From positions 62,001-126,000 of the forward strand of contig WIXG01000126.1 in the NCBI GenBank assembly GCA_009869945.1: a DNA stretch of 64,000 nucleotides. The letters are read 5' to 3'. The stretch's first letter is position 1. Every line of letters starts with the position of its first letter. Below, piece after piece: positions 1 through 64,000 of the stretch. The notes below the pieces were generated by a model. It did no database searches. It saw only the letters and a list, made by a program, of their open reading frames with translations, and had not been told where the DNA came from. Source of the stretch: Mesaphorura yosii (taxonomy: Eukaryota; Arthropoda; Collembola; Poduromorpha; Tullbergiidae). The position numbers were made by a program, and so were the translations under genes.

Positions 1-986
1 AATATCGGTCTTACGTGCGCTTATCAAAGAGCTAATTTTAGAGTCTGCTGTTCCCTTGGGACTCGTCCTCATCATTATCTGCGCGAATTTAGAGTAGGCG
101 TCTTGAATTTTATCCGAGTAAAAGATCTGGGAGTAATGCGCCAGATAATTTACATCTTTCTCCATTCTCCTGCCTTCACTGGTATTGTTTGCCTTTCCAG
201 TCAGCAGGCATTTGTATTGTTGACTTGGCCCGCCTTGACTTCTTGCACAGTCAAGCCCTGCTCTGGGCTGAGCTTTGCATCAAGCTCGAATTAGCTGAAT
301 TTGCATGGCTTGTGTCGAGCATCATGTTTTGAATTCGTAATTGAGTGTACATTTTAGCAATGTTGCCATTACCATCGCCATGCAGTGCCAGGCCAGCTCG
401 GCTTCAGGCAAAGCTCGTACGCCATCGAGATTTGTTTGTTCTGAAGATTAGCGGCTTTAATTCAGGCGAGGATTCTGAAGTCTGACTGAGAGCGATGAAA
501 GCAGGCTGACAGTGGCTTGAAACTGATCCTCATCTCAACCCCGTATCAAGTGCGGCCATGGCATGGCAGCACGGAGACAGAAATGCTTTCATGCATATTG
601 ATTAGGTTTTGGAACTGAAGATCATTGATACTTGTAATTGGAAAACAGCTGAGCCGAGCTCGAGTTGAGAAACTCTCCTTCTAGTAGTACTTCGAGGAGG
701 CTGAGAGTCTCTACGAAATCAATTTCATTGGGACCGGCCTTGATTAGTTCAGAGAGCTGCTCCCAAAGTTCTTTTAGTAAATAAGTGCCTTAATTGAGTC
801 GAGTCTCTCATTGAATGAAATTCAATGAGAAAACACTCAAAGAAACTACGAAGCCCTTGCACTTCAATCCAATCCACACCGAACCCAAACTTAAAAACTT
901 CGTGCGCGAATTTTGTGCCGATGCCGACGCTCTTCCTTCAATGTCAAAGTTATTTATGACCGCATGTTACTTCTTTGTCTTTAAAG
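1..986. other. Non-coding, probably first intron of sGC beta-1
   Basis: I see no convincing exon here. The first coding exon of soluble guanylate cyclase beta subunits encodes about 32 residues of H-NOX N-terminus. I searched this stretch for it by eye and did not find it, so it probably lies left of the window. The stretch ends in a pyrimidine-rich acceptor (AG at 985-986). Confidence 0.5.
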
Positions 987-3900
987 GAAAGAGGCGGAAG
1001 TCGTGATGGATGGACAATTTCTCGTGCGACAGATCTATGAAGATGAGCTTACGTACAACATTGTTGGTGCTGCAGAGAAAGTTTTAAGTGAGTTCAAGAC
1101 GTACATCATTTGTCATGATACTCCTCTCCTTCGCAGTGCCATCATGCGTGATGTCACACTCTTTCCTCTCGTTTCCTACGATTTTTCAACCAAGATTTCC
1201 GCAAAATGCGTTAGACTACATTTTGCCTCTTCGAGACGTTCAAATTCAAATCGTTCCAAAATGGGAAACCGATCAGGAAAATCGAAATTCCGGTTCTCGA
1301 TTCTAAGATTTAGCTCGAGAAAAATAGCACTGGAGCAGTTAAATATTCTTGTTCTTGAATTTCTTTTCGTGAGCCGAGTATATTTTCTAATTGCATGCGC
1401 GCACTGTACTCCTTTCAGATATTCCTGCCAATGCGATTCTGGAGCTCTTTGGAAAAATGTTCTTTGATTTCTGTGTCGAGTCGGGCTACGATCGCATCCT
1501 TCAGGTGCTGGGTGCAACTCCGAGGGACTTCCTACAGGTAAGGTACTCGAATGCACTCATTAAGCAATATAAAACTTCGACTGTAAAGTTTCAACGCTAC
1601 AGTGCGGAAGAGGCAGTAGCAACAGCCAAAAGGCGTTGTATGCACTTCAGCACCATCTGCAACTGCCTAGCCTAAATGTAGAAGGAAATAAAGTAAAAGT
1701 AGAGAAGGAGTAAAATTGTTACACGAGTAAGTAAAGAATTTGATGAAGGCAGAAGTAAATTGAGCACTCACTTTCTCTTTCTCGAGTGACTGTGCGTGTG
1801 ACTTTCACAGTCGCAGCCGGACGCACAGAGGGAATGCGTGGGCCGGACCATTTTACAACATGATTTAATAGAAGAGAAGAAAGCTGGAGAAAAGTGAGCG
1901 GAACTAATCGTAGAAATGAACAAATAAATCAAAGACCGATGCAACCTGTCGAAGTGCATTTCCAGTCACGGATTGCGAAGTGTTTTTAGTTTCTCTTCAG
2001 AAGAGAGCAGAGAGTCGAGCGCAGCTGACCCACGAAAATCCTTCTTTTCTTTCTCTGCCTGCTCTTGGTTCATTTCTTGGTCGTCCTGCCAAATTCAGTA
2101 ATGAAGTACGAAGTTTGAGAGTGGAAGAGATAGCTCAACATATTTCCACTTGTCATTGCAAGCAGAAAGTCGGAAACTTTTCGTACAAATGCGCACATTT
2201 GAGATATTGCAGATGTTGTCTTAGGCAGAACACATCTTTGGTGCTGCTTTAATGTAATAAAGTATCCTTTTCATGGAGTCAACCTGCTAGCGCAACGTTT
2301 GTTTCTGGTTGGCCAGTCGTGCCAATATATCGTACTGCGGAAGATAAAACACGTTTTCTTTCGTTGCCCTTTGACACGCAGAACTTGGACGCCCTCCACG
2401 ATCACTTGTCTACAATTTACCCGGGAATGCGCGCCCCGTCTTTCCGCTGCTCCGTACGAAGCTCCGATGGCGCCCTGATTCTTCATTACTACTCGGATCG
2501 CCCGGGTCTTGAGTCAATTGTCATTGGCATCGTGAAGGTAAGAAAACCGATTGCCGATTGAAACGTGTGCCAGAGCAGCAAGTGGAAGGTCGAAGATTTA
2601 TTCAATGCTTGAGACAAAACTGCGACATCGCTCAGTTAAACCCTTTCCATGTTTTCCTTTTACGTTTGAAAATTAATTTCTCTCGTAAATTGCCCTACAA
2701 ATTCTTAAACATGATATCAGACCTCTACAAATTCTGAATGAAGGCTGGAGGGCTTTGGCAATTTATGGTTTGTTCAGACCACGCTTTCATGATAAAATAT
2801 TAACGACATTATCGTCTGCGTACGACAGGCAGTGGCCAGCAAATTACATGGTACGGAGGTCGAGGTCGGCGTGCTGCAATCAAAATCCGATGAGGGAGCC
2901 GACCATGTTCAGTTTTTAATTTCCGAAAAGAAGGGATCGGAGTCGGTGGACGAGCAGACCACCAGCGACGCTTTAACCAAGAGCAACTTTGAGTTTCTCT
3001 CGTCTGGTAAGTCAACAAATACTCAGTTCTTTATGGATTTATTGGGCATCAAAACGGAATTATGTCCCATTTTTATTGACGCTAATTAATAGCAAACAGA
3101 ATTCAATTAACCTTGTGTCGTTATTAACAGCTACCTAGGAAACTTAATTATAGCCTAATTAATTAACTTCGATATGTTACTAGTGATAAGGCATCTGAAA
3201 TTAATTTCGCGCGTATACAATTTCTCATATCGTCTTTACGACCATTTCAGTCGACTTCAATTTAAAATTGCTACGAGATGGAAAATACTTTTTCTCAATA
3301 AAAGCTCGCTAATGCGCAAGATAGGAGTACTTCAATTAATTTTTATGTGCGCCCTGTTTCCCATTTTAGTACCAATCACCTCACCGACTTTTATAATTTC
3401 AAGAATTTCATTTTGTTTTACTCTTTGTGTATTTGGCGTTTTGAAAGTCGAAGCCAGTAAATTTTTTATTGTTCAATCATGCCTCGATTCACTAACGGTA
3501 TAAAGTTGGATTACCTAGCACCATGCCAGCGAAGATTTGAAGGTCGGGCGGTAATGGAAAGTCGCACCACCATAAAACACGCAAACCGAATTGGAGGAGG
3601 ATATACTTTATAGCTGCATAAAATCTAAAGACAGGGTCAGCAGTCTTGACGAGAGCCGTAAAAATAGGCCTTAGGTGGCTTGACCGAATACTTTTTGCCC
3701 GAAATGATGTTTGCCAGAAAATTTTTGACTGAAAAGTACAATGCCCAAATGTAAGTTCCCTCGAAAAATTTTTCCCGAATCGGCTTTAGTGAACGCATTA
3801 AAATCAAAAATTAAAAACATAAACGCAATTTATTTCCACAACCGTTTCCAGGTGTGTCTATATCAAGCGATAACGTTTCTATTCGTTTTTCGACTTGCGC

Positions 3901-6900
3901 CAGAGCTTCGCTACTCTAATTGGTAGTGCAGGGAACTGACCCACAATTACTACAAACCTTTCTCACATCATAATGTACTTTTTATCGCAAGCTATTTTTA
4001 AGTATTCCGGCAAACGAGGCTTTCGGTCAAAGCGTCATTCGGTCAAAATGAATTCGGTAAGCTATCGTAAGCCGTAAAATAGTCACAGGGGACCGAGACG
4101 GAGGGCACAGAGAGAGCAATGACGGATGCTCATAAAATGGCCAAACGCTGGTTGAATGAAAGTCCACCGCAAAAGTTCGTGTTTGAATCCCAATTCAGTC
4201 GACCCGGTCATGTGTGGCCATTCAAGTGAACGGCTTTCGGGAAAGTAACGGAAGACGAAATTGGTCAGTGAAAGAAGAGAACGCAAGTGTGATAGACGAC
4301 TTATTAGAACCAACTTTGTGAAAAGACACCAGAGCCAAAAACCATTACAGTGGGCCGCAACATATTTTTCGAGTAGCAAAGATTTTTAGTCTGAATTTTT
4401 ATTTCCCCCATATTTTTTTGGAAACGATTATTGCATGTCGTACGCACGGATCTCTGAGACTGAGATTGAATGCCGATGCAAAACTAAACTAAATATGTTC
4501 TTAATTTTGCAAGGATATTGCAAAGCGATGATACGAGCGCGCACACGATTCGGAGGTTTATTTCCGCTCTAAAATGTTGCGATATTGCTTTCAGAACCCA
4601 AAATCAGTCCGGAGACATTCTGCAAGGCATTTCCATTCCACTTGGTCTTTGACCGCGAGATGATTGTACAACAGGCTGGATCGGCAATTGCACGGATATT
4701 GCCAGAAACCACACAGAAATGCTGTCTGCTTGACATCGTTGATATGGTACGTGGACAATTACAATTTATGTTTATGACCATGGCCTGGCAGGCAAAGGGT
4801 TACAAATTGCATTCAATTAGGTACAGAATTCAGACTTGAGACGACGGCCAACAGCAACAAATCGTTTATAAAGTGCTAATAAATGTTAGGCAGTAATAAA
4901 AATGTATTGCCCACATAAAAGTTCATTTGCGTTCAGTAAAGACAAATAGTCTGTCATTGGCTGAGCCAAATTTATACATTTATACTCATTATTGTTTGCA
5001 TTACGATTGTGTTTTCTGCTCGGGGAAAAATTTAGTCTTGCAATTTGCGACAAAAGTCAAGTCACGTCACGTTCTGTACTGTCAAAGAACTTGCCTGCAT
5101 GCAATTCTTGTGCATTTGCTTTAAGGTTCGACCACACATGGCGTGCAATTTCAACCACATTCTGTCGCATATTAACACCATCTACGTGCTCCGGACCAAA
5201 AAACCACTCATCGCACCAGAGTTTATGACACCTGAACTCTTCGCTGCGGACCACTCGCGAATGCGACTCAAAGTAAGTCTAAGGCTAAGCGTACAAGTGA
5301 ATGCTTCATTATTAGAATTACTACCCTCATTAGCGGGCTTCGCCCGTCGTGTCGGCCAACAGCTCTTCATTTTGGTGACACACTTCGTCGCTTCGCCAAA
5401 ATTTTTCATTGATCTCAGAACAATTGCGCAAATGCTAGAACCTGTGGGATTAAGGTTAGAAATAATTTGATCGTGGTAAACCCGTACGCTCTAGCATTTA
5501 GTTGCGCAATTGTTTTGAGATCAATGAAAAATTTGTAGTAGTAGTACACAGGTGTTTGAGCGTCGTGCTTTGTGCAGCGTGCAAACTCGCTGACTTGGAA
5601 ACCGTTAACTGCTTTAGATTAAATGCATGTAATGGGAATCACGACGCATTCAAGATCGCTCGCATAGTTCCGTGGCTTTAAAGAAGAGATTACTCAGTGC
5701 TTGATTTATTGCCTCCTCTCGAATTTTTGGAATTTAGTGCAAAAATACGGGTTGGGAATCGCGAAGGAATTCAATGCTTGATTGTCTCCCAGAAGAACGG
5801 AGTCTCAATTCGGTCCGTTGATTCCGTTCCTAATTAAAAATGCTAACAATTAATTTCACCAGAGACTTCCAGCAGCACAGCTTAGCATAAACCCGTTTGG
5901 GCCGTCATTCGCAATTCGGTCTTCTGTGACTTAACCAGGCCCAATTACGCTTGTCGAGCAAAGCAATTTGTTGGCTTCATAGTGAGCGGTACAACGAAGC
6001 TTCCCGGAACAACGGAGAAAGCGTGATCCCCATCTGTTTGTTTCGTTCCGAGTGAGCGTGTTTGTTACCTTCTGCAAGATAAAATAAGTGATCCCTTGAT
6101 AATTACCAAAAATTTCTCAACTAAAACTCGCTTATACAAAATGCGTGGTTCCTCACAAGTTGCAAGTTAAAACTCTCGCCAACTTTTGCCATCTGCTTAC
6201 CACGATTCACGGATTCCCAGAAAATGCTTCACGGGTTTGATTCCAGGCTCATTTAAGAATCTGTGCCGGAACTTACCCGGAACGTATCCAATTAACTCTA
6301 CACTGTTTTGCAGTTTGGAGAGGGACGGTTTCTCCGCTAAAATAATTCAGTTTCGTAGAGTAGCCTTAATTATTTCGTGGCGGGCGGGAGAGCACAGAGT
6401 GAGCTTGAGGTGGGAGGGCTGGAATCCGGAAACACTGCTGTTTGATGTTGTGAAACTCTTCGTCTTGATTTCGTAAATTGACTCTGGGCCGTGGGCCCAG
6501 GAATATTACCAAATTACGACTAAACCGAAATGATTGACACGGGGTATGGAAGTCTTAAGTGCAATGATAATTAATTACTTGACTGCAGGGTGAAATGCTG
6601 TACATTCCGGAGACCGACATGATGATGTATCTCTGTTCGCCCTCCGTCATGAACCTCGACGATTTAATCAGGTACGGACAAAGTGACTAGGAGACCTTTT
6701 AATATGCGATTAAGCCACTGTCACTTGGCGCTTTCTTCCTTTCGCATTTTGCAGACGCGGTCTGTACTTGAGTGACATTCCTCTTCACGACGCCACTCGC
6801 GATTTGGTGCTGCTGAGCGAACAGTTTGAGGCCGAGTACAAATTGACTCAGAACCTGGAAATCTTGACGGACAAACTCCAACAAACTCACCGGTGAGACG

Positions 6901-8939
6901 AATTAATTAACTTCAACCATCAATTAATTAATCAATTCGCCAAACTCGCAATTCCAGGGAGCTGGAGAACGAGAAGAGCAAGACGGACAATTTGCTATAC
7001 TCCGTGCTGCCTGCGACGGTCGCAAACGAGCTGCGCCATCAGCGTCCGGTCCCTGCCAACCGGTACCCTTGCGTGACGCTCCTCTTTTCTGGAGTGGTTG
7101 GTTTCACGGAATACTGCGCCAAGCAGAGTACAACTCCCATGAAGATTGTTGAGCTCCTAAATACAATCTACACGACGTTTGACGTTCTCACCGATCCGAA
7201 GAAGAACCCAAACGTCTACAAAGTAAGTTGCCGAGGCGTCGCGTCGAGATGAAGAAGAAAGTCCTGCCAAATAAATGATACACAAACCGCTCTGATTTCT
7301 GTGCTCTGAAACCTTCTCCAATTAATTTACCTTGAGATTTCGTTTTCTCACTGCAAAGACTTCATTATATTTGTCTAATTGTGCTCATACTCGTATGTAG
7401 GTCGAGACAGTTGGTGATAAATACATGGCAGTCAGCGGTCTCCCGGAACCATGCACTTCACATGCCAAGTGCATGGCTGGCTTGGCGCTTGATATGATGG
7501 ATTTGGTGGAGCAGCTGAAGTATGAAGAGACGCAACTGGTAATTAACGCAAATGCAAATGCAAAGATGAAATGAATGAACGCGTTGACCTCGTGCGACTT
7601 TTCTCGTAGAAAATCACGATTGGGATCCATTCTGGTGAGGTGGTGACGGGAGTCATCGGACAACGCATGCCACGATACTGTCTCTTTGGGAACACCGTCA
7701 ATTTAACAAGTCGCACAGAGACGACGGGCGAATCGGGCAAAATTAACGTGTCGGAGGATGCGTACAGGTACGGCACGGCCAAAGCGGCCTCTTTGTGGTG
7801 TGAATGACGGGAAGTAGTACATGACATGACTCGCCATCGGCAGTCCGCGGTAGCGACCAACGCCATTGAGTAATGAATTATGAGACATCTTGCATTCTTA
7901 AACGAATAAGGTCGGTCAGTTTGAAGATGTACAACTCCAGCCACAAAGAATAACAAGAAACCAGTCAAATTTTGCCTTGTGGGAACAAGCAAGTGTTAGA
8001 TAACTAAATCAGAACGGCCGGGCAGGCAGATGGACGGAGTGTCTGAGCGTGAACTAGCTTATGAACTCAAATTGAATAGATTTATGACCATTTACGTGCG
8101 GTGCCGTACAAATAATGCTCACTCAACAATGCAAACAGAAACGGTTTCCACGCATTCCGCGCTTGCGTTTGCAATAAAATACGTATTAAGTATTACGTAC
8201 GCGGAGCACAAAGGCTGAGCTAAAAACCGGTACACCAGTTGCAGTCATTCGTTCCTGTTTGCAAGCGAAGATGCGCTTAATATTTTATTACGTGCTCGTC
8301 CGTTGCGGTGTGCGACTCTCGAAATATTTCACCTTCAAACTATTCTCCCATTTCGCACAGCACAAATAAATGTCATGGTTGTGAAAATCAGAGCAAAGAT
8401 TAAATCGTTTTATTGCGATTACGTCTTCCCAGTCTTGAGTCTTGTCTTTATGTACTTGCCACAAATTGATAAATAACACTGGCGGAGTGTTTTGTAATCG
8501 CCTGAGCGCGGACAAACGCTTAAATCGTAGGAGAAAAAGATTAATTCTTGTTTGGCTGCTCTGTTGTTGACCAAACGGTTCAGGAGCATGATCAAGTAAT
8601 ACTCGCTCGAATCCATCCGTGTCATTTTTGTCCACTGAGTCGAGGCTTTTGAATTTCAGGTGGTTGCAAGCAGGCGAGAATTTTGATCCGTCATTCTTCT
8701 TCGAGTATCGCGGCCCTGTTCAGATGAAGGGAAAAGCGGAGCCAATGAACGTCTACTTTCTCACACGGAAAACACCAGAAATCTCTGTGGAGTCGCCAAC
8801 TTCTGCTTCTGGAGGGTTCGACCTCGAACACCCCTCTCCAATTAACATCTCCACCATCGACATCAACGTCAACTCGATCCCGGTTACTCCTTCGATGGAG
8901 AATCTGACTCAAGGGGACTCGAGCAATCATACCACCTGA
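987..8939 (+). CDS. GUCY1B1: Soluble guanylate cyclase subunit beta-1 (5'-partial)
   Basis: This is the haem-binding beta subunit of the nitric-oxide receptor that converts GTP to cGMP in the cytosol as a heterodimer with an alpha subunit. Exons are 987-1087, 1419-1537, 2382-2537, 2829-3006, 4595-4746, 5126-5272, 6589-6671, 6755-6892, 6958-7222, 7401-7538, 7610-7767 and 8660-8939; all phases close. The H-NOX domain spans the first three exons, with the proximal-His segment [12 protein letters not shown] and the YxSxR haem-propionate motif (YYSDR). An H-NOBA/PAS region and a signalling helix (to about 6980) follow, then the cyclase domain with [16 protein letters not shown] and [14 protein letters not shown]. 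The metal-binding Asp positions are non-acidic (FSGVVGF), as usual in beta-1, where the alpha partner supplies them. About 637 residues are encoded here; roughly 32 N-terminal residues are missing, so the ATG at 1006 is internal. No alpha subunit is in the window. Confidence 0.95.
3678..4062. mobile_element. Putative short inverted-repeat element (MITE-like)
   Basis: Inside an sGC beta-1 intron, the left end (about 3678-3714, CTTGACCGAATACTTTTTG) reads as a diverged reverse complement of the right end (about 4013-4062, which carries TTCGGTCAAA twice). A near-identical 12-13 bp direct repeat, GCCGTAAAA(A)TAG, lies outside both ends at 3654-3666 and 4071-4082. There is no coding capacity. It could be a non-autonomous DNA transposon remnant; the family is unknown to me. 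Confidence 0.4.
5398..5534. repeat. Intronic inverted repeat able to form a long hairpin
   Basis: The arm 5398-5439 and the arm 5490-5534 are near-perfect reverse complements (core TTTTTCATTGATCTC against GAGATCAATGAAAAA, and CAATTGCGCAA against TTGCGCAATTG). A loop of about 50 nt separates them. It sits in the sGC beta-1 intron 5273-6588 and encodes nothing. It could be a small MITE or a transcribed hairpin. Confidence 0.65.
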
Positions 8940-9520
8940 CATAAGAAGAAAAAACACAAGTCACGTGATTGTGGCTCTGCGTCTTGCCAACTTCTTTGAA
9001 CAGATTCGATAATTCTACCACCTTTTGGCCCTGAAATGTGTACCCGAATCAGGACGCCCTGCAATTATTATAATGTAGGACCCCATTTAGGCTAAGGCGA
9101 AGCCTGGCACAAAGAAACAATTTTAGCATCCAGGAATGGATATTTCAAAAGAATGAGAGGCATCTACTATGTGAATCTCGATCAGGGCGAGAAACATTTC
9201 CAGCTGGCACCTTTCACTTTAAAATTGCATGCCCTTGTCCTGAGCGTTAATTTCGGTGCCTGTGTTATGTATCCTGCATTTGTGATTCTAAAATCATGTA
9301 ATCTAAGGCCCTCTAAAATGTTTATTGCACTCCAATCTATATTTACACAGAAATTAATTGCAAGAGTAGCTTTAGTCCCTTGCCGCCGTCAGCTGTCAGC
9401 TTTAGGGTTGTAGAAATGTAGCCGCTTACTAAGCAATGGTGTCTCCTACTTCTACTTATGAACTGTATTGTTATGAGTTTTTGAGAAATGCATTTACCTA
9501 TTTGAAGATGACATAATAAA
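8940..9520 (+). other. 3' untranslated region of sGC beta-1
   Basis: Sequence after the TGA at 8937-8939 has no recognisable coding content. An AATAAA hexamer at 9515-9520 is the first good polyadenylation signal, giving a 3'UTR of about 600 nt if used. Confidence 0.6.
9515..9520 (+). terminator. Polyadenylation signal AATAAA for sGC beta-1
   Basis: Canonical AATAAA about 575 nt after the sGC beta-1 stop codon, followed by T-rich sequence (GCTTTTTCTT). Confidence 0.55.
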
Positions 9521-11765
9521 GCTTTTTCTTGTCCGCATATTTAATAAAAACAATCTTTAATGCAAATCTACGCCTTGCACCGTGCCATGTACATTTGCTT
9601 GTAGGATCGAGAGGTTCTAGCGTGGGACAACAATGCAAGGCAACCATCTTGCATTATTCACTTGTGCGACTGTCTCATTTTCCCCAGCATACAAATTCCT
9701 CGACGCGATGCGTTCATGGCTCACGGCTCACGGTACCTGAATCTTGTCAGTCTGAGAAAACGCACAGCGAAAGATAGCAAATACTGCAAATACTGACCAC
9801 GCTGATGCTGCTGTTTAAGCTGATGGGAAATGCAAAGTGCAACAATAACAATAAAGCGTGCTTGAGACGAGATTTTCCTATTCAGTCTGCAACAGTCAGC
9901 TGTGCTGCCTACAACAATCGAGCATCGGCATATTTCATTCCTTCCTTCAGTGCATCGCGTCAGCGAGTTTCTTTTTCCTTGAGACGCGACGAGAACTGCG
10001 TGAGGAACTGTCAACACGAAACCAAATAAAATACACACTCTGAGCGTCCGTAACAAACTTGCATAGCGAACTGAGAAAATTTTCTCTACTATTTCACGTG
10101 AACACGAAAAGTGAACGATTTCTCCAACCGTGCCGCCGGTGTCCTTGAGTTTGCACCCCGGTTTGGAGCAGCCAGCGACAAATTTTTCCAGATTTGATCT
10201 AATTTACATTTTCTAACGCTGTATACAAGATTTAAGGAAGTGAGCGCCATCCGTTTGGAGTCCGTCTTTGCACCTTTGCTAGACAAAATTACAGATTACG
10301 CGAACCCTGCTTACATAAATACATAATCGCAAGAAACTCTATTCGCGTCAACGTCAACAAAGCCTGCGTCTGGTATTTATTTATTTGTTAGCAAAGTTTT
10401 GTACAAGCAATTCATCAAGTTCAACGAAGCGATTATCGCTCTCATCATTGTGCAGTGCAGTTTTTGTACTCGAATCTCCTTTGACTGCGACTGCAGTTTC
10501 TGCGTTTTCCTGTGCTTTTGACAATATTTTATAGTGATACGTGGCACAAATTAGAGAAACTACAAACAAACGCGTCTTCGTCTTTCTTAAAAGAACTGAG
10601 ACAATGGAAATGAATGAGTGAACAACGTGAATGGGCGCCCACGCATGCTCTGCTTGGACGGCGGGTTAAGCTAATCTTAATGGAAAAGCTGCAGCAGAGT
10701 CTCTAATCTGAATTGTCGAGAAGGAAGTGGTAAAATAAACAAAGAAACTGGGATTTGAATGTCAAGAATCGAAAAACGAAAAGATACGTTGTGGTAATCC
10801 ATTTTATCACGGAGATTCTCGGTGAGTTTTTATTATCATTCACAAACTCTGTAGTCTTTTATGATTCGAATTGTATGTATATTGTCTCGTGCATTGTTGC
10901 TAGACTCATTCCAAGTCATTTCTTTTCCAAATTATGCATAAAGCAAAGCATGGTAAGGCAAGCCGACCGAAGAAGTCTCAGAATCCTACGTGGACGCTTT
11001 GACTTTCGGGAAAATGCGACACTGAGCGGTAGTTGCTTCGTTATAATTGTTTGTTTCTAATTCCATCGAGTTCGCTCGCTCACTCGCTCAATTTTGCATA
11101 CGCATCTTCATAACACCGACTCATTTCTCTTCCTTTTCATACCACACCTGCACATTGCGAACGAATAATGGAATGGAAGCGAAGGCACGGCACGGCGCAG
11201 AGCCGGCTCGCAGTTCCGACAAAGATTTTGATTACGTTGCAGATTTTAGCAAAGATAGAATTGGCCGGCTTTTGGCTCAACGAGAATAAAAATACTTTTC
11301 CATTTCCTGAACTCGCACCCGTTCATTCATGCTCTTTTCTGGTTTCGTGTATCGTGCCGTGTAACATCATCATAACACATCTCACGCACCGCTCACACTC
11401 ATCATCTTCTTGTTATGATTTCAATCCACCGCTGAGTTGTGAGTTCTTCTCGCATTGTTGCCCACCTGAACGAGTGTTGAACTTGAATCTAGAAAAGTAA
11501 GCACAAATAATAGAAGGCCACCCCATGCGATGAATCCGTAATCTTAGACCTGGATTTATTTCACACTTTTAATTATGAAATCAACAACCGGCAAGGCAAA
11601 GCAACTCTGGCTTTGACTTTCGCTTAGTCGTTAGGCCGTCCAAGAAAGATGCAGTTATTCGCGCTATCTCAATTTTCATCTTACATAAACAGGAAGGAAG
11701 TTGGAGTGTTAAAGTTGAGAGCACTCGTCATGTAATAATTTTTAATTTCAATTCCATTATGGCAG
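9521..11765. other. Intergenic region and 5' leader of GRXCR1-like gene
   Basis: I recognise no gene between the sGC polyadenylation signal and the acceptor at 11764-11765 (ATTATGGCAG), which appears to open the exon carrying the GRXCR1-like start codon. The upstream 5'UTR exon and promoter should be in this stretch, but I cannot place them. A weak minus-strand open stretch at 10381-10569 is described among the findings. Confidence 0.4.
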
Positions 11766-11787
11766 GACGAAACTGAACGCGGTCAAA

Positions 11788-14700
11788 ATGTCGGCCACCG
11801 AGAGGGCAGTCATCTACGTGGACTCGGGCTCCGATCTTTCCAGCATCGCCTCCGTGTCCAGCGTTTCGTCGTCCAAGTCAGTGTCGCCGGTTTCGGCGTC
11901 ACGGCGCGGCTCCAATGCAATCATCTCACATCAAGAAATCGTTAAGTCATCCAAATCTTCAAGCAATAGCAGCAGCGGTTCGGGTGGCAACAATTTCGTT
12001 ATCAAGATACAAATTGGCGAAGAGTCTACGCTCTTCAATCCGGTACGAATCGACGTGGCCACCAAGAACGGACACCTGCACCGAATTCAGCACCATCATG
12101 TGAGCAGCACATCCAGCGGCAGTATCGGCGGAGGTGGTGGGGGAGTGCCAGGGAAGAGCATCCTCATCGCCGCCGCAGCTGCATCTTCTTCGCCAGGATT
12201 GAGCAGCCCGGACGATGACTTGTCACCAACAAACAGTAGCAACAGCGGACAGTCTTCCCCCAGATCTGACATGACTCCGCCGCCACTTGGCAAGGGAGTG
12301 ACCAAACGACTGTTGCTTGGTGGCAGCAATTTGCCTCAACTTCGCTTCGGGAGCGAGACGAGCGAGAGCGACACGGAGTCGGACATCTCGTCGTTGACAG
12401 ACTACCAAGTCGGCCGGCCTTTCGGCAAGCATCACGGAGGGGCCAAGGCGGTGGCGAATGCTGGAGTCGGTGGGAAGTTGAATCAGTTGCAAGCTGTGCC
12501 AAGTTCGTCTTGCCCAGCGGCGCAGTACGTAATGCGGGAGATTCTGGGAATGAGCCTCGCTGACGCTGGCTTGGACAACAAGAAGAAAACAAAGTTAATT
12601 GAGGAACAAAATAAATTCGTGCAGCTGAAGAACGATGTGCATAAAAGCCTCATGAAAAGTTTTTCCAGCCAGGAGCATAATCTCAAGCCAAGCGGGCTGA
12701 GCAACAAGGCGGCACACGCGAACGGAAACAGGAAGGAAACTTTCAGCGACGAAATTAAAAAAGTTGTGCAGCAAAGATTGAGCAGAAACCAGGCCAAGGC
12801 AGAGGCCGAGGCTCAGCCAGATACGAAAACGAAAAGTGGCGGTTTAGGCTTTGGCATGGAGATAAATGAAGTTGCGGAAGAGAAGAGAAACGCTGGATGC
12901 ACGGCAGAAAATGACGACATTGAGAAGGACGACGGGTCAATGCTCGACGTAATGAAAATGGTAACAGCGAACAATAAAATCATCTCATTCACTCCTTCCG
13001 ATTCTTCGTGTCCGATTATTCTGGATCAAAATTACTTCCACTTGAACGAAATGAAAGAATTCAATCGCCGTGGCAAAGAAAAGAAGCTGACACAAGCGAA
13101 GACGAACAAGGCCGCCACGGAAGACGTCGGCGACGGGTCGAAGGAGCAGACAACGAGCAATCGGAGCTCGAATTCGAATGTAGAGACGCTGTCAAGACAC
13201 TTTGCCGGGTACAAAGACATTTTTGCTCGGACGACGAAGGAAAGCCAGAATCAAATCATGAGTGACAACGGAACGATTCGCGGTGTCAAGAATCGAGTCC
13301 GCGATGGAATCGTAACATTTCTGCAAACCAAAGACACAAAGGTAGGATTTTGAGTTTTCCTCTTATAATAATTTCAATAAGATTTCGCTTGCTTTTGGCA
13401 TCGGGTTTCAATTTTGTGTGCGGCAGATGTTTCAGCAACGACAAGCTCAAAGCTGTGTGAAAATGCGTTTTCTTATCGGCTGACTACAAAGCATATGCGC
13501 TTTCTATGCGGTTGTATTTGCCCAAAACAAGTGCAGACTGTCGGCGAATTCGAGATTGCCTCGAGAAACTCTGAACATGGGGTCTCATAGCTTTGCGTCA
13601 CATCGTGCTAATGCGAAAATTGTCAAACCTGGCCAATTGGCACCTAAATTCTTCTTCATCTGTATTAGTCAAAATATAGGTCATAGCCACACGGTCTTGT
13701 ATCTATGTATTAGTGCTGTCTGTCAGCCGTTCTTGCTTTGTCAAGTTCGAGTCTCCCTCATTTTTCCAGAAACAAAGAAATTGGCATTTAGCATTTTAGC
13801 TTCTTTCGTCAATTCAATGACTTGTGATCTCGAATAATGAAAATTCTCTCAGGCTGAATGCAAATATACTGCACGCGGAATTAAATTTCAATGAATAGCG
13901 TTGCAGCTGCAGCTGTTTCAATTTCTTCACAATTTCAATTCAAATCGAATTCAATGCCAAGTTGATTAATAGAATGTATTCGGATCAAGTGCGTCCCATG
14001 TCACGATTGTTAATCAGGTGAAAGACAAAGACGCATTCCACATCATTACTCATTCAAAACGAACGAAGTGAAATTGAAATTTATTGAAATGCAGCATAAC
14101 TCTGGGTGAATGCAGAGGTAGAAGATGTGAAGGTGATCAATGAAGTGCTTATGAAGCAATTGCCCAGAGTGATAAAGTGATAAATTGTATAAACTCTTAT
14201 TAGAAGATGCACGCACGCACACCCTGAATGCAAACTGCAATGCGCCAGTTTCTTCGCCCGCAATGCAGTGCTTCAGGCTCGCATAATTGAGTCAAGCCAT
14301 TGTGCTTTGTGTGCAAGTGAAAATTGACAGCTGTAATGATAGCATACAACCTGTCGTTAATTACGTACGATTTTATGAACGCGATGGCGTCTCATCATCT
14401 TTAATCACCTGTTTGGTTTCATTAAGTCCGTGTGATGATGGATTAAGTTGCTGCTGCTGGTGTTGCTTTCTCAATAATTTATCACGATCTTGCTGGCTTA
14501 CTATGGCTTACTCCGGCAAAATTCACGGCGACAGGTGACTCAAATTCTCAAGATTTACGATCAAATCTTCCGACGCGGTAAACAAACTCTCATTGCAGGC
14601 TCTCAAAGCTCTGTCAGGACACACATAAATTAAATCGTTTCATATTTTCATTTGTAGCCAAGTCAATGATGCGTAAAAGAAGGTGAGGCGCAAGCAAGTT

Positions 14701-17700
14701 CGAATTGAAAGGATTTTCTGCGCATTCAATTTCAGTTTACGATAGGCAATCTGAAATTTTCTCAAACACGGCGTATGCAATGCAGTGACGAGGAGGTGAA
14801 AAATTTAGGAAAGTTCGGCTGCAAGCTTGCCCGGCACAACGACGATGACTGAATTCTGAAAACAGATTACTGAATAGAATCGTTTTTTACGCACTGAATA
14901 CTTTCATCAATAGAACTCTAATCTCATTCCCTTCTTCGTGCTCTCGGGATTTCTCGCTTGCGAGCATGCGATGCAGTGCGATGCAATGAAATGCGTTCAA
15001 TGGTCACATGTTTTGGCCTTCGTGCTTAAGAAATGCATTCAATTTACATGCATTGCGTTGAATGCAGATTGCAGAGATGAGATGCATCGGGCCAAGTGAA
15101 GTGCAAAAGGATACAGAAAATGCAACAAGTGAAGCATTGCAGAATTGTTACGCTTGTATGGCGATTGCCAGTGCATTTCTCTAGGAAGGCGTGCAACGAT
15201 CACGGTCATGGCCATTCTTTACAGAAGAAGAAGCACAGTGGAATTCGATTCGAAAATCGCAAACAAGGCGAGTTGCGAGTATTTCGGCAAGTGTGAGGTG
15301 CCTGTTAAATGAATGATTGGCGTTAATGACTTCAAACTTTCAACACAACACAACACAGCGCAATATGCTTAAGACGAATACGAGTCTTAGCACTCGCTTT
15401 ATCATTTGTTGCGTGTAATGGGGCAAAAATGAAAAGTTTCTTCGTTCTTCTGTTTACTTTGAACTCGAAAATTTCCTTCTGTTTCTTGACAACTGAAAGA
15501 AAAATGAAATAGAAATTGAGGGGTGCATTTTTATTATTTGTTGATGAGAGCATTTTTGCAAAACTTTTGCACCTGCACTTTTCACTTGGAATTTGGGTGG
15601 GAGAAGTACCTGGGAATTTGAAAGCCACCATGAATAGAAACATTGACAATTTGCTCCGACACAATTTCGCAAGGGGTATTTTGGAGGACGGCCTGAATTG
15701 TTAACGTGTATGTTAATTAAGACGATTTGAATGACTATATTTGTTTGTTGGGTTATGTAAACTACTAATTTCGTAACGGTTAACTCGCCCCGTAAAAAAA
15801 CCTTGTGTAGTAAAAAAAAAAAAAAAGAAGTAGGATTTTGTCGACAACTATTTTGGGCACCGCCCGACGAAGCAAAAATTCCCGATAAGCATTTCACTTG
15901 TGTGGCGAGTCAAAATTTTGCAACCAAAATCCTGCCCACTAAAAGTGGCGTCTGACGTGAAATGTATTGTGAGCATGTCATAACTTTTTTCTGGTTGATG
16001 AGAGTCAAGAACGCTGCCAAGAAATGTTATGATGTTTATGAACTCGACTCAGGCCGAAGACGATAATGATGATGTAATGTCGCCGTCGCCGGTACACGAT
16101 CTCACGAGTCTGAGCCAGAGCCTACATTTTCCTGCAGCTTTATTGTGATCAATGTCAAATTCTTGCCAAAATGCAATAAATTGCTTACGCACAACAATTT
16201 GCCTGCAATTCGCAAGTCCCATTTAGCCGGTAGTAAATTAATTCTTGCCCCGAACCCAAAACCTTTCAAAGACGCGCAAAGCAAGGAGCAATTTCACGAG
16301 ACGAGGCGGTCGTCGAATCGTGTGGCATTTGTAGGACTTGCGAATTGCGGATTCTGCATATGTAATGAGTTGGCAATCAACTCACATATAAATGAAGTGT
16401 TTATCCGGTTTTTTATTGTTGAGCTAAAACGTAAAACTGTTCACCGACATTCCAAAGCTGCACGAAAGCCTAGCTGCAGTCTCAGTCGCAATCGCAGCAT
16501 GAGTTCTGAGCAGATTTTGAACTCTCATGATACACTGCCGAAACCAGTCGAAGGCAGTCACTCGGCCAAGAATTACTACAAATGCTCAATTAAAGCTTCA
16601 CATGTTGGCAACGCAAGCGTTTGGAAACGAGCTGATTGCTTGTCCGACAATTACACGGGATATTAAACAAAATAACAATAACAGATTAAATTATGTTCTT
16701 TTAATTTGCCAGCTTACGTTGGGCATGGGCAGGTCAATGTACCAGCTGTCAGTAACTGAATCCATGCAGCCACGCATTTACGCACGGTCGTTACGCACTG
16801 CTTTTCTTTACCGTACTTGCCTAACTGTTAGTTCCTAATTTGAAATTAGGCTTTAATGTCAAGAATAGCAAACAGAATAACGCCGTAATGATTCGCATGG
16901 TTTCACCTTCGCCTCCTAAACATGCAAATTAGTAACATCTCTTTGCGTGTTTCGTGCTCTTCGCAAATTTATTCATGTAGTATGACTAATCAGCACCAGA
17001 ATGCAGGTAAGTCAGTATACCTATTGCTCATCAACTCGTGAACTTTCCACTCGGATGCGTAAAAGTTAAAAAATCTTAATTTATTTTTTCGTAAGCATTT
17101 CTAAAACGATTAACAGGAAATTATTTCTGTGCAGAATTGAATAATTTGCATTTTCGCCAACGAGTTTACGGCTTTTCGTCCAAGTCCCGGTTCACGAATT
17201 TATCATTTCGCCAATGTCAGCTGCAATAATAAATACACTGATTTAGACACTCAAACCATCCAAGCAGTTAATTGTGTTCGTTAATTCGAACCAGGATCTG
17301 CGCAAGTTCTACATTTTAAGTCTGTGAGCACGCACGGTGCAAAGTTAACGAGTGACAAGAAATTTCGCCAAGTTACCATTCATTTCCAAATTAAAAGCCG
17401 GAATTTACTGCGCTCTGCAGTGATTTAAGTGAATTTGTTTGTACGTTTTACGGGACGTTTCTCGGACTACTAAACCAAATCCCAATTCTGCGATTCTCGC
17501 ACTAACTCGTACTCTTACTTTAACACGCAACCAGCGCGGCGAGGATTATTGTCATGCACTTGCTCATTCTTCTGATAATAATTTACCCATTTTTCTAATT
17601 AACAAGCGATGCGTTTGCGTTTGTATTCGTTGTATGGATTCTCTATTAAGCAGTGCTATGTGCTTAGGCATTACGCATAGAGCACTGCACGGCACGGCAG

Positions 17701-20700
17701 AGCACAGCATGTGATTTTAGGTGTAAGTAATTATCTGTGTCATCCCCCAAGGGTCAGTGAATTTGAAACAAGCACGCAATCCTCGCTCGCGTTGCGTTGC
17801 ATTTTCTTAAGTAAATACTTCCCCGCTTGCTCGTAGCAAGTCCCAAATTCCTTTAATGAGTCCAAAATACAAGCAGCAAAGTGCATGCGTGTTCAGCTAC
17901 ATTTTTATTTGCTTGAAAGACAATAAAATGGCCTACCACACTAATTCTCTGCCTGCCTGTCCACTTGTTATGTTTACTGTGGGATTTTTTAGAGCAGAAA
18001 CTTGATGGCTAGCCTCAACATCACAAGAATTAAGACCAAACCACACCCCAAATCTCACATTTTTTATCTGAATTGAATGTATGTTGTAAATCAACAGCAT
18101 CTTGGGATCAAAGTGCAGGAATTTACTTGACTTGCATTTTTTATTCGGTTACTGAGGTTAATATCGCTCATTAGAAGTCTGTGATGCGGTTGCATGACAT
18201 GATTTACGTTCTCCTCTTAGAAATCATGACGAGCGTCTCGTCAAACCTGAAATTTTAAGCGCTTCATCTACATTTGCGGTCGTAAAAATACTATTTTCGC
18301 GGATGCTCAGGGCCTCATTAACGATGAGAATCCGAAATTGACTACCAATCACGGAAGGAGACCTTTTAAGAGGCTCGTTTGAATGGAAAACCCAACATTC
18401 ACCTTAGGGTGGAGCTTTTTCAAATATATTTGCATTCGGTCACTTACAAACTCGAGTTTGAGTTGACGTAGGAAAATTTGTGACGGGCTGTGAAAGTGAA
18501 TTCCACGGAGCAGCGTTGGGAATTGCGCAACGGCATTCACACGCCTGAGAATTGCGCAAATTTGATTTTGCACCACTTAACAAGTCTTTCAAAAGTGACA
18601 GGGAAGCAGATGCATTTCGTACGGAACACTTTCCCTTATTTTATTGTAATTACCGGCTTGGTGGCAAGAATTAAAACGGCTCAACAAATCTCTAATCAAT
18701 TGGAAGTGCTTCACAAACAGAGCACGCATGCACGCCCATTGCAGTAATTCCAAATTTTTCATTCATACCAGTCAAACGGAGTGTTGACAGGACGAATAAT
18801 TCATTCATTCTACTCTCGTTACCCTCGACGAGCTGTCTTCTCTCTCGTTACCCTGTTCATTCAAAACACAAGTCCAATGAATCATTCATTGCGTATGTAT
18901 GTGAGGTTGCGAGGGGTCCATAAATTCGAAGTTTTCACTTTTCCGAATGAATGCATGTCGCAAGATCGTTAATAGTGCGAATTTATAACGAGATGAGAAC
19001 GATGAAAAGGGTCACCAGCCACAATGCGAATTGCGAATACGCACGAAGAAATTTATGTAAACAAGTAGTAATGCTGACATTCTTATCGTACGTTGTCGAT
19101 TTTATGACGTACGTGTACGAAGACTGCGTGCCACAATGAACAATCACACGCGTCCGTCCACTTGAACAAGCGAGTAATTTATGCAAATGAGGATTCTGAC
19201 AGAAGAAAAACTGCATGCGTGATGCGTGATGCACAGAATGTCAATTGTTTCTCACTAGTCGTGGTTAAAAGTTAATATGCACTGAAGAAGGCATTTCAGT
19301 CATTCAATCGGGAAAGAGGTTGATTGAATATTATTTAATAGGAGGCGTCTGGCGTTTGTTTTTGCTTGCTTGACTGGCGTGAGTTTTAATTGTTCAAGTC
19401 AGCTGTCAATCGATTCTTGCCGTTTGTAGGCTACGCCAGAATAATCAGAAAGTCTGTCGCTCTGGTCTCTCCCCTTGTTTGTTTTAGCATGACAACTAAA
19501 TCTAAATCAAAGAAAGTGCAAGCTATTAGAATAAGTTCATTATCATAAAGTCATTATTTTGAGTTTATGCTTATCTCACTGATCAAGTGAGACTTGATTT
19601 GATCACTCTCATTGTTCAATCAACTGAAATGCTTTGAGTCTGTGCGTGAACAAGTTGCACCTGCAATTGTACCATTAAACTACTTGAGGAACTAAATTCT
19701 CAGGAGAAATGCGACAACAATTTCAGGATTCAAGTGCTGCAAATCGCAAAGAGAAATTTTCAGAAAGATGCGTTTGTAATTCCCATTGAGCAGACTGCAA
19801 AACGATTACAAGCACAAATCTTTGTGCAATGCAGTGGCATTCGTTATTGTGATTTGATTCACACTTGGAGACTAATGAAAAGAATAAATCAAAGCAAACC
19901 AAAACGGTTTCACACCCACTCTCTACAAAATAGCTTGCCACTACAATAAACTGTCAGCTCATCAACTCGTCTCTTTGTTTCCGATAAATCATGCTAATTG
20001 TAACTGCAATTGTGAAGGAAAACAAAAATGAGTCGCGCCGATGCAGTCGAGTGCCTAAAGCAAAGCTCTCGTCTCAACTCGAAGGCGGACGGACGGGCGA
20101 ATTCTGTGTTAATAGTTAACCTCAAATAGGTTGCTTTTACTTTAAGCTGTTCCATTTGTTGTGCTGTGCGTCTTCTGTTTCAGACTTCGAATGGTCCTCT
20201 GAGAAAATTACACCCTGTCATCATCACGTGCTGCTTCTACTGCATCTAATTTCGTCCTGTTTTGCATTTGCACTGCCACCATGCCGCCGCATTGCACCGG
20301 TGAATAAAAAGTGGCCCAGTCGAGACGCGACGAGGAAGAAACAGTTATTCAAGTGTCGAGTGCTTATGTTCTTCGAATTCTCATGTTGTGAACGTGCGCG
20401 TTACAAAAACTCGCACTCGCACTTGGTTCGACTGACCCAAAGAATCCATACATATAATTACTGCATTGCAATTGTAAAATGACAAACGTAAACGCAGTTT
20501 AGTCAGGCATTGTGTGGTTGACGTACTTCCACCAGCAAGCAAGCAGTAGAAAGCCTCCTTCCTCGAATCGAGACGGTCGAGTTTAGTGAAATCGTGCAAA
20601 TTACAAGTAAATAACAACAATAGCAGCTTTGCGTTTGTGTGTCTGCGCTTGGGGCCGGCTTCCTGATCACAAATCATTTAATACTTAATTACGAATTAGT

Positions 20701-23700
20701 AATACTGTATGCCAACACCACAATAATGCACAAAGGCATAAGCACAGACACAGAATTCAACCTGCAATTGGGGAATTTATGAACCTTCAAATTCAATTCA
20801 ATGCGATGAAATCCTGAATGAGATTATATAAGCAAAATGCACATGTCCTGGTGCTCTTGGTCTGGCCTGCCGTTATTGCATGCAATTCTGCACCCACAGT
20901 CAGAGTCCAATGCATTTTATTGCCAAAACCATGCCAGATTGTGCACATTCTTCATACGTACAAATTTTCGCTCTTGTACTTTGTTGTATTGGTTTTTTCA
21001 ATCTTTTGTGTGCAACCAACCCAAATCTATTTGCGTTTAATTTTACAATTTCCTTTCTTCTCGTTGAATCGATGCTGTACACCTACGCATGAGTCTCGTG
21101 AGTGTGGGCGTGAGTTTAGCGAGTAGTCTTGGAGTAACGTAATTAGATTTTGTGCACTGACACCCAAATGATTAATGACTAATTACAAGCTGACTTTTCA
21201 GTATTTGGTTTCTACATAATTTAATGAGCCTGAGCTGCTACGTGAGTGCAGCGCGCAGAAAGCACTCGCAAATTCTTCTCAGACTGTGACTGGTCTGGCG
21301 GACGGCGGTTTTTGTAATCCTCGGTCGGTCATTTGCATTTGCAAAAACGTACAGTGAAGCGTGCAGCAATCTGCACTTACAGCTTGTAAGAGTTGGTTTC
21401 ATAAAAATAATTTATTGGAATAATGCAAGTATGCATCTATTATTAAACAATTTCTCTTAAGAAAACCGCAATAATATTTTTATTACTCTCACCTTCTTTG
21501 AGTGCCTATCTGCGGCGGCGGCGGATCTGTTTACATTGCGTCTGACATTTACATATTGCCATTGTTCGCGTTTTCATCATCGCTATCGCTTTGTCATTGT
21601 GTCTCGATGTCCGTTCTCAGTTCAATGATGAACCTTAAATTATTTATTATTCGCATTGCGAAAGCCTTGTCCCTTGTGACTGGCGTTGTATTGTCGTTTA
21701 GAAAATGATGTTTGTGTGGTTTTGTAACTTTTGCGAGACTCGCAATAGCCTCCGTGGAATTTACCCACGAAAGGTGTGCCTCCAACACCTTTTCAGATGG
21801 CTTCTTGCGCTCGGTCGTACAAATCAGTGCATATGGGCTAGAAAACGAATTTAAATACATGCCAAGTTCCTGTGTGTGAGTGTTTATCGCAACTCTTCTC
21901 TCTTTGCTCCAATAAATTTACTGCCCTGACTGATAAAGAATTATTTGGGCGAGTCAGTGACATAATTACAACTCTATAATTACAGACTCAAAATGCCGCA
22001 CTTATTCTTGGGTTGTAATTGCGGGTTCCCTACAAACAAGCAACCACAACAATTTACAGCTGGTTTGGTTTGTTTGTGGATTTCATGTATGCGAATTTAT
22101 CAATTTAACGCATACACACGAAAGTTTGAGTCACGGCGCCGGCGTTTCTTCACAACTAAATCTTCAATTTTTCAGAATCACACGAACACGCACTCAAAAA
22201 GCGTTGACAGTTAGTTGAACGGTTTGAGTTTATGCAATCACAACAAATGTGAGCTTTTCTCCCTTTAAACTGTGTCATTATCAAATCCTTTTGCCTTCAT
22301 TTCAAATCACACACAAATTATGTGGGTCCCTGCGCCTGGTGCTTGTTTGCGACAAGGACGATGGAGACAAAATTCAAAAATTTGTACGTGCGATATCATT
22401 GGCTCTTATAACAAAGAATTGGCAATAGCATTAATATCTTGTCTCTTTTTATCTTCATTGCTACTGAAAGATTCTCAGCTCGCTGAATTTCAGGGGCTAA
22501 GATTGACAACAAAGGGCAATAAAGTTAATTAGAGATTAAACGGAACTTCAAACAGGTCAAACTGCATGCCCGACGCGCATCGCATTTGCGCGTCTGACGG
22601 AAAGCTCCGTCTGTGCATTGCGAAACTTCAGCTCATTAATTCCATGCTAGCAATGCTCAATGTAATGAATTGTAATTGTTTTACACGCAATGTCATAAAT
22701 TTTATTCTTTTTGCATTCCAGAATTACAATGAGCGGGAGAAGGGTCGTCTGGTGGTGTACGTCACGAGCATGGGAGTGGTGCGTGATACGTTTCAACGGT
22801 GTCAAAAGGTCAAGCAGATTCTACGCACTCTGCTCGTAAAATTTGATGAGCGCGACTGCTACATGAATCGGTCAATTCAGGATGAAATTCGGGAGAGACT
22901 CCAACACCAGAATAACAACAACTTGACTGTTGCTGCTGCATCTTCTTCAGCATTAACAGCATCCAGTACGCAGAACGGTAAAAAGAAGCCAAACACTGGG
23001 ATTTCGCTGTCGTCACCCCCGTCATCGCACCTTGAGAAACAGCTTCTGAATAAGACCACCAAATCAAGTACCAATATCAATATTGCTGGCGCTACAAGTT
23101 TTTGTACAAATTCTTCCGCCACGTCGCCCAGTGTCAATCACTCCAACAATCATCATAATTCCCACAACAAGAACAACTTACCAATCAACTTTATTTCACT
23201 TCCACAAGTTTTTCTTGAAGGACAACATCTCGGGGTGAGAAAATTGGTGAAATGATGCGATTTTAAATGAATGATTCCCAGCACGAAATAATTGCCCGTT
23301 AAACTCGAACCAGCAATCTTTATTCTCGTTTAATGGCCTCCTTCATTTTGAAATGACGAAATTGAGTTGCTGACTTAATGTCGTGTATTGTTGCGCAAGC
23401 ACATTTCTCTCTTAATAATCACAACAATTAATCGGGAACGGTAGTTTCGTCTCATGCCACTCTTTTTTGCAGGCGAAGTTGATTTTAGGGATCAGATAAT
23501 AAGGACTGTACTAATTAATTGACCTCTCGTTGCTCCTTTGCTTGTGAGAACAAAATGGACTCGAACGTTTTACTGCAGTGATAGGAACAATAATTAGGCA
23601 ATAAACCAGGTCTTTAAGTTTAACCGTTCGCTTTTAGGAAAGAATAAACAGAGTCAGGCCGAGCCACACATTATGTAACCTTTTAAGGAAGCCAACACGC

Positions 23701-25595
23701 CGTGTGTAAGGTTAAAAAGGGGCGAGTGGATAACAGTAATAATAGTAAGCTCAGTCTGATAAGGAAAATGATGAAAATGTTGTAATTAGGAGACAATCTG
23801 TTGTAATCCAACACTTCCGCCTCCAAACAAACAGACAAATTAGAAAATCTGTATTTCCTTGCCACGCGCCTTACTAAATTCTAATTTTATAATTCAGGAT
23901 GCTGACGCGATTGAAAAACTCAACGAAACTGGACAACTGCGCGATCTGCTCAGACCATTCAAGGTGAGTCCCTCGTGCCAAAGCCAAATCTTTATTCTTT
24001 AGTTCAAGAATGTTATCAGTCCGTGTGGATGTAAGTTCTTATCACTACAGTGCAGAATTTGCCGTGCCATTTCCTTCTTGCCTAATGCCAATGCTTCACC
24101 ATGAGAAATTGCCTTCATAGCCGACTTACTCGTCGCGCCTTGCACAATTTTTGTTTACATTAAGCAGCTGCCAAACCAAGTCAGCGTACAGTTTACTACA
24201 TATCCTGACTAAAGGGAAGATAATCTCTACATCTGCATCGCTGTCTCTGTTTACTTAAGAAGCAAAGATCATACGCGTGTTGACCGTGAGGAACCGAGGA
24301 ATTTTTACCTTGCAGATGCAGAATGCAGATTGTGAGTGCATTCAGTGCTCGTATCATTGAACGATGGAGATACTCATCGGTTGGCAATGATACCGAAGGG
24401 GCGTTTCTGTGTCAGAGAGCCTCGTTCGATGTGCTATGACATATTTAATTTCAGATAAGCGTGCTCGAGCCTTGGTCACAGAAATTAATTTGAGAGAAAG
24501 TGTATTCCGTCTAGGCTATTTATTGGGCAATGTTTCAGTGCGAGTGCCCGATTACTTTCGTACTCAGAGATGATAATCGTAAGTAATTGTTGTCCCGTCT
24601 CTTTCTATTTGTATGTTGAAGCTCTGAGATGGCTTGAATCAAAAGGCAAAGGCGAAAAACGTGCTTGAAAGGGAGATCACTGTGATTTGCCGTTGGTTTG
24701 AGTCTTGCAATAAATGAGAGAAATGACGCCGGGCGCGATTTGCGAGTTGCGACTTCATAGCGTCTCGTGCCAGAACGCCAATGACAGTCATTGATTGAGT
24801 TCTTGACCCAGAATTAAAATAACGAAGTCTTGTGACAGCTTTGACGGACAACAGCGAAATAAAGCACAGCACAATGAATTAATTTGCGGCAGTGAAAATC
24901 CGAATAGCAACCACCCTGAATTGTTTTTGCACGTCCGCCATACTCTACTATGTTGTCTGCAGTTGACCGACACGTATAATCAAAAAATGGCTCGGGACAA
25001 TGGAAGTACGGCTCGTTGATTAATGTGTGCTAATTCACCGGCTGGCCAAGTTTATTGCATTGCGCTGAGCTGACACAGAATTTGCAAGCACTTTTTTTTA
25101 TCACATTTTTAATTATAACACTTTTGTGGCGATAATTATTAGTGCTCTCATTTTCTTCCGCGCTTCCACTTCTGTGCTTCGTGGATTTAAGCTACCAACA
25201 CAACAATGGGATTAATAAGCCCTGCAATTTTTATGAAGCTGCCTCGCAGCTTCACGTTGCTTTCATTTACGATAATGACAAAACTGTATGAGTGCGCATT
25301 TTTTCGATAAAACTTGAATCAGACCATTCAGGATGAGACAATCAAATATTGATTAATGCACTCTCTAATCTCTTTGAAATATTTTCAGAGTCTGTCCGTG
25401 CTCACGACGTGCGACACCTGCGGTGGATTCCGAATGCTGCCCTGTCCAATTTGCAACGGGTCCAAGAAGTCTGTGCATCGCAATCATTTTACGACTGAGT
25501 TTGTCGCCTTGAAGTGCATGCACTGTGACCCAGCGGGACTTGTACGATGCGATGCGTGTAATACGCCGGACGGAGGCTGCATTGGAACGGGATAA
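11788..25595 (+). CDS. GRXCR1: Glutaredoxin domain-containing cysteine-rich protein (GRXCR1-like)
   Basis: In vertebrates GRXCR proteins act in actin-based hair-cell stereocilia; a role here is not shown. Coding exons are 11788-13341, 22722-23234, 23898-23963 and 25389-25595, all in phase 0, giving 779 residues. The ATG follows GGTCAAA and is the first in its exon. Residues 1-518 lie in one exon and are Ser/Gly-rich and mostly disordered, with an acidic SDTESDISS segment. The Grx-like fold begins at about residue 527 (GRLVVYVTSMGVVRDTFQRC) and ends with DADAIEKLNETGQL. The C-terminus is a DnaJ-like cysteine cluster with four CxxC pairs (CDTC, CPIC, CMHC, CDAC). Two oddities stand out: the Grx active-site cysteine position is Met (TSMG), and a low-complexity Asn/Ser/His insertion of about 95 residues interrupts the Grx fold. 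The 9.4-kb intron contrasts with the short introns nearby. Confidence 0.9.
13342..22721. other. Large first coding intron of GRXCR1-like gene
   Basis: This intron runs from the donor GTAGGA (13342) to the acceptor TTTGCATTCCAG (ending 22721). I see no recognisable exon in either strand, no tRNA and no transposase. It is AT-rich with many short cryptic repeats built on GCAATGCA/GAATGCA words (for example around 14970-15075). An A-rich tract lies at about 15813-15829. Unannotated 5' exons or enhancers could be hidden here. Confidence 0.5.
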
Positions 25596-27586
25596 AACCA
25601 GAACGACGCGTGCATCCTCGGCTTGTAATGATGTCATTTGTACCACACAACTACCTGCCGGTGTCTTTGCACCACTTGTCTGCGAATTTTGTTTGTACGA
25701 TATTATAAAAATACCGACTAGCTCTTGACTGAAAATGGTCTGAACATTATTTCGATACTTGTTTGTTTTAGATTCTATCGCTTTTATCAAATTCACGTAA
25801 ATATTATATGCAATATCTAAGCTCACTGATGATAGACTTGTCTAAATTTGTGGTAGCAGTAGAATTTCGAATTTGTATCAGACACTGATTTGTGCGCCTT
25901 ACGTTTTCACCAAGTTCCATATTTCCCTTTGTCAAGCAGTACCTACTCGAACGATTAATGCTTACTGTGTATTGCAATGACTGTTTAGTGTTAGCAGTAA
26001 ATTAAGTATTGTGTAAACTTCTCATAGAAAAATTATAATATAACTTAGTATAGATATGCATGGAAATCGTTTCCTTGCATGAAATGCAATGTCTTGCAAT
26101 GCAATGCAAAAATGCAATAATTTATACGCGAATATTGGCATTTGCAATTCTCCTTAGCTAACGGAATCTGTATATGGAAACTTCAGGAAAGAGGTGACTA
26201 CTTGCAAGAGTCTGATTGTAATTTCATGAATTACAAAAAATAATCATGCATCCTGATTGTTTAAAACCTGAACATCAAATTGCACGAATCTTCAGTTTAT
26301 AACTTCGCTTTGGACTAACTTATTAATGGTGCGATGTCAAATAATTTAGTCTCGTCTTTACATTTATTGTAGTAGAATAGAATGAATATTTTATTCTAAT
26401 TAATGGGTTGGGTTTCTGCCTTATTTAGTTCAGTGAATAAATCATGCTATTTGCGTATAATAATTCTGCACCATTTCATTTACGACTTGACGACAATCAG
26501 TTTATTCTTATTCTCAGTCACAAAAATAAGACAAATAATTACAGTTTGAAATTGTATCTCACGAAATTCTGATTCTAAATTCAAAATGAGGTTTGAAGCA
26601 AGCACACATCGGAAATGTTTGACAAATAAATTGTTTAATTTAATTTAAATCTGCTTATACCACTATTTGACTTTTCTACATTTAACGACAATTGATCCCA
26701 CATTACACAGTCCAATGTTCGAATTGGTCCACATTTTATGGTCTTCCAATCTCATTATCCTCGAAGAATTTGGTCCCCTTTGGATTCTACCAGCTAGCTC
26801 GAGCCGCAGCGCCGAAGAACAAGGAAAGGATTTACAATTCATTCGCAATCACATTAAAATAGAATTACAAGCCTTAAACGTCGAGAGAGCAAAATCCAAT
26901 TCAAATCTCACATTACAATTCAAATTCCCTATTTTAATGACAGCGAAAACCGAGAATCCCCTTTCACTCATAAACAGTAATTAGGAAACGCTCTCCTTAA
27001 TTAATATTTTCATTGTACTTCGCACAGCAAGTATATAATAGCCCTTCACATTCCCGAGCACACGTCTCACGTCTGAAGCAATTAACAAGATCATATTTGT
27101 AACTCTACGATTACAATTGCATTGATTTCTCTACGAGACGCTCTAACCATGATGGTCGCGTATATATTGACTACTCTGCACTTCTCATTTGACTACAACA
27201 AAGCAGCAATAATTAATAATTTATTCCTATGCAATAATTGAAATTCTAATTTCTATTTCTAGGTTTTGCACAATCAACAGTGCGAAGACTAACACAGACC
27301 ATCCTAAAAAAACAATCAAGGAATTCAAATGAGACGGGTCGTAAATAAAAGTATGCCTCTCGCATTAAATATCTGATTTAACAATTTCAATTAGCTCATC
27401 TCTCTTGCACATTCATATCACAATACGCGTATTTCATCACATTCTTGAGTTCACCAATTCATGTCATTCAGCACCATCGATCAAGCGTGACTTAGCACCA
27501 CCCGTTCCCTAATACATTAATTATTTAAGCAGGTCGCTGCAATTCTTGACGTCAACACGCGCGCACGCAAATTAAATGAGATGCAT
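25596..27586. other. Tail-to-tail intergenic region and 3'UTRs
   Basis: This region lies between the + strand GRXCR1-like stop codon and the - strand tyrosine hydroxylase stop codon. It is AT-rich with no recognisable gene. AATAAA signals for the + strand occur at 26436-26441 and 26625-26630; one for the - strand (TTTATT on +) is at 27220-27225. The two 3'UTRs could meet or overlap here. Confidence 0.5.
27220..27225 (-). terminator. Candidate polyadenylation signal for tyrosine hydroxylase
   Basis: TTTATT on the + strand reads AATAAA on the - strand, about 360 nt after the TH stop codon. It is the first canonical hexamer I noticed downstream of the gene. Confidence 0.4.
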
Positions 27587-30500
27587 TCATTTAAACTTCA
27601 TTTTGGAGACCGCGTTGCTCAAATATGTGACTTCTGCCTTGATTTGATTGATCGACTTCTCGAATTTCTCAATCGAGTCGAGCACGTGAATAGACTGCGT
27701 GAAAGGGTCGTAACGGACTTCGTACGGACGCGACATGGTTTCCTGGACCCATTGACTGTGGACGAGAGGAAAATATCAGGATTAGTCAACAACGATAAAC
27801 GAATGAATGAGCAAGCGAAAAGTACCGAAACTTGTCCTTCACATCCTGAAATGATTCGGCCACGAAATAAACATCCTGGAAATCTTGGTCCTGGTACGGC
27901 TGAACGGCGGTGGTTCTTGGTTCAAACAGACGGTGCTCTGGCTTGTTGGACAGGGCGTGCTCCAGCTCACCATAGCTGGACAGAAGCCCTGCGCCATACG
28001 CCTTGGTCCTGCCGCTCTCCTTGCAAAGCCCAAACTCCACAGTAAACCAGTACAACTGCATTCAACACGCGAAATGGTACATAAAAGACTGGTGCAGCCG
28101 CCGAAGGTCGACACACCACACACCGACGAAAAACTTACGGTTGAAAACTTCTCGATTTCTTCATCGGTCGCCGCAAGTGAAGCCAGACCCAGTTCCTGTG
28201 AGAATTGGGCAAACAGCGGATCCGCAAGCATTGGAACATGACCCAGCAGCTCATGAACGCAGTCGCTGGAACAAGAAGTCGGAGAGTTAAGTCCAAGTCA
28301 GGTTTATGATCCTTGCTGGATCCAGCTTGCAGCGCAACTTACGGTTCTGGAGAGTGGTCCGGCGATGAGCCATGTCGAACGTACTGCGTGCATTGAAACA
28401 CGCGATACGCGAGACTGGCCAAGAAATCCCTCGCGGTAAGAAGTCCAGCAGCAGGCCGCAACGAGAAGCCGGTTCGTCCTGCAAACTCAAAATATATGAG
28501 TATGAAAGTTGCAATTCTGGCCGGCTAAAATTAATAGTGTGACTTACGCTTCAAGAATTCAGAAATGTCTTGCAGCTGCGGAATATTATCAGCCCGGTAG
28601 CCAACGTGCTCCTGGAGCAGCTGGAAAGCATCGATGTACTGCTGACAAGCGTGTGTTGGGAGCAGCGCCACGAGTTTTGTGAATACGTGTCCCCACGTTT
28701 TGATTTCTTCTGGGGCGTACTGCACTCTTGGGATTGGTTCGCCACTGCTCAAAACACAGTTTGCATCAATTCACGATTGGCATGCAATTATGTTTCTCGA
28801 GTCATCTCTCACTGTTTATAGTTAGTTAGTTCACTGTTTATTTATACTCGCTTTTTACGTATCTCTCACTGTTTGTAATCAAACGCGATGTCGGCGATCA
28901 TCTTCCTCCGAGCCCGATACACCTTGTCTGCGAATCCAGGATGGTCCATGTCCAAGTCCGGTTCGAATTTGGTCATCAAATGATTGCATAAGTCGAGTTC
29001 CGAGATGTGTTTGGGATACCAAGGTTCTGAAACCACACATGTAAATATACAAGTTTGTCTAAGTTTGCGCTGTCACACGCTTGGTTATTGCTGACAGGGA
29101 ACCTTTTATGGATCCATGAGTCGAGACAACGTTCACTGACGCTATCGACGGACTCAAGCGAAGCGTCTTCAGCAAAATGACCAAATTGACACGAGACACC
29201 ACGAGCTGAATCATTATGTCGAACTCGCACGATGGTTCGTGCGAGACGCGACTCTCCATCCGCTTCACGACTCCTTTAAAATTCTAAACAAAAGTACTTT
29301 TAAATATTCTACTCGAATTTCGTCCAATTCATTTCGTACGTCGATAGTTTTCAGGATCCTTGCAAAAGACGTCATTCCTTCCTTGATTGAGAAAATGATA
29401 GTCGATTCTTCCGTTTTATCCTCGACAACAAGTGCGGCGCCTGGTGCTGTTGTGTTAGGGGCCGGCTCCACATCAGCAGGCAATGCTGACACGGACTTGC
29501 GCTGTTCTTCATCAGGTTTCAGAAACGCATCGTCGACCAGCAGCAGATCATCTTCGGACAGCTCCGAGTCGTGCGAGAGCTGACGAATCTCTTCCAGCCA
29601 GGTACGCTTGACTTCCTTGTTGACCTGCGTCTCGAAGCGGGCGTCCCCAACAAGCGAACGGCGACGCGAAGGATATCCATTCTGACGGGAAAATAAGAAG
29701 AGTTACTGTTTCTGCTGTCTCAGCCTGCCCCACTACTTGATGTATAGGAAATCGAGCCAAATCTGCAGTTGCATTCACAAGAAACGATGATTTCATCGAC
29801 TTGATCCCAGATTTATTTTGCCTTTTCAATAAAATCGTAGAAATAATTCAGAATTAAATTAATTTTCCATCGTTCTCAATCTCGTTCATGACTTAGAATA
29901 ATGGCATTATAGTTGGTTAAATGTGCCTGTAATCTCATGAACTTTGATTTTGATTTGAAATAAAGAGACTAGAGAAAGATAAAAGAGCAGAACAGAAAAG
30001 ATTGAGATGGCCTGACCGGGCAAAATGCCCTGTGCTTCGTTGACTGCGTAATGGAACATTCCAAGCCGCAAGAGCAGGAACAGGAAGGAAGGAAGGAAAG
30101 AACTTTAGAAGATTGAGGGCATCTTCTTCGTCTTCCATCAAGAAGATCTTTGCTCTGCGGCTGCGTACCATGAACGGTAAAGATAAATCGCGACTAGAAA
30201 ATTCATAGTCGGAGAGCGCATGGAAGATTTCGGATTCAAAATTGGGATATTGATTTATTTGTTCTGTTTCCAGGATTTCTTCGGGCAGCCGTGTACTTAC
30301 GCTTCAGAAACCGCCTCCAACCATGTGCTTGTAATTAATGAGTGGGGACGCCAGCTTTCTATTGTACAAGGCCACGTCGGAGAAGTCAGCGTCAGTCTCC
30401 TTGACTTTATTTAGCCTTGGTGCTAATTTGTCAATGCCTCATTTGCTTTGCTGTCGCGCCGCAGCTCCGCACGACCCACGAGTTTCACATAAAATTGTCA

Positions 30501-32290
30501 GACGGCGAAATAAAACGCGAATATGATGCTGATTTATTGGCTTGCATCTCTTAAGGAATTGTCGCGCTCGCACCAACGCCTGTCTCGCTTTTATACAAGT
30601 TTCGATAAAAAGTTGTGACTTGTGACCGATGAAATAATGCCCGCTAATGTAATTTCCTGGTAACGAGACTCACTGTCCTGAATTGTAATTCGGGCTCGCA
30701 CTCACGAAAGACCAGCGACCAGCTGGCAGTTACCGAGTGGGACGAATCGGAGGCCGAAGATTAGCTGCATGCTTTATATTTTTATTTCTCCATCCGCCAG
30801 TACGTCTCGTCGTAGTCGCTCTCACAAGAATTACGTAAGAATAGCAAGAGTGAATCCGGCCGCAACCACTACCTACTTTAGCGAGGACGTGATGTGAAAG
30901 CAAAAGGCAAAAATACGTTGCATGTGGAGTACATTTCGGGGATGCGTGATCAAGTGATCAAGTGATCTTACTCTACAGAGTGGGTAAAGATGTGGATCAT
31001 CCCTGAGTCATACGTTGTAATTGACCTTTACCGTTAATCGTGGAAACAAGAAGGGCCAACCCGGCTCATTAGACAATGGCAGGATTTACTGCATAGCCGA
31101 GCTACTGGCAAAATGAGCTGAATCACTGACCACTCTGAGCCTTACAGATTGCTCCACTTAAGCGAAATGGGAAAGCGTAAACAAGCCGCCCTCTGAAATT
31201 AGCCTTCTTGTTTGTTTTATTATTCTTTGTTCTAATTTCTATGCACTCGAGCCCAAGCGCCTCGTCCGTCGTCCGTGTAATAAAATGGTTCATACAAACA
31301 CTTTTACGGCTCAAAACAAACTTTCACGCGCACGCCTGAGCGTGATGGAAATCTGTTGCTTGCGAACAGGATTTAAAACAGCCAATGGCATATTTTCTTT
31401 GCGACGGGATGAAGCGGAGGAAATTAAATATCTGGTCGCGCATCCGAGTCCGGGCTATTTTGGGGTTAAGATTTAGACGTCAGAGTCGCAAACAAAGCGC
31501 GTGACGCCTTCAGCGACTTCAGTTCCCTTTCTTCATGTTCGTTTATTCGTTTAGACTGACTCAGTCAAAAAGATTAATTTTTCGACGAATGAATTGTTTA
31601 CGGAAGGTACATCAATGAAGACACACCGAAGACAGTGCTGAGTGGTCAAAGGCGTTTCCGATTATAGCGTAATTGGAAATCTTTTGGCCTCGTCCGCTTT
31701 CTGTATTGCCGTATCTTGTTTTCTTTGAAATGCACAATTTTTAATTTTGCATGTCAAAAACAAATCACAAAGTTCTCCTTCAAGCGAATTCAGGAATGAA
31801 TCCAAACGCCTTCAGTGCTTCAATTCAGCTAAGTGAAAGGTTTCACTCGCAATTAAATAGATCAATTAAATGAACCAATTCTGGTCGTAAACCATTCAAC
31901 AATTTGTAAATTATATTTCAGATTTAGAAATAATAACCAACTGTCCCGTTAGTTCATGGTTAAGAGAATGCGAGTCAAAATTTTATGGACGCAGGTGCGC
32001 CTCCTATCATGACCTTACAAAACCCGAACAGGTGCAAACTGATTAACTTATGCTAATCATCTCCTTGGAAAGCTGGATCCACGCCCAGTCGTAAAGTAAA
32101 ATGGCAGTGATTTGCTTTATGCGTTACGAAACTGGGGGCAAGTTGGTGCAAAATCTCCAAAGGCAAAACCCCGTTTTCATCCTTTCAAATTCATTTGTTT
32201 ACGACTTTACATAAAACAAACACTGACCTCAATGCTGTATGATTTCTTGATTGCAAATCGCTCGCGATTCTTCCTCGAAGTTGCGAGCAT
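27587..32290 (-). CDS. TH: Tyrosine 3-monooxygenase (tyrosine hydroxylase)
   Basis: This is the Fe(II)- and tetrahydrobiopterin-dependent enzyme that makes L-DOPA from tyrosine, rate-limiting for dopamine and, in arthropods, cuticle tanning. The nine exons in gene order are 32290-32228, 29681-29340, 29283-29103, 29026-28870, 28744-28548, 28478-28343, 28265-28139, 28055-27826 and 27755-27587. Phases close and give 533 residues. The start [20 protein letters not shown] matches the arthropod TH N-terminus and is the first in-frame ATG. RRRS with Ser30 corresponds to the PKA site Ser40 of mammalian TH. An ACT-like regulatory domain spans about residues 110-190 and the catalytic domain follows. 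Iron ligands are His363, His368 (HELLGH) and Glu408 (YWFTVEFG), with the family's 45-residue His-Glu spacing. [10 protein letters not shown] and TAVQPYQDQ point to TH over phenylalanine or tryptophan hydroxylase. The exon 3 donor (AAAAG|GTTCCC) is weak but phase-correct. Confidence 0.97.
29682..32227. other. First coding intron of tyrosine hydroxylase
   Basis: This 2.5-kb intron separates the 21-residue first coding exon from the exon beginning NGYPSRRRS. It contains no recognisable exon or mobile element. A - strand stretch near 30105-30171 encodes a short acidic segment ([11 protein letters not shown]), but I could not define splice sites that join it to TH. Confidence 0.5.
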
Positions 32291-32296
32291 GATGTC

Positions 32297-35013
32297 CACC
32301 GAAGATGACTGTGTGGAATCGGAGAACGTGACGCCTCGCCTCTCGCCTTTGCCGCTCGTTTTCAGTAAATCAGGCGGGTCGAAGTACGGCTTGGGGTTGT
32401 AGCAGTAGTTTATGAGTCCAAATTTGAACTCCAGTTTATCAGCTGCTCGTGGAGCACCAAAATCATGCAAGTTGAAACGAATATCTTGAAACAAATTAAA
32501 GTCTACAAGCTAAGGGGCGAAAGACGCGGAAAGTCTGAGCTGGACTGAAGCTGGAGAAGAACAGACTCCAGAAAGTTGCTTTCACCAGGTTTTATACGCG
32601 TCGCAGAGGACAGAGATTTTTGGATTTTCTTTCCCAATTTTTTTCTCTCCTCTCTCGAACGCTCTTTCGTCTTTCTACTGCGTTGCTCTTGCCTTGATAC
32701 ATTTCTCATACTAAAATGCTCTTGCCACAAAGTGTGCAGTGGCTTTGATGATGCTGATGCTTTTCTTACATGGCCGGTAAGGCTGAATGCTATGATATAC
32801 TAACGCCAAAGCTAAAGCTACACGCCCAAGTCAATCATTTCCACTACTGCCAAATAATAATACGTAATTACCCGCACTCTCGGGGCTCCATTGAAAAATT
32901 GTACGCTGGAAGGGGGAAAAAGACTTTTAGTGCCCCACTCGAATTTAGATCTCTTAACTCTCAGTTATCCAGATCTGCAACTTTTTTATATTGTACCATC
33001 GTAGACGGGGATTTTGGCCTGACATTCATAAGTCCGAGTATTATAATGAACTTTTAGCATACGTCGTGTCTTCATTCAAACAAGTGCTCCCCTTTCATTA
33101 CGCGCACTGCGCAGTAGACTCGCTCTCGTAATTCAGTTTTCGCTGAACCCGAATCTCCTCGTACGAAGCACGTATTCCCAAGCTCTTTGCATGCAGAATT
33201 GGTGTAATGCAATTTGTAATTTGAAAATCGCATTTCAGCTTGTCTCTTTGATGAACGTGAAATTTCTTTCACCCATTTCGTGTTCCATCACTTCGAGACA
33301 ATTCCATTTGCTTTGCTATCGAGCATTGTGCGCTTTGTCTCCTTCGTCTTCTGTTTGCAACAGGCGATATGGGTACAATAAAAAGTCGGCAAGTTGGGCA
33401 TTCAGTTTTTGTTCAAATGCAAGTGTAAATAATTTCTCTTTTTGGATTTTATTAGCACGCTGAGTGCGAAACCTTGAAACTGAAACAGCCCGTGTCGTGG
33501 TGGGCCTGTCTTTGATGAATCACGTTCCGAGGTCGTTTTTGTCGCTGTCGCCGTCGTTCGCATTTCGTAGTCGTTCCTGCTTGTCTGGACCACCAGCAGC
33601 CACGTCTTAATCGAAGTTGCCGTGAACCAAGTCACCGTCTATCACGAGGCCGTACTTGTTTATTTCGAAATGCAAGCCAACAAACAAGTAATCAAATGTT
33701 CATGTCACGCCAATCGCGACTTGAACCGATTGAGCAAATACGTCCCAAGTTTCAAGTGCAAAAATTCTGTGGTCTAGTTCGTGTGTCCATTCACATTCAC
33801 AATCAAGTATATAGGTCGCCCTCATTCAGCAAAATCCTAAGCGCACAGCTAAAAGTTTGAAATGTCTAAAGTGCATAATTGTCAGCATGAATTGAGAAGC
33901 CTATGAAGAGCCTTTTAAGTAATTAAATGCATGTCGATAATTCGGCTCGCAGTGCCAGCAAGGAAGACGCCATGAAAGAAGTTTATTCAACCGGTTAACC
34001 AGTTCCTGATTTCCCAGCTCTTAACGATTTCCGGGCTTTAGACTCTTCTGCCTTTGTGCGCTTTCTGGAGAACATTGAAAAGCTCTTTCTTTCTTGTCTC
34101 TCATTCTGAAGATTCTTACTTTTCTCGTCGTCTATTTTCTGTCCGACGTAGGGCAGCTTACTTTTGAATCATCGCCACTCTCACATTGAATGAGATGCAT
34201 TCACTCCCAATGTCAAAATTGCTGGCTTGAGCAAAGATGATTGAACTGTAATATTTATGGTAAGACAATAAAAATTATGCGCCATGAATTAACTTACATT
34301 CTTAAATAAAGCAAGTGTGCTTTCATTTCATGTACGCCAGCCTTTTTTGTAGTGTATCACTCCCATTAAAAATCCCATCGAAAATATGTTGAAGCCCATG
34401 AATTTAAGTCACAAGTCAACACCCGCGACCGAGCGTACTGCTCGAATGGCTGAAAGTTTGCTTTGCTTTTGACTAGCGTGAAGACACCGACGGCTCAGTC
34501 TGCCTTTGTCTTTGTGTCGACTCTGCCAACGTGCAGGGACAATTTGCAATAAAATGACGGAGACGGGTAATAATGAGTCAACGAGTTTTTTGCACTGGAT
34601 GACAGTGACTTTGAAATTCCCTTTCACTTTGCGCACTGTCTCGCGAGGTCAAGTTCGTCTTGATCAGAATACAATTTCTGTTCCTCTTGCACAGTTGCTC
34701 ATCCGCACAGCGCGAGGCCGAAGATTCCAATTGGACTTCCCAACCGGCTGGTTTTACTTGCTTGTCCGTCTTTTCCTCATGCGACAAGCGTATGCAAATA
34801 TTTGCCAAGAAGTGTCCAGTTACAGATTCGCATTCTCCTGGATTCAATTTAGCAGAGATATGCCCCAAGACCCACAGAATATATCAAATTAAGAGCTATG
34901 TAAATTTACGGTTGGCGGGCAGCTAAAAATCGGCAACTTGAGTCGGCGGTGGGTGTCGTCGAGGCAAAAAATCGGCCCCGAGTGTCCAGTTTGCCAAAGC
35001 CTAGCCTAGAATT
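32297..35013. other. TH upstream region and intergenic sequence
   Basis: This holds the TH 5'UTR and promoter, then more than 2 kb without a gene I can recognise on either strand. Open stretches near 34500-34890 on both strands lack ATG starts in good context and any domain, and I treat them as chance. Confidence 0.45.
32590..32596 (-). promoter_or_regulatory. TATA box of the tyrosine hydroxylase promoter
   Basis: TTTTATA on the + strand reads TATAAAA on the - strand, 300 nt upstream of the TH start codon. A start site about 30 nt further on would give a 5'UTR of about 270 nt. Position and match are good; no experimental start is visible. Confidence 0.6.
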
Positions 35014-35191
35014 TATGATCGTCGCAATGGACAAACAGTGGCAAATCAACGAGAAGCTGATGGGCTGTTTTCAGGAGCAGATCTTCATCGACGTCGCCGG
35101 CCGCCCGTACGGACGAAAAATGAAGGCTTTTCGCATGAAGAATGACCCGAAATACGACCCCCACACGCGAAAATTATTATTCACTGCTTGA
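35014..35191 (+). CDS. Short unrecognised coding-like segment
   Basis: An ATG-initiated 58-codon reading frame ending in TGA. The second half (from an acceptor-like TGTTTTCAG at 35072) has strongly GC-biased third positions and a protein-like composition, including FIDVAGRPYGRKMKAFRM. I do not recognise the family. It could be a small protein, the last exon of a gene whose other exons I missed, or part of the decaying HP1-like locus immediately downstream. No signal peptide or membrane segment is present. Confidence 0.3.
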
Positions 35192-35616
35192 CACATTCCC
35201 CTGCTTTGGATAACCATGATTTAGAGCGGCTGTGATTGTCCTCTACTGCGGTTTTTGGTGGTTTCACGAGCACGAGGAAAACGCGATGATGATCATTTGA
35301 TGATTCGTGAGGAGAAACAGGATTATCAATTTATAATCAATGTTGTAGAATGTACCCTTAATCAGTAGATCATAACTTTTGATTTCTGTTTAATTTCTAG
35401 ATTTTAGGACTTTTGCAATTTTGCTTCGCTTTGACGATGTTGAATAAATGCTTACTTTGTTTCAATACAACAAAGCGCACTAACAATGAGTACGAATCCT
35501 TGCACATTCTTGAGTGTGGAGCACCGGCTTTGAAAAGTACGCCAGGCATGCCATGCGAACTTGTTGAAGGAAAGCTGGTGCGTTGATTCAAGGTTCGTCG
35601 AATTTCGTTCTGTTCA

Positions 35617-36290
35617 TTGATTGCAAGTTGTGAAAAAGAAATATCTGATCATCAGAAGAATCTATTTGTAAGATTAAATTGCTTCAGGTATGCGCATAAT
35701 TTTGAGGAATTTCCTGAACTGCTTGCCATCACATTCCTCATTGAGGGACCCCGATCTACACTGTATCGACATTCGCGACCAAACTCTGATTTGACAACTG
35801 CTGAATCGTCAATAACTCTTTCACGCTATTGCAGATAAAAAGATGCTACAGAGAAGTGTGACGTCGTCCAATTTTCTAAAAACCAAACCTGTCGAACCTA
35901 ATCCCAAGCCTCCGAAGAAAAGAGCAACCACTGATGCTAGTGATGCTGTGGAACATACTCTAGAAAAAAAACGAGAGGCAGACCCAAGAAGGTATGTATA
36001 GAAAACACTAAACTAGGTCGAAATTTTGAGTTTTGTGTGTAAATAATTAATTACTGACTCCATTATGACAGGTCCAGCCGCATTGGGTATCACGCGGCTT
36101 GATTCCAAGAGAGATGGTGGGTCTGAAAGTCTTCACAGGCCAAATTCATGTGCTCGCGGCGTGGGAGGCTGATTACGTGCCCACTTACATCGCTTACATG
36201 CGATGGTCCCTGATCATGCTTAGATATTACAAAAACCGAATGTTGGTCATTGCCCAATTAAGATTAAGGTTTTTCAGGGTACTAATCTAG
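35617..36290 (+). pseudogene. HP1-like protein: degenerate chromodomain plus chromo shadow domain
   Basis: HP1 proteins bind methylated H3K9 with a chromodomain and dimerise through a C-terminal chromo shadow domain in heterochromatin. The exon 36072-36290, after an acceptor at 36062-36071 (TTATGACAG), encodes a good shadow-domain match. It contains RGLIPREMVGLKVFTGQIHV and, further on, ADYVP and MLRYYKNRM. The Trp that usually follows the last helix is absent. An exon at about 35835-35992 encodes a basic linker (EPNPKPPKKRATT). About 35617-35770 encodes FVRLNCFRYAHNFEEFPELL, which aligns with the core of a chromodomain but has lost the cage Trp residues. The linker and shadow-domain frames do not join unless one base is inserted in an A8 run at 35964-35971. 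This is a pseudogene, a fast-evolving paralogue with unseen splicing, or an assembly error. Confidence 0.5.
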
Positions 36291-36299
36291 GCGTTTTTA

Positions 36300-36794
36300 T
36301 TGGGTTTGCGGTCAGCATCTCGAATTTGTTAATTAGAAACACTGATTCTAGTATGTGGGAGGCATTCTTAGACCACAAATGAAAAAAATGATATTGTGAT
36401 CGTCGACTTTGGATTTATTTGCCTCTAATTGAGTATCGCCCTCTTCGGTACAACTTATTCCACGACTCAAATTCAGCGACTGTTCGCGTGCTGTTGATGA
36501 ATCCTAAATTTTAGCTTAGGAGGTACTCACGCACCAATTGCAATCTGCAGTACTGTAGCCTCAGCCGGGAATTTCTTCATTTGCCATATAATTCGATAAT
36601 GAGGATCAAAATCAAAAGAATATTAAGTCTCAAGTGTCAGGATGTCGTGTGCGAAGTGTCAAAAGGTCAAAAGCTATCGCAGAGGTCTGAATCTTGGTAG
36701 TAAAATACGAAATGGGGTGTTAAATTGGAGTGTGAAGATCATCGAACATTTGTCCCAGCAAACGGGTTGGTAGTCGACGGGTCCAGATTTCAGA
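36300..36794. other. Short intergenic region upstream of the receptor gene
   Basis: No gene is recognised. It should contain the promoter and 5'UTR of the gene starting at 36795; I see no clear TATA box. Confidence 0.4.
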
Positions 36795-39700
36795 ATGGAC
36801 AAGTCCACTTTTATTTCCAGATTCCAATTGTGCTCTGTAATTATCTTTTTGGTTGCCTCAGCTCCTGATTTTCATAGTTGTGACACTTCTTCGTGTGTCC
36901 GTCTCGACCCAGGCGCTCCAAACTGCACAATTGAATTTAGAGAAGAGGGATCGGTTCTTGTGAACGCGACATGTCTGGAGCCAAATACCTTTATTGTTCC
37001 AGCCAACAGAACTCGACCAGGCAAGTATCCTGGGCAGCCAAGCAGCTGACTTCAGAGGTACGAAGATCAAGTCTTTATTATTAAATTCCAGAGCTCATGG
37101 TGCGGACATCAGACTACGAATATTTCTTAACCTTGTTCGGTGACAACTTGCCTGCGCATGCACGAATCAACTGTCTATCAGATTACCCGACGGATTTTGA
37201 CTTCGAAGGAGTTGGGGTAAGTTCGCATAACTCAAATGATCCGAGTTGCATAGCAGGTAATGCCTGTCTAGAACACTGGGACTAGAACCAATGCACTGAT
37301 ACCAACTTGAACAATTTTAGATGCTTGACTTCTTCCGCATTTCGAAAGGAACGAAAGCGATTGTCAACGAGACTGGACGGGTCTACATAACGAGTGCAGA
37401 AATATTCCTCACTCCTGAATCCACTGGAAAATACAGCATTTACTCAATTAGCAACAAAAGCATTTCGACATCATTCTTTATCTTTGCAGAAAGTAAGTTC
37501 CATTGGTCACTAAAATCAATCTCTCCCACTCACTGTTGGCTGTATTTGTTGGTTACTCGCAGAAAATTCCGGACCGTACCTAATTGGCGCATCCACGACA
37601 CGATCACCGACACACAGTCTTCGTCCGACTCGAGCACCTGCAGGCGAAGGAAGTGGGGCAGTCATCCTGCCTTGTGTGGCCTCCAATTACAATACGTCCG
37701 TTCACCTGTATCTGCAATTGGAAGAGGACAAGTGGTTCAACGTTGAGTCGAGAGTGATTCGACGAGATCCAAAGATCGGCTTCGTTCTGAATGAGTTCCC
37801 CGGAACTTACAAATGCACAACTGGTGAAATTGCGAATGACACAAGTGATTTCATCATCGTTGAAGTTGAGAGCGGTGGTAAGCAAAATTGGCGTTTGCTG
37901 GTCATAGGCACCGTAATGTTTGTTCGTTGATATATCTCTTGATCTACTCCAACTACTGTACTCTTTATTTCAGGTTCATCATCGCGTCCAGTCCCAACCT
38001 ACCATTCCCTTGAACTGAAATTTTCAAACGACAGCGTCATCTGTACAGCGTCCAGCGAAGTCTCAAACTCAACGCTTAAGCTTACAAACATTTACTCCAG
38101 AAATCCAACCGAAGCCAGGCTGATGACTGAATGTTTAAAACGGGCATGTCTTTCTTCGATCCTAGCGTGACTGAATTTGTACCGTTGTTTGAACTTTGCC
38201 TTTGCCACAGGGCAATGCATACTGCGGAAGTCACAGTTATCATTCTCGGAAGTACGATGATATTCCCGAAGAAGACTCGCACTGCAAGCAGCCAAATTGC
38301 ACTCAAATTACGGGGATTCACGAGGATGGAATCGCGTACTGCTCTCTCGGATGGGATGGCATTTGGGCGGAGTATTTTACTGGGCTCGATGGATACATTT
38401 GTAAGCTTCCCATATATGGAGCCTTCTAGCATGCTGATACTATGTAGTCTCATGTGTTCTTTGAAGATCTTGACTGGAAGGACGCTCCGCTGTCTGCACT
38501 ATTGTCTCCGAAATGGCTCCCAGATATTGAAGCCGAGAGTTTTCAAACAAATACCGTGTACGAGTTTCGCTGTCAGTCTGTGGGAACCATTTTCCTCAGA
38601 GATCCCTACGTTTTGAGCGTCAAATACAAAAATGGTAGTGTGGTCCAAGTGGCAGGTATGTACAAACTGCTGTATAAACGCACTACACATCTGTGAGGCC
38701 AACAAATTTTTAATTCTGCGTCCAAGAAATGATTTGGTGGCGCGACACCAAGAAGCTGTACTTGACGGCCGACATGGAAGGAATAATTTGCACTGATCAT
38801 CTGTGGACAACAAATGCGCCCGTCCTCTCAATGGTGGGTATCTCTGTCCATGGTTAGTTTTCGTTCTATTTTTTTTAGATGGATGACTGACTGACTGCCT
38901 GATGCTCTACTTTATTGCTACAGAAATTCAGTGTGGAGTCGACCAGTTCAAGTGTGACAATTCCCAATGCATTAAAGACTCGTGGCGATGTGACGGAGAT
39001 CGAGGTTAAAGCGAATTTCAAACCAGTGTCATGCTGTTTTAATGCTCATTTAATTTTAATTTTCGTGTGTGATTTTTGTAGACTGTGACGATGGATCGGA
39101 CGAAGAGGACTGCTCAAGTATATCTAATGGACGCTTTTAAAATAATTTAATTGTCTTAACTTTTATCTAATCTTAACTACGGTTTCATTAGAGCACACAT
39201 GCAAAGCAGGACATTTTCAGTGCACGACCGGATTCTGTATACCAGACGAGAAAAAGTGCAATAATAAATATGATTGTGCTGATCAGGTAAGAAATTAGAA
39301 GCTTCACGAATTAAAATATTAGGCAGTGTTTTTATATTCGTCTCTCGTTCCTGCAGTCAGACGAGTCACTTGCAACTTGTCATGGTAAGTTTATTACCTG
39401 AGCGAAACAATATATTAATAATGACACTGCTTGCATTTTGCACTTTTTCAGACACGCCTTGCACTTCTCAAGAGTTTAAATGGTTAGATTTTGTCCACTT
39501 GCATAGAAAAAAGGATCGCCCAGTTTTAATTTCTAAAAATGCCTCTCAAATTAGTTACAGTGGCCAATGCATGCCAGCCCATTTCTTATGTGACGGCGAC
39601 AACGATTGTCTGGGTGAGACGTGAGATTTTGTATCCTACACACGCCATAATTCTCACTCATCTTACGACAGTATTTTTTTTGTAGACATGACGGACGAAA

Positions 39701-40816
39701 GCGAGCATTCATGTAGAAGTAAAGATTCTCTGGAGCTCTGCAAAGTTGTTGAAGTTGTTTCCTAAAATTTGTCGGCTTCAATCACAGGGTATTACCCGCA
39801 GATAGTGGACACGAACGCGGCGAATGGCACCACACTCATATTTGTCGCCCACACGACGAGGGAGCTCGTCTGCCAAGTGAAGTTGCTGCCGGACCGTTTG
39901 AGACCACGCCTGGAGTGGCATCGGGATGGGAGGGTATCGTAATGCTTAAATTGTAAATGAGATTAGTGGTGCTAAAATCTGCTTGCTCTGTGTCTCATGA
40001 ACGCAGAATATCACTGACACGGAGCGACTGTGGAAGGACGTAACCGGACTAAGGCTGTCGCTCAAATTTTCCAACGTCACGAAAGAAGACCAAGGAGACT
40101 ACAAATGCTCAGCCAACAATATATTGGGAAACGCCAAATACATAGTGCAGGTGGTTGTAGAAGACCCGGGTTAGTCTTGCAGCTAACTTCAAGAGTTCGA
40201 GATTCTTCGTGTGAGGCCCGCTTTACACGACGGTTATTTGTACCTTGCTCGTTGCAGATCACACATGCGTTCGCGATTTGGACTATCTTTCGTGCGCCCT
40301 GCGTAAGTGCTACTTCAACCATGCACTAAATGCGTGTTTGACGGAGGACGACTTTCATAAATCAACATCAACATCAACTACAACGACGACGACATTCACA
40401 ACAACGACACCATCCACCACGACCACCACTACGACTCTGAAACCTGACACGAATTCCTCTTGGAGGACTACAACCACCACCACTCCTGAACTAAGCACAG
40501 CTTCAGAGTCGCAGTCGTCATACTTGTCGGAAGATGGCGAAGGGCTTCATTGGGCAACGTCAGTCGGAGGTTAGCCATGTGAAAGAAAATGGAATTTTCT
40601 ATTTTCAGTTGCAGGTCACAATATTATCTGTCAATTTCAGTGACGCTGCTAATTATCGCATTTACAATTACAAGCTGTGGTGGGATTTTCCTTTGGTGGA
40701 AGTACGTCACGAGAAGTGCTCCAGTGTGCTCGGCGAGGATGCGAAACGAAGACGAGCATGTTGCCTTGAACAGTGTGTCATCCCAGCACGAGCATGAAGA
40801 TGGCAACGACCTATGA
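36795..40816 (+). CDS. Single-pass membrane protein with Ig-like and LDLa domains
   Basis: I cannot name the family; the architecture suggests a cell-surface receptor or adhesion protein. The 18 exons are 36795-37020, 37092-37216, 37321-37492, 37563-37877, 37974-38143, 38211-38400, 38467-38655, 38727-38852, 38924-39004, 39082-39117, 39192-39286, 39357-39384, 39452-39613, 39686-39718, 39788-39933, 40007-40169, 40258-40569 and 40641-40816. Phases close over 914 residues. A signal peptide (1-29, LCSVIIFLVASA) leads into several diverged Ig-like segments (about 30-500; clearest 195-279, ending GTYKC). Three LDLa modules follow at about 506-543 (CDGDRDCDDGSDEEDC), 546-583 and 588-648, the third with an insertion of about 25 residues. 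An Ig domain (650-752, DQGDYKCSA), a short four-Cys segment, a Thr-rich stalk (from about 785), a membrane helix (857-876) and a 38-residue acidic tail without a kinase complete it. Introns 1 and 5 appear to use GC donors. Confidence 0.85.
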
Positions 40817-41004
40817 CCTGTGATTCCTTGTGCTATGCGGTGATATGAAAATTAGGAATAATGACAATAATGTTCTAGGCAGTTTGTATTTTGCATACTC
40901 AAGAGCCTCTCTAATCTTATTCGTCATTGTTCTAAAAAATTAAAAGCTGTTCTACTAGCAAGAACGATCAGAACGAAGATTAGATTGAGTCTCCGAATAT
41001 GACT

Positions 41005-41010
41005 TTTATT
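41005..41010 (-). terminator. Polyadenylation signal for DEAF-1
   Basis: TTTATT on the + strand is AATAAA on the - strand, about 220 nt after the DEAF-1 stop codon. Confidence 0.5.
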
Positions 41011-41032
41011 ATTTTAACTCAAATTCAAGTCT

Positions 41033-41038
41033 AATAAA
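41033..41038 (+). terminator. Polyadenylation signal for the Ig/LDLa receptor gene
   Basis: AATAAA 217 nt after the stop codon at 40814-40816. It lies just beyond the opposing - strand signal at 41005-41010, so the two transcripts should overlap. Confidence 0.55.
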
Positions 41039-41231
41039 AATACAAATACTTTTTACCTGAGTAAAGTACACTCATTGGAATAAATGATTAGAAGTTATGA
41101 CTCAAGGGTACAAATTGAAGTCCGGTGGACGATTTCTTTACTTTACGAGTATGCTTAGTTTAGTGACTTTGTAAATCTTCCTGACAATACATTTTACATG
41201 TGAGACCTGAGACCATTCGCCATTCCCTGAT

Positions 41232-44200
41232 TTAGAGGATTTCCTCCTTCAGCTGATGCTGGTGCCCCCGGTCCTGACAAGCAGCCTGAGTAAATGTAAA
41301 CAATTTTAATTCAGTTAAAATATATTTTATTAATTCAAAAACTTCACCTTAGTTTCATAATCTCACCTGGTGAGTAGGCCAATCCTTTTTTTGGCAAAAC
41401 GAAGAGCAGTAGTGAACCGTGTGGCAGCCCGAGCACTCCAAGCTTCCTTCTCGACCACAGTTGTCGCACTGAACATAAAATTAATGTTAACCATTGACTG
41501 TAGAATAATCCCAACCCTTTTAATCACCAAATCACCATCTTTTAGTCTTACTTTTGTAATAGTAGTTGAGTTGGTCTGCATTGGCGTAAAGCTGTCGGGA
41601 TCCAGAACCTCGATCGAGTAAGTTTGGATTCGGTTGTTGTCGAAAATGCGAAGAATTTGAGGGTGGCCGACGACTGGGCTCTGCACAGCTCCCTGAAACG
41701 TACTTTGCAGTTGAGATCTAAGTTCTTCAGCCTCCTGCGTCGTTCTTTCCTTCATTTCCAGGACCATGTTTTTCAGATTGGCCGCTGCGGTGACAATTCG
41801 GTCCACTCCCTAACAAAGCAGAAGGAAACATTTCATTACAGTTGATTAAAGATGTTCAGTTCAGTTTGATCGTGGTAATTAATAATTAAGTGGAGTTCAA
41901 ACTAACCTCTTCCAACACTTTCCACGCCTCATCATTGGAAGCCGGCAACGACGTTTGGTTAACCTTTAACATCGCTTGCGATAGCGTGTTTAGACTTCCA
42001 GTAACCAGACCTGAGGTCCCAGGCGTACAAACATCTGACGATTCGTCAGTGTTTGAATCTTTTGATGTAAGCCTCTCAAGTTTGATTGGCTTTGTCAGGT
42101 TATCGCCACTTTGTGTCTTTCGCTTTCTTTGGTATGGCGTGAAGGGCCGAATCGGACCAGTCTGCGTTGTAAAGTAAAGTGAAGGTACAATTTACAAGTC
42201 ACACTTTGTAAAGGGCAAACATCTTTGTAAAGAAACAAGAGTTTATTTGCTTACTGCTGTCGCGTCGTCCACGCAGTTCGAACAGATGCAGCTGGAAGCG
42301 TGCGGGACAAGGAACCCCTTGTCAATCAGTGTCTGGAGCGTCCGACCCCCAAAACGAATGCTTCGTTTCCAGTCCTTGCTGTTTCCTCTCCCACAAAGTG
42401 CTTCGAATTCCGTGGGTGTGAACCACTCAATCCCGGCCTTTATACACTTTCCTTTGTTCCCTGATCCGAACTTGTTCTTGTAGAGTTCAGCGTTGGTGTC
42501 CTTACACCTGACTGGGAGAATCGGGGCGGACACCGCCTCCTCCCACGTCAAATGGGAATTACAAAACAGGGACGAGGACGAAGACGATGAGTTTGTGGTT
42601 ACGGCGGTCGTGGTGTTGATGAGACGGGCCGTCTGCTGCGACGCCTGGCTGCCACTGCCACGAGACACCACGGCATTGAGCGAGTCTTGGACCAGCGAAT
42701 TTTGTGACCGAGCGATTACAATTCCGTTCTGAAAGGTGAGTCAAAAGAGGAATTAGTTGTAAATGTGACTGCACGTCTAAAAGGAAGCGTCGAGGCTCCC
42801 TTCCGTTGTATCGTCAAGCACCTCGTCACTACGGCTTTTCTTATACTGGCAACAGTAGCCGTCACAACCATCAACTGATGTCGAATGACCTTGCAATATG
42901 ATTCCCGACTCCCCGTCGCTCATTTTAAACTGAAAGATCATAATCAGATCAGACTCTTAGATACCAGATCAGGAGTACACAGTAGCAGCACAACACCAAG
43001 CGAGACTGCATCTCGAGAACGTGATAACGCTGGCGTCTTAACAGTCGAGGCCCCTGACTCCAGCATTAAATATAAATTATCAATTACAAACACCATACCA
43101 AAATCCAAAAAGAAGTCGGTTCAGAAGTGTGTGGGTGTATTTATATTTGGAGCAATGAGGAAGCGCAGACTTTATTCAAAGAAGGGCAGGGGCACGAACG
43201 AAAGATGGACAGCGTTGAATAAACTGTTATCAGCGGGTAAAGATTCCACAGAACTTAGCATAAATGGACACGTATCCATGCAAACATTGCAAAGCATAAT
43301 GGACATGAAGGTGGTCAAGAGTCATTGCGTCTACTTACAGGGTCCGAGTCATTTAGTACTGTGTAGGGCATGGAGCCAACCACAGGAATCGCGATTATAT
43401 TGCCTCCATGTTGCTGGTGGTGCCTCGAGCCGCTCCCACTACCGTCTTGTCCATGTCCGTGAAGCTCGCTGACATCGTTTTCCCGTCCGCTGACTGTAAC
43501 TGCAGATTAACATGCAAACCGTAAACTTGTGCTTTTGCCTAAGCTTAGGTTAGTAATTTGAGTGCGGTCTGTACTGTGGTGCAATTGTTGCTGCTGCATG
43601 CCGTCAGCAGAGACTAGAGTCACTGTCGTTCCGTCATGGTCACCGCCCGCCTCCGTCTTGATGACAATTGGATGGGCGCCCCCAATTATCACCTCATCGC
43701 CGTGCTGCATCGCCTCGTGCTCCACGACGTTGCCAATCTCAATCTCATTCTCGTGGACTAGGATATTGTGGTGGTGGTGGTGCAGGTGGAGCTGGAACTC
43801 GTCCTCCTCCCCTTCGCCCTGCGTCGCGGTGGCATGCCCGATAATGATACCCCCTTCGTCCCCTTCCCTAACCCCGTCGCCGTTCTCCTCCCCGATAATG
43901 ACGTCGCCAACGATAATGCTCGTCCTGAAAAAATGCGTTTGTTAAAATGGTTTAATAGTTCAATGGCAAAATAAACGATTTTCGGGTTTCATGGGTGGTC
44001 TGAGCTTACATGTCGTTGTCATTCTCATGTTGTCCATCTGTCGTGCACGAATTGTGGAGCTGTTGCTGTTGTTGGGAGTGGAGCGCCTGCTGGTGCGAGT
44101 CTCGGGATTTGTGGCTCCTTCCCGCGTTCAGGTGGGTTCCGTCGTTGGTAATATTGTTGGTTAGGTTGGTACTTTGTACACTATTCGCATTCACATTTGC

Positions 44201-44656
44201 AGTGTCTTTGGCATTGGTGTGTCTCCGCGTCGATGTCGTCGAGTGTTGATGACTGGCCTGTTTCGTGTTAGAATTCATGGCGCTGCTGTTATTGGCTACA
44301 CTGTTCATGGCGGACTGAACTGCAGCTGCCGCGGCAGCGGCGGCTCGAGCAACAGCGATCGCATTAGCGGTGGCCTGAGCAGCCATTGTCGCGGTGGTCG
44401 AAGCTGATGCAGTGGATGCCCTCGTGCTGGTGGCGTTCGACGTACTGGCGGTTGTCGTCGTCACCGGTTGAATGTTAATACTGTTGAGATCATTTGGAGT
44501 TTCATCATCGTTTGTCGTCTGAAGATTTGCAGCGAGCTGAGAAAGTTCATCAGACTGCTCCAGAAGCAAACTCCCGCCGTTGTTGCTTCCATGGTGGTTC
44601 ATTCGGTGGTGGTGCAAAGGAGATTCCAACATGTTATCAGCGGTGTGCTCAGACAT
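41232..44656 (-). CDS. DEAF1: Deformed epidermal autoregulatory factor 1 (SAND/MYND)
   Basis: This nuclear transcription factor binds TTCG-type sites through its SAND domain and recruits partners through a C-terminal MYND zinc finger. Exons in gene order are 44656-44010, 43924-43575, 43499-43339, 42728-42255, 42161-41907, 41809-41552, 41468-41367 and 41285-41232. Phases close over 766 residues. The ATG at 44656 gives [13 protein letters not shown]. Residues 1-215 are Asn/Ser/Thr-rich with an eight-Ala run and a five-Gln run; exon 2 has a five-His run. The SAND domain is in the fourth exon ([26 protein letters not shown]). A basic stretch (YQRKRK) may be a nuclear signal. MYND cysteines are CDNCG, CSGC, HYCSSFC and the final HQAAC split across the last intron. 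A likely extra 36-codon exon lies in the third intron and is listed separately. The 43575 donor (CACA|GTACAG) was chosen because it gives a 75-nt intron in phase. Confidence 0.94.
42822..42929 (-). CDS. DEAF1: Probable extra (cassette) exon of DEAF-1
   Basis: After a strong acceptor (ATGATCTTTCAG on the - strand) there are 36 in-frame codons beginning [15 protein letters not shown]. They end at a GAG|GTGCTT donor, 108 nt in all, phase 0 at both ends, so inclusion keeps the DEAF-1 frame. If the weak donor is not used, the frame runs on to a TAG at 42780-42778. That would make a truncated protein lacking SAND and MYND. The segment contains [14 protein letters not shown] do not recognise it as a domain. 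Confidence 0.45.
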
Positions 44657-47600
44657 TGTCACTCAGATAGTGCCTAATCGTGCTGAGAAATGTGACCAAC
44701 GGAAAACTGTCGCACTGCACAACATTCACAGTCTATTTCCGGTGCCTTTGCCCCGAATGCGAATGGCTTCTGCTGTCTTTGTCCGCCTCCCCCGAACCGT
44801 CGTCGCACTGATTCCCCTGCTGGGGTCAGTCATTCGTGATTGCTCCCTGAGTTTGTGGAAAGAGATCAAATGCGTCCACTCACGTATGGCGATGTTCCCA
44901 AAGCATCGCCCTGTTCACGCAGTCCACTTCCACTAATTTAAATTAATCCAGATTATGGCTAAAGGAACGCAAAATTCAGTCGCCGCCGTCGCCGAAGCGT
45001 CGAAGTGAGTTTTCTGTAGCACTCGCGAAATTAGAGATTGCGAGTATAAACGTAAACCCGTTCGCTCTCTGCATTTGATTTTTTTAATGAGTCTGCGAAT
45101 TGTGCAGCCGAGCCAATAATATGCGAAATGCTCTCTTAATGGGGTATTTATTGTTATTGGCGATAACAGAAGGAACACAGGCAGATTTTAAATGAGTGCA
45201 GAAGGGAGATGAGCAGAAGCTTTACTTTGCGTGTGCTTTGCCTGCTTTTCCTACGCTTCACAGCCACCACTACTCAGATCTGTCCACCAAGGCTACCACC
45301 ACAAAAGTTGGTTGCCGTGTGAGTCGAAGCCGTACGTACGCGAACACTGCTGCTACTTTCGCTTTGCAGCACTGGCTTGCATAAAATCTGGTATGGTAAC
45401 ATTTGGCATGGAATACTGCTGGAGTGACGACGGAAGCTTAAAGCCAGAGCGGAGCAGTTGTTCAGCAGCAGCAGCAGAGTTACACAATTCACAACTCACA
45501 AGTTTCTATGCTCTTCTGTTCAGCGTTGTAACTCAGCACGGCAGACCGATCTATAAGAAGAATGCGAAAGGGTCATGCTCAATGAATTTTTTCATTCCAC
45601 GCCGAGCCGAGCTGTTCTCCCGGCTGAGACCGCTGCTGAGAGGGTTCGGATTCATAATACTGCTTTACACTATTTTTGGCAACGATTCCTGGCTCAACCA
45701 TCACGAACGACAAACGAAGAGGGGAATTCGGTTCGGGTACGCGAAGAGACGGGCATTGCAAGCAGCACAAGCAGGATGGAAGGAGTGAAAGAGGCAGGCA
45801 GGCAGTCAGATGTTGGATCTTAAACTTTTATAGCATACAGCAGAGCAGTCACTCATTTCTCGGATGGATCGGAGAGAGATGATGGAGAAATGCGAAATGC
45901 GAGACGCTGAAGCCATAAACAATAAACTCCACCGCTCAGCTCTCAATTCATTTACAGTTGTCATGAATAGCGAACAGAAAAACACCGAAACACAGCGGCG
46001 GCAGAGAAGAGACGCGGAGAAAGGCACTTTGCTCGCTTGTGCTGTTTTTATTCCATGACTCGTCCGTCCGTCGCGTTGTGGAAAAGAGAAAACAGAAACT
46101 CCGTTGTTCCGTATTTTCTCTGCCGGCTGAGTTTCGACGAGAAAGTGCCGTCACGCGAGAGTTTGATTGCTTGGTAAAATTTTGATGGCTTTGAAAAGCT
46201 AGAAATCTCAGTCATTCATTTTATGAGCCATAAATCCAGCAGCTCATCCTCACGGGTGAATTTATCCAGTGCCTGCGCATTTTATTTAATCGCTGCGGCT
46301 GGGAATTAACCGTGCGGATTTTGGAGAGCAATTTGCAAATCGACTTTAGCGTCTTCTTTATCGATTTCTGTTTAGGAAAGCTAAAAGACACAGGATATAT
46401 GCATGCTTAGTGAATGGATTTAGCTAAATTTGCTCGCCTGTTGCCTCGAGCGATGGACTTAAATTTTATTCTTGTAACCCTCCCGGTAGGTTTCGGTACG
46501 TGTGGAGTTGTTTTTAAGCAAATCCTTGCCGAATAGTAACGCATAGGCAAAATTCCCCCTCCAAACGTCAGTTCTGAATTTTAAGTACCCAATCGCATTA
46601 GTCATTGTGGGGTTTACGACCGTCTCAAATCTCAAACTCTTTCCAAAACTAAGAGTAGCATGGAAAGTGAGGCGTTTGTCTGGCATTTCGCAATTCGCAT
46701 TTTATGACTTGACTCGTCTCGACTGGCATTAACTCAGTGAATCGGAAATTGCGTCACGCCACGCCAAGCCACACCACTTCAGGTCAATGGAAATAAAATC
46801 TTCCAAGATGAGCAGAAATCTATTTTGCATTTCGTGTTTGCAGGCTCTTTCTTGTCTGTCTGAAGAACGATGCTGTGCGAAATAAAAAGAGTTGCGGATG
46901 AGTCAACCGAAAGAGTTTGGAGTTTATTACTTGTTGTTTTAGTTTATCGTACAATTAAGACGCAGCAGCAGCAGAGTCAGACGTCAATCACAAGTAACGC
47001 AATATGTATGCAGTTGAAGTTGTAATCTATGTACACATTCGCAGTGCAGACCACCATTTTCTCGTATTCCGTAAAATGAGAAATACACGCGCGCGGAGGC
47101 AACTCGTCGTCAAACTGACTAATACCCTAACTAGTTAAGGTAAACAGGTAAACTAAAGACTAACCCAACAATCGTGCACGTGCGTTTGTGCATTCACTCA
47201 GGGAGCTGACAAAGTTCACGCACTGGACTGGGTCACAAGTCACGGGGTCTTTTTCCCATGTCAAAGTGGGAAAGACCGAAGCTGAGCGCACTAAACTACA
47301 ATCACAAGAAGCGTCATTGCGTCGTAGCACGGAGGACCGGAAAAGACTTCTAACAACTAAGGCTTGGAATGTATGGATGGAATCTTCCTCTAGTACGTTT
47401 TGGAATCTACCGACACGGGTGCGGAAACACGCAAGCACTACGAATACGAGGAAGCAGGAGGACAGGGACGCTGGACAGGGTCATGGACAAGAACAGTACG
47501 GAGGGCGGGTCAGCAGAACAGGAATTCAGCACAGAAGAGCACAGAAATTGGCCTGACTTAATTATAGATTGGGCGTCTAATCAAATGTTCTACAAAATAG

Positions 47601-48515
47601 ATCGTTACGTGTTACGTGATAATTACGAGTAAGAAGTTAAAATATATTATATTAGACATCGTAAAATGTTTCAATTCTTTCTTGTCTCGTAAATTTCAAT
47701 CCTTTCCTCTTCTGGCTTAAATTCTGCCCTAATTTTAATAGTAGAGTAATAAAAAGGTGAGGCATCGATCATTAGTCAACTCAAAGTTCTTGCATTACCT
47801 TATGGTTAAAGTCTACGCGCTACGACGGTACGCTACGATACAAAGTACGAGAAATTCACGCTACATTTTATACATTTGTCGTGACTTCACAACGGAAAGG
47901 CCGAAATTCGCATGTCATTGTCTATTTACAATTTCCCCTTCTCATTTTCGCGTTTTGCATTTTGCACAGGCGTAATATTCAACCTTACTCGTAAATTCGT
48001 ACTAACTATTAAGATTTACAAGTACTGCGAAGAGGAATGCTAAATTCAAGCTACGTGGGGGCGAAATCTCCGTCGTTACAAGTAATGAATTACTTTCTTT
48101 GGGTAAGCAACCAATTGCTAATTATTTGCCAATCAATTATTCAGAAAATTCGAGAAAACAGTCGAATAACTTATTAAATTCATTTGCATTGGCATGACGC
48201 TAGCAAATAAGGAGCTTGTGAATTCGTGGACGTATTGCTCTAACATTGACTAGTGAGTAAATGAGTTATTTGCATAATTCGCATAATCGAGCACAAAATT
48301 AATCCAGTCTTAATTCACTTTGCTAGCGTACGTGATTACTGATTATTATCGTATTAAATCACAAAATGAATCGATCGTGTACGCAGTACAGGTGCAAGAA
48401 CTAAAATTATTACACAATGACAATGGCAGTAGCTTAATTACAAATGAAGAATTGAATTACACGCAAATTTCGGATTAATTTCGGCGGCCTACATGTACAA
48501 GTACTTCATTAAAGA
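44657..48515. other. DEAF-1 upstream region and BRSK 3'UTR/intergenic
   Basis: Both flanking genes are on the - strand, so this holds the DEAF-1 promoter on the left and the BRSK 3'UTR on the right. I recognise no gene. Open stretches such as 47188-47556 (+) have no ATG in good context and no domain. Confidence 0.45.
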
Positions 48516-51500
48516 TCAAACGATCTGTTCTTTCTTGGTTGGGATCGGCGGAGAGCTGCTCAGTGTGGAGGAGATGGACGACGACGTGGTTCCGTTCGTC
48601 GAGGCCGGTTTGCTGGCGACAGAGGAGATGGATGTCGTCGTGACGCAGCCCCCACCACCACCCCCACCCCCGATAATCGAGCTAAATATTCCCCCAGAAC
48701 TCGAACTGCTCTTCGCACTTGGACTGTTTTTGCAGCTGCTGCTCGTCGAATTGTTATTCGTGCTCGTAGCTTGAGTGCACGCCGAATTCGACTTGCCACT
48801 CGAGTGCTGATTACAGCACCCATTATTACAGGAACCGCCGCCACTACGTTCGCCCGAGCTGTTGGAGTGCTGGTGGTTGTAGCGGTGATTCTGGTGCGAA
48901 TGCGAGTAATGGTTAGACACACCGCTGCCGCCGTCGCTGCCGTGCCTCTCGGCTCTGGTTGGGAGCGGGCTTTGAGGCGGTGGAGATGTGGGCGCTGCAT
49001 TGTTAGCAGCCATCACCGACGCAATAATTCCATTCGGCTGCGGTTGTGAGTTGCCAGCCGTGCTGTGGTGATGATGGTGGTGGTGGTTCATGATTATTGA
49101 GCTGGACCCGCCACCGTTGCTATTGTTGCTCGCACAACTGCCCGTCGAGATTCTGCTGATGGAATTGTTCATGATGCAATTATTGATGGCAGCCGACGCT
49201 GAAGACGACGAGGTGGCGCCAACGCCAGGCATGCTCGTTGCGGACGCACTACTGCTGCTCCCGTTGTTGGGAATGAGGATGGACTGCGACGGTGGGGAGG
49301 AAGATTGATTGCTGGCGCTTAGGCTGTTGCGGCGTTGGTGATTAATGCTGTGGTGATGCTGCGAGTGTGTGGAAGTAGACGACAAAATCGAAGTGCTGGA
49401 GTTCCCGCCAACGCCTGCAGCATTGATCGAGCCAGCGGCTCCAGACGAGTTGTTGCTGTAGTGCTGCTGTCCAGAGCTCCCAGTGGCGGGCGACCCAGAT
49501 GCGTTGTTTCCACTGTGCTGCTGGTGGTGGTGATGGTGCGGCGTGCTGTGACCGTGACCGTGGTGGTGATGGTGGACACCACCTGCTGCAGGTGACTTTG
49601 TGAGGATTTGCTCCGGGAACACCAGCGAGGTAGCATTCTCACTCGCACTTCCCCGAATGTCCTTACACACTTTCACCTTCCGTTCGGGCAGGTCGCACGA
49701 TTCCTTGTCCGATTCAGTCTGCAAATAAACAAAGATTAGTACTGGCGTCAAATTTTGAATTATATTGGCACTTGCAGCGAATAGCAAGCACGGCTTTCAT
49801 TTTGCTATTCAGCGATTCAACTATTCAGTGCTATTAGTAATACAGTGGCGAATTTGAAGGAAAAGCATTATTGGAAAAGAGTAACGTTTGGATCAACATT
49901 CTGAGGGTGGCAATGAATACCGGCCGAACTTTTTAATTAGTTTGCATCTAATTAGTATTCAAATCGCGTTCAAACACTACCGAGTCTCTAGGCAGCGTCG
50001 TGTGTAATTCTCTGCTTGCTCATTCGTATTCGGAATGCGGAGTCAATTTGATAATGGTGGAGGACAGGGAAAGGTTATTGCTGCTACTTTTCTTAATGAA
50101 AGCCATGGATCATCATCATTGTCGCCTTTCAGCATCCCTCACCTGTCTTGCACCTCCCGTGCAATTATTCGCGAACGGTGAGATCCGATCCGATATGTCG
50201 GAGCCGCACGAGGAGCTTTCGCTCAGCTGCTCAGAGTTGCCAAATTTTCGCCCTGCTCTTGGCGATGGCGGTGGTGGTCTTCGACTGCACACTTGCGACT
50301 GAACATGCTCGCAGATTCGGCGGAATCTTCGAATATTTCCTGATAGCAAAATAAACGTGATGGCATACAGAAACTCTCGCTCTCCGACCGTCGGATGCCC
50401 GGTCGGTTTCGGAACCGGTGAAATGTCGACTTGGAACCGGACTTGTCGCTGGAACATTGCTGGCCCTGCTGAACTTCGCTTATACTCAACTTTGAAGGAC
50501 ATTGGACTCGCCACGCTGTGACTCAGTTCTGCAACCTAAAAATACAAATGAATGTATTTTTCACTGCAATCTGCAATTTATGAAGTGATTGGCAGAATTA
50601 ATGTTCGCTTACCGACAAAAATGCGTGTATAAGGTCAGCTTTAACAGTTGCCAGTGGTTTTCCTCGAACGAGGATCGTGTAGGCTTCATCTCTCTCCGAC
50701 CCCATCAGACTACCGAACCAGGAACGCTTCGTGAGTTCAGGAGACGACTCCGGAGTGAGGTGAACCTCCTCAGTTGAGGCTGCAAGCAATAGAGAACGGC
50801 GGCATAAGTGTGCCGTTCGTTCGGCTGCAAATTAATTTTGACTCGCAGACTCTCGAGGCATTCCGCTAAAATTAACACTAACGTCCGCATCATTATTTCA
50901 GCTTAGCCATTATCCTATCCAATGTCTCGGTCTTGGCTTCACATTTCTTTCTTTTCTCTCTTCCTTGATCTCCTCTCGAAACAACGAAGACTGATTAAGA
51001 TGAAGCAGTTTTTCCGCTTCATGTATTAAGGAAAGGCAGACTCTGCCTCGCCGTAGTTGTTAATCTGCACATGATACGCACATACTGCCGAACAGCGCAG
51101 CACGAGACCGTAAGAGTTATTAGAGCAACTCGAAAGTTTGGTGTAACAACCTGTAGAAAGTTTTGTAAGATAACACGTCTCATAAACGTTAGGCTGAGCC
51201 CCAAGCTCGACTTTCCAAGTCTTCTTCACTTCTCTTTTCTATTTCATTAGGATTCTTATTCTCTGCCTAAATTCAGAAGCGAAAGCAACTGAAGCGGAGA
51301 AAGTTTCGAATAACGTCTAAAGAATCGTCTGCCCGGTCCAGCAACATATCTCGTCTCGTATTTCGAGTAATTCACAAAATTGGTCAAATGAACAAGTTTT
51401 TTACGTTACGAGAATGAGTGGTAATAACAATACATTCAACGAATTCACCGGCCAGTCTGCACTGCCTTCCGTTTACCCTTTGCCTTTGAAATTTTTTCTT

Positions 51501-54500
51501 TACCTTGTAATTTCCGACGATGAAAGCGCGGAGACCCCAGAAAACTATTCTTGAGAGTATTGAGCCTTGATCTCCAGTGGGCAAGGTGCGGAGAGCCCGG
51601 TGGCGTTGGGTTGGCGATGCCTCCGCCAATCCCGAGGGCCATTTCCTGATCTCTGTTGAGTCCGATGGAGGAACTCACGTTCGCGACGCGGTGCGGCATT
51701 TTCGGTGAAGGAACAGGCGACGATGGGCTCGAGGAGGTCAACGATGAGTGATTCGTCAAGTGAAGGCTCGGACGTCGATGGCGACTGAAAGGGAAAGAAG
51801 AAGCGATTAATCATTGTAATATGATACGCGAGGGTAGGAGCCCAAATTGCCACCACAATGTGGGCATAAAAGTCAAAACAATTCCATCCAATAGTTTTCT
51901 TTCTTCTACTCTGACTCTTCTGCTTTCTTTGACGTGTCAATTTTGAATGAATCGAATCGTGGCCGTGTATACTGTGGGAAGCGAGCAGGTGTGGGATGGA
52001 ATCAAAGCAGGTTACCATTGAATATTTATATTATGCAAAATATTCATTTGATCTTAGATACTCAACAGTCGAGGAGGCCACCCGAGCAAACGAATAACGA
52101 TAGCCAAGCAATGGCAATTTCGCGCATCCGTACAAAGACCGAAGATCCGCACGGAGTCGAGTTGGGTCAAATCGTCCACCCCAGCCACAAGAGAGTTTTA
52201 TGTTATTGCCCGCACAAGACCAGAATGTAATTTCCATGCAAACTTTATGTTTAGATATTTAAATTTTTATTGGCTCCGTGTAATTCTCTGTCTGCATTCA
52301 TGGGAATACTACGATACTACAGCATTTCTCTACTCCGCTCCGGCGGCGAGCGCCTATCGACCAGCCAAGCCAGCAGCCTTGGCTGTGCTAGCACACCGCA
52401 TTAACAATGTTCTGGAACGCATATCGTGTATCGTAGCCAGTGTCATCAAATTACCGCAACGCAAACAGAAGCACCACCAGCAGCAGAAGTGGCAGTAATA
52501 TGATACAGCAGCCGTTCTGATGTTACAATTTTGTGTCATTAAAAATTTAGTACCAAACCAGACCAGGGTAAAGAACGCCTTCTTCGGTAGAGTCGAGGTA
52601 ATTAAAATCTGCCATCGCCATCGAGTCCTCCGCAAAGGCAAGGACATCATTCAGCGACTACGGATTATTCCAGCCGTAGACAGAAACTTAAGCCGTCATC
52701 TGCTCTGCCCTTATTTCCATTGTTCCGCACACTACACGAGGCAACATTAAATCCATATTCTGTAGAAACCTCAAATCAAATAAGCTTTTCCAAGATTATA
52801 AATATCGACAAATCTGTGGTTTGCTTTAGCAAATCAATCACTGATGCTGGAAAGCGTGCATGAGCGCTTATCTCAATTTCAATCGCAGTATGTCGATCGA
52901 GACTGCCACTGCAGCTCCGAATGCTGACGCCATGCTTCAGCCACGAGTGGCAGCATCGCGAAGTAAGGTGCGATCAGTGAGATAAAATTCATTGAGAAAT
53001 TGCCGACCTAATTAATCGTTCACAAATTGCCGTCTCCAATGTTCTAAGGCTTGGCGCGAATTATGGTCAAAATTACTCTACAACACGCGAGAAGGTCACC
53101 GAGCAGGACCGAAGAAGGATTTGCCAGATTGGCTTGAGAAGCACAGTTTTCCATCCGATAAATTGTGGACAAACTGAATAATAAACTCTCTTTTGGGACT
53201 GTTCAGAGATTTTTGACAAACATTCCTCATCTGAAGTACATCAAAGGATTAGCTCAGCCTAAGCTAACTGACGCGCATAAGGATGCAAGGTTGGAATTTG
53301 CGAAAAAGCACATGAATTGGGGCGATAAAGAGTAGAACAAGGTCATCTTCGACGAGAAGAAATGGAATCTCGTTGGGCCAGACGAAAACCAATTTTATTG
53401 ACACGATTTAAGGAAAGAGCCAGAATACTTCTCCGAAGGGCAGCAAGGTAAGTTGATCTCTGTTTAAGCTCAATCTGTGGTATTTAACTCAATATTTCAT
53501 AGGCGGTGCTTCATTGATGTTTTGGAACGGATTCGGAATTAATGACGTGCTGCCATTGGCTGAGATTTCAACGCGAACTCGCAGGGCTTCACTGACATTC
53601 TTGAAGACGCATTGCTTCCCGAGGCAAGAAAAGTTAGCAGAAGAGGTAGGATTTATCAACAGGATAATGCTCCAGTTCATACTTCCATGCACACTAGGGA
53701 CTGGTTCGGAAGACATAAAGTGCGGATTTTGGAGTGGGCTGGTCGAAGTTCAGACCTCAACCCTATTGAAAACCTTTGGGGCATCATGACGCGTACCGTC
53801 TATTTTAAAGGAAGGTAATTTGCAAAAGTTAATGACCTGAGATTGGCAATTCAAATGGCATGGAACAGCATTCCTCTTCAAACGTTGAGAAATTTTAAAA
53901 ATTCGATGAAAAATGGAAATTTTCAAGTCGTTTATAATCGAAGAGGTTTCATTGGTTAGACTAGATCGAAAACACGAGTGACACATGTCAGTTTTTGTCT
54001 GAGAAGTCCTTTTTTGTAATTGTGATCCCCTGAGTTTATCTTATTTCATCACTAAGTTCTTAATTTTTTTTACTGTAATTTAGTAGCTAATTTCGTTTTG
54101 TAAAATCTAACGTGGTGTACTAGCGTCCCTTTGTAGTAAATAGTAGAAAAATTGGCGAATAGAGTCAGAAGTTACGAGGAAAAAACCCTCCGAGTTTATC
54201 TCACTGATCACACCTTAATTCGAAAGTGAGTGGATTCGCTTTCCATCTGACTGGCTACGAGCAGAGCATGTGTGCCTGCCATAATGCAGGAGGTTTTCAC
54301 TGCCTTCGTGTTGGCGTGGTGAATGGCGAATTTTTGACTATCACGGCGCTTGTCTTGTTATTTATAGATTTTTCATGTTTGCCCCTCGCGCCTGCTTTCA
54401 CGCTTTGCACCTTGCTTTCAATTTTTCCAGTTCCTTCTGATTTCTTTACGCTATGATACAGACGATACTTGAGCCCAGCCCAGCCCGAGGTGAACACACA

Positions 54501-57500
54501 TTCCTTGCACGACGTGAGACAATGACACATGAAAAAACTTCGTAGCTGAACTATAAAAGTACAACTAAATTCGAATTCTAACCCGAATCGTATGCCTGCA
54601 TGTTCGCACTCCTGATCGTGTAATTAATTTACATGGTAGACGAGTTGATCTCTTCGATCTGTTGATAAACTGGCAATTAAAGCCTTTCGAGCCACCTCCT
54701 GCCTGCCTTGCCATACCTTGCCTTGCTGGGCTCATGACTGTCGCATTCGCAATTATTGATTCGGTCGTTGGCTGGTGGTGGTCGTCAGTCTTCGTCTAGT
54801 CAGCTTAATGCAATCCATTATTGCATGCCGTATAAGAATGTCATCAAGACATGACGAAACAAATACAGTCTCAGTGCAGTTGTTTTGCTGTTCGTGATCA
54901 TTTACTTTTATATTTTCCTGCTTCTGTGTTAGCTCTGCCATCGGCCGTGGTTCGTGCATGGCCGTGGTTTGTGTTGGTGTACGTTTAATAACAGAGTTAA
55001 CCCACGCCACGCTACCACGTTGATGTTGATACGAAATGAAAACACTATGCCGTAATGCAATGTAATGCCATTATAGCACTCAGGCCACGGGTATTATGTG
55101 AATACAATGTACGAGCAGAAAAAATTAGGAAGGAAGGGGAGAAAGTCAGTCAAAACTGCACAGCACAGAATACAAAATAAGCAAGCGAGCTTCGGCCCAA
55201 CGCCATGGCTATGGCTGTGGATTCTTTCTCCGATAACGGAGCACGAGCACGAGCGCACGTCCAACTGCATTTCCTCTTCATTGCAGCGCCGCGAACAAAA
55301 GCCGTGTCTCGTCTCTCAAAGGCTGGTCTCAGTATTTCGCCGTGCTTTGCCATGCCATTCGAGATTACATCGCAATGCAATGATATTGAGTAATAAAAAC
55401 CTCAACTCATTACCAACAATTTTTGTACAGGAAGAATTCTTTAGTTGTTGCTGCAGCAAAGCAAACCAAAGACATGCACAGACCACGATGAATTCGTTAA
55501 ACTCTAATGCAGTGGAGTACGCGTGAGAAATGGCTGGCTGAGTGTATTTGGATGCATAATGTCGTGTGTAATATGCAATTGTTCAATATTGAGCATAAGC
55601 ACCATAATAAAAAGAGTTCTGTCTGTCGAGTGGGTGAACGGCGAAGCGAGCTTGAAAAAAATGAGTATTGGATAGATTTGCTTCACAATTCCAGTCGAAT
55701 TCGCTCCAACTCTGTCTTTGTGCTCTTTTCTCCTCGATTGAATCCAAGTAAGCCACAGTGAACCAGCAGCAAATAAAATTTCGGGCGAATGACTGAGTGA
55801 GAAAGAACGGATCAAATTGGATGGCTTAGCGAAGCTTTTCTGTTCTCCATCCAAGGCAAATGTCTGTGCTTGCTCTTGTGTTATTGCTCTCCACGGCCTC
55901 GATGTCGAGAAAATATTCAATTGACTCGATCAGAACAGGCTGTACGTACCTTGCCCGTCCCTCTTACGTACCTGTTTTATTGCTTATCCCCGTCATATAT
56001 AATATCGGTCCATGTCAGTGCAGAACAGCGGAGTTGATCATTTCAATTCGTTAGACTTAAAATGGATAGACTTCCTTTTACAATGAAATTCATCCTGTCA
56101 GAGTATTGCTGTTGAATAAAATTGCGACCTGGAGGGACTGAAGTGGAGAAACGCGAAACGCCTTCACCTCTAAAGCCCACTGCAGATCTTTCCTTCGGAA
56201 ATTAAACCAAGCTGTCATAATCATATGGCAAGACTCAATTTACTTAACATCTTCGTGCAGACCACAGTCTTAGACTTAAATATAGAGTCTAGCCTGGTCC
56301 CTTCTTGTTGTGGTTGATTCCACGTGCAACGAAATGGAGAAATGAGCATGGCACACGCAGAAACACAGCGCAGGTGGCATCGACTTTCCAAGAATCGAAC
56401 TTGTGATCGTGATCTTTAATCGTATTCTTCTTTCACTCCAAAACATGGCATTTCTCATGCAATTTGTTTACATCTACCAGAAAAATATTCCTTTGAAATC
56501 CATTTCTGTGGGATATCTGCTCATGTGTGCGTGGCGATGATTCCATGGAACAAAAACTCGATACAACAGCTTCTTTGAAGCAGGTGCCTTTCGAGAAACT
56601 TGGGCCTATTTTTAATTGTAACGCATTTAGCCGTGATGAAATCAAAACATCGTTATTTTTCGGCCGAAGTGAATTTACCACAAATACTTTACAGGAAAAC
56701 TGATCTCAGCAAATGTCAATGGTCGAATTCAGGGAAAATACCAACTCAAACGAGTTAAAAATAATTGTTACGTTGGCATTTTGGCCATCATAACCGAGTT
56801 GCACTTTTGTCATGAATAAAGGATTCAAGGCGGCAAAATCTTGGTAAACTTTGGCTGTTACGCTGTGTAACATTTGTTTTGAATGAGATCGCAAAGTGTT
56901 AAACTTTCACTTGCCAGATTTACGATCAACTTGCAACTTTTGCTCCAAAATTACGAATTAAGCGTGCAGAGGCGACTGCATTTGGTCGTTCCGTGTCATT
57001 ATTAATTCAAAAGTTTTTCGGTAGAAGACTACAATGAACTTGAAATGAGTGCAATTACAACTGCAAATCATCAGTTTCTTAGACTTGGCCCCATGAAGAC
57101 ATGTCTACACAATTCTACGGCGTTGCATTGTGAAAACCCGCTGGCTTTTGCTCAAGCCGAGTCCTGTCGAGTCGAGACTGCACTTTTACCGTGCCTCGTA
57201 TTATTTATTCCATTTTATTTATGTCTGCTATTAACTCGGTCCGCTTAGAGAACGCACCGAAAGACCATCTGCATGAGTTCGCCTGTGCCTTTTATAAAAT
57301 ATTACTCGCGAAATCGCGATTCTGTCTTTTTAAATTTTAAATCAAGCACTGGCCGTTTGCTTATTCATGCCGCACTGCACTACGATCGCGATCAGCCTTG
57401 ACTCGCCTGATTTGTGCCCATAAAGAATATAAAATGTGGCCTTTCTTCGTCATGACGAAGAAGAAAGGAAAATTTTTACTGTTATTATTTAGTAAAAATA

Positions 57501-59058
57501 TGCGAATGTAATAAAAGTGCATCAGCGTAGCAACTGCTTTCGCCTTGGCCCACTTCTATGCTCGAAGTGAAGACACTGCGCAAATAATTATATCGAGGCT
57601 ATTAATTTAAACAAAGCTCCTGACTCTTGTCTCGTGTGGCTGTCGTGGTGGAAAACTTGTTCGTATGAACTTGGTTGTCTTTTCGTGAAAAAGGCAGGGC
57701 ACAACACATCATGAAAACATCCGTGCCCGACGGCGAGGACTCTTGACGTGGAAAACTTTCTCGGAAGGATGAGGCTGGATGATCGCCGTCATCATTCGCG
57801 TGCATGCACTCTACTTTTCCATGTTAATTACGAAAGTGACAGCCCGATCCTGTTCCACAAAGACAAACTCCTTCACTTTGTAATTAATTGTTTCCAACTC
57901 GCGAAACTAATAATTCCCCGGCCAAGGTCAACGTCAGCGTCAACTGAGAGAAATCCAAGATCAAAGTCAAGAGTGGATTTTGAAATATGATTGCTATATT
58001 CTCCAATCCAGATCCAACTTCCGAACAAAGTGTGCGAAAGCCAAAGGCTAATTGAGTGGATGGAATAATAAATTGATAATTACATACGAAGAAGCTCAGG
58101 ATGAAAGAGTGAACTAACTTGTACAAGTGCCGTCTCGGCGTGATTGGCGATCCTTCACTGATTCGCTCAAAGTGATATGCAGACGTATTCCCGTTGACTT
58201 TGTCAATCCGTTTCCTCGGAGGGTCCATTGGTAAGATGCAAGCAGGTGTCGGGGATCCAGTCACGGCGACGGACACGCTGCTCAAGTTCAGGGTCATGGT
58301 TGATGAGAAGTCTCCTCTCCGCAGAATCTCGTTCTCATCTTCCCGAGAAGGTTTTCTCCGTTTCCGATCCAAGAGGAGGAAGTAAATTACCTTCTCAGTG
58401 TTATGACTGCAAAGGGAGTCACAGAAAGTGCATTATTAACTCGTACAGAAGCATGTCAGGGTCTCAAGGTCGCGCGCCTCTACTTTATTGTAAACTCTCA
58501 TCTACGAGGGCTTGCATCATTTATCTTGCGATCATGCCGCACTCTTTTTCACTTAACGTCTACCTCCGAATCCGGACACCCATCTCCACACATGTGGCAA
58601 GAATGTAGTTGAGTGGGAAAGACATCTGCGCGGCTTAAACTTTAAAATAAAGGTGCGGAGAAACAGAAGCGCATTTTGGATGGGTAGCTGCGTGGGTATC
58701 ACGATCACGCATCAGCAGCCAGGCGAGCCAAGCAGGATAAATTGAAACAAACATCCACTGTCTAGACAGCAAAATCCATCTGCGCTCCACGCGGCCATAA
58801 ATAGAATCCAGCTCCGCTGTTTTTATAGCGATTATGTATCCAAGGCAAAGGGCCTTACCTAGGACTGATTAATTCTTGGATAAGTTTCTCGCGATCCTTG
58901 AAGCATCCGAGACTCGCAATCGCCTGCAGAACGTCGGTGTCCACGGCTTCCGCGCAGGGAATCACGTGCGTCTGAACTACGTCCATCATCGGAAGCTCCA
59001 ACTCGAGCTCTCCTTTCCCACCGGCCGTGACCCATGAGTGACGATTTATCTCGGCGAG
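48516..59058 (-). CDS. BRSK: BRSK/SAD-family kinase, C-terminal part (5'-partial)
   Basis: SAD kinases are AMPK-related Ser/Thr kinases controlling neuronal polarity and synapse formation. Exons in gene order are 59058-58859, 58406-58119, 51784-51504, 50779-50613, 50535-50143 and 49718-48516. Phases close, giving 843 residues. The first exon is the end of the catalytic domain ([10 protein letters not shown]) and the UBA-like region ([14 protein letters not shown]). Next come the linker ([27 protein letters not shown]) and the hallmark [38 protein letters not shown] and a KA1-like C-terminal domain ([15 protein letters not shown]) follow. The kinase domain with HRD and DFG motifs is not in the window and must lie right of 64000. 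The final exon encodes a 400-residue His/Ser/Asn/Gly-rich tail with several His runs, far longer and more repetitive than I expect for this family. Intron 58118-51785 is 6.3 kb and carries a transposon. Confidence 0.94.
52966..54215 (+). mobile_element. Tc3-like (Tc1/mariner) DNA transposon, degenerate
   Basis: A 1250-bp element lies antisense in a BRSK intron. Terminal inverted repeats of 21 bp (AGGTGYGATCAGTGAGATAAA) at 52966-52986 and 54195-54215 differ at one base and are flanked by TA on both sides, the expected target duplication. Inside is a transposase relic described separately. Only one copy is visible in the window. Confidence 0.85.
53035..53818 (+). pseudogene. Tc3-like transposase relic
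   Basis: The catalytic core is recognisable: [27 protein letters not shown] and [10 protein letters not shown]. The second Asp and the Glu are separated by 34 residues, the DD34E signature of Tc1-like elements. In-frame stop codons (for example TAG at 53333-53335, and TGA where a Trp is expected before HDLRKEP) and frame breaks make it inactive. A possible 50-60 nt intron with GTAAGT donor (53449) and CATAG acceptor (to about 53503) splits the ORF before the GGASLMFW segment. The N-terminal DNA-binding part is poorly preserved. Confidence 0.8.
54216..58118. other. Remaining BRSK intron sequence
   Basis: The intron between the BRSK linker exons continues from the transposon to the donor at 58118. 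I see no exon, RNA gene or further transposase on either strand. Confidence 0.45.
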
Positions 59059-62000
59059 CTGTAAACAGATTGAAAAAGGATTTGTCAGAAATTCGAGCAT
59101 AAATCAATTTCGCTTTCGCGCTTTCATCGCGCAAGTCGGGTACAGTTTGTGCGGTCGCGGCCAAGTGGGAAAGCCACGTAAAAGCAAGCAAGCTTCTATA
59201 ATTGAACGGGATAATAAATCACAGATCACGAAGACGACAGCGAATGCGAATCAAAAATTGAATTCTCGTCGGTCGCTCGTTCATTCTATGGCTGCCAAGA
59301 TCTCATATTTCTTTCATCCTTTCCTTATTGAACAGGTATTCACTGTACATATAATGTATGACATCTCCGAGTCCTTTGCTTCCGTCTCGAATTCGCTGAA
59401 TCGTTCTCCCGAAAACATGGAAGGGTAAACAAACATTCTCTGACAAGTTCAAACTCACAGAAAAAGAGAACAATTGCAGAGGAAAGTGAAGAAGTCAATC
59501 ACAATGAACTTTAATTTCATTTTTGCCCTTTGCTTTCACTTCTTTCAACAAAGAGTTTTCTGTGCTTACGCCTACGCCTCGCTTCGCAGTGACAGCATCT
59601 GAACAAACATCGCACAAACACACTTAAAATGCGTACTTGTCGCAGTCTCACTGCACTACAACAAGGCGCAAGGACGATCTTTGCACCCGGTGCGGATGCA
59701 TTAAATTTGATAAAAGTTTCGAGGATGTTTTCTCTCGAAGGTACGCAAAATGTGGCACGAGCTGCATTACTCTCTTTCTGCAGGGGCGTACGCGGACGTA
59801 AAAATTGGAGAAATTCGTGAAAGCGAGCTTTGTCACCCAGAGCAGGGCTATGGAACTTGAAGCACATGATACAATGATAAGTCTATTGATTTTCTTCACC
59901 GTTCCACAACTAAGTAGCCAGAAATTTCACTGGATTCGTTCTTATAAGCTGACTTGTGCTCCAATCAGCCACTACGTGCCAGCCAGTAAAGAGTAAAGGT
60001 GGGCTGGATGCCGGACTGAGAAATTGTACGCTGATTACTTGCGAAATATTTTATATGTCTCATTCAAGCGTACAAGGTTACAATATCCAGTCTGTCATAC
60101 CACAATGACAATGACACCTATGCTTCAGGAACTACTCCGAGAGCGTAATGCGAATTATGCGGTCCGGGTGTTTTGCGGCCCAACCCTCAATGGAGAAGAG
60201 ACAAAGGACGCAAGCAAAGACAAGGACAATAGAGTCAGTCTGATGTTGCCAATGCTAATTTCAATGGCAATAACAGTGGGGGTCCACTAACTGGCAAGTC
60301 TCTATCTCGGACCCGGGATGGGAAGAAATTAAGGATGGGAAAGCGTATTCATAGTATTGCTTCCAACACTCACTATCAGTGTAAAAAAAAACTTCCTCAG
60401 TCCTATGCAGTGAAAATGTGGACGACACTGCATGTGTTCAAGAAAGGGTTAACACAATATTAAACACTATAGTCGAGATGGTGGGCCACTCCACGCAAGA
60501 ACTCCATAAAAAGGCAGCCGTTCGAGCACCTTCATTCGCTTCTGGGTCCACGTTGTATTCTTCGACAACTTTCTTCAGACATTTAGCACTGTTTTAAATT
60601 TTAAAATGCAAACTGCAACTGCTCCACTCCGATATTTAAAATCTGTTCTGCCCATTCAAGTCAGATTACACTTTATCTTTGCTTGCGTCCTTTGTTTCTT
60701 CTCAATTGAGGGCTGAGCCGGAAAAAGGCTCGGCCGCATAACACGCGGGCCGCAAAAGGTGCCGCCTCATAAGTCATAGAATCCTCCGCGAGTCGTGTCT
60801 CCCGACTCCCCACGGCTACGCATTCCGATTTAATCAGTCATCTGCCATATGTGAAGCCTTACGACGAAATTATCGGACAGGGGACCAAAATTCAAAAGCG
60901 GATGACTGGAAAGGGTTTCGATGTATGGATTTTTGGAGTCTCTAAAATTCGCGTTAGCTCACAAATTTCGTAGACCCTTTCCCTTCGTTTATGACACGTT
61001 CGTCCGCAATATGCCTCGCCCTTGCACAGCGGCAGAACCACTCATCAAGCCATAAATTTAAAATGAATGGTCGCATTCACTTCCTTAAAATGGATCCGGG
61101 CATCAATAAACTCTGAGCATCTGCTCTGCTCAATGTCAAATGACAAGGGAAAGTGTGCGGGCGTCAGAGAAAGTGATGGAAAATGCAGGAACGAGCTGCT
61201 GAAGTATAAAAATATGAATAAAAAAGTGTTCCCCTCAATCTTAACACTTTACCACTTCAAATTTCATAAAAATACACGAACCGACTTCGCCTTCGTATTC
61301 CCAGCTCGAATTCTTTGACTTCTTTCCTTCACGAGCTTCGCATTGGGCTGTTCATTAGTCGCCGTCGCGGCCATGCATTATTCTCTTTTATCCAGTTCCA
61401 TATGCTCGCTTTAGCCCGCCGCGCCGCGTCGTCGTCGCATTCTCGAGCGCTCTGCTCTTGACTCTTAATATATTTCCTATTAATTTAACTCATACAGAAC
61501 TCGAGCAAGGAGTAATAATATTTGAATTAAGAATGCAAAAACTTGTGCGGCACAGCGCACGAGTTCTTTGCCTAAATTAATTTTGCTCATTCATCGCGCT
61601 CGCCTTATCAGACGTTTCGCTGTCAGACTACACAAAAGCTATTCGCTATCCGCATCTTCCGCTCGTGCAGATGATTTTAATGCAATTTCCCATTTGCCCG
61701 GGTTGCTTTCTGTGCGCTGCTGCAGTCTTCCAGGATTCTGGAAGCCAATTTAAATAACGAACATATCCGTTTTGCCATATGCTTTCTGTACACTAGATTT
61801 GCCAAGTCAATCTAATTTATCTACGCTGGCTGAAATGAGACTGCCGAACAGTCAACATCAGCAGGAAGGACGAGTGCTTGAGATAAGCAGACTCACTTCT
61901 CTTTGATTCGCACAGCATTACAACGCTCGGCGACAGGAGGCCGGCAAATATTAGCTTCTCGTCGTGTCGTTCTCGTTGTTTTTGCCTGATTGTAAATTAA

Positions 62001-64000
62001 TGCATAAGCTTTTGAAGGTGGCGCAAAACGTAAAGTTTCGTCCATGCCTTGATTATAATGGAAAACTAATTTGAGAGTTTGCATGAATTAACCTCTTTTC
62101 CAATGAATATTTCGCTCCTACTCGCCGAAACTCAGTTCATTCTTTGGCTTCATTTGCGACCAAAGTTGTGAAATATTGAAAGTTAATTGCATTTGCACAT
62201 CGCATCACATTAGCAGCAAAAATTTGCGTCTCGTGTAGTCGTGATTCAAGATTGAGTAAACTTGGACTAAATACGCTTATATTGCCTAACATTCCAGCCT
62301 TTCCAGGCAGTACGAATTCGGAATGTAAAAAAAAATTTAGCAGAAAGGAAACGGAAAGTTTACAAACCATTAAACTCGACTATTGACTCGCAATATAAAC
62401 ATGAGATGTTCGAACGACTAGATCTGTATAATACTGGACTCGTTTGCAGTGGTCAAAAGCATTATTTTTGAGGCTTTAATGTTGTTGGCTGATTTTATAT
62501 TGACGCGAATAAACGCTTTGTCAATGGAATTACGAGCCAAAAGCCAACGATTTTACTTGTGTCCCTCAATTAGAAATCTACTTACAGCTCTGAGAGAATA
62601 TCTTGAAAATTGCCGCGATAAGCTTGAACAAAATGCGAATATTACAAATGCGAAAGCAGCTCAGTCACACTACCACACAAAGTTGGTTGATAAGAGTCTT
62701 AATACCAGCATAATAGACTCTGGACCTAAAGTATGAATTTTCACTCTGCTGATTTTAATAACATTTTCTTTGTCAAAAAGTTGGCTGTCCAACTTCTCTC
62801 CGTCTCGCTTCTTGCATGCTCAATACTCCGCATGGGCCCAATGCCAACAAAGGCAGTGGACAGAAAAGACGGGAAACTTGCAACTCGAGTCCGTGACTCC
62901 GTCTTGTCCGCCATTATTTATTACACGTGAATACGCGTTCGCGACTTTCCGTTCTGTAGCTTTGCAGAATTTTGCTTATTGCTTATTTTGTTACCAAGAA
63001 TAAATCCTAATGTCGTGCCATGCTAGCCAGGACCATAAAAGAATCATAAAGCTCTGAGCTTCTGATTTCTTCTCATTTTCAGCATTTCCGTCTCCAGCAT
63101 TGTCATCTTTGTGGGAGCTCGCTCGCTCTGGCTACAGCTCGCGATAGAAGAAGTAAGCGCCAGTGGAGTGGATTTGGGCTCTTTGTCCGACCCCGCAACC
63201 CAATTTCTATGAATTACTAAATTATGTCCTCAGGAAGCCAGCCGAGAGTCGATGGAAGGATTCCATGTACATTACTTTGGCCAATATAATAAATGTCCAT
63301 GTCTATCGCAAATATCGCGAATCACATCGTTACAAAAGATCGTCGCCCTATTCGCACGAACCAGCACGGGCTAAATCACGGATAAATCCCGTATGCCTTT
63401 CACCGCATCGAGCTGACACGCCAGAGCAGAAAGCAAGAAAGTAAACAGACATGACGTGACGTAAGACGGAATGACGGATTTCGCACTCGTTCGGGCTGGA
63501 ATATTACACATATTTTCACGGGACAAATATGTTTTGAAAAATATGGAATAAAAATACAAAGATTGGATGAATAATAAATAGAGTTCTTCCAGTGCCATGG
63601 CTTGCCTTCTCGCCTTGCAAAAGACGAATGCAGTGCAGGCATGCATATTTAATGCGCACACTTCATATACTGACAAACAGTACACAACCCTCACACGTAA
63701 TAATATTCTAATCTCAACCCGGTCGCTTTGCCTTGCCTATACGTATCGAGCACCAGAGTTTATGTGCACTTTCTCTTCGTCTGTTTGCAAAACGTATTAA
63801 AATGAATTAAAATGTTAACTACAGGCGATTTTGATTGTGACTGCGTCTCGCTTCGGCTTTCGCATGCATAATTTTCGTCGCGTCCCTCGCGGACTCGTCT
63901 GCAAGTCTGTCATCTGTTTCATTTTTCTTTATTAAGGAAAAGGCAGAGCAGAAAACACTGGGCAGAATAAATTTAGAGTTTTTTCCTCTTTCTCTCGGGC
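59059..64000. other. BRSK upstream intron to window edge
   Basis: I looked on the - strand for catalytic kinase motifs (HRDLKPEN, DFG, APE) and found none. This is probably a large intron, with the catalytic exons beyond the window. It contains a fold-back element at 60148-60746 and otherwise nothing I recognise. Confidence 0.5.
60148..60746. repeat. Fold-back element with ~75-bp inverted arms
   Basis: The arm 60148-60226 and the reverse complement of 60670-60746 match over about 75 bp. The inner 40 bp are about 90% identical (core ACAAAGGACGCAAGCAAAGA) and the outer part is weaker (ends GCGAATTATGCGG and GCGTGTTATGCGG). The 445-nt interior has no coding capacity. It fits a non-autonomous DNA transposon (MITE) or a fold-back repeat in the BRSK intron. 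Confidence 0.65.

Follow-up and report, generated by a model that had tools for sequence, protein, structure and literature searches.

A predicted kinase-less, LDLa-bearing relative of PVR/VEGFR-type receptors in the genome of the springtail Mesaphorura yosii

Gene model and domain order at the locus

The gene described here lies on the forward strand at positions 36795..40816 of a 64,000-nucleotide stretch of DNA (C126:62001-126000; hereafter the window) from the 93.0 Mb, 1127-contig genome of M. yosii, whose 66 Chitin_bind_4 and 26 Hemocyanin_M matches mark it as that of an arthropod. Its neighbours in the window include a guanylate cyclase with an HNOBA end (6932-7252, +), a biopterin hydroxylase (27839-28297, -), which we take to be tyrosine hydroxylase, and a SAND-domain gene (42243-42740, -), presumably DEAF1. 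A segment at 51445-51810 (-), which we regard as BRSK/SAD-kinase-like, gave no Pfam match.

The gene model was rebuilt from splice sites and open reading frames. It comprises 19 exons encoding 890 residues, with all junctions in phase. Intron length ranges from 66 to 104 nt; of the 18 introns, 16 have GT-AG borders, two have GC-AG borders (37021-37091 and 38144-38210), and 13 are in phase 1. The first-pass annotation had described 18 exons closing in phase over 914 residues. Its start, stop and phase are retained, and the exon and residue counts are revised, as that model kept the 72-nt intron at 39483-39554. With this segment left in, LDLa 3 loses one cysteine; once it is spliced out, the second cysteine of the module is restored. 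This, together with the GT-AG borders and a phase-2 intron at the equivalent place in both paralogues (A and B, see below), argues that 39483-39554 is an intron. The gene is real: the existence of two paralogues with identical domain order excludes a chance gene model.

The features of the locus are as follows; C147 and C68 are tyrosine-kinase relatives from the same genome.

36795..40816, forward strand: whole coding region, start to stop; 19 exons, 890 aa; 11 of the 12 introns of each paralogue matched
36795..37020, forward strand: exon 1, signal-like and N-terminal Cys-containing segment, residues 1-75; start aligns with those of A and B; a GC-AG intron follows
37092..37492, forward strand: exons 2-3, Ig-1, residues ~76-174; by alignment with Ig-1 in four kinase-less relatives and in both C147 and C68
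37563..37877, forward strand: exon 4, Ig-2, residues 175-279; homologue of VEGFR domain 2, by PF21339 (VEGFR-1-like Ig)
37974..38400, forward strand: exons 5-6, Ig-3 with a Cys-rich insertion and YFTGLDG, residues 280-399; by family alignment
38467..38852, forward strand: exons 7-8, Ig-4, residues 400-504; by family alignment
38924..39117, forward strand: exons 9-10, LDLa 1, C508-C542 (PF00057)
39192..39384, forward strand: exons 11-12, LDLa 2 (PF00057)
39452..39718, forward strand: exons 13-15, LDLa 3 (PF00057); intron positions match the single LDLa of A and B
39483..39554, forward strand: intron 13, 72 nt, phase 2, GT-AG borders; kept unspliced in the earlier 914-aa model
39788..40169, forward strand: exons 16-17, Ig-5 of I-set type, residues 626-728 (PF07679, E = 1.2e-9)
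40258..40569, forward strand: exon 18, short Cys-rich segment followed by a Thr-rich stalk; by alignment, no Pfam match
40641..40813, forward strand: exon 19, membrane helix and acidic tail of ~40 residues; no kinase, no NPxY

Pfam recognised three LDLa modules (E = 2.2e-31 for the protein), each with six cysteines, and one clear Ig domain, the I-set domain, which matched over residues 651-725. The tryptophan and acidic pattern of LDLa 1 is complete, and we take the acidic residues to form a calcium site. A signal-like 19-mer starts at residue 5 (Kyte-Doolittle 1.73), and a single membrane helix from about residue 831 (Kyte-Doolittle 2.09) precedes the tail. The first-pass description of a type I membrane protein, with a signal peptide, three LDLa modules followed by one Ig domain, a Thr-rich stalk, one C-terminal membrane helix and a short, acidic, kinase-free tail, is thereby upheld. 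A full-length Pfam scan (E up to 1) found no kinase, EGF, laminin, LamG, SEA or YWTD propeller. Pfam scans of A and B likewise found no kinase, and the tails of all three proteins have no NPxY. Searching for H[RG]D- and DFG-type motifs gave no match on the forward strand between 36.7 and 41.5 kb, and just two isolated DFGV matches on the strand that carries A and B. Between Ig-5 and the stalk, positions 40258-40362 encode ~35 residues with four cysteines, which are missing in A and B and have no Pfam match.

The N-terminal Ig-like segments proved as diverged as the first-pass annotation had stated. Residues 1-504 gave no Pfam match above threshold and no phmmer match in the PDB at E up to 5, and eight sub-segments of the protein had no match in Pfam. 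An AlphaFold model of exon 4 alone was poor (pLDDT 47, pTM 0.41), and Foldseek returned 0 matches with it at E 0.001 or better; the model is therefore given no weight. In Ig-1, the F-strand cysteine appears by eye to be substituted (TGKYSIYS). These segments were recognised via the paralogues and not from the window protein itself.

Paralogues and relatives in the genome

A genome search with exon 4 (E up to 0.001) returned three matches, one being exon 4 itself and the other two lying on contig C822 (19.7 kb). The minus strand of this contig carries two complete tandem genes, A (824 aa) and B (811 aa), of 13 exons each. A further fragment at 14.6-15.1 kb of the reverse complement derives from a third paralogue, C; it covers the Ig-3/Ig-4 region only and is possibly a pseudogene. 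A and B are 41% and 42% identical, respectively, to the window protein over the aligned length, and 47% and 45% identical for residues 1-504. All three proteins have the same domain order: a signal segment, four Ig-like domains, LDLa, Ig, a stalk, a membrane helix and a short tail. A and B have one LDLa each, and the window protein has three. In both paralogues, 11 of 12 introns are matched by an intron of the window gene; the unmatched one lies inside Ig-2. The single LDLa of A and B is interrupted in phase 2 at FK|C and in phase 1 past the fifth cysteine, as is LDLa 3, whereas the intron positions of LDLa 1 and LDLa 2 are unlike those of LDLa 3. Rough dN values, obtained with saturated dS and a poor stalk alignment, are 0.24-0.69 for the ectodomain domains versus 0.77-1.19 for the stalk and tail, which points to stronger constraint on the former. 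Within this clade, the VEGFR-D2-like domain ranks with the better conserved ones (47-64% identity).

These data bear on two readings of the locus. Perlecan, a secreted matrix protein that also contains other domains, has LDLa modules adjoining Ig domains, so that a perlecan-like matrix protein, or else an artefactual join of two genes, could be considered. However, the full-length scan found none of the Laminin IV/EGF, LamG or SEA domains of perlecan, a membrane helix is present in the window protein, A and B alike, and the same domain order recurs in two paralogues on another contig; we reject both versions as very improbable. Alternatively, the protein could work like an LDL receptor, in endocytosis or as a scavenger, with the Ig domains serving as a spacer. 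It shares a cluster of three LDLa modules with the LDL receptor family, and LDLa 1 has the full acidic and Trp pattern. Yet it differs from that family in having no match to a YWTD propeller or EGF-type modules and no NPxY in its tail or those of A and B; moreover, A and B carry a single LDLa, and most of the conserved protein consists of Ig domains. This reading, too, is rejected as improbable.

Relatives elsewhere in the genome were found by searching with pieces of A and C377 as well as with the window/A/B family. The best candidates were scored, and the counts are therefore lower bounds: the family has at least seven kinase-less membrane receptors that appear intact, next to two receptor tyrosine kinases (RTKs) found, C147 (HGDLATRN) and C68 (HGDLALRN). 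The models of the two RTKs are partly unspliced joins, and the junctions used for the intron comparison lie outside those parts. Among the best 60 of 176 PDB rows, the C147 kinase was closest to PDGFRA, VEGFR2, KIT, CSF1R and FLT3, which ranked below one EGFR entry of 678 residues in which no single stretch passed the threshold. In C68 (C68:130001-140000), an apparent extra Ig-like domain follows Ig-2 and precedes the Cys-rich Ig.

Four relatives, C1038, C377, C20 and C677, are kinase-less membrane proteins without LDLa and form one clade in the tree (100/98); the RTKs sit on long branches, and their placement has a low support of 50/20, which leaves room for one or more losses of the kinase. 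The juxtamembrane tails of the four are partly similar, and that of C677, a protein without LDLa, contains an NPxY-type motif (NPNY). C254 (minus strand) encodes a PVR-type ectodomain in a two-exon model without a membrane helix, which is possibly secreted; the model ends close to a gene that looks by eye like a tetraspanin. At C56:1-9000 (minus strand), VEGFR-type Ig-1 and Ig-2 are followed by EGF-like and Dumpy-type repeats, either in one mosaic gene or in two neighbours. A scan of viral contigs gave 39 pattern matches, among which no relative was confirmed.

Descent of the ectodomain and origin of the LDLa modules

Exon 4 of the window gene alone matched the VEGFR-1-like Ig model PF21339 weakly (E = 0.17), and neither the full-length protein nor its 165-residue Ig-1/Ig-2 segment matched it. 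Ig-2 of the paralogues gave E values of 1.3e-4 when trimmed and 0.0054 at full length for A, and of 0.0022 and 0.053 for B. The same model matched Ig-2 of C147 (4.8e-5), C1038 (4.7e-4), C377 (0.0023), C20 (3.2e-7), C677 (0.075) and C56 (2.6e-8), with C20 and C56 passing its curated cut-off among these six; C68 and C254 had no match.

A profile of domains D1-D5 was built from the three N-terminal halves (window protein, A and B), without the LDLa modules and the I-set Ig. It matched five of eight relatives, C1038 (1.9e-13), C20 (5.1e-13), C677 (6.3e-8), the kinase-bearing C147 (3.6e-7) and C254 (3.6e-6), and was not significant for C56 (0.013), C377 (0.16) and the kinase-bearing C68 (0.71). The best E value among 769 decoys (shuffled, reversed and window ORFs) was 13. 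With a profile of the whole ectodomain, seven of eight relatives matched at 4.5e-6 or better, including both RTKs (C147, 1.7e-12; C68, 4.3e-6). A profile search of the PDB placed VEGFR2 at 0.36 and 0.72, below an unrelated match at 0.0093. The A1 profile had no PDB match at E up to 10, which indicates that being an Ig domain does not suffice for a match to this profile.

The Ig-3 motif YFTGLDG has related forms in C68 (YFTGFEG) and C147 (EYATGFD), and the phase-0 intron within Ig-5 of the window gene recurs in A, B, C147, C1038, C377, C20 and C677. By way of the paralogues and the family profile, the ectodomain shows both a VEGFR-D2-type Ig and significant similarity to the ectodomains of PVR kinases. 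The first-pass label of an unassigned receptor no longer holds, the ectodomain being homologous to those of the PVR/VEGFR-type RTKs C147 and C68 of the same genome. We consider it very probable that the ectodomain descends from a PVR/VEGFR-type receptor, and on sequence grounds the gene appears to represent a branch of the PVR/VEGFR ectodomain family that bears LDLa modules and has no kinase.

The position of the LDLa modules suggests how this branch may have arisen. A module flanked by phase-1 introns and located at a phase-1 intron is the classical signature of exon shuffling. The LDLa exons of the window gene, A and B are in phase 1 at both ends and sit between the last two Ig domains. Of the six relatives compared here, five (C1038, C377, C20, C677 and C147) have a phase-1 intron at this junction, and the C68 model has none there. 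This arrangement argues for exon shuffling into a PVR-type ectodomain. An ancestral PVR-type receptor would have lost its tyrosine kinase, and one LDLa would have been gained by phase-1 shuffling between the last two Ig domains, with three now present in the window copy. The window gene may thus exemplify a receptor built by exon shuffling at an intron that still marks the site.

Proposed function and comparison with known receptors

Our preferred reading, to which we give a probability of roughly 0.55, is that the window gene encodes a kinase-less PVR relative with shuffled-in LDLa modules, predicted to be a non-signalling trap, buffer or co-receptor for PVF. Ig-1 to Ig-3 would bind cystine-knot ligands of the PVF type. 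Having no tyrosine kinase, the protein presumably cannot signal by itself, and would so act as a membrane-tethered trap or buffer, or as a co-receptor for kinase-bearing PVRs. The LDLa modules may add a calcium-dependent contact to a basic partner, such as a ligand tail, a heparan-sulphate-bound ligand or another protein. Candidates for PVF-type ligand genes are present in the genome (four PF00341 matches at E up to 0.1, three of them over the cut-off); one of 14 control genomes also matched, below the cut-off.

The same descent could have led to a changed ligand, with the kinase-less set functioning in recognition or in adhesion, on blood cells for instance, after PVF binding was lost. The expansion of the family to at least seven kinase-less membrane members versus two RTKs found, the divergence of the members from one another, the fast change of stalks and tails, and the ability of LDLa modules to bind varied partners all fit this alternative. 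The conservation of the VEGFR-D2-like domain within the clade and the PVF-type gene candidates speak against it, and we regard it as less likely than the PVF-binding reading.

If a PVF-binding role is correct, PVF signalling, in blood cells as well as in morphogenesis, would gain a further level of control outside the cell through a kinase-less, LDLa-bearing clade. Decoy insulin receptors provide a precedent for extracellular control by a receptor without signalling, and soluble VEGFR1 and FGFRL1 are non-signalling receptors that sequester ligand. More tentatively, the PDGF/VEGF system of arthropods might include a non-signalling arm of several genes, in which kinase-less PVRs, some of them LDLa-bearing, buffer or present PVF, and which would have been overlooked since BLAST names the LDLa-bearing members 'LDL receptor'. 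This prediction concerns crustacean transcriptome proteins that are classified as LDL receptors. In a published tree of crustacean PVRs, BLAST named the outgroup subclade low-density lipoprotein receptors, the other two being PVR1 and PVR2 (PMC11024359).

The first-pass annotation knew of no single-pass receptor with the order Ig-LDLa-Ig and a short, kinase-free tail; in agreement, a non-exhaustive search of the open-access literature found none described, nor any account of an Ig-LDLa-Ig relative of PVR. The crustacean 'low-density lipoprotein receptor' subclade resembles the window-gene family in belonging to a PVR tree, and its name fits an LDLa-bearing architecture; we would guess that the two might correspond, the passages on that tree giving no domain order (PMC11024359).

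With the PVR/VEGFR/PDGFR RTKs, such as Drosophila Pvr and crustacean PVR1/PVR2, the window protein shares a homologous Ig-1, a VEGFR-D2-like Ig-2, an Ig-3 with a related motif, the last Ig and the character of a type I membrane protein. With C147 and C68 it further shares several introns. It differs from these RTKs in having LDLa modules between its last two Ig domains and no kinase, the intracellular tyrosine kinase being a defining feature of the group. For crustacean PVRs with examined domains, the reported number of Ig domains is two to five, along with a kinase (PMC11024359). Drosophila Pvr, reported as the sole known Drosophila orthologue of PDGF/VEGF receptors, with three Pvf ligands, has seven Ig repeats (PMC6982143), in contrast to five Ig-like domains in the window protein by the present count.

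In keeping a receptor ectodomain without a kinase, the window protein is like soluble VEGFR1 and FGFRL1. It is also like DAF-2B of C. elegans, which is described as a kinase-free receptor that captures ligand (PMC7041946). Unlike these three, the present family consists of separate, multi-copy genes with added LDLa modules, and ligand sequestration by its members is a prediction.
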